The notes under the pieces are model-generated. The model searched no databases and was not told where the DNA came from. It saw nothing but the letters and a program-made list of their open reading frames with translations. Position numbers and translations under genes: made by a program. From Bacteroidota bacterium (GTDB taxonomy: Bacteria; Bacteroidota; Bacteroidia; Bacteroidales; UBA10428), in the NCBI GenBank assembly GCA_003252385.1, contig QKEH01000011.1:62001-126000 (forward strand): DNA of 64,000 nucleotides, written 5' to 3'. Of this stretch, positions 1 through 64,000 are shown piece after piece (the stretch's first letter is position 1; each line of letters starts with the position of its first letter).

Positions 1-657
1 GAACTGGCCTTTGTAGAGGTAAGCAGCGATGGCGTGTACTTTGTTCGCTTCCCGGCCTACTCCGAAACCCCGGCACTGTCTCAGATCGGAACCTTCGGAC
101 AGCTTGATCCGACCCGGATCCATAATCTGGCGGGCAAATACAACCTGTTCTACGGAACGCCTTTCGACCTATCCGATTTACTGGATAGTTCCGGAATTGA
201 TTTGAATGCCATAACCCATATACGGGTGGTGGATGTGATAGGCTCCACCAGCGCCCGGTATGCCAGCCTCGACTGCCTGAGCCGCCCGATTAACGATCCC
301 TGGCCAACGCCCTTTGCCAGTTGTGGTTTCGACCTTGATGCCGTAGGGGTATTGGGCGAAACTTCGAACCCAACAGCCATACCGGACAGTGGACACAAAA
401 CCGGCTCCTGGATGTATCCGAACCCGGTTTCGTTGGGCAGCACCTTGCACCTGCAGCTTCCATCCGATGTGTTGTGCACGAATCCCCTTCAGCTGACATT
501 AACCGACCCCCGTGGACAGCGGATATACCAACAGAAGCTGGATCCCGAAGAGGAAATCACGATTGAACTTCCTGCCCGGATCCTACCCGGTGTGTATGTA
601 GTGTCCCTATCGGGCGGAAGTTATTTTCAAAGTACCCTGCTACAATTACTTCCCTAA
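1..657 (+). CDS. T9SS type A surface protein of the B12 uptake locus (5' partial)
   Basis: The frame is open from base 1, so the N-terminus is outside the window; 218 residues are visible. The last ~80 residues form a T9SS type A sorting domain: a YPNPVS opening, beta strands with a DPRGQRIY segment, and a short closing strand. The preceding part has the motifs [26 protein letters not shown] and [12 protein letters not shown] recognise these from exported proteins found beside B12-type TonB receptors, with no assigned reaction. The gene stops 18 bp before the TonB receptor gene, so the two are very likely cotranscribed. Inference: a secreted, surface-attached partner in cobalamin capture. The sorting domain is secure; the B12 role rests on context. 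Confidence 0.75.
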
Positions 658-675
658 AAATTTATCCGAAACGGC

Positions 676-2691
676 ATGCCCATTCGATACGCATTCTACC
701 TGCTTTTCTGCCTTGCGGCTGCAATACCGGCCTCAGGACAGGGTATAGTCGATTCGGTTTTTAGCCTGCAACCGGTAGCAATTTCATCCGCCCGACTGTT
801 TACCAAGGAAGAGGCGGGTACGAAGGAGACCCGGGTCGACTCGCTGGTTCTTCTGGAAAAAATTAACCTTTCGCTTTCCGATGTCCTCGCCGAAAACACT
901 ACTGTGTACATTAAGGATTACGGCCGGGGCGCTCTGGCAACAGCTTCATTTCGCGGCACCTCACCCACTCACACCCAGGTATCGTGGAACGGACTCAACA
1001 TTAACTCCCCCATGCTGGGCATGGTCGATTTTTCGCTGATCCCGGTATACATTGTCGACGAGCTTTCGCTGCAGCACGGTGCCGCTTCGGTAAGCGAGCA
1101 CAGCGGCGGGTTGGGAGGCCATATCGCCATCGATAATAATGTGAACTGGAACAACACCCTCAGTGGTCGCTACTATCAGGGTTTGGGCAGCTTTGCCACC
1201 TTCGATGAATTTGCCCAGATCAACCTGGGGAATAAAAAACTGCAGTCAAAAACCCGCGCTTACTACAACTACTCGAAAAACAACTACCCTTTTATCAACA
1301 AGCAGCAGGGTACTATCGACCCGCGCACCGGCGAAATTGTGAACCCCACAGCAGAAAACCTCGATGCCGACTTTGCCAAAAAAGGCTTTCAGCAGGAAAT
1401 TTATTTTAAACCGGCATCCCATATTGTAGCCTCTGCCCGGGTGTGGGGTCAGGATGCCCACCGAAGCATTCCCAATGTACTCAGTTACGAAGGCAGCGAT
1501 ACCACCTACAAAAAGAACCGCCAAAACGACCGTACCCTTAAAGGGGTAGTGGATGGCAATTATTACGGCGATGCCTTTCGGGTAAAATGGAAGAGCGGGG
1601 TAGACTATCAGCAGTTGCTGTACGTACTGAAAATAAAAAACGGCGCCCAGCCCGAACAGCAACCGGTAAATTCGGGAAGCACCATGCTGAGCCAGGTTAA
1701 CGAACTGAAACTGGAATACGATCTGCTACCCTCCATCCGGATCAAGGCCAGTGCCGATGCCAACTATTTTAATATTTCCACACAGGATTCGGTAACCCAT
1801 CTGGGCTATCGGGAAGAACGTATGGAATATAGTATATATGGTGGGCTTTATTTTTCACTCACCCATAAACTGAACCTTTCGCTTGAATTACGAAAAGACT
1901 GGCTGCCCTCAACCCTGACTCCGCTCATCTACCAGGCCGGATTCAGCTATAAACCCTTTGTACAACATGAGCTGGTTGTAAAGACCAGCGTATCGCGCAA
2001 TTTTCATAACCCCACCCTCAACGACCTTTACTGGCAGCCCGGTGGTAACCCCAACTTGCTGCCCGAACAGGGCTATACGCTGGAAGGAGGGTTGGATTAC
2101 GCCTTAATTGGCCGAAATAAAAAACTGGAAACCCAACTTTCCGCTTACTATTCCGATATCGACAACTGGATACAGTGGCTTCCTAATATTAAAGGATACT
2201 GGGAAGCACAAAATCTTCGCAATGTACTTTCGCGTGGCATAGAGCTGAATGTAAAAGCTTCTATGGAGGTGGCACACTGGCAGTGGAGTGCCCAGGGATG
2301 CTATGCACTCACCCGCACCACCAGCACCGAAGCCATCCATCAGATACACGGTTCGGAGGGCAATCAGCTGCCCTTTATTCCGGCACACTCGGGAAATGCG
2401 CTTCTTTCGGCTGACTATCTGGGGTTCTACCTGCATTACCAATACCAGTATATCGGGGTGCGAAACATGTTGAACTCCAACTACGAAACCCTCGATGATG
2501 CCTTCCCCTTCTACCGCCTGTACGCACTGCACCTGAGTGGGATCTCCGTGGGTAAGGATCTGAAATTGCATCGTTTGGGATTGGGCGCCGAACTGAAGGT
2601 GTCCAACCTGTATAACGAGACTTACCGCAACGTGCTCAACCGCTTTATGCCCGGGCGCAGCTACACCCTTTTGCTTAAACTTCGCTTTTAA
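676..2691 (+). CDS. btuB: TonB-dependent receptor, BtuB-like (cobalamin uptake)
   Basis: A 671-residue outer-membrane TonB-dependent receptor. It has a cleavable signal peptide (residues ~1-21, ending ASGQ), a plug domain at ~50-165 ([37 protein letters not shown]) and a beta-barrel ending in LLLKLRF, the terminal aromatic residue expected of an outer-membrane barrel. At 671 residues it fits the BtuB/siderophore size class and is far shorter than SusC transporters; no carboxypeptidase-like N-terminal extension is present. The next gene starts 1 bp after its stop and encodes a BtuG-like propeller lipoprotein, the known lid partner of BtuB in Bacteroides. Cobalamin is therefore the likely ligand. 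The symbol rests on this pairing; another metal chelate remains possible. Confidence 0.8.
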
Positions 2692-2692
2692 T

Positions 2693-3829
2693 ATGCTACG
2701 TGGATACTTTGCCCTGTTGTTTCCCCTGATCTTGTTCTCCATGGCCTGCATGGACGATGAGGCCTGGTACGACCTGAATGTGTCCATTCAGCCCCAGGCT
2801 GATACAGCCCAGACCGATACTTTGCAGTACCGGAAGCCTATCGGTGTATTTATTACCCACGAAGGCAACTTTATGTACGACAATGCTTCCCTCTCTTACT
2901 ACGACATTGAGCAGAAACAGGTCTATAACCATGTATTCTATAACGTTAACCACCTGCCCCTGGGCGATGTGGCTCAGTCGATGTCCCTGCACGACAGCCT
3001 GGGCTATATTGTGGTAAACAACAGTGGAAAAATCTATGTTATTAACGTGTACAACTACCAGTATGTAGGAAAAATTACCGGTTTGGTTTCGCCCCGGTAC
3101 ATCCACTTTATCAGCGATACCAAAGCTTACGTAAGCGATTTGTATGCCAAGTCCATTGCCATAGTCAATCCCAAAACCCTGGAGGTGACCGGTTCCATCA
3201 GTGTGGACAACCACAACCCTTCGTTTTATCAGCACGCCACAGAGCAAATGGTTGCCTTTGGCCGGTACGTGTTTACCAACTGTTGGAGCTACGACGATAA
3301 AATTCTTGTTATTGACACCGAGGCCGATCGTCTGGTCGACTCTCTGACCGTTTTAAAACAACCCAATTCCATGGTGCTGGATAAGTATAACAAGCTGTGG
3401 GTGGCCTGCGACGGAGGGCATCAGGGCAGTGCTTATGGTTACGATACCCCGGGCCTCGTGAAGATTGATGCCGAAACACGCACCATTGAGAAAATATTTT
3501 CTTTCGACCTGGAAGATGGAGTCAGCGAATTGTGCAGCAACGGTACCGGCGACACCCTGTTCTTCCTCAACCGGCACGTATACCGCCATGCTGTTGTCTC
3601 CGAATCGGCACCGGAGGTACTGATTGAAAGCAGCTACGAACCGGGCTACACCGGGGGCTTTTACGGCCTGGGAGTTGACCCTGCAACTTCCGAAATTTAT
3701 ATCGCCGATGCCCAGGATTATATTCAGCGTGGTGTGGTATACCGATACAGTTCCAGGGGTAAGCTCATTGATGAATTTTCGGTGGGTATTGCACCGGGGA
3801 GTTTTTGTTTCAAACTGGCAAGACAGTAA
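2693..3829 (+). CDS. btuG: BtuG-like surface lipoprotein, YncE/DUF5074-type beta-propeller
   Basis: A 378-residue lipoprotein. The signal peptide ends in a lipobox with Cys19 (FSMAC), followed at once by MDDE; acidic residues just after the Cys are the usual surface-export signal of Bacteroidota lipoproteins. The rest is a YncE-like propeller: repeated blades with motifs such as [46 protein letters not shown] and KLWVACDGG. In Bacteroides, BtuG caps BtuB and binds B12 very tightly, and the same receptor-then-propeller order with a 1 bp gap is seen here. It ends 30 bp before the convergent CPBP gene. The propeller and lipoprotein calls are strong; ligand identity is by family and context. Confidence 0.78.
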
Positions 3830-3859
3830 ACGGACTCCACGGAATTGAACTCATCCGTT

Positions 3860-4825
3860 TCATTGGGTTTCTTCCATGGATGTTGGCAAAGCCTTTTGGA
3901 ACTTTTTCCGTATGGCCTTCAGTACCAGAAATACCACTATCCCACTAAAAACAAGCGTAAGCCAGGAGGTAAAAACCGGGCTGCCGGAAAATTTGTCCTG
4001 ACCCTGTACAGCAATCCAAAAAGCGAAACCCACAGCAATCAGGTTGTTGATAAAATGGGCCAGCACCGGCACCCAAATGGTGCGGCTCCAAAAGTACAGG
4101 TAGCCAAACAACCCCCCCAAAACCAGCCGGGGAATAAACCCAAAAAACTGCATGTGTATGGCGCTGAAAATTGCAGCAACCACCCAAATACTTACATGCA
4201 CGTTGCGAAACCATTGGCCGAAAAGCGGCTGCAACACCCCGCGGAATAAGAATTCTTCGGCCACTGCAGGCAGTATAGCCATGATCGCTATGTTGATCAG
4301 CAGATTCAACCCGCTTGCCGAGGCCAGCATATTTTGGCTGAGCTGGTTTCTCAGGTCTTCCATGGTGCGTAAATGCTGCTCCAGGTAGCTCCATTTTTCA
4401 GGGAAGGATACCGATGCATTCCAGGAAATGAGTTTCTCCATCAGGGGCATACCGGTTGTCATCAGCACAACCAACATGGCCAATACGGACCCCCATTGGT
4501 GCTGACGAACCCATTTAAAGGAATCTTCGGTGCGCAGGAACAAACAATTCGCCAGCAGCGCCGGCAGTAAAAACAGACCTACGGTTTGCACCCCCTGAAA
4601 ATAGCGTACCAGGCTTACAGGACTGTTCTGGAACCCCGATTCGGCCAAAGCCTGCACTTCGGCAAAAGGCATCTGAAACAGCACTGCCGCCAACACCATC
4701 CCGATAAAACTCACCAGCGTTAAGCAGGTACCCATCAGTACAATCAGAAAAAGAAATTGCCGGCCGGGCGAAGCATCGGAAAAAAGCTGGCGCAGCATTC
4801 CCCAGGCTGTAAAGGAGTTCTCCAT
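3860..4825 (-). CDS. CPBP family intramembrane glutamic metalloprotease
   Basis: A 321-residue polytopic membrane protein of the CPBP (CAAX protease / Abi) family. The family signature is visible: EEFLFRG with Glu190, Glu191 and Arg195, a second motif with His in FSAIHMQFFG (~224), and the third His/Asn motif AHFINN (~257). About seven hydrophobic segments surround these. Bacterial members cleave substrates within or near the membrane; some mature peptides or confer immunity, but the substrate here is unknown. It stands alone, convergent with the B12 operon and divergent from dusB, so neighbours give no clue to function. Confidence 0.85.
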   Translation of the reverse strand: MENSFTAWGMLRQLFSDASPGRQFLFLIVLMGTCLTLVSFIGMVLAAVLFQMPFAEVQALAESGFQNSPVSLVRYFQGVQTVGLFLLPALLANCLFLRTEDSFKWVRQHQWGSVLAMLVVLMTTGMPLMEKLISWNASVSFPEKWSYLEQHLRTMEDLRNQLSQNMLASASGLNLLINIAIMAILPAVAEEFLFRGVLQPLFGQWFRNVHVSIWVVAAIFSAIHMQFFGFIPRLVLGGLFGYLYFWSRTIWVPVLAHFINNLIAVGFAFWIAVQGQDKFSGSPVFTSWLTLVFSGIVVFLVLKAIRKKFQKALPTSMEETQ

Positions 4826-4844
4826 AGAAAAATATATTTTTGCA

Positions 4845-4852
4845 CGAAATTA
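4845..4852 (-). promoter_or_regulatory. Candidate -7 box of the CPBP gene
   Basis: On the minus strand this reads TAATTTCG, one mismatch from the Bacteroidota -7 consensus TAnnTTTG, about 20 nt before the CPBP start codon. The same 14-mer context (CGAAATTACATGAA on the plus strand) precedes the OmpA gene at 51723. No clear -33 TTTG is seen. Confidence 0.3.
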
Positions 4853-4986
4853 CATGAACCACAAACAATACGCAATGAGAAATGTGGAAGATGCCAAAAC
4901 CAGGTGTTGCGCCATTACGCTCAACCCATAAGGCTTTTGCTACGGTACTTCGTGCTATTTTCACCTTGCTGCTTTAAATTACGATT

Positions 4987-5997
4987 TTGGTTAAAATTGG
5001 AACTATAGAACTGGGCCATCAGCCCATATTTCTGGCACCTATGGAAGATGTTACGGATCCTTCATTCCGTTTCGTGTGCAAACATTTTGGTGCCGATGTG
5101 GTGTATACCGAGTTTATTTCTTCGGACGGGCTCATACGCGATGGCCACAAAAGTGTTGAAAAGCTGCGAATTTACGATTACGAACGCCCCATAGGCATAC
5201 AGATATACGGACATCTGATTGATGCCATGGTCGAATCGGCACAGATTGTGGAACAGGCCAACCCCGATTTTATTGATATCAACTTTGGCTGCCCGGTAAA
5301 AAAAATCGCGCGGCGGGGTGCAGGCTCGGGTATGTTGCAAAACATTCCCCTGCTTCTGGAAATGACTCAGGCCATTGTAAAGGCCGTTAAAAAACCGGTA
5401 ACCGTTAAAACCCGTTTGGGCTGGGACGACGACAGCAAAATAATTGTTCCGCTGGCCGAGCAACTGCAGGATACCGGAATACAGGCACTGACCATTCATG
5501 GGAGAACACGTGCACAAATGTACAAAGGCGAAGCCGACTGGACCCTGATTGGCGAAGTGAAAAACAACCCCCGCATGAAGATCCCCATTATTGGCAATGG
5601 CGACATCGTAAGTCCCGAAGGAGCCAAAAAAGCATTCGATACCTACGGGGTCGACGGGATTATGATAGGAAGAGCTGCCGTAGGGCAACCCTGGATCTTC
5701 CGCGACGTTAAGCATTATCTGCAAACCGGAGAATACGCCGCTCCGCTTACCTTGTCCGAGAAGGTGGACCTGGCAAAACTCCATTTCGAAAAATCCATTG
5801 AATTCAAAGGCGAAGTGGTAGGGATATACGAAATGCGCCGCCACTTCTCAAACTACTTTAAAGGCCTTCCCCATTTTAAGGACATGCGCCTTAAGCTGGT
5901 TACCGAGAAAAACCCGAAACTCATCCCTCATCTACTGGATGAAATAAAAGAAAAATGGAATTATCAGGATGCCGGGGCGGGGTCGGAGCCAAACTAA
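4987..5997 (+). CDS. dusB: tRNA-dihydrouridine synthase
   Basis: A 336-residue FMN enzyme that reduces specific uridines in the tRNA D-loop to dihydrouridine using NADPH. Visible motifs are the N-terminal FLAPMEDVTDPSFR, the catalytic-Cys motif NFGCPVKKI (Cys102), GRTR in the phosphate/tRNA-binding region and GNGDI / DGIMIGRAA in the FMN phosphate-binding barrel end, followed by a C-terminal helical tRNA-binding region. The start is TTG at 4987, giving MVKIGTIELG, which matches the usual N-terminus of the family; no in-frame ATG gives a complete barrel. It is a single-gene unit. DusB-type length and the MEDVTDPSF motif support DusB over DusA or DusC. Confidence 0.93.
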   Translation: MVKIGTIELGHQPIFLAPMEDVTDPSFRFVCKHFGADVVYTEFISSDGLIRDGHKSVEKLRIYDYERPIGIQIYGHLIDAMVESAQIVEQANPDFIDINFGCPVKKIARRGAGSGMLQNIPLLLEMTQAIVKAVKKPVTVKTRLGWDDDSKIIVPLAEQLQDTGIQALTIHGRTRAQMYKGEADWTLIGEVKNNPRMKIPIIGNGDIVSPEGAKKAFDTYGVDGIMIGRAAVGQPWIFRDVKHYLQTGEYAAPLTLSEKVDLAKLHFEKSIEFKGEVVGIYEMRRHFSNYFKGLPHFKDMRLKLVTEKNPKLIPHLLDEIKEKWNYQDAGAGSEPN

Positions 5998-6061
5998 CTT
6001 CAGAATTTGATAAATGGCTAATTTTCTATATTTTGGCTCCTACCTATCAACGGTACATTGT

Positions 6062-6646
6062 ATGAAAACTTCAATTACATCACGGACGCTACTTTTTTTC
6101 GTTTGTGTGACCATGGCATCCGTAAGTTCATTCGCTAAAAAAGACAAGTTCTGTGATGGGTACATAATCACAGTTAAAGGAGATACAATTCATGGGGCAT
6201 TACAGTTTTACGATTGGGAAACCAGCTGCAAAAAGGTAACCCTCATGATGGATAGTACAACAACCAGAGATTATAAACCCGCACAGCTGAATGGATATCA
6301 GCGTGGCGAAGAACGATTTATTGCTTGCTCCTTTAAAAAAGGCGGCGATGCTCCGGAACAAGTGAACCAAGTTTTTCTTAAAGTTATAAGAGAAGGAATA
6401 GTTTCTTATTACGAACATACCTACATTGTCTACCTTAATAATGCAAATCCGAGTTATGTCAAAGACAGATACTTGCTTCGGAATGGAGAGGAATTGTTTA
6501 AGGTTCGGCCACTAAAATTCCGTAAAGAAGGCAGTCAGTATTTTTCCGATTATCCGCAGTTAGCACAAATGATCTCCTCGACAAAATTAATACATACACA
6601 GTTGGATTATATTGTAGATCAGTACAATAAAAAGATGACGCCATAG
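6062..6646 (+). CDS. Small exported protein of unknown function (family also seen at 24.7 kb)
   Basis: About 194 residues from the ATG at 6062, chosen because it places a classic signal peptide first (MKTSITSRTLLFFVCVTMAS, cleavage near SFA); an ATG 48 bp upstream is possible but adds a non-signal tail. The mature part has GDTIHGALQFYDWE near the start, then mixed alpha/beta sequence, and a C-terminal FSDYP...IVDQYNKK segment. The same layout (FSDCP...MVRCYNTN) occurs in the truncated ORF at 24696, so this is a paralogous family in this genome. I know similar exported Bacteroidota proteins only as hypothetical. It converges on the caspase-like gene. Confidence 0.65.
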   Translation: MKTSITSRTLLFFVCVTMASVSSFAKKDKFCDGYIITVKGDTIHGALQFYDWETSCKKVTLMMDSTTTRDYKPAQLNGYQRGEERFIACSFKKGGDAPEQVNQVFLKVIREGIVSYYEHTYIVYLNNANPSYVKDRYLLRNGEELFKVRPLKFRKEGSQYFSDYPQLAQMISSTKLIHTQLDYIVDQYNKKMTP

Positions 6647-6674
6647 AATAAAAGGCGTAAGAAACTAACAAAGT

Positions 6675-9002
6675 TTACCGCGTCATAAAAAAGAAAGTTC
6701 CCAGTTCATCCTTTATACCTGAAATACGCCCAAACTCGGGTTTTTGAGCGGAATTGCCACCTACCGTAAGTTGTACGCGTTTGGCAATGGCATCAATCGA
6801 AACACAATCGTCGTCGTTGTTGAGTAAGGTATTTACAAACGATTGGGTAAACAGCGAATTATCGTAGGCATACCCCGAACCGGAAGAAGTAAGCACCTGC
6901 GCCGATCGTTTTTCGGCACGATTGGTTTCCTGGCAGCTTACACTTTCAACAGGCGACCGAAGGGCTTCGCAGAAGGCCGGGCCGGTTTCGCAGGCATCGC
7001 TCACCACCAGTATGTGTTTTAGCGACGGATAGGAATACAAGGATGCTTTCAGGGCATTGATGTTAAAGTAACTGAACTCATTGTCTATGCGGGCATCCGC
7101 CGGAATCCAGTAACCGGTGCCATTCAGGTTTTTGCCATGTCCGGCAAACCAGATAAACAGTGAGTTGACCTGATTGACCCGAATCAGGTCGCGCAGGTCG
7201 ATGGAAAAGAAACGTTCCATTTCCCGCTTGGTGAGGTTTCGCTTGACAATGACCTTTTGAATGTCGTATCGGGCAAGAGCTTCCTGCATGAGTTGCATGT
7301 CGGTACCCGGAGCACTCAGGTTGGAGAATTCCATGTATTCGGAATTTTCGATGAGTACCACCCAGGTTTTGCCCATGGGATTGTCGTTGCGTTCCGATTG
7401 TTGAGAGCGCACAATGCGGTATTCCGTTTGAAAATGATTTCCATACACATCCGTAGCCTGAATCTGCAATTTGTTTTTATTCCGTACATCGAGGTTAGCC
7501 GTAAAGCGCGGGTTGTAATCGGCCGGGGCATAGCTCGCATTGGACTCCTCAATGCGTATCGATCGGATCAAGCTTTCGTCCTCAACGCGGCCCTCCAGGT
7601 AAAGGTAATGTTCGTCGGAATTGAGGTGAATAATGCCATCGTCGCCCACGTACGGATCCATAAGTGTGAGCTGGGGTGCTTTGGTTTCAATGTGCTCCAC
7701 CATGTAGCTGACCGTTGATGTGTTATCGTACACATCGGTGGCAGTAACGGTAAGGTATTCCAGCCCCTGAGCGGGCATGTTGATCGTAAAATCTTTCCAA
7801 CTCACCCCTTTGGGGTCGTTCACCAGCGTGTCGCTGTTCATTTTCAGGAAACGCAACTTGCTGGCATCGGAAATGTGGGTGGCAATTTCGACCTGTTGCA
7901 GGTCGCGGGAAACTAAAAGCTCCTGTTTACCATTCAACACGGGGTGGGATATTTCGATCTGGGGTTTTTCCGATTCGCGTTGGAGTTCGTAAATTTTTTG
8001 TTCCATCCGGGCATAGTCATGCGCATTGCTTTCATCGGCCAAGCTCAGCAGAAGCGACCAGTCGGAAGCCGCCTGCTTCTTCAATCCCATTTGCTCGTAA
8101 GTGCCTGCACGGGCTTCCAAAGTTTGTGGGTTGAGCATGTCGTGGCTTAAGGCATGGGTAAAATCGTCGATGGCATAAAGAAACTGATTGTTGTGCTGAT
8201 AGTACAAGCCCCTAAGTACGAAGTTTTCATTACAGGTGCTATCCAGTGCTATGGCTTTGGAAATGTCGGCAATGGCTTTTCCGTAATCGCCCAAATGATC
8301 GTAAGCTTCGCTTCGCAGCGACAGGGCATCCATCCGGTTGGGCTCTTTCAACAATACATATGCACAGTTATCCAGAGCATAGCGGTATTTTTCGGTTTTT
8401 AACTGCACCCGCGCCTGGGCCAGGTAAGCCTCCAGTAAGTTACGATCTTTAATGATGGCCTTTTCGAGGCTTTCGTTGGCCAGTGCGTACTCTTCGAGGT
8501 AGTATTGCGCCATACCATACAAATAGTTGGCATAGGCCGTATTCTTTAGGTCAAGAGCTTGCGAAGCGGCAGTCAGGGCAGTTTCGTAATCGCGCCTTTC
8601 GAGGCTGGCCCGGCTCAGTAACAAATAGGCTTCCTCATATTTATTTTTTTGCCGAGAGGCCTGCTGTGCCATCGAAATGGCCATGTCGAAATAGTGCAGC
8701 TGAAAATACAGGGTGCCGGCATGATAGTAGTTTTCGGCAGCATTAACCTGAAGGCGGGCACTGAGCTGGTAGTCGTCAGCAGCTTCGAGGTAGTTGCCGG
8801 CTTGTTCGTTGGCTCTGGCCCTCAATTCCACTACTTCGCCCTGTTCGGGGTTCTGCAGGAGCACCCGGGAATATTCCTCCACGGCCTCCTGATAGCTGCC
8901 ATTGCTCATCAGCTGTTCGGCCGTTTTCAGGTACAGCTTGGCATTCTGCCCCATGAGGCAGACACTCACCAACAACCACGACAACCCAAGAATGTAACGC
9001 AC
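6675..9002 (-). CDS. TPR - Ig-like - caspase (peptidase C14-like) exported protein
   Basis: A 775-residue protein. In order: signal peptide (1-19, ending LMGQ), a run of tetratricopeptide repeats (~22-340), two Ig-like beta domains (~346-435 and ~440-532, the second group introduced by APQLTLMDPY), and a caspase-fold domain (~545-775). The catalytic dyad is visible: His622 in WFAGHGKN and Cys671 in VVSDACETG. The oxyanion-side strand WVVLIENSEY and the GTD motif before it fit the p20 subunit. Members of this bacterial caspase-like family are usually called metacaspase/orthocaspase-like; substrates are unknown. It is a lone transcription unit. The export signal suggests a periplasmic or surface role. 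Function beyond peptidase fold is not assigned. Confidence 0.82.
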   Translation of the reverse strand: MRYILGLSWLLVSVCLMGQNAKLYLKTAEQLMSNGSYQEAVEEYSRVLLQNPEQGEVVELRARANEQAGNYLEAADDYQLSARLQVNAAENYYHAGTLYFQLHYFDMAISMAQQASRQKNKYEEAYLLLSRASLERRDYETALTAASQALDLKNTAYANYLYGMAQYYLEEYALANESLEKAIIKDRNLLEAYLAQARVQLKTEKYRYALDNCAYVLLKEPNRMDALSLRSEAYDHLGDYGKAIADISKAIALDSTCNENFVLRGLYYQHNNQFLYAIDDFTHALSHDMLNPQTLEARAGTYEQMGLKKQAASDWSLLLSLADESNAHDYARMEQKIYELQRESEKPQIEISHPVLNGKQELLVSRDLQQVEIATHISDASKLRFLKMNSDTLVNDPKGVSWKDFTINMPAQGLEYLTVTATDVYDNTSTVSYMVEHIETKAPQLTLMDPYVGDDGIIHLNSDEHYLYLEGRVEDESLIRSIRIEESNASYAPADYNPRFTANLDVRNKNKLQIQATDVYGNHFQTEYRIVRSQQSERNDNPMGKTWVVLIENSEYMEFSNLSAPGTDMQLMQEALARYDIQKVIVKRNLTKREMERFFSIDLRDLIRVNQVNSLFIWFAGHGKNLNGTGYWIPADARIDNEFSYFNINALKASLYSYPSLKHILVVSDACETGPAFCEALRSPVESVSCQETNRAEKRSAQVLTSSGSGYAYDNSLFTQSFVNTLLNNDDDCVSIDAIAKRVQLTVGGNSAQKPEFGRISGIKDELGTFFFMTR

Positions 9003-9171
9003 AGCACCCGGTAATTAAATGGAGAATTGCAAAATTGTGTGTAAGTATACAAAAACATTGCCAAACTCCTGAGAAACAATCGCTATTCCACAGCTTTTTA
9101 TGGGTAAACTATCGGCAGAAATCTGGTACGCCGTAAAATTGCATAATTCGCGATACCTACCCAACAGCAAA

Positions 9172-9918
9172 CTACCAGCATTCCAAATGGTACTGGTTAA
9201 GCTCTTTATCGAGCTTACGGGCTCCCGGAAGGATTTGTTCCAGACTGTCCCAGAAGAGTTTTTGATGATGCTTATGCCGGGTATGGTTAAGTTCGTGGAG
9301 AATGATGTAGTCGATCAGCCGGTCGGGCAGGCGCATGAGTTGCAGGTTCAGGTTGATGTTGTTCTTCCCCGAACAGCTTCCCCAGCGGGTTTTGGCATTT
9401 TTCACACTCAGCTGGTTGTACTGAAACCCGAAGCGCCGAGCCAGCTCGGCCACCCGGGCGGGCAGAAAGTATTTGGCTTCAATCCTCCAGGCTTCGCGTA
9501 TGGCCCGGCGGACAAATTCCTGGATCCGTATATCGGTAACATCGGCTCCCGCGGGGTACCATACCTGAATTTTCTGTTTGGACACACTTGCCCGCAGGGT
9601 GTTCTTGGGGTGCGGGCTAAGTTCCAGGGTATGGTTGCGGGTGTGGTAGGTTGGGTCGCCGGTAAATACAGTCAGCCGCTTGCGTGCTTCCTTTTGCCGT
9701 TGCAGCGCCTGGGCAATCCATGCTTTCTTTTCTTCGAGGAAACGATTTCGATGACTGTCGGAAACCTGTATAGGCTGAATAACCGTAACTCCGTTTTTGG
9801 GATCGACCCGCACACGAAGATACCTCGCCCGTTGGCTTTTTTTCAGCAGTACCGGCCCAATGCCTTCAAGTTGTATGGTATCAGATGGGTTCAATAGTGT
9901 ATGGGATGAATCGGCCAT
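9172..9918 (-). CDS. YgjP-like (DUF45) zinc metallopeptidase
   Basis: A 248-residue YgjP/WSS1-like metallopeptidase-domain protein. The zinc site is complete: His208-Glu209-x-x-His212 with the third ligand His218 in the HELxHxxxxxH pattern, and the family marker WGSC (179-182) precedes it. The N-terminal half is the usual beta-rich DUF45 leader with ARYLRVRVDP. Family members are soluble and cytoplasmic; substrates are not established, though they are related to SprT and WSS1 proteases. It is divergent from tsaB, with only ~75 bp between the two start codons. Confidence 0.85.
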   Translation of the reverse strand: MADSSHTLLNPSDTIQLEGIGPVLLKKSQRARYLRVRVDPKNGVTVIQPIQVSDSHRNRFLEEKKAWIAQALQRQKEARKRLTVFTGDPTYHTRNHTLELSPHPKNTLRASVSKQKIQVWYPAGADVTDIRIQEFVRRAIREAWRIEAKYFLPARVAELARRFGFQYNQLSVKNAKTRWGSCSGKNNINLNLQLMRLPDRLIDYIILHELNHTRHKHHQKLFWDSLEQILPGARKLDKELNQYHLECW

Positions 9919-9978
9919 TTTCCTGGCACAAAAATAAACAGCTTTGCCTTTGGCTGGTTGTTTCTGAACACGAATTTG

Positions 9979-9986
9979 TATTTTTG
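9979..9986 (+). promoter_or_regulatory. Candidate tsaB promoter (-7 box TATTTTTG)
   Basis: A perfect TAnnTTTG box with a TTG 18 bp upstream (9958-9960). The box ends 6 nt before the tsaB ATG at 9993, so transcription would start almost at the start codon, giving a leaderless or nearly leaderless mRNA. Confidence 0.45.
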
Positions 9987-9992
9987 CAGCCT

Positions 9993-10700
9993 ATGAGCAC
10001 CATCATTCATCTGGAATCGGCCACCGACGTATGCTCGGTGGTTCTGGCAAAGGAGGGAAAGCCCATTGCCCGCCGCGAAATTGTTGAAGACCGCTCGCAT
10101 GCGGGTGTGCTGGCCACCTATATCGATGAAGTTTTCCGGGAAAGCGGACTACGCCCTTCTTCGCTCGATGCCGTATCGGTGAGCATGGGACCCGGATCGT
10201 ACACCGGTTTGCGCATTGGGGTTTCGGTAGCCAAAGGCCTGTGCTATGGAAACGATCTTCCCCTGATTGCGATTTCGACCCTGGATGCCATGGCATGGGG
10301 CATGCGACAACGTTTAATACAGGAAGAAGGCAAAATAGACGCCTCCACCCTCCTGGTTCCAATGATTGACGCCCGGCGCATGGAAGTGTATACCGCCTTT
10401 TACACTTCCTCCCTGAAATACGAAAAGGAAATTCACGCCCTGGTGGTAGAAGCAGATACCTTCACTCTGCTGCTGGAGCAGCAACCTGTGGTTTTTTTCG
10501 GGAACGGCTCCGAAAAACTCACCGAGGTTATAGCGCATCCGAACGCACGTTTCGTTGATGGTTTTAAACCTTCTTCGCTTTTTCAGACCGAGTTGGCCCT
10601 TACCAAATACCGGCAAAAAAAATTCGAAGATGTGGCCTATTTTGAACCTTTCTATCTAAAAGATTTTATCACCACCACGCCTAAGAAACACCTGTTTTAA
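9993..10700 (+). CDS. tsaB: tRNA t6A37 threonylcarbamoyladenosine biosynthesis protein TsaB
   Basis: A 235-residue ASKHA-fold protein that, with TsaD and TsaE, transfers the threonylcarbamoyl group to A37 of ANN-decoding tRNAs. Visible motifs: IIHLESATDVCSVVLA at the N-terminus, a DRSHAGVLATYIDEV segment, and the signature SMGPGSYTGLRIGVSVAKGL. The open frame extends upstream to 9885, but the ATG at 9993 gives the family N-terminus and lies directly after a promoter-like box. The C-terminus (AYFEPFYLKDF) is typical of TsaB. It precedes efp, another translation gene, but a structured element and a separate promoter lie between them. Confidence 0.92.
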   Translation: MSTIIHLESATDVCSVVLAKEGKPIARREIVEDRSHAGVLATYIDEVFRESGLRPSSLDAVSVSMGPGSYTGLRIGVSVAKGLCYGNDLPLIAISTLDAMAWGMRQRLIQEEGKIDASTLLVPMIDARRMEVYTAFYTSSLKYEKEIHALVVEADTFTLLLEQQPVVFFGNGSEKLTEVIAHPNARFVDGFKPSSLFQTELALTKYRQKKFEDVAYFEPFYLKDFITTTPKKHLF

Positions 10701-10708
10701 AAGCGGCA

Positions 10709-10786
10709 TACCCCGGGGAAAAGCTCCGGCATCAGCCGGCGCGAGGCCAAGCGATTGCGCTTTTCTCGGGGATATCAATTTTTTTT
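10709..10786 (+). terminator. Structured inverted repeat after tsaB (branched hairpin with T-run)
   Basis: An outer stem pairs ~10709-10724 (ATACCCCGGGGAAAAG) with ~10760-10775 (CTTTTCTCGGGGATAT), with two mismatches. Inside it are two perfect 5 bp hairpins: CCGGC-ATCA-GCCGG (10726-10739) and AAGCG-ATTG-CGCTT (10749-10762, competing with the base of the outer stem). A run of eight T follows at 10779-10786. It lies 3' of tsaB and upstream of the efp promoter, so it acts, if at all, on the tsaB transcript. It is more elaborate than an ordinary terminator. Confidence 0.5.
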
Positions 10787-10800
10787 ATCCCGATTTCCTT

Positions 10801-10808
10801 TATTTTTG
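10801..10808 (+). promoter_or_regulatory. Candidate efp promoter (-7 box TATTTTTG)
   Basis: A perfect TAnnTTTG box 25 nt before the efp ATG at 10834, with a T-rich -33 region (10779-10786). It predicts a leader of about 20 nt. Confidence 0.55.
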
Positions 10809-10833
10809 TAGCCTCGAAAAAAAATAACGTATT

Positions 10834-11403
10834 ATGGCAACAACCGCAGATATCCGCAACGGATTATGTATTTTATTCAACAACGACCTGTTTACCATTG
10901 TCGATTTTCAGCATGTGAAGCCCGGTAAAGGGCCTGCATTTGTGCGTACGAAGCTGAAAAACCTGAAAACCGGAAAAGTGATCGACAATACTTTTTCAGC
11001 AGGCCATTCCATTGATGTTCAACGGGTAGAACGTCGCCCGTATCAATACCTCTACAACGACGATTTGGGTTACCACTTTATGCATGCCGAAACATTTGAA
11101 CAGCTTTCGCTGGATGCAGCCATGATATCGTCTGCTGATTTGCTGAAGGAAGGCACCACCGTTGAAATTCCCTACCATACCGAAACGGAAACCCCGCTGT
11201 CCTGCGATTTACCCCAGTTTGTGGAAATGGAAGTAACCTACACCGAACCCGGCCTGCGTGGCGATACCGCTTCATCGACTGCACTGAAACCGGCTACGGT
11301 TGAAACGGGAGCCATAATTCAGGTACCCTTGTTTATCAAGCAGGGCGAAAAAATTAAAATTGACACACGTACCAGAACCTATGCCGAACGGGTTAAAGAA
11401 TAA
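10834..11403 (+). CDS. efp: Translation elongation factor P
   Basis: A 189-residue EF-P with its three beta-barrel domains. EF-P rescues ribosomes stalled at polyproline. The domain I loop reads VKPGKGPAF, with Lys32 at the position modified in many bacteria. The central domain (FMHAETFEQLSLD) and the C-terminal GDTASSTALKPATVETGA and GEKIKIDTRT signatures are intact. Length matches the family exactly. No epmA/epmB or earP genes are nearby. It has its own promoter; a further -7-like box overlaps its stop codon and may serve the next gene. Confidence 0.97.
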   Translation: MATTADIRNGLCILFNNDLFTIVDFQHVKPGKGPAFVRTKLKNLKTGKVIDNTFSAGHSIDVQRVERRPYQYLYNDDLGYHFMHAETFEQLSLDAAMISSADLLKEGTTVEIPYHTETETPLSCDLPQFVEMEVTYTEPGLRGDTASSTALKPATVETGAIIQVPLFIKQGEKIKIDTRTRTYAERVKE

Positions 11404-11408
11404 TTTTG
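11401..11408 (+). promoter_or_regulatory. Candidate promoter of the GAF-SpoIIE gene (TAATTTTG)
   Basis: A TAnnTTTG match overlapping the efp stop codon, 28 nt before the ATG at 11437. No convincing -33 element is visible. Confidence 0.35.
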
Positions 11409-11436
11409 TACTTTAACCCATCGTTATGCATCCTAT

Positions 11437-12663
11437 ATGTCGGAAAAAGCTTCCATAAAACGCTTAAAAATCACCACGTTCAAGCTGCGGTCGCTGCTGA
11501 ACATTACCCGTGCAATTAATGAGAACCTCTCGCAGGAGGAGCTTCTTGCCCGCTACGAATCGATTCTGCGGGAGGATTTAAGCATTGGAAAACTGGTGTT
11601 GTACAAATTGAGCGAGGAATGGAAGTGCATTCTGGCAGCGGGAATCACCGATCCCTGCGAATCGCAGATCGACGTGGAGCACTACCTGATGCCCTTCGAG
11701 GAGATTGAGTACGTAACCTCCTCGGAATCGGAGGTGCTTTCGCGCTTCGACATCGTACTGCCGGTAATCCACAATGGCAAGCACATCGCTTTTGTGCTCA
11801 TTGGCGATATTGATGAAGGCCGCGGGGTAAGCCCGGTGATTAAGCACCTGAATTTTATTCAAACCATTTCCAATATTATTATTGTGGCTATTGAGAACAT
11901 TCGGTTGTTCCAAGAGAGCCTGCGGCAGGAAGCCATGCGTAAAGAGTTGGAACTGGCCTCGAAAATGCAGAATATGCTCATTCCGCATTCGGGATCGTTG
12001 CCCAATAACGAACGGGTACGCATCAATGCCTTTTATCATCCGCATCTCGAAGTGGGGGGCGATTACTACGATTACCTCGAATTAGGCCCCGATGAAATTG
12101 GATTTTGCATATCGGATGTATCGGGGAAGGGTATGTCGGCTGCACTGCTGATGTCGAACTTCCAGGCCAACCTGAGAGCTTTGTTTACCCACGATATTTC
12201 CCTGAAGGCGCTGGTGGAGAAACTGAACGAACGGGTAATGAATGCTGCCAACGGCGAGAAATTTATTACCCTCTTTGTAGCCAAATACAATTTTAAAAGC
12301 CGCGAGCTGGAATATGTTAATGCGGGCCACAATCAACCCATATTGTACAAAATTAAAAATGAGCAGCTGATCTTGCTCGATAAAGGCTGTGTAGGAATGG
12401 GCATGCTGGACGAAATTCCGCTGATCCGCACCGGATCGGTAGAGATCGATGGCCCGGCCAAAATTCTTTGCTACACCGATGGTTTGGTGGAACTTATGGA
12501 TGGCCGCGGTATTACGGCAGAAACCTCCGATCTGGAAGAATGCCTTCGAAATAACGGCTCCATCGACGAAAACATTCAGGATATTATTCGAAAGCAAAAA
12601 GTGTTGGAAGGCTCAACCGCCATTTTCGACGATATCTCCATACTGGGAGTGGAAATCCATTAG
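11437..12663 (+). CDS. GAF - SpoIIE (PP2C-type) serine/threonine phosphatase, RsbU-like
   Basis: A 408-residue soluble protein. Residues ~15-160 look like a GAF sensor domain, a helix linker follows (ESLRQEAMRKELELASKMQ), and ~185-408 is a SpoIIE/RsbU phosphatase domain. Metal-binding acidic motifs are present: VGGDYYDYL (Asp209) and ISDVSGKGMSAALLM (Asp227), plus VNAGHNQPILYK and the late CYTDGLVELMD. RsbU-type enzymes dephosphorylate anti-anti-sigma or SiaC-like proteins. No STAS or HPK partner is adjacent; the nearest candidate partner is SiaC at 45.8 kb. It follows efp by 33 bp and could read through from it. Confidence 0.88.
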   Translation: MSEKASIKRLKITTFKLRSLLNITRAINENLSQEELLARYESILREDLSIGKLVLYKLSEEWKCILAAGITDPCESQIDVEHYLMPFEEIEYVTSSESEVLSRFDIVLPVIHNGKHIAFVLIGDIDEGRGVSPVIKHLNFIQTISNIIIVAIENIRLFQESLRQEAMRKELELASKMQNMLIPHSGSLPNNERVRINAFYHPHLEVGGDYYDYLELGPDEIGFCISDVSGKGMSAALLMSNFQANLRALFTHDISLKALVEKLNERVMNAANGEKFITLFVAKYNFKSRELEYVNAGHNQPILYKIKNEQLILLDKGCVGMGMLDEIPLIRTGSVEIDGPAKILCYTDGLVELMDGRGITAETSDLEECLRNNGSIDENIQDIIRKQKVLEGSTAIFDDISILGVEIH

Positions 12664-12800
12664 GCATCCGGCGGTGGGCAGCTGTATAGAGTATTCCGTA
12701 CAGAAACCGAGAGTGCCTGTTGACTATGTGAATTCACCCAGGTAACCGCAATCTCCTCCGAAACTTCGCTATTTTCACTTTTCCCTTTGATAGGGTACGG

Positions 12801-12824
12801 GGGATGATTGACCTATCCCTTTTT
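12801..12824 (+). terminator. Weak terminator-like hairpin after the GAF-SpoIIE gene
   Basis: GGGAT (12801-12805) pairs with ATCCC (12815-12819) over a 9-nt loop, followed by five T. It lies between the stop at 12663 and the convergent gene ending at 12837. Confidence 0.25.
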
Positions 12825-12836
12825 AAACCCTGTGCC

Positions 12837-14150
12837 TTAACGAACCAGTGTAATGTTTACCGTTCTCCCGGTATCGGTACATATCAGGTAATTTCCCATG
12901 GGCAAAACATTCCCGGAGCCATCCCGGCCATCCCAGTAATTGGGCGTAACAAGCTTGCGTACTAAAATACCCTCGCGGTTGATGATTTCAACATTACCTT
13001 CGTGGGGAATAAAATATTCGTCCTCAACCGCATCGCCATTCGGGGTAAAAACCGGATAATCGTCGAGGCAACGCTGCAATACCGTAATATCCTGCCCGTA
13101 CTCTGCCACACAATTCCGGTCATCAATAAGCTGTATGCGATATAAGCCTTCCGGCACCATCGTCAGGTCAGATACCACCCGATGGCTAATGGCATTACGC
13201 ACCTGAACCTGATGGTTTCCCACGAGGTTTTCCACGTCGAATGATTCCAGGTTAATGGCCCCTTCCATCCAGCAATCTGCTTCATGTTTCTCGTATTGAG
13301 CATCCAGGAATTTCAATTTACGGAGCTGAATATTCACGTGTTCCTCTGCAATACAGCCTTCGGGAGAGATGGCTTTTAAATCAACAATCGTATCCCGAAA
13401 CAAGGTGATATCCCCCTCTATTGCAGTACGGTTCCATTCCAGTACACCGCCCGACGGTTGATTTTCAGCAACAAGCAACACGCTGTCGCATTTATCCTGA
13501 ATCGCATAATGAATCCGGGGATTATCCACAATACGGAATGTGGCCGATTTTTCCTGTAAACAATATTCGCTCTCATACCGTATCGAATACGTGCCCGGGT
13601 TGCTGGATTGAGGAACCAGAACATTTTGTGAATCGATACGCAAACCTGTTTCCGAATAGCTCCGGAAACTGTTTTCAGGCAGGTTGCTGATAATTGAAAC
13701 CGGTTCACCATCGGAGCAGGCTCTGTGTACAGGTAGGTTTACCGTATATCTATGGGCCGTTATTGAAGAAATATACCGCATGGGTATTCCCCCAACCACC
13801 GTATCGTAAGCAGTATAATCAACCAGAGAAGTTTTACATCCGTCTGCGGCCAATAGGAACTGAAATCCAAGCTGATCCGAATTGGTGGTTACCAACCCGG
13901 AAGTGTCGGCTTGTGATCCCCATGTTCCTGATATTTGATGCGGAAAATCGGTACTATCGATATAGACCGTATCATTTTCAGCCGTATAAACAAGGATAGA
14001 ATCACCTGACAGTATGCTATTTCCTTCAAGGGTAGGAATACAATTCAGGACTACCCTGATGCTACCGGAAGCCTTTATGGGATTACTAACCAGCAGCATA
14101 CTTACCACCCCAATGACGTAATAATATCGTATTCTGAACCAAATCATCAT
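12837..14150 (-). CDS. Secreted protein with T9SS type B (gliding motility-type, CHU_C) sorting domain
   Basis: About 437 residues from the ATG at 14150, chosen because it opens the signal peptide (MMIWFRIRYYYVIGVVSMLL, cleavage near IKASG); the frame extends 45 bp further upstream. The body is beta-rich with paired cysteines and no domain I can name. The last ~85 residues are a type B sorting domain: VFTPNGDAVEDEYF, a NREGILVRKL strand, the YWDGRDGSGNVLPMGNYLI core and the end NITLVR. Type B cargo is usually exported through T9SS with a PorP/SprF-type partner; such a gene lies at 16385-17299. It is the most distal gene of a minus-strand group running from 17299. Confidence 0.8.
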   Translation of the reverse strand: MMIWFRIRYYYVIGVVSMLLVSNPIKASGSIRVVLNCIPTLEGNSILSGDSILVYTAENDTVYIDSTDFPHQISGTWGSQADTSGLVTTNSDQLGFQFLLAADGCKTSLVDYTAYDTVVGGIPMRYISSITAHRYTVNLPVHRACSDGEPVSIISNLPENSFRSYSETGLRIDSQNVLVPQSSNPGTYSIRYESEYCLQEKSATFRIVDNPRIHYAIQDKCDSVLLVAENQPSGGVLEWNRTAIEGDITLFRDTIVDLKAISPEGCIAEEHVNIQLRKLKFLDAQYEKHEADCWMEGAINLESFDVENLVGNHQVQVRNAISHRVVSDLTMVPEGLYRIQLIDDRNCVAEYGQDITVLQRCLDDYPVFTPNGDAVEDEYFIPHEGNVEIINREGILVRKLVTPNYWDGRDGSGNVLPMGNYLICTDTGRTVNITLVR

Positions 14151-14260
14151 TTTACGAATATACTTAAAAAGATGTATCTGCAGATAACTGGACACCGGTA
14201 CCAGACAGGTAAAAGCTAACCCGGTTCTGGTAAAAACCGGGTTGGCTGAAAAAGTGTATG

Positions 14261-16294
14261 CTATTTTATTACGCTTATTTTACCGGTAACCGATCTATCA
14301 CTCAAAGGCATTTTGTAGTAGTAGGTACCCTCCTCGATAGGGTTAAGGGGTATCGCTATTTGGTTTTCGCCCGGATAAATTGTATGGTACTCCTGTGAGA
14401 ATACGAGCTGCCCGGCCATACTATATACCGACACGGTCACCGGCAATTCATCAACACTGTAAAACTTTAAAAATACTTCATCCCGGGCCGGAACCGGAAA
14501 TACCAGAACCTCATCGGTATAATTTCCGATACCGTCATTTAAGTAATTCGCACATTTTGTATAGTAAATGCTGTCGATATACCCGTTGGAAATGGTTTTA
14601 CACCGGGTTGCCCTGCAGCTGTTGCTAAATTCTACGGTGAGGCACACCTCGTAGTCTCCCTCATACGGGAAGATATGTAAGACCTCATCCTCCGAGGAAT
14701 ACGTGCCATCGCCCAGGCTCCAGCTATAGGAAACAATATCCTCCTGTAAGGGAGCTGTAAACTGATGTACCAGTTCATAATCCGGATCATAGCATCGGGG
14801 TATTAGCACATCATGGGTAAAGTCAACTGAGCAGCTGTCCACTCCGGCATATACCTCTTTACAAATGTTCTGGAAGCAATCCGTTGTGCTTATGGTCAGG
14901 CAAACCTTATAAATACCGGGCACCTCATACCGATGAACCGGATTCCGTTCGGAAGAAATGCTTCCATCGCCGAAGCTCCAGGCCGCTGAAGCAAAATCGG
15001 GCAATGAAGTATTCACAAATCCAATGACCGTGCCGGCTATACTATCTCCTTGTGCCGATCTGTAGGTACAGTATTTAAAATCAGCCATGCATTCGTTTAT
15101 AACCGTATCGATAGTTACAAGCGAACAATAGCTGTTCACACAACCCCCTGAAGTTTCAATGGTAAGGCAAACATCATATAGTCCACCATGCGGATATTCG
15201 TGATAGGGGTTTTCCCGATTGGAACTGCTGCCGTCGCCAAAATCCCAGGACCAGCTTGTAACATCAGCACTCGACCCATCGAAGAATTGTATGCCACCTC
15301 GATATCCATGCAGGTGATTTGTAACGCCCCAACAAGAATCCATTGCAGGTATATAATTGAAATGAGCATAGCATGTGCTACTATCGTTAATCACAATATT
15401 ATGACAACGTGTGCTTATACATCCATTGGCTGTTTCGGAGGTTAGGCAAATCGTGTAGTTCCCTGGTTCGTTGAAAGTGTAATACATGCAGGAATCGGTT
15501 GAAAGGGTATCGCCGTTGTACTCCCAGGTACGAGAAACCACCTGGCCATCCGAAACATCAACAAACTCGAAATGATACATAGGCCATGGCGCAAAAATCT
15601 CAGAATCTGCCTGTACATATATTGGATAGATCTGATGCCAGGTAAACTCGGTCTGGCAGGAGGGCCTTTCTCCCACATACAGATTATCGCAATAACGGCT
15701 GCTGCAACCCTCCATGGTAATAATCTCGAGACAGATGGTATGCGTGCCCGATTCGGTAAACAGGTAATTGGGAATGCAGCGTTCCGAAGAATTCAGTGTG
15801 TCTCCATCAACCATCCAAGTTCGGTGGATCACATTCCCTGCAGAACTATCTACAAAATAGTACGATTCATAGGTTCCTCCGGGGGTTATTATCCCGGGGA
15901 TGATCTCGAAATAAGCATGACACTCGGATTGGGGAATTTTTGAAAAACAGGTAACCAATGCTGCAGGGCCATGTGTACAATACTCTTCTATATTCAATAT
16001 TTCATAATCGAGCATTACCCAATCCCCGGAATAGAGCACTTCGTTAATACCCATTGGATAAATGGTATCCCCATTATCAATAGCAATATATCTGGGGCAA
16101 AAATCGTCGGTAAACTCACCCACCACCCCATAGTGCGCGCAGTTGAGCGATGGCATGCTATCCACTATTCTATCCATAGTGAATGAGGGCATGGGTAGGC
16201 TGTCTACCCGACAAAATCCAACCTTCCCGAAGAAAATACCAGCAGAAAGTGCCAACACGAACACTCGCTGCTTCCAATTTAAAATGTTTTTCAT
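14261..16294 (-). CDS. PKD-repeat secreted protein with T9SS type A sorting domain
   Basis: About 677 residues from the ATG at 16294, which opens a signal peptide (MKNILNWKQRVFVLALSAG, cleavage near VGFC); upstream ATGs add a non-signal extension. There are at least five PKD-like repeats. Three are canonical, with WDFGDGS, WSFGDGS and SWSLGDGT; two are degenerate, with the order RTW-GDTL then a GxxTICLE strand. Each repeat carries cysteine pairs, suggesting disulphide bonding. The C-terminus is a type A sorting domain (LVFPVPARDEVFLKF ... SVTGKISVIK). PKD arrays are rigid extracellular spacers or adhesion modules. It lies between a type B cargo gene and a PorP/SprF gene. Confidence 0.85.
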   Translation of the reverse strand: MKNILNWKQRVFVLALSAGIFFGKVGFCRVDSLPMPSFTMDRIVDSMPSLNCAHYGVVGEFTDDFCPRYIAIDNGDTIYPMGINEVLYSGDWVMLDYEILNIEEYCTHGPAALVTCFSKIPQSECHAYFEIIPGIITPGGTYESYYFVDSSAGNVIHRTWMVDGDTLNSSERCIPNYLFTESGTHTICLEIITMEGCSSRYCDNLYVGERPSCQTEFTWHQIYPIYVQADSEIFAPWPMYHFEFVDVSDGQVVSRTWEYNGDTLSTDSCMYYTFNEPGNYTICLTSETANGCISTRCHNIVINDSSTCYAHFNYIPAMDSCWGVTNHLHGYRGGIQFFDGSSADVTSWSWDFGDGSSSNRENPYHEYPHGGLYDVCLTIETSGGCVNSYCSLVTIDTVINECMADFKYCTYRSAQGDSIAGTVIGFVNTSLPDFASAAWSFGDGSISSERNPVHRYEVPGIYKVCLTISTTDCFQNICKEVYAGVDSCSVDFTHDVLIPRCYDPDYELVHQFTAPLQEDIVSYSWSLGDGTYSSEDEVLHIFPYEGDYEVCLTVEFSNSCRATRCKTISNGYIDSIYYTKCANYLNDGIGNYTDEVLVFPVPARDEVFLKFYSVDELPVTVSVYSMAGQLVFSQEYHTIYPGENQIAIPLNPIEEGTYYYKMPLSDRSVTGKISVIK

Positions 16295-16384
16295 AGTAAT
16301 GAATTTGGTTTGTTTTTTATTCATACTACAATTAACTACTGCTGAAGTAACCACTCACCGGGAATTTTGGCAGTATTTATAAAA

Positions 16385-17299
16385 CTAGTCAGGAGTGGTA
16401 AAGTTAAAACTCAACTCGAGTAGCGGAGTATTGATGCTGGATGTTGCCAAATTCAGAACGGTATAGCTCATGTGAAATTCAACCATTTTTCGGGATAGAA
16501 CCGTAATCGGCAGCCCTACTTCAGCAACCATTCTCCGACTTGTATACAGACCAATACCCACATCCAACCAGTGCCTGTAGTCAGCTCTCAAATAAGCACT
16601 TATGGATGGTTTTGTGTTGCCCGTATATTCCATGTACAACGGGATCGTAACCAATACTATTGGCTTGAGCGAAACTGCTGCAGATGGATTATAACTTCCT
16701 CCCAGGCAAAAATTCAAATGCGGATTCAATCGGGTTATTTGCTGTAAAGGTTGCAGCTCGCTGTTCAGAAGCTGATTAACAGAAGTGCCAAAAAAGATTT
16801 CGTTGGTATAGAGTTGAAACCCAACCGATGCATCGGGCTTTATATCCGAACCATCACCCGACAAGGGCGTACCTTTAACATGATAATTGACGGCACCTAT
16901 ATTAAATCCTCCCGATATTTTAAGCCTGTTAAAAGCATGCGCATGCCAGGCATAATTTGCGTAGATGCGCGACCGGTTAATGTATTTACCTTCCTGATCG
17001 TTAAATACGGAAACCCCGATCGTACTAAATGGTTTCCGATTGCGTTGCGAATTCGATAAACGAACATACCCGGAAGCATAGTACGATGCAATTTTCCGCA
17101 TATTCCCCAGCACATGCTGGTTTCCGACCAGCCATTCGGAATTACTGTAACTGCATGCGGCTGCCGGATTCGCATGCCTGTAGGCCTGATACCCTTGCAT
17201 GTATTGCACTGGATACAACGAAATCCGATCCTGAGCCAATAAAGTTATTTGCGCCAAAGCGTAAAACAGGAACAGAAATAGGAACTTAGTGCGAATCAA
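16385..17299 (-). CDS. PorP/SprF family T9SS membrane protein
   Basis: A 304-residue outer-membrane beta-barrel protein with signal peptide (1-22, ending TLLAQ). The family N-terminus follows: YPVQYMQGYQAYRHANPAAA, corresponding to the NPA motif of PorP/SprF. Alternating beta strands run to a C-terminus ending LELSFNFTTPD. PorP/SprF proteins are needed for export or surface attachment of individual T9SS type B cargo, and their genes usually lie beside that cargo. Here the candidates are the type B gene at 12837 and, across the divergent region, the membrane partner of the sigma factor, which also has a type B-like C-terminus. Confidence 0.83.
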   Translation of the reverse strand: MIRTKFLFLFLFYALAQITLLAQDRISLYPVQYMQGYQAYRHANPAAACSYSNSEWLVGNQHVLGNMRKIASYYASGYVRLSNSQRNRKPFSTIGVSVFNDQEGKYINRSRIYANYAWHAHAFNRLKISGGFNIGAVNYHVKGTPLSGDGSDIKPDASVGFQLYTNEIFFGTSVNQLLNSELQPLQQITRLNPHLNFCLGGSYNPSAAVSLKPIVLVTIPLYMEYTGNTKPSISAYLRADYRHWLDVGIGLYTSRRMVAEVGLPITVLSRKMVEFHMSYTVLNLATSSINTPLLELSFNFTTPD

Positions 17300-17648
17300 T
17301 ATTTCCCTTCACGAATTATTTAGACTTGAGCATCAAAAATAATAGATTTCTATATTGAATATCATTTCCAAGCCCCGAACTTTATTAATATATAAACTTT
17401 TGGGTTACTTTTTTACTTTTAAAATGTAGTATGAATAACCTGTAAAATATTTGCCCATGAAAACCCGGACATATCTGATGTTTGCTATTTTATTACCGTA
17501 GATATAATTGCTGTTATACCTGGGCTTTCAGTTGGTTTACTTTATCCGAAACAATTATTTCCATGAAGCAGCACCCATTGATCCTCATGAAGCGGCTGCC
17601 CTGCTGGTACAACAGAGCATCATTAACCTTTCCCATTAACTAGAAAGA
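17300..17648 (+). other. Divergent intergenic region before the sigma factor gene
   Basis: This 349-base AT-rich stretch separates the PorP/SprF gene (minus) from the sigma factor gene (plus) and must hold promoters for both. I find no clear TAnnTTTG box. It contains an interrupted small reading frame (17457-17639), listed separately. Confidence 0.5.
17457..17639 (+). pseudogene. Interrupted small membrane-protein frame upstream of the sigma factor
   Basis: From the ATG at 17457 the frame reads MKTRTYLMFAILLP, then TAG (17499-17501), one codon, TAA (17505-17507), and continues in the same frame as LLYLGFQLVYFIRNNYFHEA ... to a stop at 17637, 9 bp before the sigma factor ATG. The two halves join into one hydrophobic segment followed by a soluble tail rich in acidic and small residues, which reads like real coding sequence. 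The two in-frame stops suggest a recent loss, or the second half may start at TTG 17508. No homologue is known to me. Confidence 0.3.
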
Positions 17649-18212
17649 ATGTCGGCTAATAAGCAGCTAATACAAAGCATAAAAACCGAATGTGGCAATG
17701 CCATACTGGAGGAATTATACACCCGGATATTCCCAAAGGTAAAAGCATATATCCGAAACCATTCCGGTTCTTCCGACGATGCGTTCGATATTTTTCAGGA
17801 TGCCGTTGTGATTTTGTGCCGGTACATCCGCACTGGACGCTACGATGAAGACAAAGACGTTGACGGTTTCCTATTCACTATCTGCCGAAATTTATGGATC
17901 AATAAAGCCAAACGTGATAAAAAACAGATCATTCAAACTGAAGGCATCGAAATTGCCGACCCCTACGATTTCACCAACGATATTCTAACCCCTGAAAAGG
18001 AACGGTACCTGCAATGTATCATACAAAAGCTTGGTAACAAGTGTTTTAAGCTCCTTCAATACTCGGTATACCATCATAAAACGAATTCAGAGATTTGCCA
18101 GCTGATGAAATTTGCCACAGAAAACTCTGTAAAAACCCAGAAATACAAATGTAAACAGAAGTTGATGGAGATTATGGAAGCTCATCCCGCTTTACAGGAA
18201 GTACTTGACTAA
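17649..18212 (+). CDS. RNA polymerase sigma factor, sigma-70 family (ECF-like)
   Basis: A 187-residue alternative sigma factor. Region 2 is visible at ~25-100 (DDAFDIFQDAVVILCRYI, then GFLFTICRNLWINKAKR, the -10 recognition helix) and a region 4 helix-turn-helix at ~135-180 (HHKTNSEICQLMKFATENSV). Size and the lack of region 3 fit the ECF group. Its stop lies 13 bp before the likely ATG of a membrane protein that should be its anti-sigma partner. The pair is divergent from the PorP/SprF gene and probably controls the surface genes on both sides; that target assignment is inference. Confidence 0.88.
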   Translation: MSANKQLIQSIKTECGNAILEELYTRIFPKVKAYIRNHSGSSDDAFDIFQDAVVILCRYIRTGRYDEDKDVDGFLFTICRNLWINKAKRDKKQIIQTEGIEIADPYDFTNDILTPEKERYLQCIIQKLGNKCFKLLQYSVYHHKTNSEICQLMKFATENSVKTQKYKCKQKLMEIMEAHPALQEVLD

Positions 18213-18225
18213 TTTGCTGTTGTCC

Positions 18226-19383
18226 ATGAAAAAGAATATAGATCTATACGAACGGATTGAAAATTACCTGGAGGGCAACCTAAGCTCCGATGAGAAACGG
18301 ATGCTGGAACATTCCATGCAACACGATAGCGTTTTACAGGAAATGGTCAATCAACATACTCGGATGCACCAATTCATTTTCGAAAGCTCCTTACATGAAG
18401 TGCGCCAAAACCTGCAATACATACACCGCCGAAATAAAACCAACCAATGGCATCGTTACCTGAAAACAGGTGGCGCCACCATTGGATTGCTTGCTATTTT
18501 CTTTTGCGCCCGCTATTATACCTCCCAGAAAACACGCCCCGAGCTCTCTACCAATCCTGTTGTTCAGTATGATTCAACCACATTAAAACAATCCCATTCA
18601 ATACCTATCAAAAAGAACACGTTGCCCATTTATAACACACAAGAACCAGAAGTGGCCCCAGCAACATGCCAGGTATCCAAGAACGCCGATCAGGCTTTGG
18701 AAGTACCGGTTATTATTCCCGTACCGGATACCACATTCGAACAGACAACATCGGAAAGTGAGCCGTCTCTTCCAAGTTTTGAACCCCTAGTACATACCCT
18801 ACCAACAGGGAAACCCAATACCAAAAACCCCGAAAATACAGAACAAAAAACAGAGGGATTATCATCCGCCGTAAACTGCGATACGGTTATTCTCCATGCT
18901 GCCTATGTCTGTTCAAAGAGTTGTTCCGACAAAGCCAATGGAAGCATCCATTTTTCTTCGGAGACTACCGGAGGTACTCCCCCCTACCAGTATTCCATCA
19001 ACAATGGGCTCGATTATTTTTCCCAAACCGAGTTTACCCATTTAAGTTGCATGCATTATTCCCTATGGGTTAAAGATGCCCATAATTGCACCACGCAAAT
19101 TGACCGGATGTACCTGGAAAGCAAAGATTGCAGTTATGATGAAGTTTTTGCACCACTCGAAGGAGAGCAATGGGAAGTGCCAACAGACGATAAACCAGCA
19201 GTACTATACATCTTTGCTCAGCAGGGCATGTTGGTTTTCCAGCATCGTATCGACGAAGGTATGACCTTCCAGTGGAACGGTACCTCCAATTCCAATAATC
19301 CGCTGCCTATGGGCGCCTATGCTTTTGTGCTCGAATTTGACACCCATGAAACCTTCCACGGTACCATTACCATAATACGATAG
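18226..19383 (+). CDS. Putative membrane anti-sigma factor with SprB repeat and T9SS type B-like C-terminus
   Basis: About 385 residues from the ATG at 18226; a TTG start 21 bp upstream is less likely. The cytoplasmic N-terminus (1-80; ENYLEGNLSSDEKRMLEHSM, typical of anti-sigma N-terminal helices) is followed by one membrane helix (~82-99, GGATIGLLAIFFCARYYT). A Pro/Thr/Glu-rich linker (~100-215) leads to one SprB-type repeat (~220-300; GGTPPYQYSINNGLDYF, HYSLWVKDAHNC). The last ~85 residues align with CHU_C type B sorting domains: EVFAPLEGEQWEV, QQGMLVFQHR, FQWNGTS, NPLPMGAYAFVLE and the end TITIIR. The same end pattern occurs at 12837. No zinc-anti-sigma motif is seen. Fusion of anti-sigma and cargo-like modules is unusual. 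Confidence 0.72.
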   Translation: MKKNIDLYERIENYLEGNLSSDEKRMLEHSMQHDSVLQEMVNQHTRMHQFIFESSLHEVRQNLQYIHRRNKTNQWHRYLKTGGATIGLLAIFFCARYYTSQKTRPELSTNPVVQYDSTTLKQSHSIPIKKNTLPIYNTQEPEVAPATCQVSKNADQALEVPVIIPVPDTTFEQTTSESEPSLPSFEPLVHTLPTGKPNTKNPENTEQKTEGLSSAVNCDTVILHAAYVCSKSCSDKANGSIHFSSETTGGTPPYQYSINNGLDYFSQTEFTHLSCMHYSLWVKDAHNCTTQIDRMYLESKDCSYDEVFAPLEGEQWEVPTDDKPAVLYIFAQQGMLVFQHRIDEGMTFQWNGTSNSNNPLPMGAYAFVLEFDTHETFHGTITIIR

Positions 19384-19461
19384 ACCGCGCCCATGCATCC
19401 TCGATTCTTTGTAAGAATTCGTGCTGCTGGCAGAGCACCCAATACAATTGTTGCAGCAATT

Positions 19462-19488
19462 TAAAGGTATGCTTTACCTTTAGTTTTT
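19462..19488 (+). terminator. Intrinsic terminator after the sigma/anti-sigma operon
   Basis: A perfect 8 bp stem, TAAAGGTA (19462-19469) with TACCTTTA (19475-19482), loop TGCTT, then GTTTTT. It lies 79 bp downstream of the anti-sigma gene. Confidence 0.55.
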
Positions 19489-19583
19489 AGGAGCCCAGTC
19501 CTCAGTATCCAGATTGAGAGTGCCTTTTTTTGACTATTACATGGGGATGCCCGGGAAAGGCTTTTCGAAGAATCCGATCGGAG

Positions 19584-19608
19584 GTGAGTTTCAAGTCCTG
19601 AAACTCAC
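19584..19608. repeat. Perfect 10 bp hairpin at the 3' side of tRNA-Leu
   Basis: GTGAGTTTCA (19584-19593) pairs perfectly with TGAAACTCAC (19599-19608) over the loop AGTCC. It lies 17 nt beyond the 3' end of the minus-strand tRNA gene, so it may stop or stabilise the tRNA precursor; there is no T-run on that strand. Confidence 0.4.
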
Positions 19609-19624
19609 ACTCCCAACCGGAGAG

Positions 19625-19706
19625 TACCCGGAGCCGGAATCGAACCGGCACGGCCGAAGCCACTGGTGTTTGAGACCAGCGCGTCTACCTATTCCGCCAT
19701 CCGGGC
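19625..19706 (-). tRNA. tRNA-Leu (anticodon CAA)
   Basis: Read on the minus strand this folds as a class II tRNA. The acceptor stem is GCCCGGA/TCCGGGT with discriminator A. The anticodon stem CTGGT/ACCAG holds the loop CTCAAAC (anticodon CAA, reading UUG). A long variable arm contains GGC-TTCG-GCC, and the T arm is GCCGG-TTCGATT-CCGGC. CCA is not encoded, as is usual in this phylum. No other tRNA lies beside it. Confidence 0.95.
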
Positions 19707-20139
19707 GTTTACCTGTTTGGAACAGGGACTGCGAAGATACAGATTTTGTCATTACGCGCAAATGCTTCCGGGAAAAATTCCGTCTTTTATTCGCATAACG
19801 TTATATCCTGCCCTACACAAAGTGAACAATCACTTCCTGCCAGTTAAAATGGGAAATTAAAAATCCATACTACTCCGTTGAGGGGACTGATGACTTCTGC
19901 CCGTATTGTGAACAAACCTGAAAATTCGGTTGAAAATAGGGATCCGGATCTGGATTATGTCGCAATTATTTTGTAAGAGCTCTGTGAAACAGGGAACGGA
20001 GGTGTTGATTTTTTATTCATAAAAATAATTTGTACAGACTTGTATTTTTATCTACTTTTCATTAAGATTAATATTATAAATAGCATGTAACAATCATGTA
20101 ATAAAACACTTACAAGCATAAGTTAATAACTTCGACGAA
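19707..20139. other. Intergenic region between tRNA-Leu and nrdJ
   Basis: These 433 bases show no gene or riboswitch that I can support. The right half (20010-20130) is very AT-rich and must contain the nrdJ promoter, but only an imperfect -7 box (TATTTTTA at 20043) is seen. I looked for a cobalamin riboswitch because nrdJ is B12-dependent and did not find its conserved core. Confidence 0.5.
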
Positions 20140-20286
20140 ATGTTAAGAAGTACCAGCCTGCGGAAATTGTATACCAAAAAAGGTGTTAATAAATTGCCAG
20201 AGCAACAAGAGGAAGTAGACCTCAAAGTGAATGCACAGTTTTTCAATACCTTAAAATTATTGACCCATGCAAACCGGAGAAATTAA
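20140..20286 (+). CDS. Possible 48-residue leader ORF overlapping the nrdJ start
   Basis: ATG at 20140, 48 codons, stop at 20284, overlapping the first 20 bases of nrdJ in another frame. The product is basic at the N-terminus (MLRSTSLRKLYTKKGVNKL), acidic in the middle and hydrophobic near the end (AQFFNTLKLL). The overlap would allow translational coupling to nrdJ. No homologue is known to me and chance cannot be excluded. Confidence 0.25.
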   Translation: MLRSTSLRKLYTKKGVNKLPEQQEEVDLKVNAQFFNTLKLLTHANRRN

Positions 20287-22885
20287 CTTGAAAGAATTGA
20301 CCATCGATGAAAAAGAGATGCAAAACCAGGAGAAAAATAAAGTGAAAAAGGCAGAGGAGAAGAAGACGTATTCGTACGATGAGGCATTAAAAAGTTCGAT
20401 TAAGTATTTTAAAGGTGACGAGCTGGCAGCAACGGTTTGGATTAGCAAATACGCGCTGAAAGATTCGTTTGGAAATTTATACGAAAAAACCCCCGATGAC
20501 ATGCACCGCCGACTGGCACGTGAGCTGGCCAGAGTGGAAAAAAAATACAATAACCCGCTGAGCGAACAGGAAATTTTTGAGACCCTGAAGGATTTCAAAT
20601 ACATTGTTCCCCAGGGTGGCCCTATGACCGGTATCGGCAACGAATTTCAAATTGCCTCGCTCTCCAATTGCTTTGTTATTGGCAATGAAGGACCTTCCGA
20701 TTCGTATGGTGCCATTATGAAAATTGATCAGGAACAGGTACAGTTGATGAAACGCCGCGGAGGAGTGGGACACGACCTGACCCACATACGCCCCAAAGGC
20801 AGTCCGGTATTGAATAGTGCACTTACTTCCACCGGGGTGGTTCCCTTTATGGAGCGCTACTCCAACTCTACCCGCGAGGTGGCTCAGGACGGCCGGCGGG
20901 GTGCGCTTATGCTGAGTATTTCCAGCAAACACCCCGATGCCGAAGCCTTTATTGATGCCAAGCTGACTCCCGGAAAAGTAACCGGGGCCAATGTTTCGGT
21001 ACGTATCGACCACGACTTTATGCGTGCTGTGGTAAACAACACCTCCTACACTACCCAATATCCGGTGGACTCCGATAAGCCGATGTACACCAAGGACATT
21101 GATGCCGGAAAACTGTGGAAAAAAATTGTACATAACGCCTGGAAATCGGCCGAACCCGGAATTCTTTTCTGGGATACCATCGCTTCGGAGTCGGTTCCCG
21201 ATTGTTATGCCGAATACGGGTACAAGACCGTATCAACCAACCCCTGTGGGGAGATTCCGCTGTGCCCATACGACTCGTGCCGCCTGCTGGCCATTAACCT
21301 GTACAGTTACGTGGATGAGCCATTTACCCAGGCTGCCAAATTCAATTTCCCCCTGTATAAAAAACACGTTCATGTGGCGCTCCGCCTGATGGATGATATT
21401 ATCGACCTGGAACTCGAAAAAATTGATGCTATACTGGCGAAAATTTCCGGCGATCCGGAAGATATTGAAGTGAAACGCGTTGAAAAACGCCTCTGGGAAA
21501 ATATTCGCACCAAGGCCGAAGAGGGACGTCGCACCGGTATTGGCATTACCGCCGAAGGCGATATGTTGGCCGCCCTGGGCTTGCGTTACGGTTCCGACGA
21601 TGCTACCGATTTTTCGGTGGAAGTACATAAAACCCTGGCACTGGAAGCCTATCGGGCTTCCGTATATGCCGCAAAAGACCGGGGAGCCTTTGCCATCTAC
21701 GATTCTCATCTGGAAAAAAACAACCCCTTTATTCAACGCCTGCGTGCCGAAGATGAGGAGTTCTACCGCGAAATGCTGAAATACGGACGGCGCAACATTG
21801 CCCTCCTGACTATTGCCCCCACCGGAACCACCAGCTTGATGACCCAAACTACCTCCGGAATTGAGCCGGTATTCCTGCCCGTTTACAAACGTCGACGTAA
21901 GGTAAACCCCAGCGACACCAGTGCTAAAGTGGCTTTTGTCGATGAGGTAGGCGACAGCTGGGAAGAGTACAATGTATTTCACCATAAGTTCATTACCTGG
22001 ATGGAAGCCAACGGCTACACCTTGGAGGAAGTGCAACAATTTGATGACCGGCAAATGGACGATCTCATTGCTAAATCGCCCTACTATAAAGCTACATCCA
22101 ACGATGTGGATTGGATGAGTAAGGTAAAAATGCAGGGTCAGGTGCAGAAATGGGTCGACCATTCGATCAGTGTTACCATCAACCTGCCTAAAGAAGCTCC
22201 GGAAGAATTGGTCGGCCAACTCTATATTACCGCCTGGGAAAGCGGCTGCAAAGGGGTAACCGTGTATCGCGACGGCTCGCGCAGTGGAGTGCTTATTGGC
22301 AAGGATGAGAAAAAAACCACCGAGCTGCTTGATTCGTCCTCCTTCAAACGCCCGAAGGTGCTCGAAGCCGAAATCATTCGTTTCAACAATAACGACGAAA
22401 AGTGGATCGCTTTTGTTGGGGTGAAAGACGGACGTCCCTACGAAATCTTCACCGGGTTAGCCGATGAGGAAATGTTCCCCATCCCAAAATCCATCAAAAA
22501 GGGACTCATCATTAAGAACCGCGACGACAACGGCATTTCGCGCTACGATTTTCAATATACCGATAAATACGGCTACAAGAATACCCTGGGCGGGCTCTCG
22601 CACATGTTCGACAAAGAGTTCTGGAACTACGCCAAACTTATTTCCAGTGTGCTGCGCCACGGTATGCCCATTCCGGATATTGTACGCCTGGTAACTTCGC
22701 TCCATCTCGACAGCGATACCATCAACACATGGAAAAACGGTGTGGAACGTGCCTTGAAACGTTACATCCCCGATGGTACCAAAGCGAAAAAAGGTGCTAA
22801 ATGCCAGAATTGTGGTTCCGACGGCCTTATCTACCAGGAGGGTTGTCTGCTTTGCACCGATTGTGGATCGTCCAAATGCGGGTAA
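20267..22885 (+). CDS. nrdJ: Adenosylcobalamin-dependent (class II) ribonucleoside-diphosphate reductase
   Basis: An 872-residue class II ribonucleotide reductase, which makes dNTP precursors with or without oxygen using adenosylcobalamin. The active-site triad motif N-P-C-G-E is at 325-329 (Asn325, Cys327, Glu329), and the first redox Cys is at 135 (SLSNCFVIG). GGVGHDLTHIRPKGSPV and APTGTTSLMTQTTSGIEPVF are typical substrate and specificity regions. The C-terminus carries a Cys-rich tail (CQNCGSDGL ... CLLCTDCGSSKCG) for thioredoxin reduction. The first ~32 residues are a charged extension before TYSYDEAL, where relatives usually begin. It is monocistronic, ending in a clear terminator. It depends on B12, matching the uptake operon at the window start. 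Confidence 0.95.
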   Translation: MQTGEINLKELTIDEKEMQNQEKNKVKKAEEKKTYSYDEALKSSIKYFKGDELAATVWISKYALKDSFGNLYEKTPDDMHRRLARELARVEKKYNNPLSEQEIFETLKDFKYIVPQGGPMTGIGNEFQIASLSNCFVIGNEGPSDSYGAIMKIDQEQVQLMKRRGGVGHDLTHIRPKGSPVLNSALTSTGVVPFMERYSNSTREVAQDGRRGALMLSISSKHPDAEAFIDAKLTPGKVTGANVSVRIDHDFMRAVVNNTSYTTQYPVDSDKPMYTKDIDAGKLWKKIVHNAWKSAEPGILFWDTIASESVPDCYAEYGYKTVSTNPCGEIPLCPYDSCRLLAINLYSYVDEPFTQAAKFNFPLYKKHVHVALRLMDDIIDLELEKIDAILAKISGDPEDIEVKRVEKRLWENIRTKAEEGRRTGIGITAEGDMLAALGLRYGSDDATDFSVEVHKTLALEAYRASVYAAKDRGAFAIYDSHLEKNNPFIQRLRAEDEEFYREMLKYGRRNIALLTIAPTGTTSLMTQTTSGIEPVFLPVYKRRRKVNPSDTSAKVAFVDEVGDSWEEYNVFHHKFITWMEANGYTLEEVQQFDDRQMDDLIAKSPYYKATSNDVDWMSKVKMQGQVQKWVDHSISVTINLPKEAPEELVGQLYITAWESGCKGVTVYRDGSRSGVLIGKDEKKTTELLDSSSFKRPKVLEAEIIRFNNNDEKWIAFVGVKDGRPYEIFTGLADEEMFPIPKSIKKGLIIKNRDDNGISRYDFQYTDKYGYKNTLGGLSHMFDKEFWNYAKLISSVLRHGMPIPDIVRLVTSLHLDSDTINTWKNGVERALKRYIPDGTKAKKGAKCQNCGSDGLIYQEGCLLCTDCGSSKCG

Positions 22886-22914
22886 TCAATTTTCATTACA
22901 TATCAAAGGGAAGA

Positions 22915-22948
22915 AAAGAGGAGGCCGGTTTCGGTTTCCTCTTTTTTT
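22915..22948 (+). terminator. Intrinsic terminator of nrdJ
   Basis: AAAGAGGA (22915-22922) pairs with TCCTCTTT (22937-22944), extended by GCCG/CGGT inside, followed by seven T. It lies 30 bp after the nrdJ stop. Confidence 0.78.
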
Positions 22949-23005
22949 ATGGGTACCGGCTACTGACATACTCCTGTCACAGGGGTGGGTATCTTCGCAG
23001 TATAA

Positions 23006-23043
23006 ACGGGTAAGTGGTCAATTTAAAATGTAGCTTTACCCGT
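23006..23043 (+). repeat. Inverted repeat in the leader of the DUF4332 gene
   Basis: ACGGGTAA (23006-23013) and TTACCCGT (23036-23043) form a perfect 8 bp inverted repeat with a 22-nt AT-rich spacer, 58 bp before the ATG at 23102. It could be an operator or an RNA hairpin; no T-run follows. Confidence 0.3.
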
Positions 23044-23101
23044 CAATATCAACGTATAGGAACAGAAAAAACAACTGCACTAATCTCCATAAAAACAAAA
23101 T

Positions 23102-23776
23102 ATGGCCTATTATATCAATTTGAAAGAAATGGGTTTAGAACGTTTAAGGAAACAACTGGTCAGTCGCTATCTGGTACCCAGCCGCCAACCACTGCGACAG
23201 GATATAGATGCTATATTCGGCCGGTTTCATGAGCTCGGACTGCAGCATGCAGGAGATCTTTTAATGCAGCTAAACACCAGGAAACGGTTAACTTCTTTTT
23301 CTGCCACAAGTGGGGTCGATGAAGTTTACCTAACCATTTTGGGACGCGAACTACGAAGCTGGCTGCCCAAACCCAATAAGATTGCGGATTTTCCGGAAAT
23401 GGATCGCGAAGTAGTTCTAAAACTGGAGCAAGTGAAAATAATCACTACCCTCCAGCTGTTTGAATACATTCTCACGCCCGACACCCGTAAAAACCTGGCT
23501 GAAGCAACGGGATTAGAGGAACAGGTTATTTTACGACTGGCCCGGCTTACCGACCTTTCGCGCATACGATGGGTGAGCCCTGCCTTTGCGCACATGTTAT
23601 TGATTGCGGGCTTCGATTGTGCCCAAAAGGTCCAACGGGCTCATGCCGAAGAAATACATAGAGCCATCAATGCATTGAACCGGGAGCAAGGTTTTTATAA
23701 GCATTCATTTGCATTAACCGATTTTAGGACCATCATTGAGGCAGCTCAGGATGTCTGCCTGGATGTTATTTACTAA
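23102..23776 (+). CDS. DUF4332 domain protein (helix-hairpin-helix-like)
   Basis: A 224-residue soluble, all-helical protein. Two halves with similar helix patterns are seen; the second contains EATGLEEQVILRLARLTDL followed by RIRWVSPAFAHMLLIAGFDCAQ, the DUF4332 signature. That signature resembles the helix-hairpin-helix motifs of DNA-binding and ligase proteins: a first motif that detects loose fit, then GFD-x-x-x-KV. No enzymatic residues are apparent. The family has no established function; a nucleic-acid-binding role is inference. The AlkD-like repair gene follows after 57 bp, which is compatible with a shared transcript. Confidence 0.75.
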   Translation: MAYYINLKEMGLERLRKQLVSRYLVPSRQPLRQDIDAIFGRFHELGLQHAGDLLMQLNTRKRLTSFSATSGVDEVYLTILGRELRSWLPKPNKIADFPEMDREVVLKLEQVKIITTLQLFEYILTPDTRKNLAEATGLEEQVILRLARLTDLSRIRWVSPAFAHMLLIAGFDCAQKVQRAHAEEIHRAINALNREQGFYKHSFALTDFRTIIEAAQDVCLDVIY

Positions 23777-23833
23777 ACCCGGAAGGCTCGTGTACACCAG
23801 GAATGAAAAAGAAACGTAATACTCCTATAACCT

Positions 23834-24538
23834 ATGAAAGATACCCTATATTCTGATATTTTGGACACCTTTAGATCCATGGCCGATCCGGATCGAATTG
23901 AAAGCTCCCGGCGCAACCATCCGACCCGAATGGAAGTGATTGGGGTGGTGGTTCCAAATATTCGTAAAGTATTGAAGGAAGTGGCCATGCAGATCCGAAC
24001 CTGGCCGGTACCCGATCGTCTGGCTCTGGTGCACCGCTTGTGCGATAGCGGCTGTCTGGAGTGCCAGATGCTGGGATTTATGCTGCTGGAAAAGGACAGC
24101 CAGGCCGTGGATGCATTGGATGAAGCCGGAATTGATGCCCTGGGCCGCGTGATGGACAATTGGGTATCGGTGGATTGCTACTCACTGATGGTAGTCGGCC
24201 AGGCCTGGCGTCGTGGAAACATGGGTATCGAAAGAATATACCGCTACCTCCAATCGGCCGATTTCTGGCAGCGCCGGATAGCCGTGGTAGCCACCGTAGC
24301 CCTTAACCTGAAAAGCAAAGGCGGCCGTGGCGATGTGGAGCATACCCTGGCCATTTGCTCCCGGGTGGTGAACGACCATCACGATTTGATCAACAAAGCC
24401 CTGTCGTGGACATTGCGCGAACTGGCCAAACGCGAACCGGAGCCGGTATACCGCTTCTTAGAGCAACACCACGATAAACTTCATGGGCGGGTATTGCGCG
24501 AGGTAGGGCATAAGCTGAAGTTTGGCACAAAAAATTAG
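23834..24538 (+). CDS. DNA alkylation repair protein (AlkD-like HEAT-repeat family)
   Basis: A 234-residue alpha-helical protein matching the AlkC/AlkD HEAT-repeat DNA glycosylase family, which removes N3- and N7-alkylpurines without base flipping. Visible family features are RRNHPTRMEVIGVVVPNIRK near the start (the region before the first HEAT repeat), MGRVMDNWVSVDCYSLMVVG (with the conserved W and D of the DNA-facing surface), FWQRRIAVVATVAL and NKALSWTLRELAKR. The usual length is 220-240. Glycosylase activity is by family; some relatives are only DNA-binding. Confidence 0.82.
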   Translation: MKDTLYSDILDTFRSMADPDRIESSRRNHPTRMEVIGVVVPNIRKVLKEVAMQIRTWPVPDRLALVHRLCDSGCLECQMLGFMLLEKDSQAVDALDEAGIDALGRVMDNWVSVDCYSLMVVGQAWRRGNMGIERIYRYLQSADFWQRRIAVVATVALNLKSKGGRGDVEHTLAICSRVVNDHHDLINKALSWTLRELAKREPEPVYRFLEQHHDKLHGRVLREVGHKLKFGTKN

Positions 24539-24695
24539 CCGATCTGTTGTGGTGCGAAAGATTGCCAAATGGGTGACTTTGGCACGGAATACACTGTACA
24601 AATGTTACCGATGAAACTCAACCGAGAAAAAGGTAGCATAACTACCACACCATGCCAAAGAGATTCCATTCAGATGTAACTCCGAAAATGTTCGT

Positions 24696-25058
24696 ATGCT
24701 TTCAAGAAATAATACTCTTGGGTTAGGGTCTATTTTTGCGATGAGTTCATCAATATTTCAAAAATTGGAAATAGATGGGGAACTAAAATTGTTCAATTAC
24801 TACTATACCCAGCAAACGGGCGGAGGCTACAATGCTTCTACGGGAGTGGCCATGGGAAGCTATTCCTATACCGTGGAAAGATACATTTTACAAAAAGGGG
24901 ATGGCGAACTAAAAAGACTCAAAGGGTGGACTTTTAAAAAAGATATGGCAGAGTTCTTTAGCGATTGTCCTGACTTGGTCGAGCGGGTTGAAAGCAAAGA
25001 TTTTCGTAAAGGAGATTTAGAATCCATGGTTCGATGCTACAATACCAACTGCCAGTAA
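24696..25058 (+). pseudogene. 5'-truncated paralogue of the 6.1 kb exported protein
   Basis: A 120-codon frame whose C-terminal two thirds parallel the 6062-6646 protein. Here it reads ERYILQKGDGELKRL ... FSDCPDLVERV ... MVRCYNTN; there it reads DRYLLRNGEELFKV ... FSDYPQLAQMI ... IVDQYNKK. The signal peptide and the GDTIHG N-terminal part are missing. The ~150 bases upstream (24540-24695) give no matching continuation in any frame I checked by eye. It is most simply a remnant of a duplicated gene, though the start at 24696 or the ATG at 24741 could still be translated. Confidence 0.5.
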
Positions 25059-25311
25059 AGTACATCTCACAAGGAACCCGTACAGTGCCTTGTAGCAGAC
25101 ACACCAGTGATTACCAAAATGCGTAACGAAACGGAAGGGATTCAGAAGATTAAGCACCTGAACCGTGTGTAGGTTACTACATCCGCAAACACCTGCCTAT
25201 AAACAGGACTGAATTACCACTTGATTGGGTACTTGGGAATTCGCATGGAAAAGATATAGTTATTCCCAATACGTCACCTCAGTTTATAATTTTCCAGTAC
25301 TTTCGGACACC

Positions 25312-26940
25312 TCAGGGTTTTTTAGTCCCTTTGGCACCCTCCGTTAACAGGTCAACCGCCTTGAGCAGGGTATGGTCTATGGGCTCAATTGCCGGATAGA
25401 ACCCTGCATTGTCGAAGGTATTTCGGGCAATATAAGCATAGAGCTGGGTTTCCAGAATATCTTCCGATTCGCGGATTTGGCTTGAGTTCGCCGGCACCTC
25501 GTTTTTCGCCGCAAAGGCAATGAACTGTTTCATGCAGCCGTCCTTCCGGAGAAATGCCTTTAACTCATCGAGGGTTTTCAATTGGTCGAAGGATTTTCGG
25601 TGCTGGTCGGAATATTCCAGGGCAAAACGGTAAATCAGTCCCCGATTCCGGACTGCCACCAGATAGTTGGTTACCCCGGCCGTGTCGATGGGTATGAACA
25701 GATCGGGCATGATTCCTCCTCCGCCGTAAACGGTTTTTCCTTCCGGGGTAGTGTATTTCAGCGAATCGTTGAATTTAATGCTGTCGACCTCGGAGAACTC
25801 GCCGTGCAGGTACCGGGTGGAAAGCTCGCTGTAATAATCCTGGGCATGGCCGTTTTCGTAGGGTTTTTGAATGCAGCGGCCGGTTGGGGTGTAGTAGCGG
25901 GCAATGGTCAGACGTATGGCCGACCCGTCGGGGAACATGTTTTGTTCCTGAACCAGTCCTTTACCAAACGAGCGGCGGCCGATGATGGTGCCCCGGTCGT
26001 TGTCCTGTATGGCACCGGCCAGAATTTCGCTGGCCGAAGCACTGCCTTCGTCGAGGATCACAATAACGTCCAGATCCTGGCACACTCCGCCCCGGGTGGA
26101 TCGATACTCCTGACGCGGGCGGGCATTCCCCTGGGTGTATACAATTAATTTTCCCTCATCGAGAAATTCGTCGGCAATGCGAACAGCCGGGTCGAGGTAG
26201 CCGCCTCCGTTGCCACGCAGGTCGAGGATAAGGTTTTTCAGCCCCTGTTTTTTCAGTTGCCTTACACCATCGGTAAATTCTTCGTAAGTGGTGCGCGAAA
26301 AGTTATTGAGCTTGATGTACCCCGTTTCAGGACGGATCATATAGGCAATGTCCATACTGTAGAGGGGGATGTTATCCCGAATGATATCGAAATAAATCAG
26401 TTTTTCGACACTTCGACGCTCAATGCCCACCTTCACCTTAGTGCCTTTAGGGCCTTTCAGTTTCTTTACAATATCGTCGCTAGGCATGTTTTTGCCGGCT
26501 ACGGTGTCGCCATCTACCACCAGAATACGGTCGCCGGCCAGAATGCCGATTTTCTCCGAAGGGCCGTTGGCAATGGTTTTAAGAATAATCAGGGTGTCGT
26601 TCAGCATGTTGAATTGTACCCCAATGCCACTGAAATTTCCTTCCAGGGGTTCGCTGGCTTCTTTGAGTTCTTTGGCGGGAAGGTATTGCGAATGGGGATC
26701 GAGTTCCTCCAGAATTTTAGGAATGGTTTTTTCCACCAGCTCGTTTTTATCGATGGCATCAACATACTCCTGGGTGATGTAGTTGGTTACATTCGTAAGT
26801 TTATCGGTGCGTGGGTAGATGTAAAACGCATCGTCCTTTTGGGTGGAATTATAGTAACGGCCAATAAAAAGCCCAGCTACCATGGCCACGGCAATCAGTA
26901 TTGGGGTAAAAATGGTGCGCACGTTGTTCTTTGGTGTCAT
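25312..26940 (-). CDS. S41 family C-terminal processing peptidase
   Basis: A 542-residue exported serine protease of the CtpA/Tsp type. An N-terminal signal anchor (~10-28) is followed by an N-terminal helical region, a PDZ domain (~95-180; GIGVQFNML, LAGDRILVVDGDTV) and the S41 core. The catalytic pair is visible: Ser in EGSASASE (300-304) and Lys327 in RRSFGKGLVQ. LRGNGGGYL is also typical. The C-terminal ~150 residues are the extra domain common in Bacteroidota members. Ctp proteases trim or degrade periplasmic proteins by C-terminal recognition. The start lies 3 bp downstream of the dCMP deaminase stop, so the two are cotranscribed. Confidence 0.9.
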   Translation of the reverse strand: MTPKNNVRTIFTPILIAVAMVAGLFIGRYYNSTQKDDAFYIYPRTDKLTNVTNYITQEYVDAIDKNELVEKTIPKILEELDPHSQYLPAKELKEASEPLEGNFSGIGVQFNMLNDTLIILKTIANGPSEKIGILAGDRILVVDGDTVAGKNMPSDDIVKKLKGPKGTKVKVGIERRSVEKLIYFDIIRDNIPLYSMDIAYMIRPETGYIKLNNFSRTTYEEFTDGVRQLKKQGLKNLILDLRGNGGGYLDPAVRIADEFLDEGKLIVYTQGNARPRQEYRSTRGGVCQDLDVIVILDEGSASASEILAGAIQDNDRGTIIGRRSFGKGLVQEQNMFPDGSAIRLTIARYYTPTGRCIQKPYENGHAQDYYSELSTRYLHGEFSEVDSIKFNDSLKYTTPEGKTVYGGGGIMPDLFIPIDTAGVTNYLVAVRNRGLIYRFALEYSDQHRKSFDQLKTLDELKAFLRKDGCMKQFIAFAAKNEVPANSSQIRESEDILETQLYAYIARNTFDNAGFYPAIEPIDHTLLKAVDLLTEGAKGTKKP

Positions 26941-26943
26941 GGA

Positions 26944-27390
26944 TTACAGTTCAATATAACATACTTCAATTTTTGCTTTTTTGAGCAGCTCAATGCCGTC
27001 GTCGGAGTGGTAGCTGTCGCTGTATACCACACGCCGTATGCCCGACTGGATAATCAGTTTGGCACATTCCACACAGGGCGATGTGGTAATGTACAAGGTG
27101 GCTCCGTCGCTGCTGTTGTTGCTTTTCGCCACTTTGGTTATGGCATTGGCTTCGGCATGCAATACGTAAGGTTTGGTTTTGTTGTTTTCATCTTCGCAAA
27201 CGTTCTCAAAACCCTCCGGGGTACCGTTGTAGCCATCGGAAATAATCATGCGATCCTTCACAATAAGCGCTCCAACCTGCCGGCGAATGCAGTACGAGTT
27301 TTTTGCCCAGGTTCGGGCCATTTCCAGGTAGCGCCGGTCGAACTGATCCTGTCGTTTACCGTAGGGTTGTAGCTGGTCGTATTTGTTCAT
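26944..27390 (-). CDS. Deoxycytidylate (dCMP) deaminase, ComEB-like
   Basis: A 148-residue zinc deaminase that converts dCMP to dUMP for dTMP synthesis. The start at 27390 (MNKYDQLQPYGK) removes an unlikely 17-residue extension. The catalytic motifs are complete: HAEANAI (zinc His and proton-shuttle Glu) and TSPCVECAK (two zinc Cys). NSYCIRRQVGALIVKDRMII and GYNGTP match the family start. It is followed 3 bp later by the ctp gene. The supply of deoxynucleotide precursors fits with nrdJ in the same window, though they are not linked. Confidence 0.9.
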   Translation of the reverse strand: MNKYDQLQPYGKRQDQFDRRYLEMARTWAKNSYCIRRQVGALIVKDRMIISDGYNGTPEGFENVCEDENNKTKPYVLHAEANAITKVAKSNNSSDGATLYITTSPCVECAKLIIQSGIRRVVYSDSYHSDDGIELLKKAKIEVCYIEL

Positions 27391-27545
27391 CGGTGCGTGT
27401 AGCCGGTTGTAGTGCCATTTGAATGGGCAAATATAGAGCAATTGCCTTAATTTGTACTCGTATCGCCGAAGTTTAAGACGTTCAAAGCCGAAGGGGCATC
27501 TGATTTTGCCAAGTATTCGTTGGCAGAGGGTTCCGGGAATGCGCT

Positions 27546-29144
27546 TCAGGCCTTCTTGCCGTTCATATCGAGGCGCATGCCGTTCTCGGGGGGATAATCG
27601 AGGTTGTAATGCAGGCCTTTGCTTTCCTCGCGACGCATGGCCATTTTTATCACCAGGTAGCCCACGTTAATCAGGTTACGCAATTCGCACAGCGGTACCG
27701 AAAGGGTCGATTTTCGGTACAAATCTTCGGTTTCCTTATAGATAATTTCTAACCGGTCGAGCGCCCGTTTCAGACGCAGGTTGGAACGAACAATGCCCAC
27801 ATAGGCACTAAAAATTTGCTGCATTTCCTTATAATTCTGGGTAATCAGTACCATTTCTTCGGGGTGCTTGGCGCCGCTGTCGTTCCACTCGGGGATATTG
27901 GGGTTGATAGTGAGGGTATCCTGGAGTTGCAGGGCATCGCGGGCGGCACGGTCGGCGTACACAATGGCCTCCAGGAGCGAATTGGACGCCAGCCGGTTGG
28001 CTCCATGCAGTCCGGTAGAGGACGCTTCGCCTGCAGCGTACAGCCGATTGATCCAGGTACGTCCGTTGGTATCTACCTTTATGCCACCACACACGTAATG
28101 CGCTGCAGGTACCACGGGAATCCGGTCGCGGGTGAAGTCGATGCCCAGGCTCAGGCATTTTTCGTAGATGTTCGGGAAATGGGCTTTTAAATCGTCTCCG
28201 TCCAGGTGGGTACAATCCAGGTATACAAAGTCGTCGCCCCGGATTTTCATTTCGTTATCGATGGCTCGGGCTACAATGTCGCGGGGAGCCAGGGAGCCCC
28301 GGCTGTCGTATTTCTGCATAAATTCCTCGCCATCCTGGGTTTTGAGTATTCCGCCATGGCCGCGCATGGCTTCGGTTATCAGGAACGAAGGACGCTCGTT
28401 GGGGTTGTACAGCGAGGTGGGATGAAACTGTACAAATTCCATATTTTCCACCGTTCCTTTGGCCCGGTACACCATGGCAATGCCATCGCCGGTAGCAATT
28501 ACCGGATTGGTGGTGGTGCTGTACAAATTTCCTATGCCACCGGTAGCAATCATGGTTACCTTCGATACAAAGGCAACAATATTTTTCTGTTTGATGTCCA
28601 GGGCATAGGCGCCGTAACATTCAATGCCCTTGGTACGCCGTTTCACTTCTTTGCCCAAATGGTGCTGGGTGATGATATCGATGGCAAAGAAGTATTCGTA
28701 CACATCAATGTTGGGGTGTTGGCTTACTTTTTCGGACAGGGCTCGCTGTATTTCGCTTCCGGTATCGTCCTTATGGTGCAAAATACGGTGCTCCGAATGG
28801 CCGCCCTCGCGAGCCAGGTTAAACCGGCCGCTTTCCTCCATGTCGAACCGGGTACCCCAGTCGATGAGTGCCTGAATCTGTCCGTGGGCTTCGCGAACCA
28901 CCATTCGCACCACCTCTTCTTTGCAGAGGCCGTCGCCAGCAATCAGCGTATCCTGAACGTGTTTTTCAATATTATCGGGCTGGTAGGTTACCGCGGCAAT
29001 ACCCCCCTGGGCATAGCAGGTATTGGTTTCCTGCAGGCGGGTTTTGGTCAGCACGGCAACGCGCCCTTTATCGGCCACTTTAAGGGCAAAACTCAGGCCG
29101 GCTGCGCCGGTGCCAATCACCAGAAAGTCGTATGTTTTTTTCAT
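27546..29144 (-). CDS. nadB: L-aspartate oxidase
   Basis: A 532-residue FAD enzyme that oxidises L-aspartate to iminoaspartate, the first step of de novo NAD synthesis. The FAD-binding motif VIGTGAAGLSFALKVA opens the protein, and CYAQGGIAAV, EGGHSEHRILHHKDDTG, MRGHGGILKT and GIKVDTNGRTWINRLYAAGE are characteristic. It aligns with the succinate dehydrogenase flavoprotein fold, but the length, the absence of a covalent-FAD His context and the missing SdhB partner support NadB. Its partners nadA and nadC are not in the window. It sits between purD and the dCMP deaminase on one strand, 90 bp after purD. Confidence 0.93.
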   Translation of the reverse strand: MKKTYDFLVIGTGAAGLSFALKVADKGRVAVLTKTRLQETNTCYAQGGIAAVTYQPDNIEKHVQDTLIAGDGLCKEEVVRMVVREAHGQIQALIDWGTRFDMEESGRFNLAREGGHSEHRILHHKDDTGSEIQRALSEKVSQHPNIDVYEYFFAIDIITQHHLGKEVKRRTKGIECYGAYALDIKQKNIVAFVSKVTMIATGGIGNLYSTTTNPVIATGDGIAMVYRAKGTVENMEFVQFHPTSLYNPNERPSFLITEAMRGHGGILKTQDGEEFMQKYDSRGSLAPRDIVARAIDNEMKIRGDDFVYLDCTHLDGDDLKAHFPNIYEKCLSLGIDFTRDRIPVVPAAHYVCGGIKVDTNGRTWINRLYAAGEASSTGLHGANRLASNSLLEAIVYADRAARDALQLQDTLTINPNIPEWNDSGAKHPEEMVLITQNYKEMQQIFSAYVGIVRSNLRLKRALDRLEIIYKETEDLYRKSTLSVPLCELRNLINVGYLVIKMAMRREESKGLHYNLDYPPENGMRLDMNGKKA

Positions 29145-29234
29145 GCAAAATTCATGAAAGGGTTACGGGTTGAACCGAACTCCGTCAACACGGGGTGCGG
29201 CAATACGTTCAACACGGAACCGGTTTACAATCAT

Positions 29235-30503
29235 TTATAGATCGAAGCCAATATCGCTCCGGTAGTTCATTTTATCAAAGTGTATCTGTTGGGCGTTGGC
29301 ATAGCTCTTTTTTAGGGCCGAAGGAAAGTCGGGTCCCAAGGAACTGATGGCAAGCACCCGTCCTCCGTTGGTGACTACGTTCTCGCCCTGCAGGCTGGTG
29401 CCGGCATGGAAAAGAAGACTGCCCTGCACGTTTTCAAGGCCGGAAATGATTTTGCCTTTTTCATAAGCCTCGGGATAACCCCCCGATACCAGCATAACCG
29501 TCACGCAGGCGTTCGGGTCAATTTCAAGATTTACCGTGTGGAGTTGTTTTTTGGCAATAGCATCCAGCACTTCCACCAAGTCGGTTTTTAAGCGCGGCAG
29601 TACCACTTCGGTTTCGGGGTCGCCCATGCGCACGTTATATTCGATCACATAGGGGTCGCCTCCCTGGTTCATCAGTCCGATAAAAACAAAACCGTTGTAG
29701 TCGAGCCCGTCTTGCTGGAAACCGGCTATGGTGGGTTTCACAATACGTTCTTCTACTTTAGCCAGAAATTCGGTACTGGCAAACGGCACAGGCGATACGC
29801 AGCCCATTCCTCCGGTATTCAGTCCGGTGTCGCCCTCGCCAATGCGTTTGTAATCTTTGGCCTCGGGGAGCAGCTTGTAGTGACGTCCATCGGTTAGTAC
29901 AAACACCGACAGTTCAATGCCTACCAGGCATTCTTCGATAACCACCTTGGCACTGGCCGTACCAAATTTACCATCGATCATGGCTTTCAGCTCGCTTTTG
30001 GCTTCTTCCAGCGAGTGTATAATAAGTACTCCTTTTCCGGCGGCCAGGCCATCGGCTTTAAGCACATAGGGAGCCTTCATGGTTTCGAGGTAGGCTTGTC
30101 CTTCGGCCAGGTTCTCTTTGACCACGGTAAAATAGCGGGCCGTAGGAATGCCATGGCGTTGCATAAATTCCTTGGCAAATTCTTTGCTTCCCTCCAGCCG
30201 GGCACCTTTGGCGCTGGGGCCTATAATTGGTATATTTTTTAAGGAGGGCTCCGCACGAAAGAAATCGCTGACACCTTTCACCAAAGGATCTTCGGGGCCT
30301 ACCACCACCATATCAATTTTTTCTTCGAGGGCAAAACGCCCAAGGGCCTCAAAGTCATCGGACTGAATGGCCACGTTGGTTCCCAGCTGGGCGGTTCCGG
30401 CATTTCCCGGAGCAACAAACAGGCGCGTCAGTCGGGGGCTTTGTGCCATCTTCCAGGCCATGGCATGCTCGCGGCCTCCCGATCCGAGGAGTAGTATATT
30501 CAT
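29235..30503 (-). CDS. purD: Phosphoribosylamine-glycine ligase
   Basis: A 422-residue ATP-grasp enzyme that joins glycine to 5-phosphoribosylamine in purine synthesis. The start at 30503 gives MNILLLGSGGREHAMAWKMA, the standard N-terminus; a 17-residue upstream extension is rejected. Further motifs are VVVGPEDPLVKGVSDFF, DGLAAGKGVLI, the GDTGLNTGGMGCVSP ATP-grasp loop and EYNVRMGDPETEVVLPRL. A -7 box lies 101 nt upstream. It is first in a minus-strand series purD-nadB-dCMP deaminase-ctp. Confidence 0.96.
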   Translation of the reverse strand: MNILLLGSGGREHAMAWKMAQSPRLTRLFVAPGNAGTAQLGTNVAIQSDDFEALGRFALEEKIDMVVVGPEDPLVKGVSDFFRAEPSLKNIPIIGPSAKGARLEGSKEFAKEFMQRHGIPTARYFTVVKENLAEGQAYLETMKAPYVLKADGLAAGKGVLIIHSLEEAKSELKAMIDGKFGTASAKVVIEECLVGIELSVFVLTDGRHYKLLPEAKDYKRIGEGDTGLNTGGMGCVSPVPFASTEFLAKVEERIVKPTIAGFQQDGLDYNGFVFIGLMNQGGDPYVIEYNVRMGDPETEVVLPRLKTDLVEVLDAIAKKQLHTVNLEIDPNACVTVMLVSGGYPEAYEKGKIISGLENVQGSLLFHAGTSLQGENVVTNGGRVLAISSLGPDFPSALKKSYANAQQIHFDKMNYRSDIGFDL

Positions 30504-30603
30504 CTTTATAAAATTATAACCGGCCTGTGGTTGGCTGCCCATCCCCGATATCAAGTGGCAGGCCTCAGGCCCGGTCGGTTTCTATGCAAGAATTTTTCGG
30601 CTG

Positions 30604-30611
30604 CAAAATTA
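30604..30611 (-). promoter_or_regulatory. Candidate purD promoter (-7 box TAATTTTG)
   Basis: A perfect TAnnTTTG match on the minus strand, upstream of purD, predicting a leader of about 95 nt. The -33 element is not clear. A leader of that length leaves room for regulation, but I see no purine riboswitch. Confidence 0.45.
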
Positions 30612-30691
30612 CAAAAACCGTGGCACCTATACTAATTTACGGAAAACTCCGTCAGGAATCCACCGAAAGAGAGTAGCGGCGCGGACGGTAT

Positions 30692-31591
30692 TTAGTTTCC
30701 CGAACGGGTAAGAAGATTGGGCAGGCTCATCCGCAACAGCACTTCGTGCGAGCCAAAGGTGGCTCCCCGCATACCGGCAATGGGCATGTCGTAGGAGTAA
30801 CCAAAGAACAACTTCTCGTAGTTAAAACCAAACTGAAAGATGAGGGCATCGGAGCTTCGATAGGAGATACCGCCAATAAAGGTTTCCTGGTATTCCATCA
30901 GGGCATTGATATCGGCCTGAAATACGCCGGTTTCAATAAATTTTAACAGCATGGACGGTTTGAAGGTAATGTCGCGGTTGACTACAAAGGTGTACCCACC
31001 CATCAGGTTGTAGTGCCGTACCTGTTTTTGTTCAAGCACTTTATCCGACTTCAGGTCGATATTTCGTCCCAGCAGCTGTGGAACCGAAAGGCCAACGAAA
31101 TAGTTGTCGGCATAGTAGTAGGTACCAAAGCTGGCATCCGGAATCAGCATATTATCTTTTCCCGACGAAAGCACCAGGTCGTCCTGTTCTTCGAAGGTGA
31201 GCTCGGAGCGGTTCAGGTTAAATTGGTACAGCAGTGCCGATAAACCAAAGGCTAACCGGGATTCGTTGGCAAACTGCAGGTGATAGCTGTAGGTAAATTC
31301 AGCACCGGTTTTTCGCAAGGGTCCGGCGGTATAGTTAAAGAGTTTGGCCCCGGCGCCCATGTCATCGGCCAAACGCATATGCCCCGACAGGTATTGGATT
31401 GATGGGGATTCCGAGATACCCGCCCACATTTTGCGGTACGAAAAGCTCAGCGGAAGATCGTCGGTGGTTCCTGTGGCGGCAGGGTTCACCGCGTAGTGGT
31501 TGAAATAGTATTGGGTCTGTGTGGGTATTTGTTGCCCGTACAGTCCGGCTCCCCAACCAAGGAAGGTCAAAAGGTATATGCTTTTCTTCAT
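30692..31591 (-). CDS. PorP/SprF family T9SS membrane protein
   Basis: About 299 residues from the ATG at 31591 (MKKSIYLLTFLGWGAGLYG signal peptide); an ATG at 31597 adds two residues. The mature start QQIPTQTQYYFNHYAVNPAATG is the classic PorP/SprF N-terminus. Repeated beta strands follow (FEEQDDLVLSSGKDNML, GGISYRSSDALIFQFGFNYE) to a barrel end. The start overlaps the stop region of the upstream SprB-repeat gene (31602) within ~11 bp, so the two are one unit: a type B cargo and its dedicated PorP/SprF partner, as with SprB and SprF of Flavobacterium. Confidence 0.9.
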   Translation of the reverse strand: MKKSIYLLTFLGWGAGLYGQQIPTQTQYYFNHYAVNPAATGTTDDLPLSFSYRKMWAGISESPSIQYLSGHMRLADDMGAGAKLFNYTAGPLRKTGAEFTYSYHLQFANESRLAFGLSALLYQFNLNRSELTFEEQDDLVLSSGKDNMLIPDASFGTYYYADNYFVGLSVPQLLGRNIDLKSDKVLEQKQVRHYNLMGGYTFVVNRDITFKPSMLLKFIETGVFQADINALMEYQETFIGGISYRSSDALIFQFGFNYEKLFFGYSYDMPIAGMRGATFGSHEVLLRMSLPNLLTRSGN

Positions 31592-31601
31592 GCTCATCTG
31601 T

Positions 31602-33452
31602 TTAGCGTACAATACTTACGGGTCCGGTTATCGCATCGGAGCCTTCGCCCAGATCAATGATGTAGTAGTAGGTTCCTGATGGCAGATCGTTACCGTTATA
31701 CGAGCCATCCCAGGGTTCCGCAAGGTAATCCGTCGAGGAGAACACCTTGTTGCCCCAGGTATTGAGAACACTTACCGTGTGTCCCGGGTACATTTCAATA
31801 TTTTCAATGGTCCAGGTATCGTTTACGTCATCGTCATTCGGGCTGAATGCGTTGTAAATAATCAGTTTTTGCCCGCTAATAGACACCAGGGTCAGTTGGA
31901 GGGTATCCGATTGACAGCCTATAGCATCTTCGACCCAAACTTCGTACACCCCGGCGTCCAGGTTGAGGAATTCTCCGATGGTGCTGGTCAGGTTATCGGG
32001 TGCTAAGGCGTAAGCATAGGGAGCGGTTCCTCCGCCGGCCTGAAGGGCAATGGCTCCGTTGGCTCCCGAAGTGACCGGGGTCAGGGTGGTATCGGTTATG
32101 GTAATACTGAATGTGGCTGGCTGGGTGATTATGGTGTCGGTAACCAGCGAAAGGCACAAGGCCGCATCGCGGGCCAGCAGGTGGTAGGTACCTGCCGCAA
32201 GAGCAGTAAATACGGGATCCGATTGATACGACACCCCATTGGTGATGGAATATTCGTAGCTTTCCGTGCCACCGGAGGCCTCCAGAGTGATACTTCCATT
32301 GGTCGCTCCCAGGCAGCTTACCGGGTTCACCACCGGGTTTACCAGTTGAACGGCCACCGTTTCGTGGATAGTGGTATCGCGTGAGGTGCTGGTACACTGT
32401 TGGCTGTCCCTTACCCGAACGGTATAATTTCCGGGTGCCAGCCCGGTAAAAAGGCTGTCGCTCTGATAGTTGGATCCGTTGTCGGAAGAATACTGATAGG
32501 GTGCGGTGCCACCCTGCACGCCCATACCTAATTGGCCGGTGGCGGCTCCAAGGCAGCTTTCATCAACCAACAGGGAGAGCCATTGTACCACAACTTTTTC
32601 AGCGATATGGGTGTCAAGGGAGGTGCTTTCGCAGTTATTGGCATCCTTGATTCGCAGGGTATAATTGCCGGAGGTAAGGCTGCTTATCAGGCTGTCGGTT
32701 TGATAACTGGATCCGTTATTGGACGAATACTGATACGGAGCGGTACCACCCTGCGCGCCAATTCCCAATTGTCCAATGGCTCCTCCGAAGCAGGAAGAGT
32801 CGACCAGCACTGTGGTAATTTCTACCTGCGAGGGCTGCGTAACGCTTACCTCGAGCAGGGCTTCGCACAGGTTGCCATCGGTAACGGTTACACTGTAATC
32901 GCCGGCAGGTATATTTTGAAGATCCTGGCTAATGGCCGAATTCGACCATTGGTAGTCGTAGCTGGGGGTTCCGCCAGTAGGAATGAGGTTGATTTGGCCA
33001 TCAGTGTCATTGAAACAGGAGGGAGAAAGCGGAACAGCACTTAAACGCAATTCCGGGCGTTGACTCAATACGCGGGTAGCGGTCAGCGAACAGCCACTCA
33101 AATCGGTGGCAGTTACGGTATAGGTTCCCGCCTCCAGTCCGCTGGCTAAGTCGCCCGACTGGGTAGCCGGGTCGTCCCACTGATACGTTTTGGTACCGGT
33201 TCCTCCACTTGCCAGGGCTTGCAGTGCGCCCGTCAAATCGCCGTAGCAATCAATGGTTTGCTCCACACTGATGCTCAAATCCATGGCTGCCGGCTGATCC
33301 AGAATCACCGAATTGGTGGTTGGGCAATTGTTGGCATCCGTTACCGTAACAGAATAGGTAGAAGCGGCCAGATTGATCAGGTCTTCCGTGATGGCTCCGT
33401 TGTTCCAGGTGTAACGATAGGGGAGGGTACCTCCCGAAACGGAGAGGTTCAC
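31602..33452 (-). CDS. C-terminal part of SprB-repeat T9SS type B protein (downstream of a frameshift)
   Basis: 616 codons that continue the gene starting at 35887 in another frame. The ATG at 33452 falls in the middle of a repeat (repeat 5), so it is not a natural start. Six and a half SprB repeats are visible, each with a Cys, a GGT-x-x-Y-x-Y core and a GxYxVxVxDxxxC end. Repeats 8 and 9 are close copies (GGTAPYQYSSNNGSSYQ versus GGTAPYQYSSDNGSNYQ). The end is a complete CHU_C type B sorting domain: IYNAFSPNDDDVNDTW, MYPGHTVSVLNTWGNKVF, WDGSYNGNDLPSGTYYY and GPVSIVR. The PorP/SprF gene follows directly. Confidence 0.8.
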   Translation of the reverse strand: MNLSVSGGTLPYRYTWNNGAITEDLINLAASTYSVTVTDANNCPTTNSVILDQPAAMDLSISVEQTIDCYGDLTGALQALASGGTGTKTYQWDDPATQSGDLASGLEAGTYTVTATDLSGCSLTATRVLSQRPELRLSAVPLSPSCFNDTDGQINLIPTGGTPSYDYQWSNSAISQDLQNIPAGDYSVTVTDGNLCEALLEVSVTQPSQVEITTVLVDSSCFGGAIGQLGIGAQGGTAPYQYSSNNGSSYQTDSLISSLTSGNYTLRIKDANNCESTSLDTHIAEKVVVQWLSLLVDESCLGAATGQLGMGVQGGTAPYQYSSDNGSNYQSDSLFTGLAPGNYTVRVRDSQQCTSTSRDTTIHETVAVQLVNPVVNPVSCLGATNGSITLEASGGTESYEYSITNGVSYQSDPVFTALAAGTYHLLARDAALCLSLVTDTIITQPATFSITITDTTLTPVTSGANGAIALQAGGGTAPYAYALAPDNLTSTIGEFLNLDAGVYEVWVEDAIGCQSDTLQLTLVSISGQKLIIYNAFSPNDDDVNDTWTIENIEMYPGHTVSVLNTWGNKVFSSTDYLAEPWDGSYNGNDLPSGTYYYIIDLGEGSDAITGPVSIVR

Positions 33453-33505
33453 AATTCCCGACTGATTGCCATAACAGGACAGGTCGGTTCCAATGATGGT
33501 GGTAC

Positions 33506-35887
33506 TCAGAGCCAGTGCCGGCTGGGTAATGGATACCGAGGTTTGCGCCTGGCATTAAACTGATCGGTAACCGTTACAAAATACGAACCAATGGCCACAT
33601 CGGGGAGTGTAGGAGAGTTTCCACCTACCGGAGAACCTCCCGAATTCGCCCATGCATAGCTATAGGGGCCGGTACCTCCACTGGTGGCTACCGTGGCCGA
33701 TCCGGTAGAACTACCGTTACAATCGACATTGGTTTTGTTGGAAATGTAGGCAATGAATAGGCTGAGGTCAGCTACCACTATGGTGGTATCTCCCTTACAA
33801 CCTAAACCATCGGTAACGGTAACCGTGTACGAGCCGCCGGGTATGGTGGTCAAATCTTCGCCGCTCGACCAGGCATAGGTATTGGTTACTGGGTTGTTAC
33901 CTCCGCTTACACTCAGGTTGATAGCGCCGTTGTTTAACCCTCCTGAAGCATCGGTTACCAACGAACCGGCAAAACTAAAAGAGTCGGGTTGGGCAATGAT
34001 GGAGGTGTCGCGGTCGGTACAGCCGTTGTCGTCGGTAACCGTAACGCTGTATGTTCCGGTGGAAAGGGTGGTTTGATCTTCACTGGAGGTATTCACTCCC
34101 GATCCGGCAATGGCTTCCCAGGAATAGCCGTAGGCACCGGTGTGGGTCCCTCCGGACACCGTTAGGTTGACGCCTCCGTTCCCGCTGGAGCCGTTGTCGG
34201 GGTGGCAACTTACATTTTGCACCACTTTGGCAATGGAAATCGCTGCGGGTTGGGTCAAATCGATGGAGGTGGAGGCTGTTACCGCACGGCTGTCGGTTAT
34301 GGTTACCGAATAGGTGCCCGCGGGCAGGTTGGTGGCCAGCGAGTCGTTGCTGGTGGTTACGTTTCCGCTCCAGGCATAGGTATAGGGTCCCACTCCAAAA
34401 TACGGAGTGGCAATGAGCTGTCCTGTGGCGGCGCCATGGCATTCAAGTTCGGTAACCTTGGAGAACACCGCATTCATGGGGTAGTAGTAGGAAGCAATAA
34501 AGCCGTTGTAGGTACCGGTGCTGTTGGTAAAGGTATTGGTGCCAATATTAATACTGTTGGAGGCATAATAACCGGTGATTACGGTATTCCCGTTGGCCAG
34601 AAAATCGATGGCCTGACCCTGTTCCTCGCCTGTACCGCCAATGCTTTGGGCTCCAATCTCCTTGCCGTTGGTGTTGAAGATGGCAAACCCAGTATTGATA
34701 TCGCTAATGCCCGAAGTAGTCAGGGTATCCTGATTAAAGATAACCTCCCCGGCCACGTTGCCGCAAAACTGGATCAGGTTCTCGGTTTGAACCAATCCAT
34801 AGCCGTTATCGTTTCCGGTATCGCCTTTCCGGAAAGCCCACTGCAGGGTGCCCTGCTTGTTGTACTTGGCAATAATCAGATCCGAACCGCCGATGTTGGG
34901 CAGTACGGCACTCCGCAGCGTGGCAGTACTGTCAAAGGTAATGGCAGCTTCGCCTTTTCCGGCCAGATAAATGTTTCCGTACTTGTCCTGAATCGAAGAA
35001 TTCACATGGTCGTTTCCAGTACCCCCTGCCTTACGTGCCCATTGAAAATCGAGATTATTATTCACTTTAACTACAATCATATCGGAGGTGTTGGCCACGG
35101 TGCCGGTTATGGAATGGGTGGCGTCAAAGCGCACGGTGCCATAGAGGCTGCCACTCACGTAGTAGCCATTATCGTTCGAAAGGTTGATATTCTTAAGCAC
35201 CGCATTCTGCACGGTGGTAGTATACACGGCTGTATCAAGTATAACCCCCGACACGTTGGCGGTAGCCAGAAAAAGATCCTTGTTGTTGCTGCGTACCGGA
35301 AGGGTTACCGGGCCATTCAAATCGGTATATACAATCTGAGCCTTAAACATGGCAATAATTACGAAACGGTTATTCACCGCATCGAAAAGCACTTCTTTAA
35401 TACGTTCTACATCGTTGCCTCCAAATATCTTAGTATGGCTTTGGTAAACCCCGTTCAGGTTGTAGGTGGCAATAAATGAATCCCAGTTGTTATCATTGGG
35501 GATAGAAACCGTAGGGGTAAAATACAAGAGAGTACTTTGAAAGTTCCCGGCAACGTAGAGATTGTTCCCGTTTAGCATGAGTGAAGCCACTTCGTCGTCA
35601 GCATTCCCCCCAATGGACACCAGCCATTGCAGAACGCCCAGGTTGTTAAATTTGGCAATGAAAACATCCAGGCCACCGGCATTCGTAACACTGCGCGAAC
35701 CAATGGTCAGGGTAGCTCCGGCGTAGGTGCCTGTTACATAGGTATTGTTGTTGGCATCCGAAATGATATCCACAGGAAGTACCGCTCCGGCACATTCCAT
35801 ATGTTGTGACCAGTTCCAACCCTGGCCGAATGCAGGTACCAGCCCGAGAAGTAGGAGGAGATTTAGCGCTATTCTTTTCATCATCAA
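33506..35887 (-). CDS. N-terminal part of SprB-repeat T9SS protein (SBBP-like propeller), frameshifted
   Basis: 793 codons: signal peptide (MMMKRIALNLLLLLGLVPAF), then ~430 residues of SBBP-like beta-propeller repeats. The blades carry motifs such as DVFIAKFNNLGVLQWLVSIGGNADD, split here as DVFIAKFNN and GVLQWLVSIGG, with ITGTYAG/VAGNFQ edges. Four SprB repeats follow. In repeat 4 the frame is lost after YFVTVTDQFN and ends 16 residues later in unrelated sequence. One extra base in the GCATTAAA tract at ~33553-33560 would restore a 1,428-residue protein with 11 SprB repeats and the C-terminal sorting domain in 31602-33452. The gene is a surface adhesin or motility-type cargo, either mutated or carrying a sequence error. 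Confidence 0.8.
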   Translation of the reverse strand: MMMKRIALNLLLLLGLVPAFGQGWNWSQHMECAGAVLPVDIISDANNNTYVTGTYAGATLTIGSRSVTNAGGLDVFIAKFNNLGVLQWLVSIGGNADDEVASLMLNGNNLYVAGNFQSTLLYFTPTVSIPNDNNWDSFIATYNLNGVYQSHTKIFGGNDVERIKEVLFDAVNNRFVIIAMFKAQIVYTDLNGPVTLPVRSNNKDLFLATANVSGVILDTAVYTTTVQNAVLKNINLSNDNGYYVSGSLYGTVRFDATHSITGTVANTSDMIVVKVNNNLDFQWARKAGGTGNDHVNSSIQDKYGNIYLAGKGEAAITFDSTATLRSAVLPNIGGSDLIIAKYNKQGTLQWAFRKGDTGNDNGYGLVQTENLIQFCGNVAGEVIFNQDTLTTSGISDINTGFAIFNTNGKEIGAQSIGGTGEEQGQAIDFLANGNTVITGYYASNSINIGTNTFTNSTGTYNGFIASYYYPMNAVFSKVTELECHGAATGQLIATPYFGVGPYTYAWSGNVTTSNDSLATNLPAGTYSVTITDSRAVTASTSIDLTQPAAISIAKVVQNVSCHPDNGSSGNGGVNLTVSGGTHTGAYGYSWEAIAGSGVNTSSEDQTTLSTGTYSVTVTDDNGCTDRDTSIIAQPDSFSFAGSLVTDASGGLNNGAINLSVSGGNNPVTNTYAWSSGEDLTTIPGGSYTVTVTDGLGCKGDTTIVVADLSLFIAYISNKTNVDCNGSSTGSATVATSGGTGPYSYAWANSGGSPVGGNSPTLPDVAIGSYFVTVTDQFNARRKPRYPLPSRHWL

Positions 35888-36108
35888 TAGATTTTCTATG
35901 CGGTTCTGTGTGGTATTTTTTTCAGATAACGTGCAGCTATACCCATTGGTGGGCTGCCATAGTTAGTGAATAGAATTCTTCCGGAATGGGTTTAAAATTC
36001 TTTTCAACAGGTTATCTGACTTGCAATACCACGTAAAATTACGGATATTGTGAGTAACCGGAGGTTTACTTATTAACAACCCAACGGTAAGAATTACAAT
36101 CGTATACC

Positions 36109-37056
36109 ATGATTAATTTACAAAAAATTTGCGTTATTCATACCTATTTAGGAAACTGGCCCAACTGGATTCGTCATTTTTTACTCAGCTGTGAAGCAAA
36201 TACCAGTCTGCATTTTTTACTGGTGGCCGACCACGAGCTTCCCTGTGCCCCTCCTGCCAATGTGCATTTGCTGCGGCTGTCCAAGGCTGAATTGTCGGCT
36301 CGTATTCATCAGCGGTTGCAGATTCAAAATACCCTGATAAGCGCCTATAAATTGTGCGATTTTAAACCCTGCTACGGCGCGCTTTTTAAGGAATACCTCG
36401 AAGGCTTCGATTTTTGGGCTCCTGCCGACAACGACCTGATTTTTGGCAACCTGCGCAACTACCTTACCGTTGATGTGCTCAGGCACTTCGACATCATCAG
36501 TTTCAACCGGGGATTCATTTCCGGAGCTTTTACGCTGTACCGCAACACGGATTACATCAACACGCTCTACACCCGCATACACCGCTATCGTGCATTGCTC
36601 GAAAAACCGGAATATATGGGTCTGGATGAAAAGATACACCGAAATGAATTACAGGGCTTTTCATGGCACAAGTTGATGTACTATACCAGGTTTGTTTTGC
36701 AGGAAAACCGGTTCTTTTCCCCTCGCAAAAGCTGGCGGTACGACTTTCAGTGGTGGTATAAGAAGCTGCGCTACTCCGCAGAGGAAGCGCTCGACCTCAC
36801 AGAGGTGGTATGGCAGCAACAAGCCGCGGGTGTGCTTCGCGCCCATTTTGCCGACTGGCTGTATTCCGATGCCTGGTTTCATCGGCAGGGGCATTCCTCC
36901 TGGGAGGTGCGCTGGGGTTCCGGCGGTTTGGCCTGGCAAAACCATGAACCGGCCGGCTTCCATTTTCTGAATTCGAAGAAAAAAACAAGCTTTTCGGTAT
37001 CTTTACCCTCGGAAACTGGATTTATCATCACAGAAAAAGGCATTCTTCCGACATGA
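36109..37056 (+). CDS. DUF6625 family glycosyltransferase-like protein 1
   Basis: A 315-residue soluble protein, first of three tandem paralogues. Family features are KICVIHTYLGNWPNWIRHFLLSC at the start, AYKLCDFKPCYGALF, and the acidic DxD-type motif APADNDLIFGNL (Asp-Asn-Asp), which in GT-A glycosyltransferases binds the metal-nucleotide sugar; the later FNRGFISGAFTLYRN and the C-terminal FHFLNSKKK are shared. DUF6625 proteins are found in polysaccharide and surface-glycan loci and are taken to be glycosyltransferases, but no reaction is proven. The next gene overlaps by ATGA (37053-37056), so translation is coupled. No signal peptide or membrane segment. Confidence 0.82.
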   Translation: MINLQKICVIHTYLGNWPNWIRHFLLSCEANTSLHFLLVADHELPCAPPANVHLLRLSKAELSARIHQRLQIQNTLISAYKLCDFKPCYGALFKEYLEGFDFWAPADNDLIFGNLRNYLTVDVLRHFDIISFNRGFISGAFTLYRNTDYINTLYTRIHRYRALLEKPEYMGLDEKIHRNELQGFSWHKLMYYTRFVLQENRFFSPRKSWRYDFQWWYKKLRYSAEEALDLTEVVWQQQAAGVLRAHFADWLYSDAWFHRQGHSSWEVRWGSGGLAWQNHEPAGFHFLNSKKKTSFSVSLPSETGFIITEKGILPT

Positions 37057-38000
37057 AAACCCGTGTTGCCCTGGTAATACCCTACTTCGGAAAACAACCC
37101 GCCTGGTTCGAATATTACATCCGCAGCTGCGGATCGAATCCGCAGTTGGATTGGCTGTTCTTTACGGACTGTCTTCAAACCACTCAGCAGTTTCGCAACT
37201 TGAAGTTCATCCCTTTTACTCTCAGACAGTTTAACGAACTGGCAACCGCTCAGCTGGGTTTTCCGGTACAGATTGAGCATTCCTACAAGCTTTGCGATCT
37301 GAAACCGGCGTATGGCGAAATTTTTGAATCTTATCTGGAGGGATACGACTTTTGGGGCTACGGAGATATCGATTTGATATATGGCAGGATTCTTAGTTTT
37401 TTGCCCGAAAACTGGTATCAACACTACGATGTATTGTCGAATCACCGGAATTTCATTCCCGGCCATTTGTGCCTGCTCAGAAATCATCCGGATATAATCC
37501 GACTGTACCGCAAGGTTCCCGGTTACCAGCGTATTTTTCAATCGGCTGCGTACTGGGGCTTCGATGAGGTGATTCAGCCGGTTCGCCAAAAGACTCATGG
37601 TATCTGGATGGAGTTCTACAAGAATTTGAACCGCTACCATCACCTGGTGTATAGCCGACTGCGGTGTTTCGTGCGGAAGTACTTTCCAAAGAAGAATACG
37701 CCTGACCCTCCAGCACAAAGGCAGGTTAAAGATTTTACCACCCTGGTATTTAACCTGGAAAATCAGGGAGCGATACGTGCTCACTTCAAGACCAACTACA
37801 GCTGCGACCTGATGCTGCGACGCAAAGGGTATCGGCGCTGGCTGGCCCGTTGGAACGAAGGCAGGTGCCACGATTGTACGCGCAACAAAGAAGTGATGTA
37901 CTTTCATTTTATGCTGGCCAAAAAAAGAAAAGGCTATCAACAGGCAGCACCAATGCTTCCGAATGCTTCCTTTACCTTAACAGAAACCCGAATCGGATGA
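37053..38000 (+). CDS. DUF6625 family glycosyltransferase-like protein 2
   Basis: A 315-residue paralogue of the flanking genes. It opens with VALVIPYFGKQPAWFEYYIRSC, shares SYKLCDLKPAYGEIF and has the canonical acidic motif GYGDIDLIYGRI (Asp-Ile-Asp). NHRNFIPGHLCLLRNHPDII parallels the conserved segment of copies 1 and 3. It overlaps the previous gene by four bases (ATGA at 37053-37056) and the next by four (37997-38000). Copies 2 and 3 are more alike (GY-DIDLI, IPYFG) than either is to copy 1, suggesting two duplication steps. Substrate unknown. Confidence 0.85.
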   Translation: MKTRVALVIPYFGKQPAWFEYYIRSCGSNPQLDWLFFTDCLQTTQQFRNLKFIPFTLRQFNELATAQLGFPVQIEHSYKLCDLKPAYGEIFESYLEGYDFWGYGDIDLIYGRILSFLPENWYQHYDVLSNHRNFIPGHLCLLRNHPDIIRLYRKVPGYQRIFQSAAYWGFDEVIQPVRQKTHGIWMEFYKNLNRYHHLVYSRLRCFVRKYFPKKNTPDPPAQRQVKDFTTLVFNLENQGAIRAHFKTNYSCDLMLRRKGYRRWLARWNEGRCHDCTRNKEVMYFHFMLAKKRKGYQQAAPMLPNASFTLTETRIG

Positions 38001-38881
38001 GAGCGGCCTTTCTGATTCCCTATTTTGGAACCACACCAACCTGGATGCTCTATTTTCTGGAAAGTTGCCGCCACAATCCCCGTTTTACCTGGATACTCTA
38101 TGGAAACCTCCAGCTACAGTCACAGCCGCCGGAAAATGTGGTGGTGGTGCCTGCCACTATCGACGATTTCGTCCAGCGGGTTCGTCACCGGCTGAAGCTG
38201 GCCATTGAGTTGCCCTTTCCCTACAAGCTCTGCGATTTCAGAGCGTGTTATGGCGAGATATTTCAGGATCTTCTAAGCGAATATTCGTATTGGGGCTATT
38301 GCGATATCGATCTGATATTTGGGGACATCGCTCATTTTATAGATAGCAACACATGGAAGAATTACGACATTCTTTCCACCAAAAGCCACTACGTAACGGG
38401 TCATTTTTGTTTGTTCCGTAACCGTCCGGATATCAATGCTCTGTTTCGCCGCATCCGGCATTGGGAACAGATTCTTTCTGATACCCAACGCCATTATGCC
38501 ATAGATGAGCGCAGCAATCTCACCGGGAATTGGCTCCATGGCCGGACTCGTACCATGACCGATCGTCTGAAACGAAGGGTATACTACCGTTTGTACCAGC
38601 GGGGTATTTTTACTTTCGATCTTACCCAGGTGTTGCAGCGGGAAAACCGGAAAGGTACTCTCCGGTTGGGGTGCATCCCCCATGTAAAATCGGATCGATA
38701 TTTTGAAAAGGAGGGGCTAACCCAGTGGGAGGTGATCTGGCGGGAAGGTACCCTGATGTACCAACAGGAAGAGTTGCTCTACTTTCATTTTCTGAAATCC
38801 AAAGGACGGTATACGCAACTACCTGGCAGCCATCCGGGGGCTTCCTTCGCAATTCGCCCCCATGGAATAGAACCGTACTAA
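37997..38881 (+). CDS. DUF6625 family glycosyltransferase-like protein 3
   Basis: About 294 residues. The start at 37997 overlaps the previous stop (ATGA) and gives MRAAFLIPYFGTTPTWMLYF, matching copy 2; the frame extends 49 codons upstream but that part is a shadow. It has PYKLCDFRACYGEIF, the DxD motif GYCDIDLIFGDI, the KSHYVTGHFCLFRN segment and the C-terminal YFHFLKSK. Its stop overlaps the stop of the convergent sulfotransferase by four bases (38878-38881). The three genes form one translationally coupled operon, so their products probably act in sequence on one glycan. Confidence 0.85.
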   Translation: MRAAFLIPYFGTTPTWMLYFLESCRHNPRFTWILYGNLQLQSQPPENVVVVPATIDDFVQRVRHRLKLAIELPFPYKLCDFRACYGEIFQDLLSEYSYWGYCDIDLIFGDIAHFIDSNTWKNYDILSTKSHYVTGHFCLFRNRPDINALFRRIRHWEQILSDTQRHYAIDERSNLTGNWLHGRTRTMTDRLKRRVYYRLYQRGIFTFDLTQVLQRENRKGTLRLGCIPHVKSDRYFEKEGLTQWEVIWREGTLMYQQEELLYFHFLKSKGRYTQLPGSHPGASFAIRPHGIEPY

Positions 38882-39750
38882 CTGCTGAAACGGTAGTGTT
38901 GCAAGAAGTCGTAGTGGCTAAGCTCCTCTTCCACCATGCGGATCAAAGCCGGAGACCAGCCCACCCTATGGCGGCTTTTGTTGGGCTCGTCGTACACAAT
39001 GGATGCACACCGGTTCAGATAGCCGTCAGGGAGATCCAGTTCCAGAAAATGAAGTAGGCGCGTCAGCTCCGCCCTGGGGTTGTCGATAAACCGTTCGTGG
39101 TCGATATCGATCATAGAATAGGTGCCTTCCTGTTTCAACCTGCGGACTATCCCGGCCTTTCGAAAAAAAGTATCGATATAAGGAAGCAACTCCAGATAGC
39201 CCACGGGAGTTCCCTGCAAGTGGGCAGCACGGTTTCGCAAGCAGGTGGTACTGATCACATCGAAGGGATTGCGGGTAACATGCACCAGAAAGACAGGTAA
39301 TTTCAACCTCCGGGCGAGTTGGTGGAGGGGCTGTGAATTTTGCAGAAGGGTCATGGTGGTGTAGCCCCCGAATTTGTCGCCGACCACTTGCAACTGGTGG
39401 TAAGTACCCTGCGAACTGCCGGGCACCCGGTAGGAATATCCTGTCCAGGTATCTTCGTACTTGCGGGTAAACTGGCGAGCATTGCGAACGAGGCTGTATA
39501 GGATCTGCCACCGTTTGAAACCAAAGCGCAGGTAAAAAAACATACCCCATTCCATGGCAATCATACAATTGGGGTGTGCATTGAGCAATGCACCTATCAG
39601 GCTGTGTCCGCTGCGCGGATAGCCTACAAAAAGACAGAATGAGCGTACCGAACGATACCGGCTCCGAAACAACCCACCCAGAACGAGAGATCGGACATAC
39701 AAGCCATACACCCGCATGCGCACGGCCAACAGGTGTTGCACTCTACCCAT
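38878..39750 (-). CDS. Sulfotransferase family protein
   Basis: A 290-residue PAPS-dependent sulfotransferase-like protein. The 5'-phosphosulfate loop is LFVGYPRSGHSLIGALLNAH (the PRSGHS P-loop-like motif), and the 3'-phosphate-binding segment is VFLVHVTRNPFDVISTTCLR (Arg and Ser positions). ERFIDNPRAELTRLLHFLEL fits the family's C-terminal part. It converges on the DUF6625 operon, with stop codons overlapping by four bases, and no terminator fits between. Inference: it sulfates the glycan built by those enzymes, but carbohydrate versus protein or lipid substrate cannot be decided from sequence. Confidence 0.85.
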   Translation of the reverse strand: MGRVQHLLAVRMRVYGLYVRSLVLGGLFRSRYRSVRSFCLFVGYPRSGHSLIGALLNAHPNCMIAMEWGMFFYLRFGFKRWQILYSLVRNARQFTRKYEDTWTGYSYRVPGSSQGTYHQLQVVGDKFGGYTTMTLLQNSQPLHQLARRLKLPVFLVHVTRNPFDVISTTCLRNRAAHLQGTPVGYLELLPYIDTFFRKAGIVRRLKQEGTYSMIDIDHERFIDNPRAELTRLLHFLELDLPDGYLNRCASIVYDEPNKSRHRVGWSPALIRMVEEELSHYDFLQHYRFSS

Positions 39751-39928
39751 GCTTTTCTAGTTGTTGGTGATTCATGCTCCTCATTAATAGTATCATACTT
39801 CAAAATGGGCAAGTGCTGCTTTAACATGAGACACTTCCTGGCTCCAGGTTGTGTAAATAGGCAGAGGCGAATTTCGGGGTTGCGTCCATACTTTTGTTTT
39901 CTATTGAAGGTGGTTTTTATGCACTCCC

Positions 39929-40624
39929 TCAATGAGCCAATTCGCTTTTCCGGAATACATAGGATAAACCATATCGTTCGGCTTCGGCACGTTTTTGTTC
40001 GTCCGCAAGTTGCTCGAAATTGGACTCCACCTCGTTCCATATTTGCAGAATAATGGCATCGGCATCCTTCCGCATCCCGGCAAGATGTTCCTGCGAACGA
40101 TGGTAGTTCTTTTGCAGGGTTTTCTGAAATTTGTAGGCATCCAGAAATTGCTCGTAGCGCACCCGTACCACGGCAATGGTAGGATTGGTAATCGGGCTGA
40201 GTGCCTTGGCACGCCGCATATCTTCCCCATGAATTAATTTTTCGCCCCACTTAATCACGTCGGCTTCGGAATTGAGCGAGGGAAGTTTTTGGCTGTCGCT
40301 GTGAATACCAAAATACGAACGTTCGTTGTCGGGCAGATCGCCTCGCATAATGGCCAGATTAACTACCTGTATAAAATGGGAAATATACAATTTGGCTTTT
40401 TTCAGCACGCGCAAATACTCCTTATTGCGTTCCACCTGCTGCCGGTGCGCCTGACGGGTTTCGGCCATGGCTTTCTCAAATTGCCCCAAAAAGCTTTGCG
40501 TTTTCTGAAATGCATTCTGCGAATAGGCCAGCTTGAATGGAGGAAGTTCTTTACCTAAATCGAAAGCTTTGCGAAGGGCTTTCATTCGGGCAGCATCGGT
40601 ATTGGGTAAGCGGCGATAGGGCAT
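39929..40624 (-). CDS. Conserved hypothetical helical protein
   Basis: A 231-residue soluble protein, almost entirely helical and rich in charged residues. It has likely coiled-coil stretches around 30-85 (SFLGQFEKAMAETRQAHRQQ) and 160-215 (YKFQKTLQKNYHRSQEHL). The C-terminal part, VESNFEQLADEQKRAEAERYG, also reads as a long helix. No signal peptide, membrane helix or metal motif is seen. I recognise the type only as an uncharacterised Bacteroidota protein. It is a single gene between the sulfotransferase (180 bp, no gene seen in between) and the divergent aminopeptidase. Confidence 0.7.
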   Translation of the reverse strand: MPYRRLPNTDAARMKALRKAFDLGKELPPFKLAYSQNAFQKTQSFLGQFEKAMAETRQAHRQQVERNKEYLRVLKKAKLYISHFIQVVNLAIMRGDLPDNERSYFGIHSDSQKLPSLNSEADVIKWGEKLIHGEDMRRAKALSPITNPTIAVVRVRYEQFLDAYKFQKTLQKNYHRSQEHLAGMRKDADAIILQIWNEVESNFEQLADEQKRAEAERYGLSYVFRKSELAH

Positions 40625-40808
40625 AGCAAATACCTGTTAGTTAGGGTAATGAATCGGGCTGTTGGATACGAATATACAAATCATTACCAACACAGCAAGG
40701 TATTCGTATTTTATTTTATTCACTATACTTCTCTATTCTTGATATTTAGTAGGCTTCCCGCTAAGGTTTATCCACGAAAATGCAGCAATTTTAAGGCGAA
40801 GAAAAACA

Positions 40809-42212
40809 ATGGAACCCAGCATGTATCAGGAACGGCGACGCGAGTTATTACGGAAAATTCCTTCGGGGCTTGTACTCCTGGCTGCCAATTATCCGGCACC
40901 CAGAAATTATGCCGCTGCCTGCTATCCCTTCCGGCAGGACAGCACCTTCTTATATTACACAGGAATAAAAAGGCCCGCCTGCTACCTGGTATTGGATACG
41001 CAAAGTGGCCAGGAATTTCTGGCAGGGGAGGAGGCCGGTCCGGAGGACATCATCTGGTCGGGATCAACGCCCGGTTTAGCTGAACTGGCAGAACAGGCTG
41101 GTATTGGGCATATCCTTTCACTTGGGGACTTGCAGGATACCGTACGCCGGGTGATTCAGTCGGGGGGTACGGTGCACTACCTGGATCCTTACAGTGGCGA
41201 ACGTAAGCTAAGGCTCTCCGAAATGGTGGACATTCCGGTGGCTCAATTGGCAAGCAGGGCTTCGCAGCTGCTCGCACAGGCGGTTATTGAACAACGCCAG
41301 ATTAAAACCCGCGAAGAACTGTTGGAAATAGAACAGGCCTTAAACAAGGCTACCGGTCCCATGCACCGTCTGGCTATGCAATTGGCACAACCGGGACGTT
41401 ACGAATACGAACTGGTAGCAGCCATGCAGTCACGGGTTGCCGCGCAACAGATGCAATGGGCCTATCCGCCTATTTGTTCGATCCGGGGTGAGGTATTGCA
41501 CAACGAAACCCATACAAATTGCCTGCAAGAGGGACAACTCCTGCTGGTTGATGCCGGAGCGGAGAGCCCGTTGGGTTATGCTTCCGATATCACACGTACC
41601 ACCCCTGTTGGGGGGCGTTTCAGTATGCTGCAGCGCGAAATCTATGAAATTGTACTCCGGGCCCAGCAAACGGCTATGGAGGCTATTGCCCCGGGCATAC
41701 CATTTCGAGATGCGCATTTCCGTGCTGCACGGGCACTCACCGAAGGACTTATTCAACTGGGTTTGATGAAAGGTTCGGCAGATGAGGCAGTGGGAGCAGG
41801 GGCTCATACCCTGTTCTTTATGCACGGAATTGGCCACATGATGGGACTGGATGTACACGACATGGAAGATTTGGGCACCCATCGGGTGGGCTTCGATCGC
41901 GAGGTGCAGCCCGTTGCCCAGTTCGGAACAGCCAACCTGCGTTTGGGTAAACGCTTGGAAACCGGGTATGTGGTAACCGTGGAACCCGGTATCTATTTCA
42001 ATCCGGTACTCATCAACCAATGGCAGGCCGAACGCAAATGGGAGGCTTTTATCAATTACTCAAAACTTTCTCGTTACGAAGGTTTTGGGGGCATACGTAT
42101 TGAAGACAATGTAACGGTTACCCCAACGGGGCATAAGTTGTTGGGCCATCCCATCCCAAAAACCATCGCTGACATAGAACGCATGGTTCAGGAAGCCGGC
42201 GAAAAAAAGTGA
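40809..42212 (+). CDS. Xaa-Pro aminopeptidase (aminopeptidase P, M24B)
   Basis: A 467-residue dinuclear-metal peptidase that removes N-terminal residues before proline. The N-terminal creatinase-like domain (1-170; YPFRQDSTFLYYTGI) is followed by the pita-bread fold. The metal ligands are visible: Asp in LLVDAGAE and Asp in ASDITRT, His in HGIGHMMGLDVHD, Glu in VVTVEPGIY and Glu in GGIRIEDNV. Length matches the family. It is 79 bp upstream of the response-regulator phosphatase gene but functionally unrelated. Confidence 0.93.
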   Translation: MEPSMYQERRRELLRKIPSGLVLLAANYPAPRNYAAACYPFRQDSTFLYYTGIKRPACYLVLDTQSGQEFLAGEEAGPEDIIWSGSTPGLAELAEQAGIGHILSLGDLQDTVRRVIQSGGTVHYLDPYSGERKLRLSEMVDIPVAQLASRASQLLAQAVIEQRQIKTREELLEIEQALNKATGPMHRLAMQLAQPGRYEYELVAAMQSRVAAQQMQWAYPPICSIRGEVLHNETHTNCLQEGQLLLVDAGAESPLGYASDITRTTPVGGRFSMLQREIYEIVLRAQQTAMEAIAPGIPFRDAHFRAARALTEGLIQLGLMKGSADEAVGAGAHTLFFMHGIGHMMGLDVHDMEDLGTHRVGFDREVQPVAQFGTANLRLGKRLETGYVVTVEPGIYFNPVLINQWQAERKWEAFINYSKLSRYEGFGGIRIEDNVTVTPTGHKLLGHPIPKTIADIERMVQEAGEKK

Positions 42213-42291
42213 ATGAAATCCTGAGTGCGTTGCGGTGGATTCACTATTTTTTCACTAATTTCAGGGAGCATGTTTTCGGAAGAAATGGCCT

Positions 42292-43518
42292 ATGACAGAT
42301 GAAAAATACAAAATTCTGATTGCAGACGATTCCGAACTTTCCTATCGGATCATCGTCGAAATCCTCAATATTGTTGGAAGTAATGTTGATATTCATTATG
42401 CCGAAAACGGGAAGCTGGCTTGCGATATGGCTCTTGAATTGCTGCCGGATTTAATACTTATGGATGTGATTATGCCGGAGCGGAACGGCATTGAAGCCGT
42501 TCGCTATCTGCGAGAGCAGGAAACCACCCGCGATATTCCTGTTATTGTACTTTCGGCAACCGAAAGCCTGAACAGCGCCTACGATGCAGGAGCAAACGAT
42601 TTTATATCAAAGCCCTTTCAAAAGCACGAACTGCTGATTAAAGTACGCTCCGGAATTCACCTGGTGCAGAATTTAAGAAAGATACAGGAGCAAAAGGAAA
42701 GGCTCGAAGGGCAGAATCACGAGCTCATCGCCCAACGCGATAAAATTGACCAGCAACGCAAAGACATCCTCGACGATATACGTTATTCCAAGCGAATTCA
42801 AGCCGCCATTCTGCCCAACGGAGAGTTGATGCAACGTGTGCTGCCCAGTCATTTTATTCTCAACCTGCCCAGAAACATAGTAAGCGGCGACTTTTATTGG
42901 GTAGGGGAACAGGATGGTTTTCGGACTATTGCGGTAGCCGATTGTACAGGACACGGAGTTTCCGGAGCATTTATGACCATGGCCGGAACGGCCTTTCTAA
43001 ACGAAATACAGAGCCGGCAAGCCATTCAGGCACCCAACGAGGTACTTTTTGAATTGCGAAAACTGGTTATGAAATTGCTTCAGCAGAAAGGAGAAGAGGG
43101 CGAAGCCGCCGACGGAATGGATATATCGATGGTGCGCATTCACCCGGGAAACCGCAAAATGGAATTTGCCGGAGCCAACAACCCCCTGTATCGTTTGCGT
43201 AACGGAGAGCTCGAAATTTTTAAAGGCGACCGTATGCCCATTGGCATCCATCTGAATTTTAATACTCCCTTTGTTTGTCATGAAATCGACCTTCTTCCGG
43301 GCGATATTCTATATATGTTTACCGACGGTTATGCCGACCAGTTTGGCGGGCCGCGCAATAAAAAATTTCGATACAAACAATTTCAGGATCTTCTGGAAGA
43401 GATCTACCCATTGCCCATGCCGGAACAAAAGGAACGCTTACAGAGCACCATGTTGGCATGGATGGGGGCAAACGATCAGGTTGACGACATTCTTATTTTA
43501 GGATTTCAAATTTTATAA
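42292..43518 (+). CDS. Response regulator with SpoIIE (PP2C) phosphatase output domain
   Basis: A 408-residue soluble protein. The receiver domain (1-125) has the acidic pair Asp12-Asp13 (IADDSE), the phosphoacceptor Asp58 in LILMDVIMPERNG, and the Lys in SKPF. A coiled coil (~128-165; QEQKERLEGQNHELIAQRDK) connects it to a SpoIIE phosphatase domain (~170-408) with SGDFYWV, VADCTGHGVSGAFMT, GMDISMVRI and MFTDGYADQFGG. A receiver on this enzyme means its phosphatase activity is set by an upstream histidine kinase not encoded nearby; the hybrid kinase at 54.8 kb is one candidate. The next gene, another SpoIIE phosphatase, starts 7 bp later: first gene of a four-gene operon with SiaB and SiaC. 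Confidence 0.9.
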   Translation: MTDEKYKILIADDSELSYRIIVEILNIVGSNVDIHYAENGKLACDMALELLPDLILMDVIMPERNGIEAVRYLREQETTRDIPVIVLSATESLNSAYDAGANDFISKPFQKHELLIKVRSGIHLVQNLRKIQEQKERLEGQNHELIAQRDKIDQQRKDILDDIRYSKRIQAAILPNGELMQRVLPSHFILNLPRNIVSGDFYWVGEQDGFRTIAVADCTGHGVSGAFMTMAGTAFLNEIQSRQAIQAPNEVLFELRKLVMKLLQQKGEEGEAADGMDISMVRIHPGNRKMEFAGANNPLYRLRNGELEIFKGDRMPIGIHLNFNTPFVCHEIDLLPGDILYMFTDGYADQFGGPRNKKFRYKQFQDLLEEIYPLPMPEQKERLQSTMLAWMGANDQVDDILILGFQIL

Positions 43519-43525
43519 TAAAACC

Positions 43526-45274
43526 ATGCATCGTAACATTTTTGGCTTCATTCTGATCATGGCAATACTGCTTCCTTTAAAGGCATATAGCCAGTCGATT
43601 GATGAAGAAGTGAACAACAATATTAAAAAGGCCGAAGCCCTGATTAGCGAGGGGAATAAGAGTGGAGCCGCGCAGGTGTACAACCAAACCGCCTACCTGC
43701 TGCGCAGTAACGATCGCTTCGATGAGGCTGCCGAATTATACCAGAAAGTGCTGGATATTAACCTGGAACTTGGAAACCGAAGGGGGCAGATGATCTCTCA
43801 CAACAATCTGTCGGTACTTTATCTGGAAGCAGAACGCTATCCAAAAGCCATTTATCATCTGCAGAAAGAGTTGGAATATCGCAAACAAATCAATAACAAG
43901 TCCGAAATTATTAATGTACTCACCAATTTGGCTACCGCACAGAATGAGGTGGGCAGTTACGATAGTGCTATCGAAAATATTGAGCAAGCCATAAATTTTT
44001 CCAAAGAACTGAACGATCTGGCTTTGTTAAAACAAAGCTATGGGGTGGCTTACGACATATACGATCGACAGGGTAATTCCGACAAGTCGTACAAATACTT
44101 CGAACTCTACTCGGCCATCGACCGAAAGCTGAAAGAGCAGAAGATGGCAGCCATTTCAACTGAAGCAAACCGGAAAGTGAACGAAGCCGAAACCGAGACC
44201 AGGCAAACCCGGCAGCGCCTCGATGAAACCTCGAACCAGCTGGAAGAAACCAAAACCACGCTGCTGCAGGTCGAAGAGCTAACCCGGGAGCAACAAATGG
44301 AAATAGAACTTAAGGAAGCCAAAATCAGCGAGCAGAAGGCATTACTCGAAACCGAAGCCTTACGCAGAAAATTCTGGATTATTGGTTTTTCCATCTCCTT
44401 TGTTTTTGTGCTGGGCTTATCCCTTATGATCTGGATTATTTTCAGAGCCAATAAAAAAATCAATGCCCAACGCCTGCGTTTGGAAAAACAGAACAAGGAA
44501 ATACATGCCAGCATTCGCTATGCCAAAACCATTCAGGATGCCATGTTACCCTCCGAGGACCTTCTCAAAAAGTATTTTGACCCCTTTATACTATTCCGTC
44601 CCAAAGACATTGTTTCGGGCGATTTTTACTGGGTACTGGCACAGGAACATGCCAATCGGTCGGTGGTTTTTGTAGCGGTGGTGGACTGTACCGGTCATGG
44701 TGTACCGGGTGCCTTTATGTCGATGATCGGGAACCGTTTGCTTAATGAAATTGTCAGCGAACGTAAAATGGAATCGCCCGCGGAAATTCTCTTGTCCCTC
44801 AATGGAATGATTCGCGAAGTTCTCCGACAGGAAGAAACCGATAATAACGATGGAATGGATTTGGCATTGTGCCGGTTTGAATTCAATAAAAGTGGCGAGC
44901 GAACCGTTACTTTTTCAGGGGCTAAGAGGCCCTTGTACATCATTAAAGGGAAGGATAACAAACTCATTACCCATCCGGGCGACCGCAAGTCCATTGGCGG
45001 TTACAGCATCAACCGGAAGGAAGCCCTTTTCTTCGATAAAGTGGATCATCTGGACAAAGGAGATACCATCTATATGTTTTCCGATGGAATACTGGATCAG
45101 AATGGCCCCGAGCGGAAAAAATTTGGACGCGTGCGGTTGGAAGAGATCATGGTAGATGCATCCGGGCTCACCATGGACAAGCAAAAAGAACTTTTTATAC
45201 AGCGTTTGGATGAATACAGGAGTGGCGAAGAACAACGCGACGACATTTCACTACTGGGTCTCAAAGTCATCTGA
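43526..45274 (+). CDS. Periplasmic TPR sensor - TM - SpoIIE phosphatase (SiaA-like)
   Basis: A 582-residue inner-membrane protein. In order: signal peptide (1-22, ending AYSQ), four or so TPR repeats in the periplasm (~25-190; RRGQMISHNNLSVLYLEAER), a long coiled coil (~195-285; ETRQTRQRLDETSNQLEETK), one membrane helix (~286-312), a linker helix, and a cytoplasmic SpoIIE domain (~335-582). The domain contains SGDFYWVLA, VVDCTGHGVPGAFMSM, GMDLALCRF and MFSDGILDQNG. SiaA of Pseudomonas is also a membrane SpoIIE phosphatase that acts on SiaC; here the sensor is TPR-based rather than HAMP-type. It starts 7 bp after the receiver-phosphatase and stops 1 bp before siaB. Confidence 0.9.
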   Translation: MHRNIFGFILIMAILLPLKAYSQSIDEEVNNNIKKAEALISEGNKSGAAQVYNQTAYLLRSNDRFDEAAELYQKVLDINLELGNRRGQMISHNNLSVLYLEAERYPKAIYHLQKELEYRKQINNKSEIINVLTNLATAQNEVGSYDSAIENIEQAINFSKELNDLALLKQSYGVAYDIYDRQGNSDKSYKYFELYSAIDRKLKEQKMAAISTEANRKVNEAETETRQTRQRLDETSNQLEETKTTLLQVEELTREQQMEIELKEAKISEQKALLETEALRRKFWIIGFSISFVFVLGLSLMIWIIFRANKKINAQRLRLEKQNKEIHASIRYAKTIQDAMLPSEDLLKKYFDPFILFRPKDIVSGDFYWVLAQEHANRSVVFVAVVDCTGHGVPGAFMSMIGNRLLNEIVSERKMESPAEILLSLNGMIREVLRQEETDNNDGMDLALCRFEFNKSGERTVTFSGAKRPLYIIKGKDNKLITHPGDRKSIGGYSINRKEALFFDKVDHLDKGDTIYMFSDGILDQNGPERKKFGRVRLEEIMVDASGLTMDKQKELFIQRLDEYRSGEEQRDDISLLGLKVI

Positions 45275-45275
45275 T

Positions 45276-45797
45276 ATGGAACATCCCTCCTACGATACGA
45301 AAAATATTATTTCCTACCATGGCCCGATTAATATCGATCTGGTGTCCTTTATCAGTAACTATTTAAGGCAGCATATTCGTGCCAATTCATCGGTAGTGGG
45401 CCGTATTTATAAGGTACTGATAGAATTGATACAGAATGTATCCTACTATTCGGCAGAGCAATACAGCAACGTGCGCTCGTTTGGCTCCGGTATCGGATAT
45501 TTCAGGGTGTACGAAGCGCCGGAGCATTACATTATAACCACCGGGAATAAAATACTTAGCGAACACAACACCATACTTCGGCAAAACAGCGAGGAAATTA
45601 ACCGGCTGGGCGAAGAGGAACTTCGCGAGTTGAAACGTAAAACACGAACTCAAGCCAATATACGGGATATTGGAGCGCATATTGGCCTTATTCAAACCGG
45701 CTTGTTAACCGGAAACCAAATTGAACTGAAATTTGACCCGATCGATGAATTGTATTCCTACTTTACCATTTCGGCCAAGGTTAATAAAGAAATTTAA
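45276..45797 (+). CDS. siaB: SiaB family protein kinase (DUF6272)
   Basis: A 173-residue protein from the ATG at 45276, one base after the previous stop; the longer open frame upstream overlaps the phosphatase and is rejected. Its GHKL-type ATPase features are weak but visible: the N-box helix GRIYKVLIELIQNVSYYSAE (Glu50, Asn54) and a glycine-containing later segment. SiaB kinases phosphorylate SiaC on Thr and are opposed by SiaA phosphatases. The gene order phosphatase-SiaB-SiaC matches the Pseudomonas sia locus. It is cytosolic, with no membrane segment. Confidence 0.8.
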   Translation: MEHPSYDTKNIISYHGPINIDLVSFISNYLRQHIRANSSVVGRIYKVLIELIQNVSYYSAEQYSNVRSFGSGIGYFRVYEAPEHYIITTGNKILSEHNTILRQNSEEINRLGEEELRELKRKTRTQANIRDIGAHIGLIQTGLLTGNQIELKFDPIDELYSYFTISAKVNKEI

Positions 45798-45821
45798 TAT
45801 AATAAGGAAATCAGAAGCACT

Positions 45822-46211
45822 ATGAAAAGTCTAAACATTGAAGCCATACCCGATTCGCCGTATTATCCCGAAGTAAGTTTTGATGTGGAAACGGGCATTT
45901 GTGTGCTCCGGGGGGAATCGTACATGGAAGAAGCCTATAAATTCTACATGCCATTGCTGGACTGGTTGAAGCAATATGCTGTTGAGGAGAAGCATACGGT
46001 TACCCTGGAGATTAAGCTCACGTATTTTAATACCAATTCATCTCGCTTGTTGCTGGATATGTTCGATATCTTGAAGAAGGCCGAAGACCATGGAACCAAG
46101 GTTAAAATTAAATGGTATTACGAAGCCGACGATCCCGACATACAAGATGAAGTAGAAGACTTTGAAATTGAAACCGGATTGAAATTCGAAATGGTTCCGA
46201 TGGAGGATTAG
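45822..46211 (+). CDS. siaC: SiaC family regulatory phosphoprotein (DUF1987)
   Basis: A 129-residue protein matching SiaC/DUF1987: SPYYPEVSFDVETGICVLRG, EEAYKFYMPLLDWLKQY, and LTYFNTNSSRLLLDMFDILK. Thr71 in the YFNTNSS segment is at about the position of the phosphorylated Thr68 of Pseudomonas SiaC. Unphosphorylated SiaC switches on the diguanylate cyclase SiaD there; no GGDEF domain occurs in this window, so the target must differ or be elsewhere. It is the last gene of the operon, 24 bp after siaB, and is followed by a strong terminator. Confidence 0.85.
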   Translation: MKSLNIEAIPDSPYYPEVSFDVETGICVLRGESYMEEAYKFYMPLLDWLKQYAVEEKHTVTLEIKLTYFNTNSSRLLLDMFDILKKAEDHGTKVKIKWYYEADDPDIQDEVEDFEIETGLKFEMVPMED

Positions 46212-46321
46212 CATTTCGTCCGAGCCGAATTGCAAAGAAGGATTCCCTGAGGATAACTCCGGCGGGAGTCTCAATTATAGGGTCTGCCAGAGGATGAGGA
46301 TGTTCTGTTAAAGTATAAAAA

Positions 46322-46361
46322 AAGGCCCAAAGAGCTGTGCTCTTTGGGCCTTACTTTTTTT
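46322..46361. terminator. Bidirectional intrinsic terminator between siaC and sdhB
   Basis: A perfect 14 bp stem, AAGGCCCAAAGAGC (46322-46335) with GCTCTTTGGGCCTT (46339-46352), and a TGT loop. Seven T follow at 46355-46361, and a run of A precedes (46317-46323), giving a T-run on the other strand. It serves both convergent operons. Confidence 0.92.
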
Positions 46362-46371
46362 CCGGGAGCAA

Positions 46372-47112
46372 TCAGAGAATCTTCGCAGCATACAGCTCGC
46401 GGTTCATGCGGGCAATATGGCTGAGCGAAATTTCTTTGGGACATTCTGCTTCGCAGGCTCCGGTGTTGGTGCAGTTACCAAAGCCTAATTCATCCATTTT
46501 AGCGACCATCTTTTTAACCCGCTCCTTGGCTTCAATTTTACCCTGCGGGAGCATAGACAGTTGCGATACTTTGGCCGATACAAACAACATGGCCGAAGCA
46601 TTTTTACAGGAAGCTACACAGGCGCCGCAACCGATGCAGGCGGCTGCATCCATGGCAATGTCAGCGTCCTTTTTGGAAATCGGAAGGGCATTGGCATCCG
46701 GAACACCCCCGGTATTGACGGAAACATAACCTCCGGCTTCGATGATTTTATCAAATGCACTCCGATCCACCACCAAATCGCGGATAATGGGGAAAGGTTT
46801 AGCCCGCCAGGGTTCAACGGTAATGGTATCGCCATCCTTAAACTTCCGCATATGCAGCTGACAGGTGGTTACACCCGTGTCGGGGCCATGGGGACGTCCG
46901 TTGATATACAGTCCGCACATACCGCAAATGCCCTCGCGGCAGTCGTGATCGAAACATACGGGCATCTCAAATTTATCCACCAGTTGCTGGTTTAAGATGT
47001 CGAGCATTTCTAGGAACGATGAATCGGGAGATATATTGGTTACCAGGTAGGTTTCAAACCTGCCTTTTGCCTGACGGTTTTCTTGTCGCCAAATTTTTAG
47101 TGTCAGATCCAT
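46372..47112 (-). CDS. sdhB: Succinate dehydrogenase/fumarate reductase iron-sulfur subunit
   Basis: A 246-residue subunit carrying the three Fe-S centres that pass electrons between the flavoprotein and the membrane subunit. Cys clusters: CREGICGMC (2Fe-2S), [11 protein letters not shown] (4Fe-4S) and [10 protein letters not shown] (3Fe-4S). The start is [17 protein letters not shown]. The gene starts 5 bp after sdhA and ends the sdhCAB operon at the shared terminator. Direction of use (oxidation of succinate or reduction of fumarate) cannot be read from sequence, but three-gene clusters of this kind in anaerobic Bacteroidota usually act as fumarate reductase. Confidence 0.95.
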
Positions 47113-47117
47113 AGTGC

Positions 47118-49058
47118 TTATTTCTTGTAATTACGTGTTTGTACTTTGATATTCTCGTAAACGAGGGCTTCCTTGTGCAGCACGGGATCCTCGTCGAAGC
47201 CTTTGTATTCCCAGGCTGCTGCGTACATAAAGTCGGTGTCGTTGCGCAGAGCTTCTCCTTCGTCGGTTTGGAATTCTTCACGGAAGTGTCCGCCACACGA
47301 TTCCTCGCGGTTCAATGCATCGCGGGCCATCAGCTCCCCGATCTCAATGAAATCGGCTACACGGCCCGCTTTTTCCAGTTCGGGGTTGAAGCTGTTTTTA
47401 TCGCCCGGAATACGAACCTGAGTCCAGAATTCCTTCTTCATTTGTTGAAAATCGGCTACGGCTTGTTTCAGGCCTTCTTTATTGCGCGCCATGCCTACCA
47501 AATCCCAGAGTTTAAGACCAAAGCGCCGGTGGAAACTGTCTACGGAAACCTGGCCATTGATACTCATCAGCTTATCGATACGTGCCTGAGCTGCTTTTTT
47601 GGCCTCCTGGAATTCAGGAGCTTCCGGACTCATGCGGGGAGTGAGAATATCGTCGCTCAGATAGTTCTGGATGGTATACGGAAGTACGAAGTAACCATCG
47701 GCCAATCCCTGCATCAGAGCCGAAGCACCCAGGCGGTTGGCTCCGTGATCGGAGAAGTTGGCTTCGCCAATGGCAAACAAACCGGGAATGGTTGTTTGCA
47801 GTTCGTAATCGACCCAGATTCCCCCCATGGTGTAGTGGATGGCCGGGTAAATCATCATGGGCGTTTCGTAGGGATTGTCGTCCACAATTTTTTCGTACAT
47901 CTGGAAGAGGTTACCGTAGCGTTGTTCCACCACCTCTTTACCCAGTCGGTTGATGGCATCGGAAAAATCGAGGTAAACCGCCAAACCGGTACCAACACCA
48001 TATCCGGCATCGCAACGTTCCTTGGCGGCACGGGAGGCCACATCGCGTGGCACCAGGTTGCCAAAGGCCGGGTAACGGCGTTCCAGGTAGTAGTCGCGAT
48101 CGGCTTCGGCAATATCGGTTGGTTTCAGCTTTCCGGCGCGAATGGCTTCGGCATCTTCTTTTTTGGCGGGCACCCATATACGGCCGTCGTTCCGCAAGCT
48201 TTCGCTCATCAGGGTGAGTTTCGACTGAAAATCGCCATGTACCGGAATGCACGTAGGGTGAATTTGAACGTACGAGGGGTTGGCAAAACAGGCTCCTTTT
48301 TTGTACACCTGCCAGGCAGCACTTCCATTGGAACCCATCGCATTGGTCGAAAGGAAGAACGCATTGCCATAACCACCCGAAGCAATTACCACGGCATGGC
48401 CAAAGTGGCAGTCGATTTCTCCGGTTACCAGGTTGCGGGTTACTATACCGCGTGCCTTGCCGTCAACAATGACCACATCGAGCATTTCGGTACGAGTGTA
48501 CAGGGTAACGCTTTTCTTTTCTACCTGGCGCATCAGGGCACTGTAAGCTCCCAGTAGCAATTGTTGTCCGGTTTGGCCCCGGGCATAGAACGTACGTGAA
48601 ACCTGAGCACCACCGAAGGAACGGTTGTCGAGCAATCCGCCGTATTCGCGGGCAAAAGGAACACCCTGTGCCACACACTGGTCAATAATCAGGTTACTTA
48701 CTTCGGCCAGACGGTGCACATTGGCTTCGCGGGCACGGTAGTCGCCCCCTTTAATGGTATCGTAAAACAAACGGTAAACGCTGTCCCCATCGTTCTGGTA
48801 ATTCTTTGCGGCATTAATACCTCCCTGGGCTGCAATGGAATGCGCCCGGCGCGGACTGTCCTGAATACAGAAGGTTTTTACTTTAAAACCCATCTCGCCC
48901 AGCGATGCCGATGCCGAAGCACCCGCCAGGCCGGTACCCACTACAATAATATCGAGTTTTCGCTTATTGGCCGGGTTAACCAATTTTTGGTGGGCTTTGT
49001 ATCGGGTCCACTTTTCTGCTATAGGACCTTCAGGTATTTTAGATTCTAGCTTAGCCAT
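47118..49058 (-). CDS. sdhA: Succinate dehydrogenase/fumarate reductase flavoprotein subunit
   Basis: A 646-residue covalent-FAD subunit. The nucleotide motif [19 protein letters not shown] and the FAD-His segment [16 protein letters not shown] (His bearing FAD) are visible, followed by [13 protein letters not shown], the [15 protein letters not shown] substrate region and [20 protein letters not shown]. Length and motif order match the Wolinella/Bacteroides class (type B/E family) rather than the short E. coli SdhA. It follows sdhC by 20 bp and precedes sdhB by 5 bp. Confidence 0.96.
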
Positions 49059-49078
49059 ATTGAATTGTATTTCTTAAT

Positions 49079-49747
49079 CTATTTAATGAAGTAAACGAGA
49101 ACGGGTATGCTCATAAAACCCAGAGTAACCAGGATAGTGTACAGGATGCCCAGCCCTTTGATGATGGGGGTGTATACCGGGTGGTTCAGTCCCAGGGTCT
49201 GAAAAGCCGACTGGAAGCCGTGATGCAGGTGGAAACCTAAGCCCAGAAGGGCTGCTACATACACCCATACCACCCATCCAATCTTGAAACGGGCAATAAC
49301 CAGGGTGGCCAGGTCATGATAGTTCTCACCGTTGTAAACCACCTCTGGCACTCCTCCAATAAATTTGGCTTTTACATAGAAATCGATCAGGTGAAGTACC
49401 AGAAAAATTCCAATGACAACCGCTGTGTGGAACATGTACTTCGAGAAGAAAGACTGTTGGGAGTTATTGCTTTTGGCATACCCAATGGGGCGGGCCAATT
49501 TGTTTTGTAGCGACACAATCATACCATAGATGATGTGCAGCAGAAAACCGCCAAAAAGCGTAAGCTCCATAATTTTTATTACCGGGTTGGTTCCCATAAA
49601 GTGAGCCGCCTTGTTGAAAGGTTCTTTCGACTCCAGGAAAACCAGCAGGTTAATTCCCAGGTGTACCAGCAAAAAGCTGATCAGGAAAAGGCCGGCCAGA
49701 GACATAATCAGTTTCCTGCCAACCGATGAGTTAAAAATTGTATTCAT
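49079..49747 (-). CDS. sdhC: Succinate dehydrogenase/fumarate reductase cytochrome b subunit
   Basis: A 222-residue membrane subunit with five hydrophobic segments, the dihaem b558 type that needs no SdhD. Candidate haem-ligand histidines are seen in LLVHLGINLLVF, GGFLLHIIYG, VLHLIDFYV and LGFHLHHGFQSAF. The N-terminal GRKLIMSLAGLFLISFLLVH is characteristic of the Bacteroidota/epsilon class. It is the first gene of sdhCAB; the promoter should lie in the 480-base region upstream, where I see no clear -7 box on this strand. Confidence 0.92.
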   Translation of the reverse strand: MNTIFNSSVGRKLIMSLAGLFLISFLLVHLGINLLVFLESKEPFNKAAHFMGTNPVIKIMELTLFGGFLLHIIYGMIVSLQNKLARPIGYAKSNNSQQSFFSKYMFHTAVVIGIFLVLHLIDFYVKAKFIGGVPEVVYNGENYHDLATLVIARFKIGWVVWVYVAALLGLGFHLHHGFQSAFQTLGLNHPVYTPIIKGLGILYTILVTLGFMSIPVLVYFIK

Positions 49748-50227
49748 TCTTACGGTATGTTTATCGTGTTACCTTTGCTAAAAAATTGAAGGCCAAATAT
49801 ACCTTGTCTTACTACATTATGCAAGGCGGACCGGGATGGATTCCATGCAGTTGGTGTGCTTACTAATTGGGGTAAAACGAATGGTTAGCTTCTAAAACCT
49901 GCTTGCCTGATTACAGGGCAAGTCTACAATATACTGTAATACAAGGAAATAAATTTTACAGGACTTGGACTGAGTTAGCACGAATAGGGTTGTTGCCGAG
50001 TGCTATGGCTCGCACTATTTAGAAGGATTCCGCCAAAAGTGAAGGCTCGACAGGCAAGACTGATGATGTAGCTTACTTACTGGTAATGCGCAGAAACACC
50101 GGAGAGTTATAAGGCAACAAGGTTTTTTTTACCTCCTTATCTGCCCTGCATTTTGTAACTTCGAAATGCTACATCAGTTAAGAGTAGTGAGTATTCATTG
50201 GGGCAGCTGCCCATCAAACCTAAATCT
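49748..50227. other. Intergenic region between sdhC and the Y1-like gene
   Basis: These 480 bases separate two divergent genes and hold no gene that I can support. A TACCTTTG box on the plus strand (49770-49777) and a short hairpin, CTTGCC (49902-49907) with GGCAAG (49917-49922), could mark a small RNA or chance. No IS inverted repeats were seen next to the transposase-like gene. Confidence 0.45.
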
Positions 50228-50659
50228 ATGCACAGTAAAGTAAATTGGGTGTATTGTATCTGGGTACCTTCAAAGGACACTCCAGATATACCGGCGGAAA
50301 ATCTGGTAGCGATTCACAAGCACATTCGTGCTTTTGCCGAAGAAAAGGGGATCGTTATCGACAGTGCAAACTGGTTTCAGGGGGAGTTTAGGGTATTATT
50401 CGCTTTGGCTCCCGAGCAAACCATAGACAAAGTGGCACTACAAATTCAGGGCGAATCGCAGTATTGGATCAACCAGCAAAAGTTCCTTGTTAGTCGATTT
50501 GAGTGGGACAGTTCCTACCGATCCATAGGAGTGAGTCGTTCGAACGCGGAACGCTACCGGCAGATGATTCAACATCCGGAGGTATTTCAGGATGTACCAT
50601 TTTTTGATTCGTTAAATGACGATTGGCATATTTTTTACCACGAAACCTATTTTGGGTAG
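50228..50659 (+). CDS. IS200/IS605 Y1 transposase-like protein lacking HUH and catalytic Tyr
   Basis: About 143 residues from the ATG at 50228. The whole length parallels IS200-type Y1 transposases as I know them: VYCIWVPSKDT for the first strand, ENLVAIHKHIRAFAEEKGI for the first helix, VLFALAPEQTIDKVALQIQG for the strand-helix after HUH, YWINQQ, RFEWDSSYRSIGVSRSN and the final helix before FQDVPFF. The metal-binding HUH triplet of the family is replaced by Glu-Phe-Arg (in WFQGEFRVLF), and the helix position of the catalytic Tyr appears to be Gln (RYRQMIQHPE). The frame is intact. No TnpB or flanking repeats are present. Either a domesticated, non-catalytic derivative or a decaying copy; the fold assignment is by pattern only. 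Confidence 0.65.
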   Translation: MHSKVNWVYCIWVPSKDTPDIPAENLVAIHKHIRAFAEEKGIVIDSANWFQGEFRVLFALAPEQTIDKVALQIQGESQYWINQQKFLVSRFEWDSSYRSIGVSRSNAERYRQMIQHPEVFQDVPFFDSLNDDWHIFYHETYFG

Positions 50660-50693
50660 ACAGATTCCCGTTGCCAGTTGGGTTTTCGGAATC

Positions 50694-51698
50694 TTATTCC
50701 AGCAGTTGGAACACCTCATCCAGGTTGGGTTCCAGGATAATCTCCGTACGCCGGTTTTTCTGACGGGCTTCGGGTGTGCTACGTGGGTCAATAGGGAAAA
50801 ATTCTCCCCGTCCGGCTGCCGTAAGCCGTTTGGGATTGATTCCACTGCCATCGAGCAGGATACGGATGATAGCTGTTGCTCTGACCACACTCAGGTCCCA
50901 GTTATCCTGGAAACGCGATCCGGGTTTTAAGGGTACGTCATCGGTATGCCCTTCTATCAGCACGTTGATATCGGGATTTTGCGCCAATACCCCCGCCAGG
51001 GTCTTGAGGGCTGTTTTCCCCCGGGGATCTACCTCAGTACTGCCACTGGGGAAGAGTAGTTTTTCGTCGAGTGAAACATAAACCTTTCCATTTTCCTTTC
51101 GGATGGTAAGCCCCTGGTTTTCGAAACCCGTAAGGGCTTTGGAGAGTTTGTTCTTCAAGGCTTCAGCCTGGGCATCCTTCTGGGCAATTATTTTTTCCAG
51201 ATCCAACAGACGGGCGCTCTTCTGGTCGAGCTCCCGACGAAGCTGATCTAATGCCAAACGATCCTTATCCAGTTTGGTCTGGGTTTGGTTCAGCTGATCT
51301 TCGCGTTGGTACAGGTCGCGCTGGGTAGCTTCAAGCTTACCCATGAGCTGGCGGGTTTCGCTGTCGCTGCCCGAAATGAGAGCCTGCTGGGATTTATTCA
51401 GTTCATCGTAGCGGCTGTTTAACTGACTGTATTTGCCTTTGAGGTTTTTCAGCTCTTCTGCATTGGCCAATCCTTGCTCCTCAGTACGTTTTACTTCCGC
51501 TTCCGACTGGTCCAGATTCGCTTTCAACTCGGTATTCTCCACAGTGAGTTTTTCATTCTCAGTAAGAAGTTCTTCGCGTTCGTTTTTACACTGGTCGCGT
51601 TCTTTCTCGGTTTCGGAATAAAGCTGTGGCGGAACACAAGCTGCCAATGTTAATAAAAGCAAAATGCCTCCACAGCGTAAGAATAAAAACTCTTTCAT
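50694..51698 (-). CDS. OmpA-family lipoprotein with long coiled coil
   Basis: A 334-residue envelope protein. Lipoprotein signal with lipobox LTLAAC (Cys21), a coiled coil of ~170 residues (~30-200; QCKNEREELLTENEKLTVEN), and an OmpA C-terminal peptidoglycan-binding domain (~205-325). The OmpA part has the key motif NPDINVLIEGHTDDVPL and the later VVRATAIIRILLDGSG and GRGEFFPIDPRS. It is likely anchored in a membrane by lipid and clamps the peptidoglycan, with the coiled coil as spacer. It is a single gene convergent with the Y1-like gene and divergent from dxs. Confidence 0.88.
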   Translation of the reverse strand: MKEFLFLRCGGILLLLTLAACVPPQLYSETEKERDQCKNEREELLTENEKLTVENTELKANLDQSEAEVKRTEEQGLANAEELKNLKGKYSQLNSRYDELNKSQQALISGSDSETRQLMGKLEATQRDLYQREDQLNQTQTKLDKDRLALDQLRRELDQKSARLLDLEKIIAQKDAQAEALKNKLSKALTGFENQGLTIRKENGKVYVSLDEKLLFPSGSTEVDPRGKTALKTLAGVLAQNPDINVLIEGHTDDVPLKPGSRFQDNWDLSVVRATAIIRILLDGSGINPKRLTAAGRGEFFPIDPRSTPEARQKNRRTEIILEPNLDEVFQLLE

Positions 51699-51722
51699 AG
51701 CGTTACTTGTTTATTCGAAAAG

Positions 51723-51730
51723 CGAAATTA
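51723..51730 (-). promoter_or_regulatory. Candidate -7 box of the OmpA gene
   Basis: Minus strand TAATTTCG, one mismatch from TAnnTTTG, 25 nt before the start codon. It shares a 14-mer context with the CPBP promoter at 4845. Confidence 0.3.
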
Positions 51731-51773
51731 CATGAAGCGGTGAGCCTCCTCAAACGATCTCGCTAAGAATTAT

Positions 51774-51781
51774 TAACTTTG
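51774..51781 (+). promoter_or_regulatory. Candidate dxs promoter (-7 box TAACTTTG)
   Basis: A perfect TAnnTTTG match 24 nt before the dxs ATG at 51805; the -33 element is not clear. Confidence 0.45.
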
Positions 51782-51804
51782 AACGAAATTTCTCTTAAAA
51801 AAGT

Positions 51805-53724
51805 ATGAAGCGCTCGTACCCTTTGTTGGAAACCATTAACAGTCCTCACGACCTGAAGCAACTAAATGTGGAGGAACTGGTAAAGGTGAGTAGTGAGCTT
51901 CGTCAGTTTATTATTGATGAGGTTTCGACCAATCCGGGTCACTTTGGTGCGAGTTTGGGAGTGGTAGAACTCACTGTGGCGCTGCATTATGCCTATAATA
52001 CGCCCTTCGATAAAATTGTATGGGACGTGGGTCATCAGGCCTATGCCCATAAAATACTTACCGGCCGCAGGGAGCGTTTCCATACCAACCGAAGGTTCAA
52101 AGGGCTGAGCGGATTCCCTAAGATGGACGAAAGCGAGTACGATGCCTTTGGGGTCGGCCACTCATCCACCTCCATATCGGCGGCTTTGGGCATTGCCGTT
52201 AGCGATCAGCAAAGAGGTATTTCGCGAAATGTGGCAGCTGTAATTGGCGATGGTTCCCTTACCGGAGGAATGGCCTTTGAAGCCTTGAACAACGCCGGAG
52301 CATCCAATGCCAACATACTGGTAATTCTTAACGATAACAACATATCCATTGATGCCAGCGTAGGCGCCCTGAAAGAATACCTGGTTGATATTACCACCTC
52401 CAGGACCTACAATAAGCTGAAAAATGAATTGTGGCACTTGATGGGCAAGATCAATAAAATAGCGCCTCATGCCCGCGATTATGCCCAAAAGCTCGAGAAC
52501 GGACTGAAGTCGGCCATGCTCCGGCAAAGTAATCTGTTTGAAGCCTTAAACTTTCGGTACTTTGGCCCCATCGACGGGCACGATGTGGTGCACGTTGCGC
52601 GCTTGTTGCACGATCTGAAGGGTATACCCGGCCCCAAACTGTTGCACGTACTCACCACAAAAGGCAAAGGGTTCAAACAGGCCGAAGAAAACCAAACCGA
52701 ATATCACGCTCCGGGCAAGTTCAACCGTGAAACCGGAGAACTCATAAGGGTTAAAAAAGATGCCGATACCCCTCCGCTCTACCAGGATGTCTTTGGACAA
52801 ACCTTGCTGGAACTGGCACGTACCAACGATAAGATAGTTGGCATTACTCCGGCCATGCCTACGGGTTGTTCCCTGAAAATTATGATGGACGAAATGCCCG
52901 AACGTACCTTTGATGTGGGAATTGCCGAGCAGCACGCCGTTACGTTTTCGGCCGGACTGGCCTCACAGGGCATGGTGCCTTTTTGCAATATTTATTCGTC
53001 GTTTATGCAACGAGCTTACGATCAGGTGATCCACGATGTGGCTTTGCAAAACCTTCCGGTGGTTTTTTGTCTCGACCGGGGGGGCTTGGTGGGTGCGGAT
53101 GGGCCAACGCATCACGGTGCGTACGACCTGGCCTATATGCGTAGCATTCCGGGAATGACCGTAGCGGCTCCCATGGACGAGATTGAACTGCGCCACATGA
53201 TGTATACGGCTCAACTGAGCAAGTACGGCCCATTCTCCATCCGATATCCGCGAGGCCAAGGGATGCATACCGACTGGAAAAAACCTTTCGTAGAACTGGT
53301 TCCCGGAAAGGCCCGAAAGCTCCAGGATGGTACCGACGTGGCGATTCTTACGATTGGCCATGCCGGCAACCTGGTACGGGAAGCCCTCCAGAAGTTAAAA
53401 TCGGCCAAAATGACTTTTGCCCACTACGACATGCGCTATGTTAAGCCCTTGGACGAAACCTGTTTACATGAGGTATTCCGGCATTTCGACAAGGTACTGA
53501 CCGTTGAAGATGGCACCCTGATGGGAGGTTTTGGATCGGCCATTGTGGAATTTATGTGCGACAACGCCTATACCGCCCAGATTAAGCGGCTGGGTATCCC
53601 CGACGAATTCATTGAACACGGTACCCAGCAGGAGCTTTACAAGGTATGCGGTTTGGATCCGGATAGCATCATTGCCGCACTTCGCGGCATGGTGAAACCC
53701 GGGGTGTTGTTTAATGTTGGGTAG
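51805..53724 (+). CDS. dxs: 1-deoxy-D-xylulose-5-phosphate synthase
   Basis: A 639-residue thiamine-diphosphate enzyme that condenses pyruvate and glyceraldehyde 3-phosphate, the first step of the MEP isoprenoid pathway. The TPP-binding motif GDGSLTGGMAFEALNNAG ... NDNN is intact, as are GHQAYAHKILTGR, FDVGIAEQHAVTFSAG (catalytic Glu) and CLDRGGLVGADGPTHHG. The DRAG-type and transketolase C-terminal domains follow. Length matches the family. It is monocistronic here; the other MEP genes are not in the window. Confidence 0.96.
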   Translation: MKRSYPLLETINSPHDLKQLNVEELVKVSSELRQFIIDEVSTNPGHFGASLGVVELTVALHYAYNTPFDKIVWDVGHQAYAHKILTGRRERFHTNRRFKGLSGFPKMDESEYDAFGVGHSSTSISAALGIAVSDQQRGISRNVAAVIGDGSLTGGMAFEALNNAGASNANILVILNDNNISIDASVGALKEYLVDITTSRTYNKLKNELWHLMGKINKIAPHARDYAQKLENGLKSAMLRQSNLFEALNFRYFGPIDGHDVVHVARLLHDLKGIPGPKLLHVLTTKGKGFKQAEENQTEYHAPGKFNRETGELIRVKKDADTPPLYQDVFGQTLLELARTNDKIVGITPAMPTGCSLKIMMDEMPERTFDVGIAEQHAVTFSAGLASQGMVPFCNIYSSFMQRAYDQVIHDVALQNLPVVFCLDRGGLVGADGPTHHGAYDLAYMRSIPGMTVAAPMDEIELRHMMYTAQLSKYGPFSIRYPRGQGMHTDWKKPFVELVPGKARKLQDGTDVAILTIGHAGNLVREALQKLKSAKMTFAHYDMRYVKPLDETCLHEVFRHFDKVLTVEDGTLMGGFGSAIVEFMCDNAYTAQIKRLGIPDEFIEHGTQQELYKVCGLDPDSIIAALRGMVKPGVLFNVG

Positions 53725-53778
53725 TGCTTCTTACGGTTTGAAAGGGGTAAAGCATTACCTGCTCATTTACCTTGCCGA

Positions 53779-53946
53779 TTATTTCCAACGCGTAGCCTCG
53801 GTGTAGTAGTTACGGTACTCCTCCATACCGGTATTCAATTCGTTGGGCGAATCACTCTTGAAGGGAGTAGTTGAAGCAGGGCTAATAAAGAAAAAATTCT
53901 TTAAATTGTTTTGTAGCGCGGTTCTAATGGCTTGTCTTGTTTTCAT
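53779..53946 (-). CDS. 55-residue small protein downstream of rex
   Basis: Read on the minus strand from the ATG at 53946 to the TAA at 53779-53781: 55 residues beginning MKTRQAIRTALQNNLKNFFF and ending RNYYTEATRWK. It has a basic amphipathic N-terminus, a short hydrophobic patch, and a Ser/Thr-rich middle. It lies 33 bp beyond the rex stop on the same strand and fills most of the dxs-rex gap, so it may be cotranscribed with rex. It is too short for ordinary ORF thresholds. No homologue is known to me; codon use looks like that of neighbouring genes. Confidence 0.55.
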   Translation of the reverse strand: MKTRQAIRTALQNNLKNFFFISPASTTPFKSDSPNELNTGMEEYRNYYTEATRWK

Positions 53947-53979
53947 GATACGATACTTTTAGAGGGTGAAACGATTCAT

Positions 53980-54645
53980 TTACTGTACGGATTCGGATTC
54001 GTCCTTCTCCTGTAATTTTTTAAGCAGCAGGGTAACGTTGGCATACATGGAGGTGTTTTGCACAATAACGTGTTCGGGCACTTGCAGTTGACTGGGAGTT
54101 AGATTCCAAATGGCTTCGATTCCCGAGGCCACCAGCAAATCGGTTACTTCCTGGGCCACCGTATGGGGTACCGTAAGCACGGCTATACGTACCTGCAGAC
54201 GTCGGGCTAAATCCTGAAACTTATTCATGTGCAGAATATTAATGCCACTTCGGCTGCGGCCAATTTTATCCCGATTGGTATCGAAAGCGGCCACTATTTT
54301 TAGCCCGAAACGTTGAAAATCAGGATACGACATCATGGCCATACCCAGGTTTCCTGCTCCAACTAAAAAAGCTTCATTGGCTCGATTATAGCCCAGGAAA
54401 CTTTCGATGGTCTGAATAAGTTCATGGATGTTATAGCCAATGCGAGGACGTCCTTTAACTCCGGTTGTTGCCAGATCTTTGACTACCTGGGTGGGATCGC
54501 ATTGAAGTTCTTTACCTATCACCGGTGCAGAAATGGTAAGTATACCTTTGTCTTGTGCTTTCTGCAGGTAGTGCAAGTACCTGGGCAGCCTTTTAAGTGT
54601 GGGCTCGGATGCTTTAGTGCGTTTGGTGTTCTGGGGAGCTTCCAT
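53980..54645 (-). CDS. rex: Redox-sensing transcriptional repressor Rex
   Basis: A 221-residue Rex. The N-terminal winged helix (~15-85; RLPRYLHYLQKAQDKGILTI, ELQCDPTQVVKDLA) is followed by a Rossmann domain (VGAGNLGMAMM, AAFDTNRDKIG) and a C-terminal domain-swapped helix. Rex binds NADH/NAD+ and lifts repression of fermentative and anaerobic genes when NADH rises. It is divergent from a PAS/GAF hybrid kinase, and a perfect 14 bp palindrome overlaps its promoter. Targets cannot be read here, but sdhCAB is a possible one. Confidence 0.93.
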   Translation of the reverse strand: MEAPQNTKRTKASEPTLKRLPRYLHYLQKAQDKGILTISAPVIGKELQCDPTQVVKDLATTGVKGRPRIGYNIHELIQTIESFLGYNRANEAFLVGAGNLGMAMMSYPDFQRFGLKIVAAFDTNRDKIGRSRSGINILHMNKFQDLARRLQVRIAVLTVPHTVAQEVTDLLVASGIEAIWNLTPSQLQVPEHVIVQNTSMYANVTLLLKKLQEKDESESVQ

Positions 54646-54669
54646 GATACGTGCCTAATTTTTCCAATT

Positions 54670-54677
54670 CAAAAATA
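54670..54677 (-). promoter_or_regulatory. Candidate rex promoter (-7 box TATTTTTG)
   Basis: A perfect TAnnTTTG box on the minus strand, predicting a leader of about 20 nt before the rex ATG at 54645. Confidence 0.5.
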
Positions 54678-54685
54678 GCTATTTT
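54672..54685. promoter_or_regulatory. 14 bp palindrome overlapping the rex -7 box
   Basis: AAAATAGCTATTTT is a perfect palindrome that covers most of the rex -7 element, an ideal place for a repressor. Rex autoregulation is common, but this does not resemble the known TTGTGAA-type Rex operator, so the bound protein is unknown. Confidence 0.3.
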
Positions 54686-54759
54686 CATCTAATAAAGAAA
54701 AAAATCTTTATATATTTTATAAAATTCGTGGATTTGCTGCAGATTGCGATTTTATTGAA

Positions 54760-54772
54760 AATTTAGTAAATT
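54760..54772. promoter_or_regulatory. Inverted repeat in the kinase promoter spacer
   Basis: AATTT-AGT-AAATT lies between a TTG (54755-54757) and the kinase -7-like box. The wider context TTGAAAATTTAGTAAATTACAG loosely recalls a Rex site (TTG...CAA). Evidence is positional only. Confidence 0.25.
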
Positions 54773-54778
54773 ACAGCA

Positions 54779-54786
54779 TACTTTAG
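54779..54786 (+). promoter_or_regulatory. Candidate promoter of the hybrid kinase (TACTTTAG)
   Basis: One mismatch to TAnnTTTG, with TTG 21 bp upstream; it ends 5 nt before the ATG at 54792, suggesting a near-leaderless transcript. Confidence 0.3.
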
Positions 54787-54791
54787 GCAGA

Positions 54792-57700
54792 ATGGAGTTA
54801 TTAGAAACAAGTAACTTACTGAATCAGCTGGAACAGCAGATTCTTGTTCTCAATCCGGAATACAGGATCCGTTATCAGAACATTGCAGCACAACAGCATT
54901 TGAATGGGGAACTTCGTGAGGCGGAAGCGCCTTGTTTTCACCGTTTCTACTTACGCGATACTCCCTGTGAATTATGTCCGGTACAGCGACTGCTATTGGA
55001 ACACCAAGCGGTGCGGGGTAATTTTTATTGTATGGGAGCCCTGCACCAGGTATGGGCACAGCAAGTGAACTGGGAAGGAAGCAACCAAATTCTGCTTCAG
55101 CTGCAAGTACCTTCAGAGCCTGAAAGAGCCCCGTATCCGCAATTGGAAAACCGGGAACCCTATCGGTTCCTGTCGGAAGACCTGGTGTATGCCGCCACCG
55201 TGCACGAGCGAATCGAAAGAACCGATGCGCCCGTTCCGGAATACCGGTTTACCTTTGTAAATAGAGCCTTCGAGAGTCTAACGGGATTGCATCAATCCGA
55301 TATTCTTAACCGGCCGTTGCACGAAGTGATGCCGGATATCGCCGAAGCATGGATGGCGAATTTTCAGGCTGTTAGCGATTCAGAAAATCAACGGAGTTTC
55401 CAGTTGCCGCTGCCCCATTCGGATCGGGTTGCCGAATTCACCGTTTATATGCTTCCTTCGCAGGCATTTATCACCCGGATTCACGATATGACCCAACAGG
55501 CCAAATCGGTTCAAATTCTTCAGGAAAGTGAAGAACGCTATCGCAAACTCGTGGAAGCCTCTACCAACCTGGTGTTGCTTTTTAATTCAACGGGATATGT
55601 TTTCGCCAATCCGGCTGCACTTAAAGCGTTAGGGTATCCCCATTTTGAAAGTATATCAGAACACAACCCCATCGAGCTCTTTCATCCGGATGAAATGGAA
55701 CAGGTGCGTCCTAAGCTGGAATCCTGTCAAAGAGGTGAAACCAATGAACCTATGGATGTGCACCTGCACCGAAGCGACGGAAGCTATCTGCTCACAGAAA
55801 GCGTATTTCTTCCGATCCAGTACCAGCAGGAATACTCGACATTGGTTTTGGGGCACGACATTACTGAACGCAGGCATTCGGAAGGTATGATGGCCGAGGC
55901 CGATGCCATTATTCGCAAAATTCAGGAAGGGGTATCCGGGGTGGTTGGCGAAGATTTTTTCCCGGTAATGGTCGAAAAACTGGCAGTAATTCTGAAAGCC
56001 GATTACACCTACGTGGGCGAATTGTCGGCAGCCAATAAACAATGGGTCAGTACCTTGTCATTTTTCAGCAAGGGGCATATTGCCCCTAATTTTCAGTACG
56101 GATTAAAGGATACTCCTTGCGAAGAAGTTTTTAATCGTCCCTTTCAGGCCATTGAGCGGGGGGCATCGGAACGCTATCCGAACGATGTGTTTTTAAAAGA
56201 ACGGAATATTGAAGGTTACATAGGCGTTGCCCTGAAAAACTCACGTGGTGAGCCGGTTGGGCTCATCGTAGCCTTATTTCAGGAACCGGTGCAGAACCTT
56301 CAGCAAGCCAGTATGGTGTTGGATATCTTCTCTGCCCGAACAGGTGCCGAAATTGTACGCATGCGTGCCGAAAGGGATTTGGAAGAGGCCCATGAGAAAT
56401 TTCGTTCCATCGCCGAAAACCTGCCCGATATTATTTTACGGATCGACCGTGATATGCGTGGGATGTATGTTAATGCCAAAGTAGAGGAATATACCGGAAT
56501 CCCTCCCGGGAATTTCATGGGTACCCATTTGCTGGATCTGGATCTAAAAGAGAGCTTTCTGCAAAACCGGCTGGAGGATTTGAACCGGGTGCTTGCAAGC
56601 CGGGAAATGAGCCAAACCCTTGTTTCAGTGAATACTCTAAAAGGTTACCGAACTCTGGAATGGCGCATGATTCCGGAATTCTCCGTAGATGGCGAAGTGG
56701 AAAGCATTCTCAATCTCATTCGCGATTTAACCGAAATACGCCGAACGGAAATGGAACTCAACCAACTGTTCAACCTTTCGGCCGATTTGATTTGCATTAC
56801 CGATATCGGGGGTAATTTTATTCGGGTGAATCCGGCCTGGGAGCAGCAATTAGGTCATGCGGAACAGGATCTGTTGGGTCATTCGATGTATGAGCTCATC
56901 CATCCGGAAGATGTGGAACCCACCCGGCAAAGCATTGTTGCCAAACTCCGGTCGAACGAAATTCTGTTCAACTATGAAAACCGCTACCTGTGCAAGGACG
57001 GAACCCACCGCTGGTTGTCGTGGGTGGTGCAGCCTTATAGCGACATGGACAAGATGTTTTGTATTGCCCGTGATGTTACCGAGAACAAGAAGAATTTCAG
57101 GGAACTGATTATGGCAAAAGAGAAGGCTGAGGAAGGAGATCGCCTGAAGACGGCTTTTTTGGCCAACATGTCACACGAAATCCGCACCCCCATGAATGCC
57201 ATTATTGGCTTTTCCACCTTGCTCAAACGTGAGGATTTGTCGCTGGCCAAACGCCTGCATTACACCAATATTATTGAGTCCCGTAGTAAAGATTTACTTT
57301 CCATAATACACGATTTACTGGATATTTCGAAGATAGAATCGGAACAAATTCAAATTATCCGGGAGGATTTTTCAATCAATGATTTTCTGGAAGAATTGCG
57401 TGAAGATTACCATCAGAAATTATCTGCCATGGATGATTATTCCATCCAATTACAGCTGCGAAAACCCAAAGGTCTTCCCCGGGAGCGTATTATTAATGAC
57501 CGTGTCCGGGTAAAACAGGTCATGATCAACTTGTTGGACAATGCTATAAAATTCACCAAGAAGGGACAGGTTACTTTTGGGGCAGTTCCCCAGTCGGATA
57601 AGTTGCTTTTCTTTGTTTCCGATACCGGTATTGGCATTAAGAAGAGCAAACAGAAGGCTATTTTTGAACGTTTCCGACAGGTCGAAAACTCCCTTACCCG

Positions 57701-58262
57701 GCAATACGGAGGCAACGGTCTGGGGCTTTCCATAAGTAAAGCGTTGGTTGAATTGATGGGGGGTACCATTTGGGTCGATTCGGAAGAAGGAACAGGAAGT
57801 TCCTTTTACTTTACCTTACCGGCATTGTTTAAAGAAGAGCCGTTTGGGCAAACGGTTAAAAAAATGTCCAAAGTGGGTGAGAACCTTCGTATGAACGGTA
57901 TGAAGGTACTGGTTGCCGATGCTGACAAAATGAGCCGCAACTTCCTTAGGGTGCTGTTTGATCAGCTGGGAGCCGAAGTATGTTTTGCCCATAGCGGTAA
58001 ACGTACCCTGGAGCTGTTGGAAGAAAACCACCATTTTGCCCTTCTGCTTTTTGACATTCACCTGCCCGATATCAAAGGCTATGATCTGCTGTGCCAGATA
58101 CGTTCCCGAAACAAACAATTACCGGTTATTGCTCAGTCGTCCATGTATACCAGCGAGAATACCTCGCGCTGTACCGAGCTGGGTTGTACCGAACACCTCT
58201 CAAAGCCCATTCTGATTGACGATTTGTTGGCATCGGTTCAGCGCCTGCTTTTTCCAACCTGA
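54792..58262 (+). CDS. Multi-PAS/GAF hybrid sensor histidine kinase with receiver domain
   Basis: An 1,156-residue soluble hybrid kinase with no membrane helix. In order: PAS-like domain with a Cys cluster (~10-105; Cys48, Cys59, Cys62 in APCFHRFYLRDTPCELCPVQ), PAS (~135-235), PAS (~240-360; YRKLVEASTNLVLLF), GAF (~365-525), PAS (~533-655), PAS (~655-770; PAWEQQLGHAEQDLLG), HisKA with His795 in FLANMSHEIRTPMNAI, HATPase (NLLDNAIKFT, DTGIGI, GGNGLGLSI), and a receiver (~1035-1155) with Asp1088 in LLFDIHLPDIKGYD. A Cys-rich PAS may bind a metal or sense redox state, which would suit its place divergent from rex; that is inference. No DNA-binding regulator is adjacent. Signals and output are unknown. 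Confidence 0.9.
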   Translation: MELLETSNLLNQLEQQILVLNPEYRIRYQNIAAQQHLNGELREAEAPCFHRFYLRDTPCELCPVQRLLLEHQAVRGNFYCMGALHQVWAQQVNWEGSNQILLQLQVPSEPERAPYPQLENREPYRFLSEDLVYAATVHERIERTDAPVPEYRFTFVNRAFESLTGLHQSDILNRPLHEVMPDIAEAWMANFQAVSDSENQRSFQLPLPHSDRVAEFTVYMLPSQAFITRIHDMTQQAKSVQILQESEERYRKLVEASTNLVLLFNSTGYVFANPAALKALGYPHFESISEHNPIELFHPDEMEQVRPKLESCQRGETNEPMDVHLHRSDGSYLLTESVFLPIQYQQEYSTLVLGHDITERRHSEGMMAEADAIIRKIQEGVSGVVGEDFFPVMVEKLAVILKADYTYVGELSAANKQWVSTLSFFSKGHIAPNFQYGLKDTPCEEVFNRPFQAIERGASERYPNDVFLKERNIEGYIGVALKNSRGEPVGLIVALFQEPVQNLQQASMVLDIFSARTGAEIVRMRAERDLEEAHEKFRSIAENLPDIILRIDRDMRGMYVNAKVEEYTGIPPGNFMGTHLLDLDLKESFLQNRLEDLNRVLASREMSQTLVSVNTLKGYRTLEWRMIPEFSVDGEVESILNLIRDLTEIRRTEMELNQLFNLSADLICITDIGGNFIRVNPAWEQQLGHAEQDLLGHSMYELIHPEDVEPTRQSIVAKLRSNEILFNYENRYLCKDGTHRWLSWVVQPYSDMDKMFCIARDVTENKKNFRELIMAKEKAEEGDRLKTAFLANMSHEIRTPMNAIIGFSTLLKREDLSLAKRLHYTNIIESRSKDLLSIIHDLLDISKIESEQIQIIREDFSINDFLEELREDYHQKLSAMDDYSIQLQLRKPKGLPRERIINDRVRVKQVMINLLDNAIKFTKKGQVTFGAVPQSDKLLFFVSDTGIGIKKSKQKAIFERFRQVENSLTRQYGGNGLGLSISKALVELMGGTIWVDSEEGTGSSFYFTLPALFKEEPFGQTVKKMSKVGENLRMNGMKVLVADADKMSRNFLRVLFDQLGAEVCFAHSGKRTLELLEENHHFALLLFDIHLPDIKGYDLLCQIRSRNKQLPVIAQSSMYTSENTSRCTELGCTEHLSKPILIDDLLASVQRLLFPT

Positions 58263-58310
58263 CTCGCCTGTTAGAACCAGTCATCCCCCGGTTAGGAGTT
58301 AAAAAGCCTT

Positions 58311-58336
58311 GAAATGCTTTATTTTCCAGGCATTTC
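58311..58336 (+). terminator. Weak hairpin after the hybrid kinase gene
   Basis: GAAATGC (58311-58317) pairs with GCATTTC (58330-58336) over a 12-nt loop; only TTT follows. A terminator role is uncertain. Confidence 0.25.
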
Positions 58337-58437
58337 TTTGTAACTTGCAAGTAATTGAATTTGTGTGCTATATGTTCTTATGAGTGGCTTAAAAGCTACC
58401 TACCTCTTGCATTGGTGTTGGAACTTAATCTACTACT

Positions 58438-58752
58438 ATGTCACACAGGGTGCAATTTGATTATCCGCATAGCGATTATCCACTGATTTTGCGGAGCTCC
58501 TATCAGGATGATACCTACTACGGAGTTGACCTTTTTGAAAGCCGACGTATAAAAATTATTCTTCGAAAGTATGGATGCAGGCGCAGTTTCCACACCCTGC
58601 CAGGTCGGGTAACTGCCAATCTGAATCCCTTTGTATGGGACAAACACCATCAACGTTTCCGTATTGACCTCTTTCAAAAAATAGAGGTGCATTTGAATAC
58701 CCTGGAAGAGGCCGTGGTGAACTATTCCATTTTTAACGAAGATAAGGTTTGA
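58438..58752 (+). CDS. Small conserved hypothetical protein
   Basis: 104 residues, soluble and basic, with alternating beta-like segments (YPLILRSSYQDDTYYGVDLF, RIKIILRKYG) and an aromatic-rich centre (NPFVWDKHHQRFRIDL). It ends in EEAVVNYSIFNEDKV. No signal peptide, no known motif. It follows the kinase by 175 bp and is followed by a clear terminator, supporting a real transcript. Function unknown. Confidence 0.55.
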   Translation: MSHRVQFDYPHSDYPLILRSSYQDDTYYGVDLFESRRIKIILRKYGCRRSFHTLPGRVTANLNPFVWDKHHQRFRIDLFQKIEVHLNTLEEAVVNYSIFNEDKV

Positions 58753-58846
58753 ATTGGGGTAGGTTCAAAAAACACGTCAGTTGGAGTAAGGACTTAGATC
58801 CCTGACTGTTGAATGAAGGTTATCCGTATACTACGCATGGCAGATG

Positions 58847-58875
58847 GAGGGAATTTCAGTATTTCCCTCTTTTTT
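58847..58875 (+). terminator. Intrinsic terminator after the 104-residue gene
   Basis: GAGGGAA (58847-58853) pairs with TTCCCTC (58863-58869), 9-nt loop, then six T. It stops plus-strand transcription before the convergent prfB. Confidence 0.68.
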
Positions 58876-58913
58876 CCTGCTGTCGTTGTGGGTTAGCGAG
58901 AGAATAAATTATT

Positions 58914-60003
58914 CTATTTTCTTCCGAACTCCATCAGGTAGGCCTTCATAAATTCGTTCAGGTCGCCATCGAGAACCGCCTGGGTATTGCCCGTTTCGTA
59001 GCTGGTACGTAAATCTTTAACCAGTTTGTAAGGGTGCAGCACGTAGTTTCGTATTTGCGATCCCCATTCAATTTTTTTCTTCTGTCCTTCAATTTCGGCT
59101 TGTTTTTCCATGCGTTTGCGCAGCTCCATTTCATACAGGTGCGAGCGCAGAATGCGCATGGCATTTTCGCGGTTTTTCAACTGCGAGCGGGTTTCGGTAT
59201 TTTCCACGGCAATACCGGTGGGAAGGTGGCGTACCCGCACCCCCGTTTCTACTTTGTTTACGTTTTGGCCTCCGGCACCTCCCGAACGGAAGGTATCCCA
59301 TTCCAGATCGGCCGGGTTGATTTCGATTGCAATTTCGTCATCCACCACCGGGGAAACGAATACCGAGGTAAACGAAGTATGACGGCGGGCATTGGAATCG
59401 AAGGGCGAAATACGCACCAGGCGGTGAACGCCGTTTTCGCTTTTCAGGTAGCCGTAAGCGTAATCGCCCTCAAACTCGAGCGTGACGGATTTCACCCCGG
59501 CTTCATCGCCCGCGAGGTAACTGATTTCTTTTACTTTGAAATCGTTACGTTCGCCCCAGCGTATGTACATACGCATGAGCATCTCGGCCCAGTCCTGGCT
59601 TTCGGTGCCGCCGGCTCCGGCATTGATTTTCAGAATGGCTCCAAGCGCATCTTCTTCCTGGCCCAGCATGTTCTTGAATTCCAGGTCTTCTATTTGCTCC
59701 AGTGTTTTTGCGTAGTGCTGGTCAAGCTCCTCTTCGGTGGCTTCGTCCATTTCATAAAAGTCGAAGAGCACCTGCAAGTCCTCCAGTCCCGACTTTACGG
59801 CATCGTAGCCCTTGGTCCAGAACTTAAGCGAGGCAATTTTTTTAAGTTGCAGTTCCGCTTGTTTGGGGTCGTCCCAAAAACCCGGTTCCCGCGTAATGGC
59901 TTCCTGTTCCTCTACTTCTTTTTGTTTGCTGGCAATGTCAAAGATGCCTCCTTAACGAAAGCTCGCGTCCGGCTAAGTCTTTCATCTGCTCGGTTGTAAC
60001 CAT
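58914..60003 (-). CDS. prfB: Peptide chain release factor 2 (programmed +1 frameshift)
   Basis: RF2, which ends translation at UGA and UAA. The gene needs a +1 frameshift: codons 1-21 run from the ATG at 60003 to an in-frame TGA (59940-59938), and the rest is in the next frame from GAC at 59939, giving 362 residues, the normal RF2 length. RF2 hallmarks are the SPF tripeptide ([15 protein letters not shown]) and the catalytic GGQ ([16 protein letters not shown]). If only the second frame is called, the N-terminal domain is lost (287 residues from a false start at 59777). It lies alone between a hypothetical gene and recX. Confidence 0.95.
59937..59953 (-). other. prfB programmed +1 frameshift site
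   Basis: On the minus strand: an internal Shine-Dalgarno AGGAGG (59952-59947), three nt, then the slippery CTT and stop TGA followed by C (CTT TGA C). The layout is the same as the classic prfB element: low RF2 slows reading of TGA and the ribosome slips forward, making more RF2. Confidence 0.95.
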
Positions 60004-60054
60004 GGTGCTGTTGTATTTTGAAGCCACGAAAGTACGAAAATTGCAGCGAACTAC

Positions 60055-60528
60055 CTACTCCAAACCTACCTGACTGAAAAAGTGGTTCATTAAATCGGGT
60101 TCGTAGCCGCGTTGGGTTCCAAAGGAAAAAAGACGGGTTTTCTGCTGCCAGGGGTCTCGGATTTTTAATGCGTGTAATTTTTTTTGCAGCTCGCCGGCAA
60201 TCATTTCCTGGTATTCGGCCTCATCCAGCAGGTTAAGTGCAGCTTCTATTTCGGGTGGCGGAATATGGTGCCCTTTCAGTTGGTAGCGTATTTTGAGTCT
60301 GCCCCACCGGTTAAAACGCATTTTATCGCGGGCATAGGCTTGGGCAAAACGTTCAGTCGACAGGAAGCGGCCTTCGGTGAGTTGTTTCATGATGCTTTCA
60401 CTTTCCGACGCGGTTAGTCCCCACTGGGTTAATTTTATGGAAAGTTCGTAGGGCGATTTTTCGGCACGGGCACATAGTGCCATCAGCCGTTCCAGGGCTT
60501 GTTCCCGGGTGAGCGTTGGAGGCCTCAT
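60055..60528 (-). CDS. recX: RecX family regulatory protein
   Basis: 157 residues, all-helical three-helix repeats typical of RecX, which caps and limits RecA filaments. Visible repeats: ALERLMALCARAEKSPYEL, then FLSTERFAQAYARDKMRFNR-type second repeat, and IRYQLKGHHIPPPEIEAAL. The start overlaps the prmC stop by four bases (60525-60528), so the two genes are translationally coupled. recA is not nearby. Confidence 0.88.
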   Translation of the reverse strand: MRPPTLTREQALERLMALCARAEKSPYELSIKLTQWGLTASESESIMKQLTEGRFLSTERFAQAYARDKMRFNRWGRLKIRYQLKGHHIPPPEIEAALNLLDEAEYQEMIAGELQKKLHALKIRDPWQQKTRLFSFGTQRGYEPDLMNHFFSQVGLE

Positions 60529-61373
60529 GGATGCATGGCTTTTAAGAAACGGGTTTTACCCTCCAGATCCTTCAGCAGTTCCACCTGGCGAAAGCCTTGT
60601 GCGGTAAAGAGTGCCTCCATTTCAGCACCCAGGTATTCGTTAATTTCCAGGTACACAAATCCTGCCGGCAGGAGAAAGCGGAGCGCAAAGCGGGCAATGG
60701 CTTTGTAGAAAATCAACGGGTTGCCGTCGTCCACAAATAGTGCTTCCGGGGGTTCGTAGTCCAACACATTTTTGTGCATCGAATTTTTTTCCAGCATCCG
60801 AACATAGGGCGGATTGGAAACGATCAAATCCAGTTTCTCGGGCTGAAATCGGGAATTCAGCAGGTCGTCGGGAACCCAGGTTATCGTAACCTTACTTTGT
60901 CGGGCGTTTTCGGCGGCAATTTGCAAGGCAGTAACCGACAGGTCGGTTCCCCATACCTTTGCCTTGGGGAGGTGTTTGGCCAGGGCAATGGCCATACAGC
61001 CGCTGCCGGTGCAAAGGTCGGCAATGTGCAAGGGTTCGTACTTCGGAATTTCCTGCAGAATGGAATGCACCAGGTATTCGGTTTCGGGACGAGGGATCAG
61101 CACTCCGGGGCCCACTTTTATTTTAAGATCCAGAAAGTCGGTCTCGCCCAGAATGTATTGCACCGGTTCGTTTTTTTGCAAACGCTGCAAAGCTGCAAGC
61201 ATTTTTTTTTCCGCTTCGGGCGATGTATTTTTGTTCATCTGCTGATGGAGCTGCTGGCGCGAGCACAACAGGTAGTGTTCGGCACACCAGAAGAACAGGC
61301 TGTCGGCCTCCTGCGGAGGGTAGATCGGAGCCAGTTGCTGATGAAAAGACAGCCGGATTTCGGAGAGCAGCAT
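60525..61373 (-). CDS. prmC: Release factor glutamine N5-methyltransferase
   Basis: A 282-residue SAM enzyme that methylates the Gln of the GGQ motif in RF1 and RF2. The SAM motif is IADLCTGSGCMAIALAKH and the catalytic NPPY is in LIVSNPPYVRMLE. GPGVLIPRPETEYLV is the usual PrmC/HemK signature. The N-terminal helical domain (1-80) recognises the factor. One of its substrates, RF2, is encoded just downstream on the same strand (prfB at 58.9-60.0 kb), with recX in between. Confidence 0.94.
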   Translation of the reverse strand: MLLSEIRLSFHQQLAPIYPPQEADSLFFWCAEHYLLCSRQQLHQQMNKNTSPEAEKKMLAALQRLQKNEPVQYILGETDFLDLKIKVGPGVLIPRPETEYLVHSILQEIPKYEPLHIADLCTGSGCMAIALAKHLPKAKVWGTDLSVTALQIAAENARQSKVTITWVPDDLLNSRFQPEKLDLIVSNPPYVRMLEKNSMHKNVLDYEPPEALFVDDGNPLIFYKAIARFALRFLLPAGFVYLEINEYLGAEMEALFTAQGFRQVELLKDLEGKTRFLKAMHP

Positions 61374-61392
61374 TTACCTACATTTTGGAATT

Positions 61393-61400
61393 CAAAAATA
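61393..61400 (-). promoter_or_regulatory. Candidate prmC promoter (-7 box TATTTTTG)
   Basis: A perfect TAnnTTTG match on the minus strand, 20 nt before the prmC ATG at 61373 and overlapping the ribD leader; the two start codons are only 28 bp apart. Confidence 0.45.
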
Positions 61401-61401
61401 C

Positions 61402-62469
61402 ATGCAAAATACCAATAGCCCACAGGAACCTGAACTTTTCATGCAGCGTTGCCTCGAACTGGCACTGAACGGGCTGGGTGCGGTTGCCCCCAACCCATTG
61501 GTGGGTGCTGTGATAGTCCACCAGGGAAAAGTTATTGGCGAAGGTTACCACCGCAAATTCGGACAGGCACATGCCGAGGTCCATGCCATACGGTCGGTGC
61601 AAAATCAGGATTGGCTGAAAGAAAGTACCCTCTACGTTAATTTGGAACCCTGCTCGCATACCGGAAAAACGCCTCCATGCTCCGATCTGATTATTGAAAG
61701 TGGCATTCCAGAGGTGATTATCGGTACGGTTGATGATAATTCGCTGGTGGCCGGCAGGGGCATCGAGAAACTTCGCAAAGCCGGGGTGGCCGTTACGGTG
61801 GGCATTCTGCCCGAAGCCTGCTACCATTTAAACCGGCGCTTTTTCACGTACCACCGTAAGAAACGACCCTACATTATTCTTAAATGGGCGCAAACCCTCG
61901 ATGGGTTTATCGATATCGAACGTATTCCCGGTACACCGGTGGGAGTAAATTGGATTTCGACCCCGCTGTCGCGCACCCTGGTGCACCGCTGGCGATCCGA
62001 AGAGCAGGGAATTCTGGTAGGTACCAACACCGTACTGGCCGATAACCCCCAACTGAACCTGCGATACTGGGAAGGGAACAACCCCATCCGCCTCGTGCTG
62101 GATCGCAACCTGCGCATTCCAACCGATGCCGCCGTAATGGATGCCTCAGCACCCACTTTGGTCTACACCAATGCTACCGCACCATTTTCCGTAAGCGGAT
62201 CAGTTCAGTACATTGAGTGTGCTTTTACCGACAGGAACCTGCAACCGGTTTTCGACGATTTGTACCAGCGCGGCATTGCTTCGGTATTGGTAGAAGGAGG
62301 CCAAAAGGTATTGCAGGGTTTGATTCAATCCGGACTTTGGGATGAAGCGCGGGTTTTTATCGGGAAGAAAACTTTTGAATGGGGCGTGTCGGCACCGGAA
62401 CTGCCAGGAAATCAGGTGGAAGAGCAGTACCTGGGATCCGATCGGATGGTAGTGTACCGGAACGGGTAG
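61402..62469 (+). CDS. ribD: Bifunctional riboflavin deaminase/reductase
   Basis: A 355-residue two-domain enzyme of riboflavin synthesis. The N-terminal deaminase (1-145) has zinc motifs HAEVHAIRSV and EPCSHTGKTPPCSDLI and the start MQRCLELALNGLGAVAPNPLVGA. The C-terminal reductase (~150-355) has ILKWAQTLDGFI, the SRTLVHRWRSEEQGILVGTNTV NADPH region and VLVEGGQKVLQGL. It deaminates and then reduces the pyrimidine intermediate. The other rib genes are not in the window. Divergent from prmC. Confidence 0.95.
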   Translation: MQNTNSPQEPELFMQRCLELALNGLGAVAPNPLVGAVIVHQGKVIGEGYHRKFGQAHAEVHAIRSVQNQDWLKESTLYVNLEPCSHTGKTPPCSDLIIESGIPEVIIGTVDDNSLVAGRGIEKLRKAGVAVTVGILPEACYHLNRRFFTYHRKKRPYIILKWAQTLDGFIDIERIPGTPVGVNWISTPLSRTLVHRWRSEEQGILVGTNTVLADNPQLNLRYWEGNNPIRLVLDRNLRIPTDAAVMDASAPTLVYTNATAPFSVSGSVQYIECAFTDRNLQPVFDDLYQRGIASVLVEGGQKVLQGLIQSGLWDEARVFIGKKTFEWGVSAPELPGNQVEEQYLGSDRMVVYRNG

Positions 62470-62773
62470 ACCCACTATATTCACACCGAAAGCACCTTTC
62501 TTTTTTATAACTTTAATTCCGGAGGCTAAGGAGTTGTTAATAAGCTTTTTCATATCGAGGGGAAACAAAGCGTATTTTTACGCGCTGTCGTTTAAAAAAC
62601 CTGGTTTCCCGGGAACAAATCAGGTTGGGTAAGCGTAAGGTAGTATTGCCCCCAACTGTAAACGAACTTTTTAGTGCTTAGCATGGTTCGGATTAACCCG
62701 GTCAATTTTAGGGAGCGGGGTAAGCGGCCTGTTGTTTTATAGGATTACTAACCCAATGGAGCACCATCCATAG
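62470..62773. other. Intergenic region between ribD and the large surface gene
   Basis: These 304 bases hold no gene that I can support. Two short structures are visible: GCGTA-TTTT-TACGC (62570-62583) and a nested repeat, AACCTG ... CAGGTT around the palindrome TTCCCGGGAA (about 62600-62630). They might act as a ribD terminator or leader of the next gene. Confidence 0.4.
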
Positions 62774-64000
62774 ATGCAGGAAAGAAGGTTATATACTGGT
62801 ATTTTTAGGGCAGGGATGCTTTTGCTGCTCATACATTTGGGATCTGCTGTATCACTTTTTGCCGTGGGCACTTTTACATCTCAGATGTCACAAGTATGGA
62901 CGTTTACCGGAGTAAACAGTTGGAGTTATAGTGGATCTTCCCCAGGACGCTACCCGGGAACAGAAAATGGTGATATCGTTATTATTAAGGCAGGTCATAC
63001 CATAACCATGAATGTGGATCTGTTGAATAATCGTTATGTAGAGCTAACTATTGAGGCAGGAGGAGTTCTCGTTGTTAATAACTACATTTTTCTTGCGGCA
63101 AACATTGCAAATGCTGGTTCAATTACACAGACCACCGGTTACTTAACAGTTAATGGTGATTTTTCAGGAACCGGAAGCCTGACTCCTGGAACGGGAACGG
63201 TGGATTACAACCTAACAGGGAATCAATTGGTAAAAGGGGGGAATTACTACAATCTGGTATTTAGTGGAAGTGGAACAAAAACCCTCAGTGGCGATATAAC
63301 CTTAGCCACGAATCTAACGGTGAATGCCGGAGTGGTTGTTGAGGGCCTTTCGGTGGAATATGACATCACCCTGAATGGTAGTTCGAAAACACTCAGCATT
63401 GCTGCCGGAGCCAGTTTGTCGGCCGATCTTCTTCAGATCGGCGATGCTGCTTCCATCGAAATTACAGGTGCCGGCAATTTATTGGTTGGCGATGATATAT
63501 CGTTTTTAGGCTCCAATGCCACGTTAACCAACAACCTGACGGGCAACTTTGAATTGGATGGCGCTACCACGGGCGTTGGGGAAAACGGCTACATTCAATA
63601 CAATTTCGGTGGGGGTAACCGGTTCATTAATAATGAAACGGTGAATATTTCCGATACGGATGGAGGGATTTTCATTGGCACAGGGGGTAACTATGTGGAC
63701 AATTATGGAACCATGTACCTCGATGTGATTAACTTTAACGGGAATACCTTTTATCTGGACAACTATGGCACCATTAATCAGGGCAGCGATTTTTTAAATT
63801 CCGCCTCTGTAGAAGAGCTTAATAATCATAACAATGCTACCTGGAACTGGTCTGGTGCAAATGCGTCAGTAGTTAGACTTTATAGTAATATCGATGGAGA
63901 AAACACCTTCAATTATAGCCGAAGCGGAAACCAGCCGGTTATTGATCCGCAGGATGCCTACTGGCATATAGGTTTCTCCGGTTCGGGTACAAAAACAGCT
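62774..64000 (+). CDS. Large repetitive exported surface protein (3' partial)
   Basis: An ATG at 62774 opens a frame that stays open to the end of the window (409 codons), so the C-terminus is outside it. The signal peptide is MQERRLYTGIFRAGMLLLLI..., cleavage near SLFAVG. The rest is low-complexity beta-helix-like sequence with repeated phrases such as YYNLVFSGSGTKTLSGDITL, TLATNLTVNAG and NNYG-TM/INQG, rich in Asn, Gly and Thr and almost free of Cys. Such proteins in this phylum usually end in a T9SS sorting domain; this cannot be seen here. Likely an adhesin or surface-layer-like protein. Function is not assigned. Confidence 0.72.
   Translation, partial: MQERRLYTGIFRAGMLLLLIHLGSAVSLFAVGTFTSQMSQVWTFTGVNSWSYSGSSPGRYPGTENGDIVIIKAGHTITMNVDLLNNRYVELTIEAGGVLVVNNYIFLAANIANAGSITQTTGYLTVNGDFSGTGSLTPGTGTVDYNLTGNQLVKGGNYYNLVFSGSGTKTLSGDITLATNLTVNAGVVVEGLSVEYDITLNGSSKTLSIAAGASLSADLLQIGDAASIEITGAGNLLVGDDISFLGSNATLTNNLTGNFELDGATTGVGENGYIQYNFGGGNRFINNETVNISDTDGGIFIGTGGNYVDNYGTMYLDVINFNGNTFYLDNYGTINQGSDFLNSASVEELNNHNNATWNWSGANASVVRLYSNIDGENTFNYSRSGNQPVIDPQDAYWHIGFSGSGTKTA

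Follow-up and report, generated by a model that had tools for sequence, protein, structure and literature searches.

A putative membrane anti-sigma factor ending in a remodelled type B sorting domain, encoded in a conserved cassette with type IX secretion cargo genes

Introduction

Membrane anti-sigma factors of the FecR/PupR type read an outer-membrane beta-barrel protein in cell-surface signalling. A different plan is that of Dma (PMC13088901), in which the partner of an ECF sigma factor consists of a cytosolic anti-sigma domain, one membrane helix, a long disordered tether and a C-terminal beta domain. In the PorA-PorXY-SigP system of P. gingivalis (PMC7712824, PMC4800418), a protein bearing a C-terminal domain (CTD) acts upstream of an ECF sigma factor controlling type IX secretion system (T9SS) genes. 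As for the cargo of this system, type B CTDs bind their cognate PorP/SprF proteins, as outlined in PMC9143113 and PMC12618676; the contact is thought to occur on the cell surface (PMC9143113). How the supply of T9SS cargo is matched to the capacity of the shuttle does not appear to be settled in the literature consulted.

The candidate anti-sigma factor described here resembles Dma in its whole architecture, on which the comparison is based, including the ECF sigma partner; unlike Dma, which ends in an outer-membrane beta-barrel, it ends in a SprB repeat and a T9SS CTD-like Ig sandwich, and its genetic partner is a PorP/SprF-cargo cassette. With the type B sorting proteins (CHU_C/TIGR04131; SprB, PG1035) it shares the CTD fold, the W-x-G and LPxGxY motifs, the TIxR ending and a PorP/SprF gene alongside, but it has no signal peptide, is predicted to be anchored N-in, has its NGDG loop deleted and falls below the TIGR04131 cut-off. 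PorA is a surface protein that reaches the genes of the T9SS machine through a two-component system, whereas here the CTD and the putative anti-sigma domain lie in one protein and a promoter-like element marks the cargo. Compared with FecR/PupR, it too would be a membrane anti-sigma factor, but no FecR domain was matched up to E=1 and the partner is a PorP/SprF-family protein rather than a TonB-dependent transducer. No precedent for an anti-sigma factor carrying SprB/CHU_C or a T9SS sorting domain came up in the literature searched; Dma and PorA-PorXY-SigP are the nearest published plans, and neither has the present domain combination.

Results

The sigma/anti-sigma pair and its domains

The window, i.e., the whole stretch of 64,000 nucleotides analysed in this work, carries on its plus strand an ECF sigma factor gene followed by the open reading frame 18226-19383, whose coordinates, frame and ATG start at 18226 are all correct, the orthologs beginning at the same methionine. 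The features of this pair are the following:

17403-17431, plus strand: GGTTAC-N16-TGTAGTA, a promoter-like element upstream of the operon for sigma and anti-sigma (0 mismatches)
17649-18212, plus strand: ECF sigma factor, 187 aa (Pfam Sigma70_r2, 34.2 bits; TIGR02937 sigma70-ECF, 56.3 bits, cut-off 42.9)
18226-19383, plus strand: anti-sigma-like protein, 385 aa, starting 13 bases past the sigma stop codon
18226-18453, plus strand: predicted cytosolic helical anti-sigma domain, residues 1-76 (alignment matches, sigma proximity, AlphaFold2 helices)
18454-18525, plus strand: membrane helix, approximately residues 77-100, predicted N-in (from hydropathy and the charges on either side, in 10 orthologs; AlphaFold2 helix 35-100)
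18535-18864, plus strand: disordered tether, residues 104-213 (pLDDT <50 nearly throughout)
18889-19125, plus strand: SprB repeat domain, residues 222-300 (Pfam SprB; 9/10 orthologs)
19132-19380, plus strand: CHU_C/type B CTD-like domain, residues 303-385, with the NGDG loop deleted (Pfam CHU_C; AlphaFold2)

The architecture given in the original prediction, that is, cytosolic helices, one membrane helix, a long linker and one SprB repeat, is thus confirmed by Pfam, AlphaFold2 and hydropathy in 10 orthologs. The full-length AlphaFold2 model, built from an alignment of seven orthologs, consists of helices at residues 2-100, disorder at 104-213 and beta domains at about 222-300 and 315-385. One hydrophobic helix with a positive N-side flank is present in 10/10 orthologs, that of the window copy being only moderately hydrophobic (KD 1.14); the positive-inside rule suggests the N-in orientation. 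The tether measures 95-128 aa in all orthologs, and its sequence is not conserved. No Sec signal peptide was found at the N-terminus, since the sole hydrophobic segment (about 77-100) lies behind the helical domain according to hydropathy and AlphaFold2.

The C-terminus had been regarded as homologous to CHU_C, and this holds: Pfam CHU_C matches residues 325-383 with 29.4 bits (cut-off 27), Pfam SprB matches residues 232-261 with 28.0 bits (cut-off 28), and the two domains are found in 10/10 and 9/10 orthologs, respectively, so that the matches are not due to chance. The agreement with HMMs is nevertheless partial, since the score for NCBIfam TIGR04131, 23.6 bits, does not reach the cut-off of 35. 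The CTD modelled alone by AlphaFold2 (pLDDT 95.3) is a T9SS-CTD-like Ig sandwich, in line with what had been expected, and its structural matches include PorZ, FlgD Ig domains and T9SS translocon cargo CTDs (8gl8, 8glk, 8gl6); a Foldseek search with the full-length model returned mostly weak tandem-Ig matches. The same domain had also been assigned to the genes at 31602 and 12837. The assignment is strong for the former (82.5 bits), whereas the latter, taken alone, is sub-threshold (23.5 bits) but belongs to a motif-conserved family. Past the anti-sigma gene lies a tRNA-Leu (CAA) on the minus strand (19624-19706).

A conserved cassette with porP and cargo genes

Full-length orthologs are present in 10 of the 23 genomes of the window's family (window copy included), the other nine members being 26-33% identical to the window copy; those relatives that carry a name are MAGs of uncultured Bacteroidales and Bacteroidota. 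When four candidates per genome were scored in 392 genomes of the order and 395 of the phylum, the full architecture was not found outside this family. Close relatives of the sigma factor (E<1e-60) occur only in genomes with the anti-sigma. The two genes are adjacent in 9/10 genomes; in the tenth, G003, the anti-sigma lies on a contig of 3,193 bases and the sigma on another short contig. In the window, the minus strand ahead of the sigma gene carries the following features:

16385-17299, minus strand: PorP/SprF-family protein, of the kind that serves type B cargo as shuttle or anchor, divergent from sigma (Pfam PorP_SprF, 72.7 bits)
16324-16352, minus strand: another promoter-like element, in the stretch separating porP from the cargo genes (GGTTACTTC-N13-TGTAGTA, 1 mismatch)
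14261-16294, minus strand: cargo 1, with PKD repeats and a type A sorting domain (PKD_4, 162.5 bits; Por_Secre_tail, 29.7 bits)
12837-14195, minus strand: cargo 2, with a type B CTD preceded by a SprB-like domain (CHU_C, sub-threshold as given above)

The start of cargo 1 is likely the ATG at 16294 rather than the GTG at 16354, because the promoter-like element overlaps the start of the longer open reading frame. A PorP/SprF gene is divergent from sigma in 10/10 genomes, and beyond it a type B protein of about 450 aa is present wherever this position can be read, i.e., in 8 of the 10; it is unreadable in G009 (assembly gap inside porP) and G015 (contig ending in porP). The only other genome with this type B protein is G019, where it lies at a contig end. 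The orthologs of cargo 2 end with FxPNxDGxDD...LPMGxY...TIIR. The five-gene cassette is conserved, and its flanking genes are not shared between genomes. SprA is present in the source genome.

Some variants were also observed. Two genomes have the PKD cargo replaced by a lipoprotein-like gene (L033, 4911-6023; L036, 5426-6421), the two copies being 52.6% identical to each other and showing weak DUF4595 or RHS-repeat matches. At L035 (5822-7423) a PorP joined to a SusC-like end via unknown residues is an assembly gap. Finally, the window harbors a second pair (30692-33452) of a PorP/SprF gene and a SprB-repeat type B gene, before which the window scan gave no good promoter-like match.

The N-terminal module and its sigma partner

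An alignment of residues 1-103 retrieved relatives in 147 of the 392 genomes of the order, and most open frames among the matches listed are of about 245-290 aa. At the inspected loci a related sigma gene is near or adjacent, and among the inspected C-termini (L062-L068, L073 and L124-L136, across the order) several are TPR. These data support the idea of a widespread anti-sigma module at the N-terminus, to which different sensors, often TPR, can be joined; the SprB-CTD would be one of these sensors, so far seen in the window's family alone. Because the module co-occurs with ECF sigma genes, its helices are expected to hold the sigma factor. The anti-sigma identity originally proposed therefore gains support from the adjoining ECF sigma gene in 9/10 genomes and from a helical domain common to sigma-adjacent proteins, and we infer that 18226-19383 encodes a membrane anti-sigma factor binding the ECF sigma encoded just upstream. 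Separately, at L128 (194-1285) an anti-sigma-type N-terminus is followed by a domain that, judged by eye, is trypsin/DegP-like.

A promoter-like element shared by the sigma and cargo operons

Upstream of the sigma gene, GGTTAC and TGTARTA-like boxes with a spacing of exactly 16 are present in 10/10 genomes. The same element, scored with a matrix built from the pre-sigma sites only and with the tested genome left out, precedes the cargo operon at the same position in 8/8 evaluable modules, with a combined p of about 5e-12 that does not come from independent cases, because the modules are homologous. The cargo site of G009 is not evaluable because porP there runs into unknown bases of the assembly, for which reason its biological loss was rejected. 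Toward porP, no element with both boxes was found in 9 loci, and porP was accordingly discarded as a regulon member.

In the source genome (3.93 Mb) three sites with at most one mismatch were found, two of them in the cassette, against four with the reversed-pattern control, so that there it is the location of the sites, not their number, that carries weight. The 11 other genomes hold 13 exact matches, 11 of which lie in the cassette, and the reversed pattern gave none; three cassette-less genomes have zero exact matches. Of the two exact matches elsewhere, the one in G001 (L154, 5336-5364) precedes a lipoprotein-like gene (5429-6403) that may be an additional, non-cassette member of the regulon, and the one in G015 (L153, 1487-1515) stands some 30 bases upstream of a gene resembling apolipoprotein N-acyltransferase. 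The promoter activity of these elements is deduced from their sequence and placement. The paralogous sigma genes (L063, L064, L065, L067, L128, L130, L131, L133, L134) are often preceded by GGTTAC with another second box (about ATTAATA), which suggests subfamily-specific -10 recognition among the paralogs.

The C-terminal domain as a remodelled sorting domain

The loop F-[ST]-P-N-x-D (NGDG) is present in 0/10 anti-sigma orthologs vs. 44 of the 45 other type B C-termini taken from the family genomes and related ones; judging from its sequence, the CTD is a remodelled sorting domain. In F. johnsoniae, secretion of the SprB CTD stopped when any one of five motifs conserved among type B CTDs was mutated, as outlined in PMC12618676; two of these motifs lie in loops, and the loop deleted here may correspond to one of the five. 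Since the conserved loop is missing, the sensor is probably not exportable, and its loss in 10/10 orthologs supports the earlier remark that export makes no sense for an inner-membrane protein with a sorting domain.

The sensor is homologous to the neighbouring cargo: its residues 224-385 align with residues 298-452 of cargo 2, i.e., the last 155 or so (hhalign 99.1%, E=6e-19), and P[ML]G-x-Y occurs in 9/10 sensors and 9/9 cargo proteins vs. 2/36 other type B CTDs, counts that are phylogenetically non-independent. In the CTD tree, the anti-sigma domains, the cargo and the remainder form one group each; the separate clades led us to reject the idea of a recent copy of the neighbouring cargo's CTD.

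Discussion

The presence of the element before both its own operon and the cargo genes makes this switch look like a built-in gauge of T9SS cargo. The N-terminal helices would hold the sigma factor in the cytosol, while the membrane helix and a tether of about 110 residues would carry an extracytoplasmic sensor in which, as homology and the structural model show, a SprB repeat is combined with a type B sorting domain that has been remodelled. A signal received by this sensor would free the sigma factor, which might then drive transcription of the sigma/anti-sigma operon and of the T9SS cargo genes next to it, not of porP, from GGTTAC-N16-TGTARTA. We take the state of type B export to be the most probable signal. 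Because type B CTDs bind cognate PorP/SprF proteins, the simplest reading is that the sensor, a mimic of the cargo C-terminus, docks on the adjacent PorP/SprF shuttle: a free shuttle would keep cargo synthesis on, and a cargo-filled one would displace the sensor by competition and turn synthesis off. We consider the chances to be evenly balanced that the T9SS cargo genes are under the control of a dedicated sigma/anti-sigma pair that senses type B export, docking on PorP/SprF being the most likely means. More tentative, and in our judgement somewhat short of that balance, is the specific idea of a loop-less, non-exportable type B tag acting as a decoy on the shuttle and matching cargo transcription to free shuttle capacity.

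In favor of this explanation are the conserved cassette, its restricted distribution, the divergence of porP, the sensor-cargo homology, the loss of the loop, P[ML]G-x-Y and the shared element, whose presence on the cargo but not on porP would suit a receptor kept constant while the cargo is regulated. The claim that the sensor reports on T9SS cargo handling, a speculation when it was made, has in this way acquired partial support from the cassette, from the element on sigma and cargo and from the homology. On the other side, the contact between type B CTDs and PorP, if it lies on the cell surface, may be beyond the reach of a tethered loop-less sensor, and docking would fail if the deleted loop were also needed for shuttle recognition. 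Moreover, the anti-sigma CTDs form their own clade rather than falling within that of the neighbouring cargo, and when the source genome is taken by itself the pattern is not enriched over its control.

Other readings agree with part of these data. The tandem SprB-CTD ending common to sensor and cargo, together with the type B protein as the universal product of the putative regulon and the TPR or trypsin/DegP-like domains of anti-sigma relatives, would suit a sensor that monitors the cargo directly within the periplasm (its backlog or misfolding, via SprB/Ig contacts), with regulated proteolysis as the release step, in the manner of a cargo-specific envelope stress response. This we regard as unlikely, given that a backlog should lower cargo synthesis, not raise it, unless the signal only shuts it off, that porP neighbours the pair as constantly as the cargo does and that the cassette has no protease gene. 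A slightly smaller probability is assigned to an anti-sigma spanning both membranes in the manner of Dma, with the CTD in or outside the outer membrane, where, as has been suggested for PorA, it would sense assembly at the surface or a ligand from outside; the four-part plan (PMC13088901), the constrained tether length and the precedent of PorA, a CTD protein feeding PorXY-SigP (PMC7712824), speak for it, but an Ig-like sandwich is no outer-membrane barrel and the loop of other type B CTDs is deleted throughout the orthologs.

It seems improbable that the CHU_C-like domain does no more than bind a ligand or the wall, as a generic Ig-like domain would, and has no current link to T9SS: Pfam FlgD_ig also matches it and FlgD Ig domains are among its structural neighbours, yet the promoter-like element is held in common with T9SS cargo and the PorP/SprF adjacency is constant. 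Least credible by far is the reading in which a normal T9SS cargo has been taken for a membrane protein, since, although CHU_C exceeds the Pfam cut-off, the protein has no signal peptide, its helix is preceded by a cytosolic domain of about 76 residues common to proteins near sigma genes, and the NGDG loop is missing in 10/10.

If the docking explanation is true, cargo traffic through the type IX system and transcription would be directly linked in one protein, whose sensor is derived from a secretion signal. The cassette provides candidate parts for the matching of supply to capacity: a sigma factor, an anti-sigma factor, a shuttle, two cargo genes and two promoter-like elements. The protein would also belong to an anti-sigma family with freely swapped sensor domains. 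As further observations on the N-terminal module, anti-sigma-like segments are repeated at L124-L127, L130, L131 and L134, and at L129 (3146-4492) a single open reading frame encodes first an ECF sigma factor and then an anti-sigma domain with a membrane helix, an arrangement that recalls Dma3.
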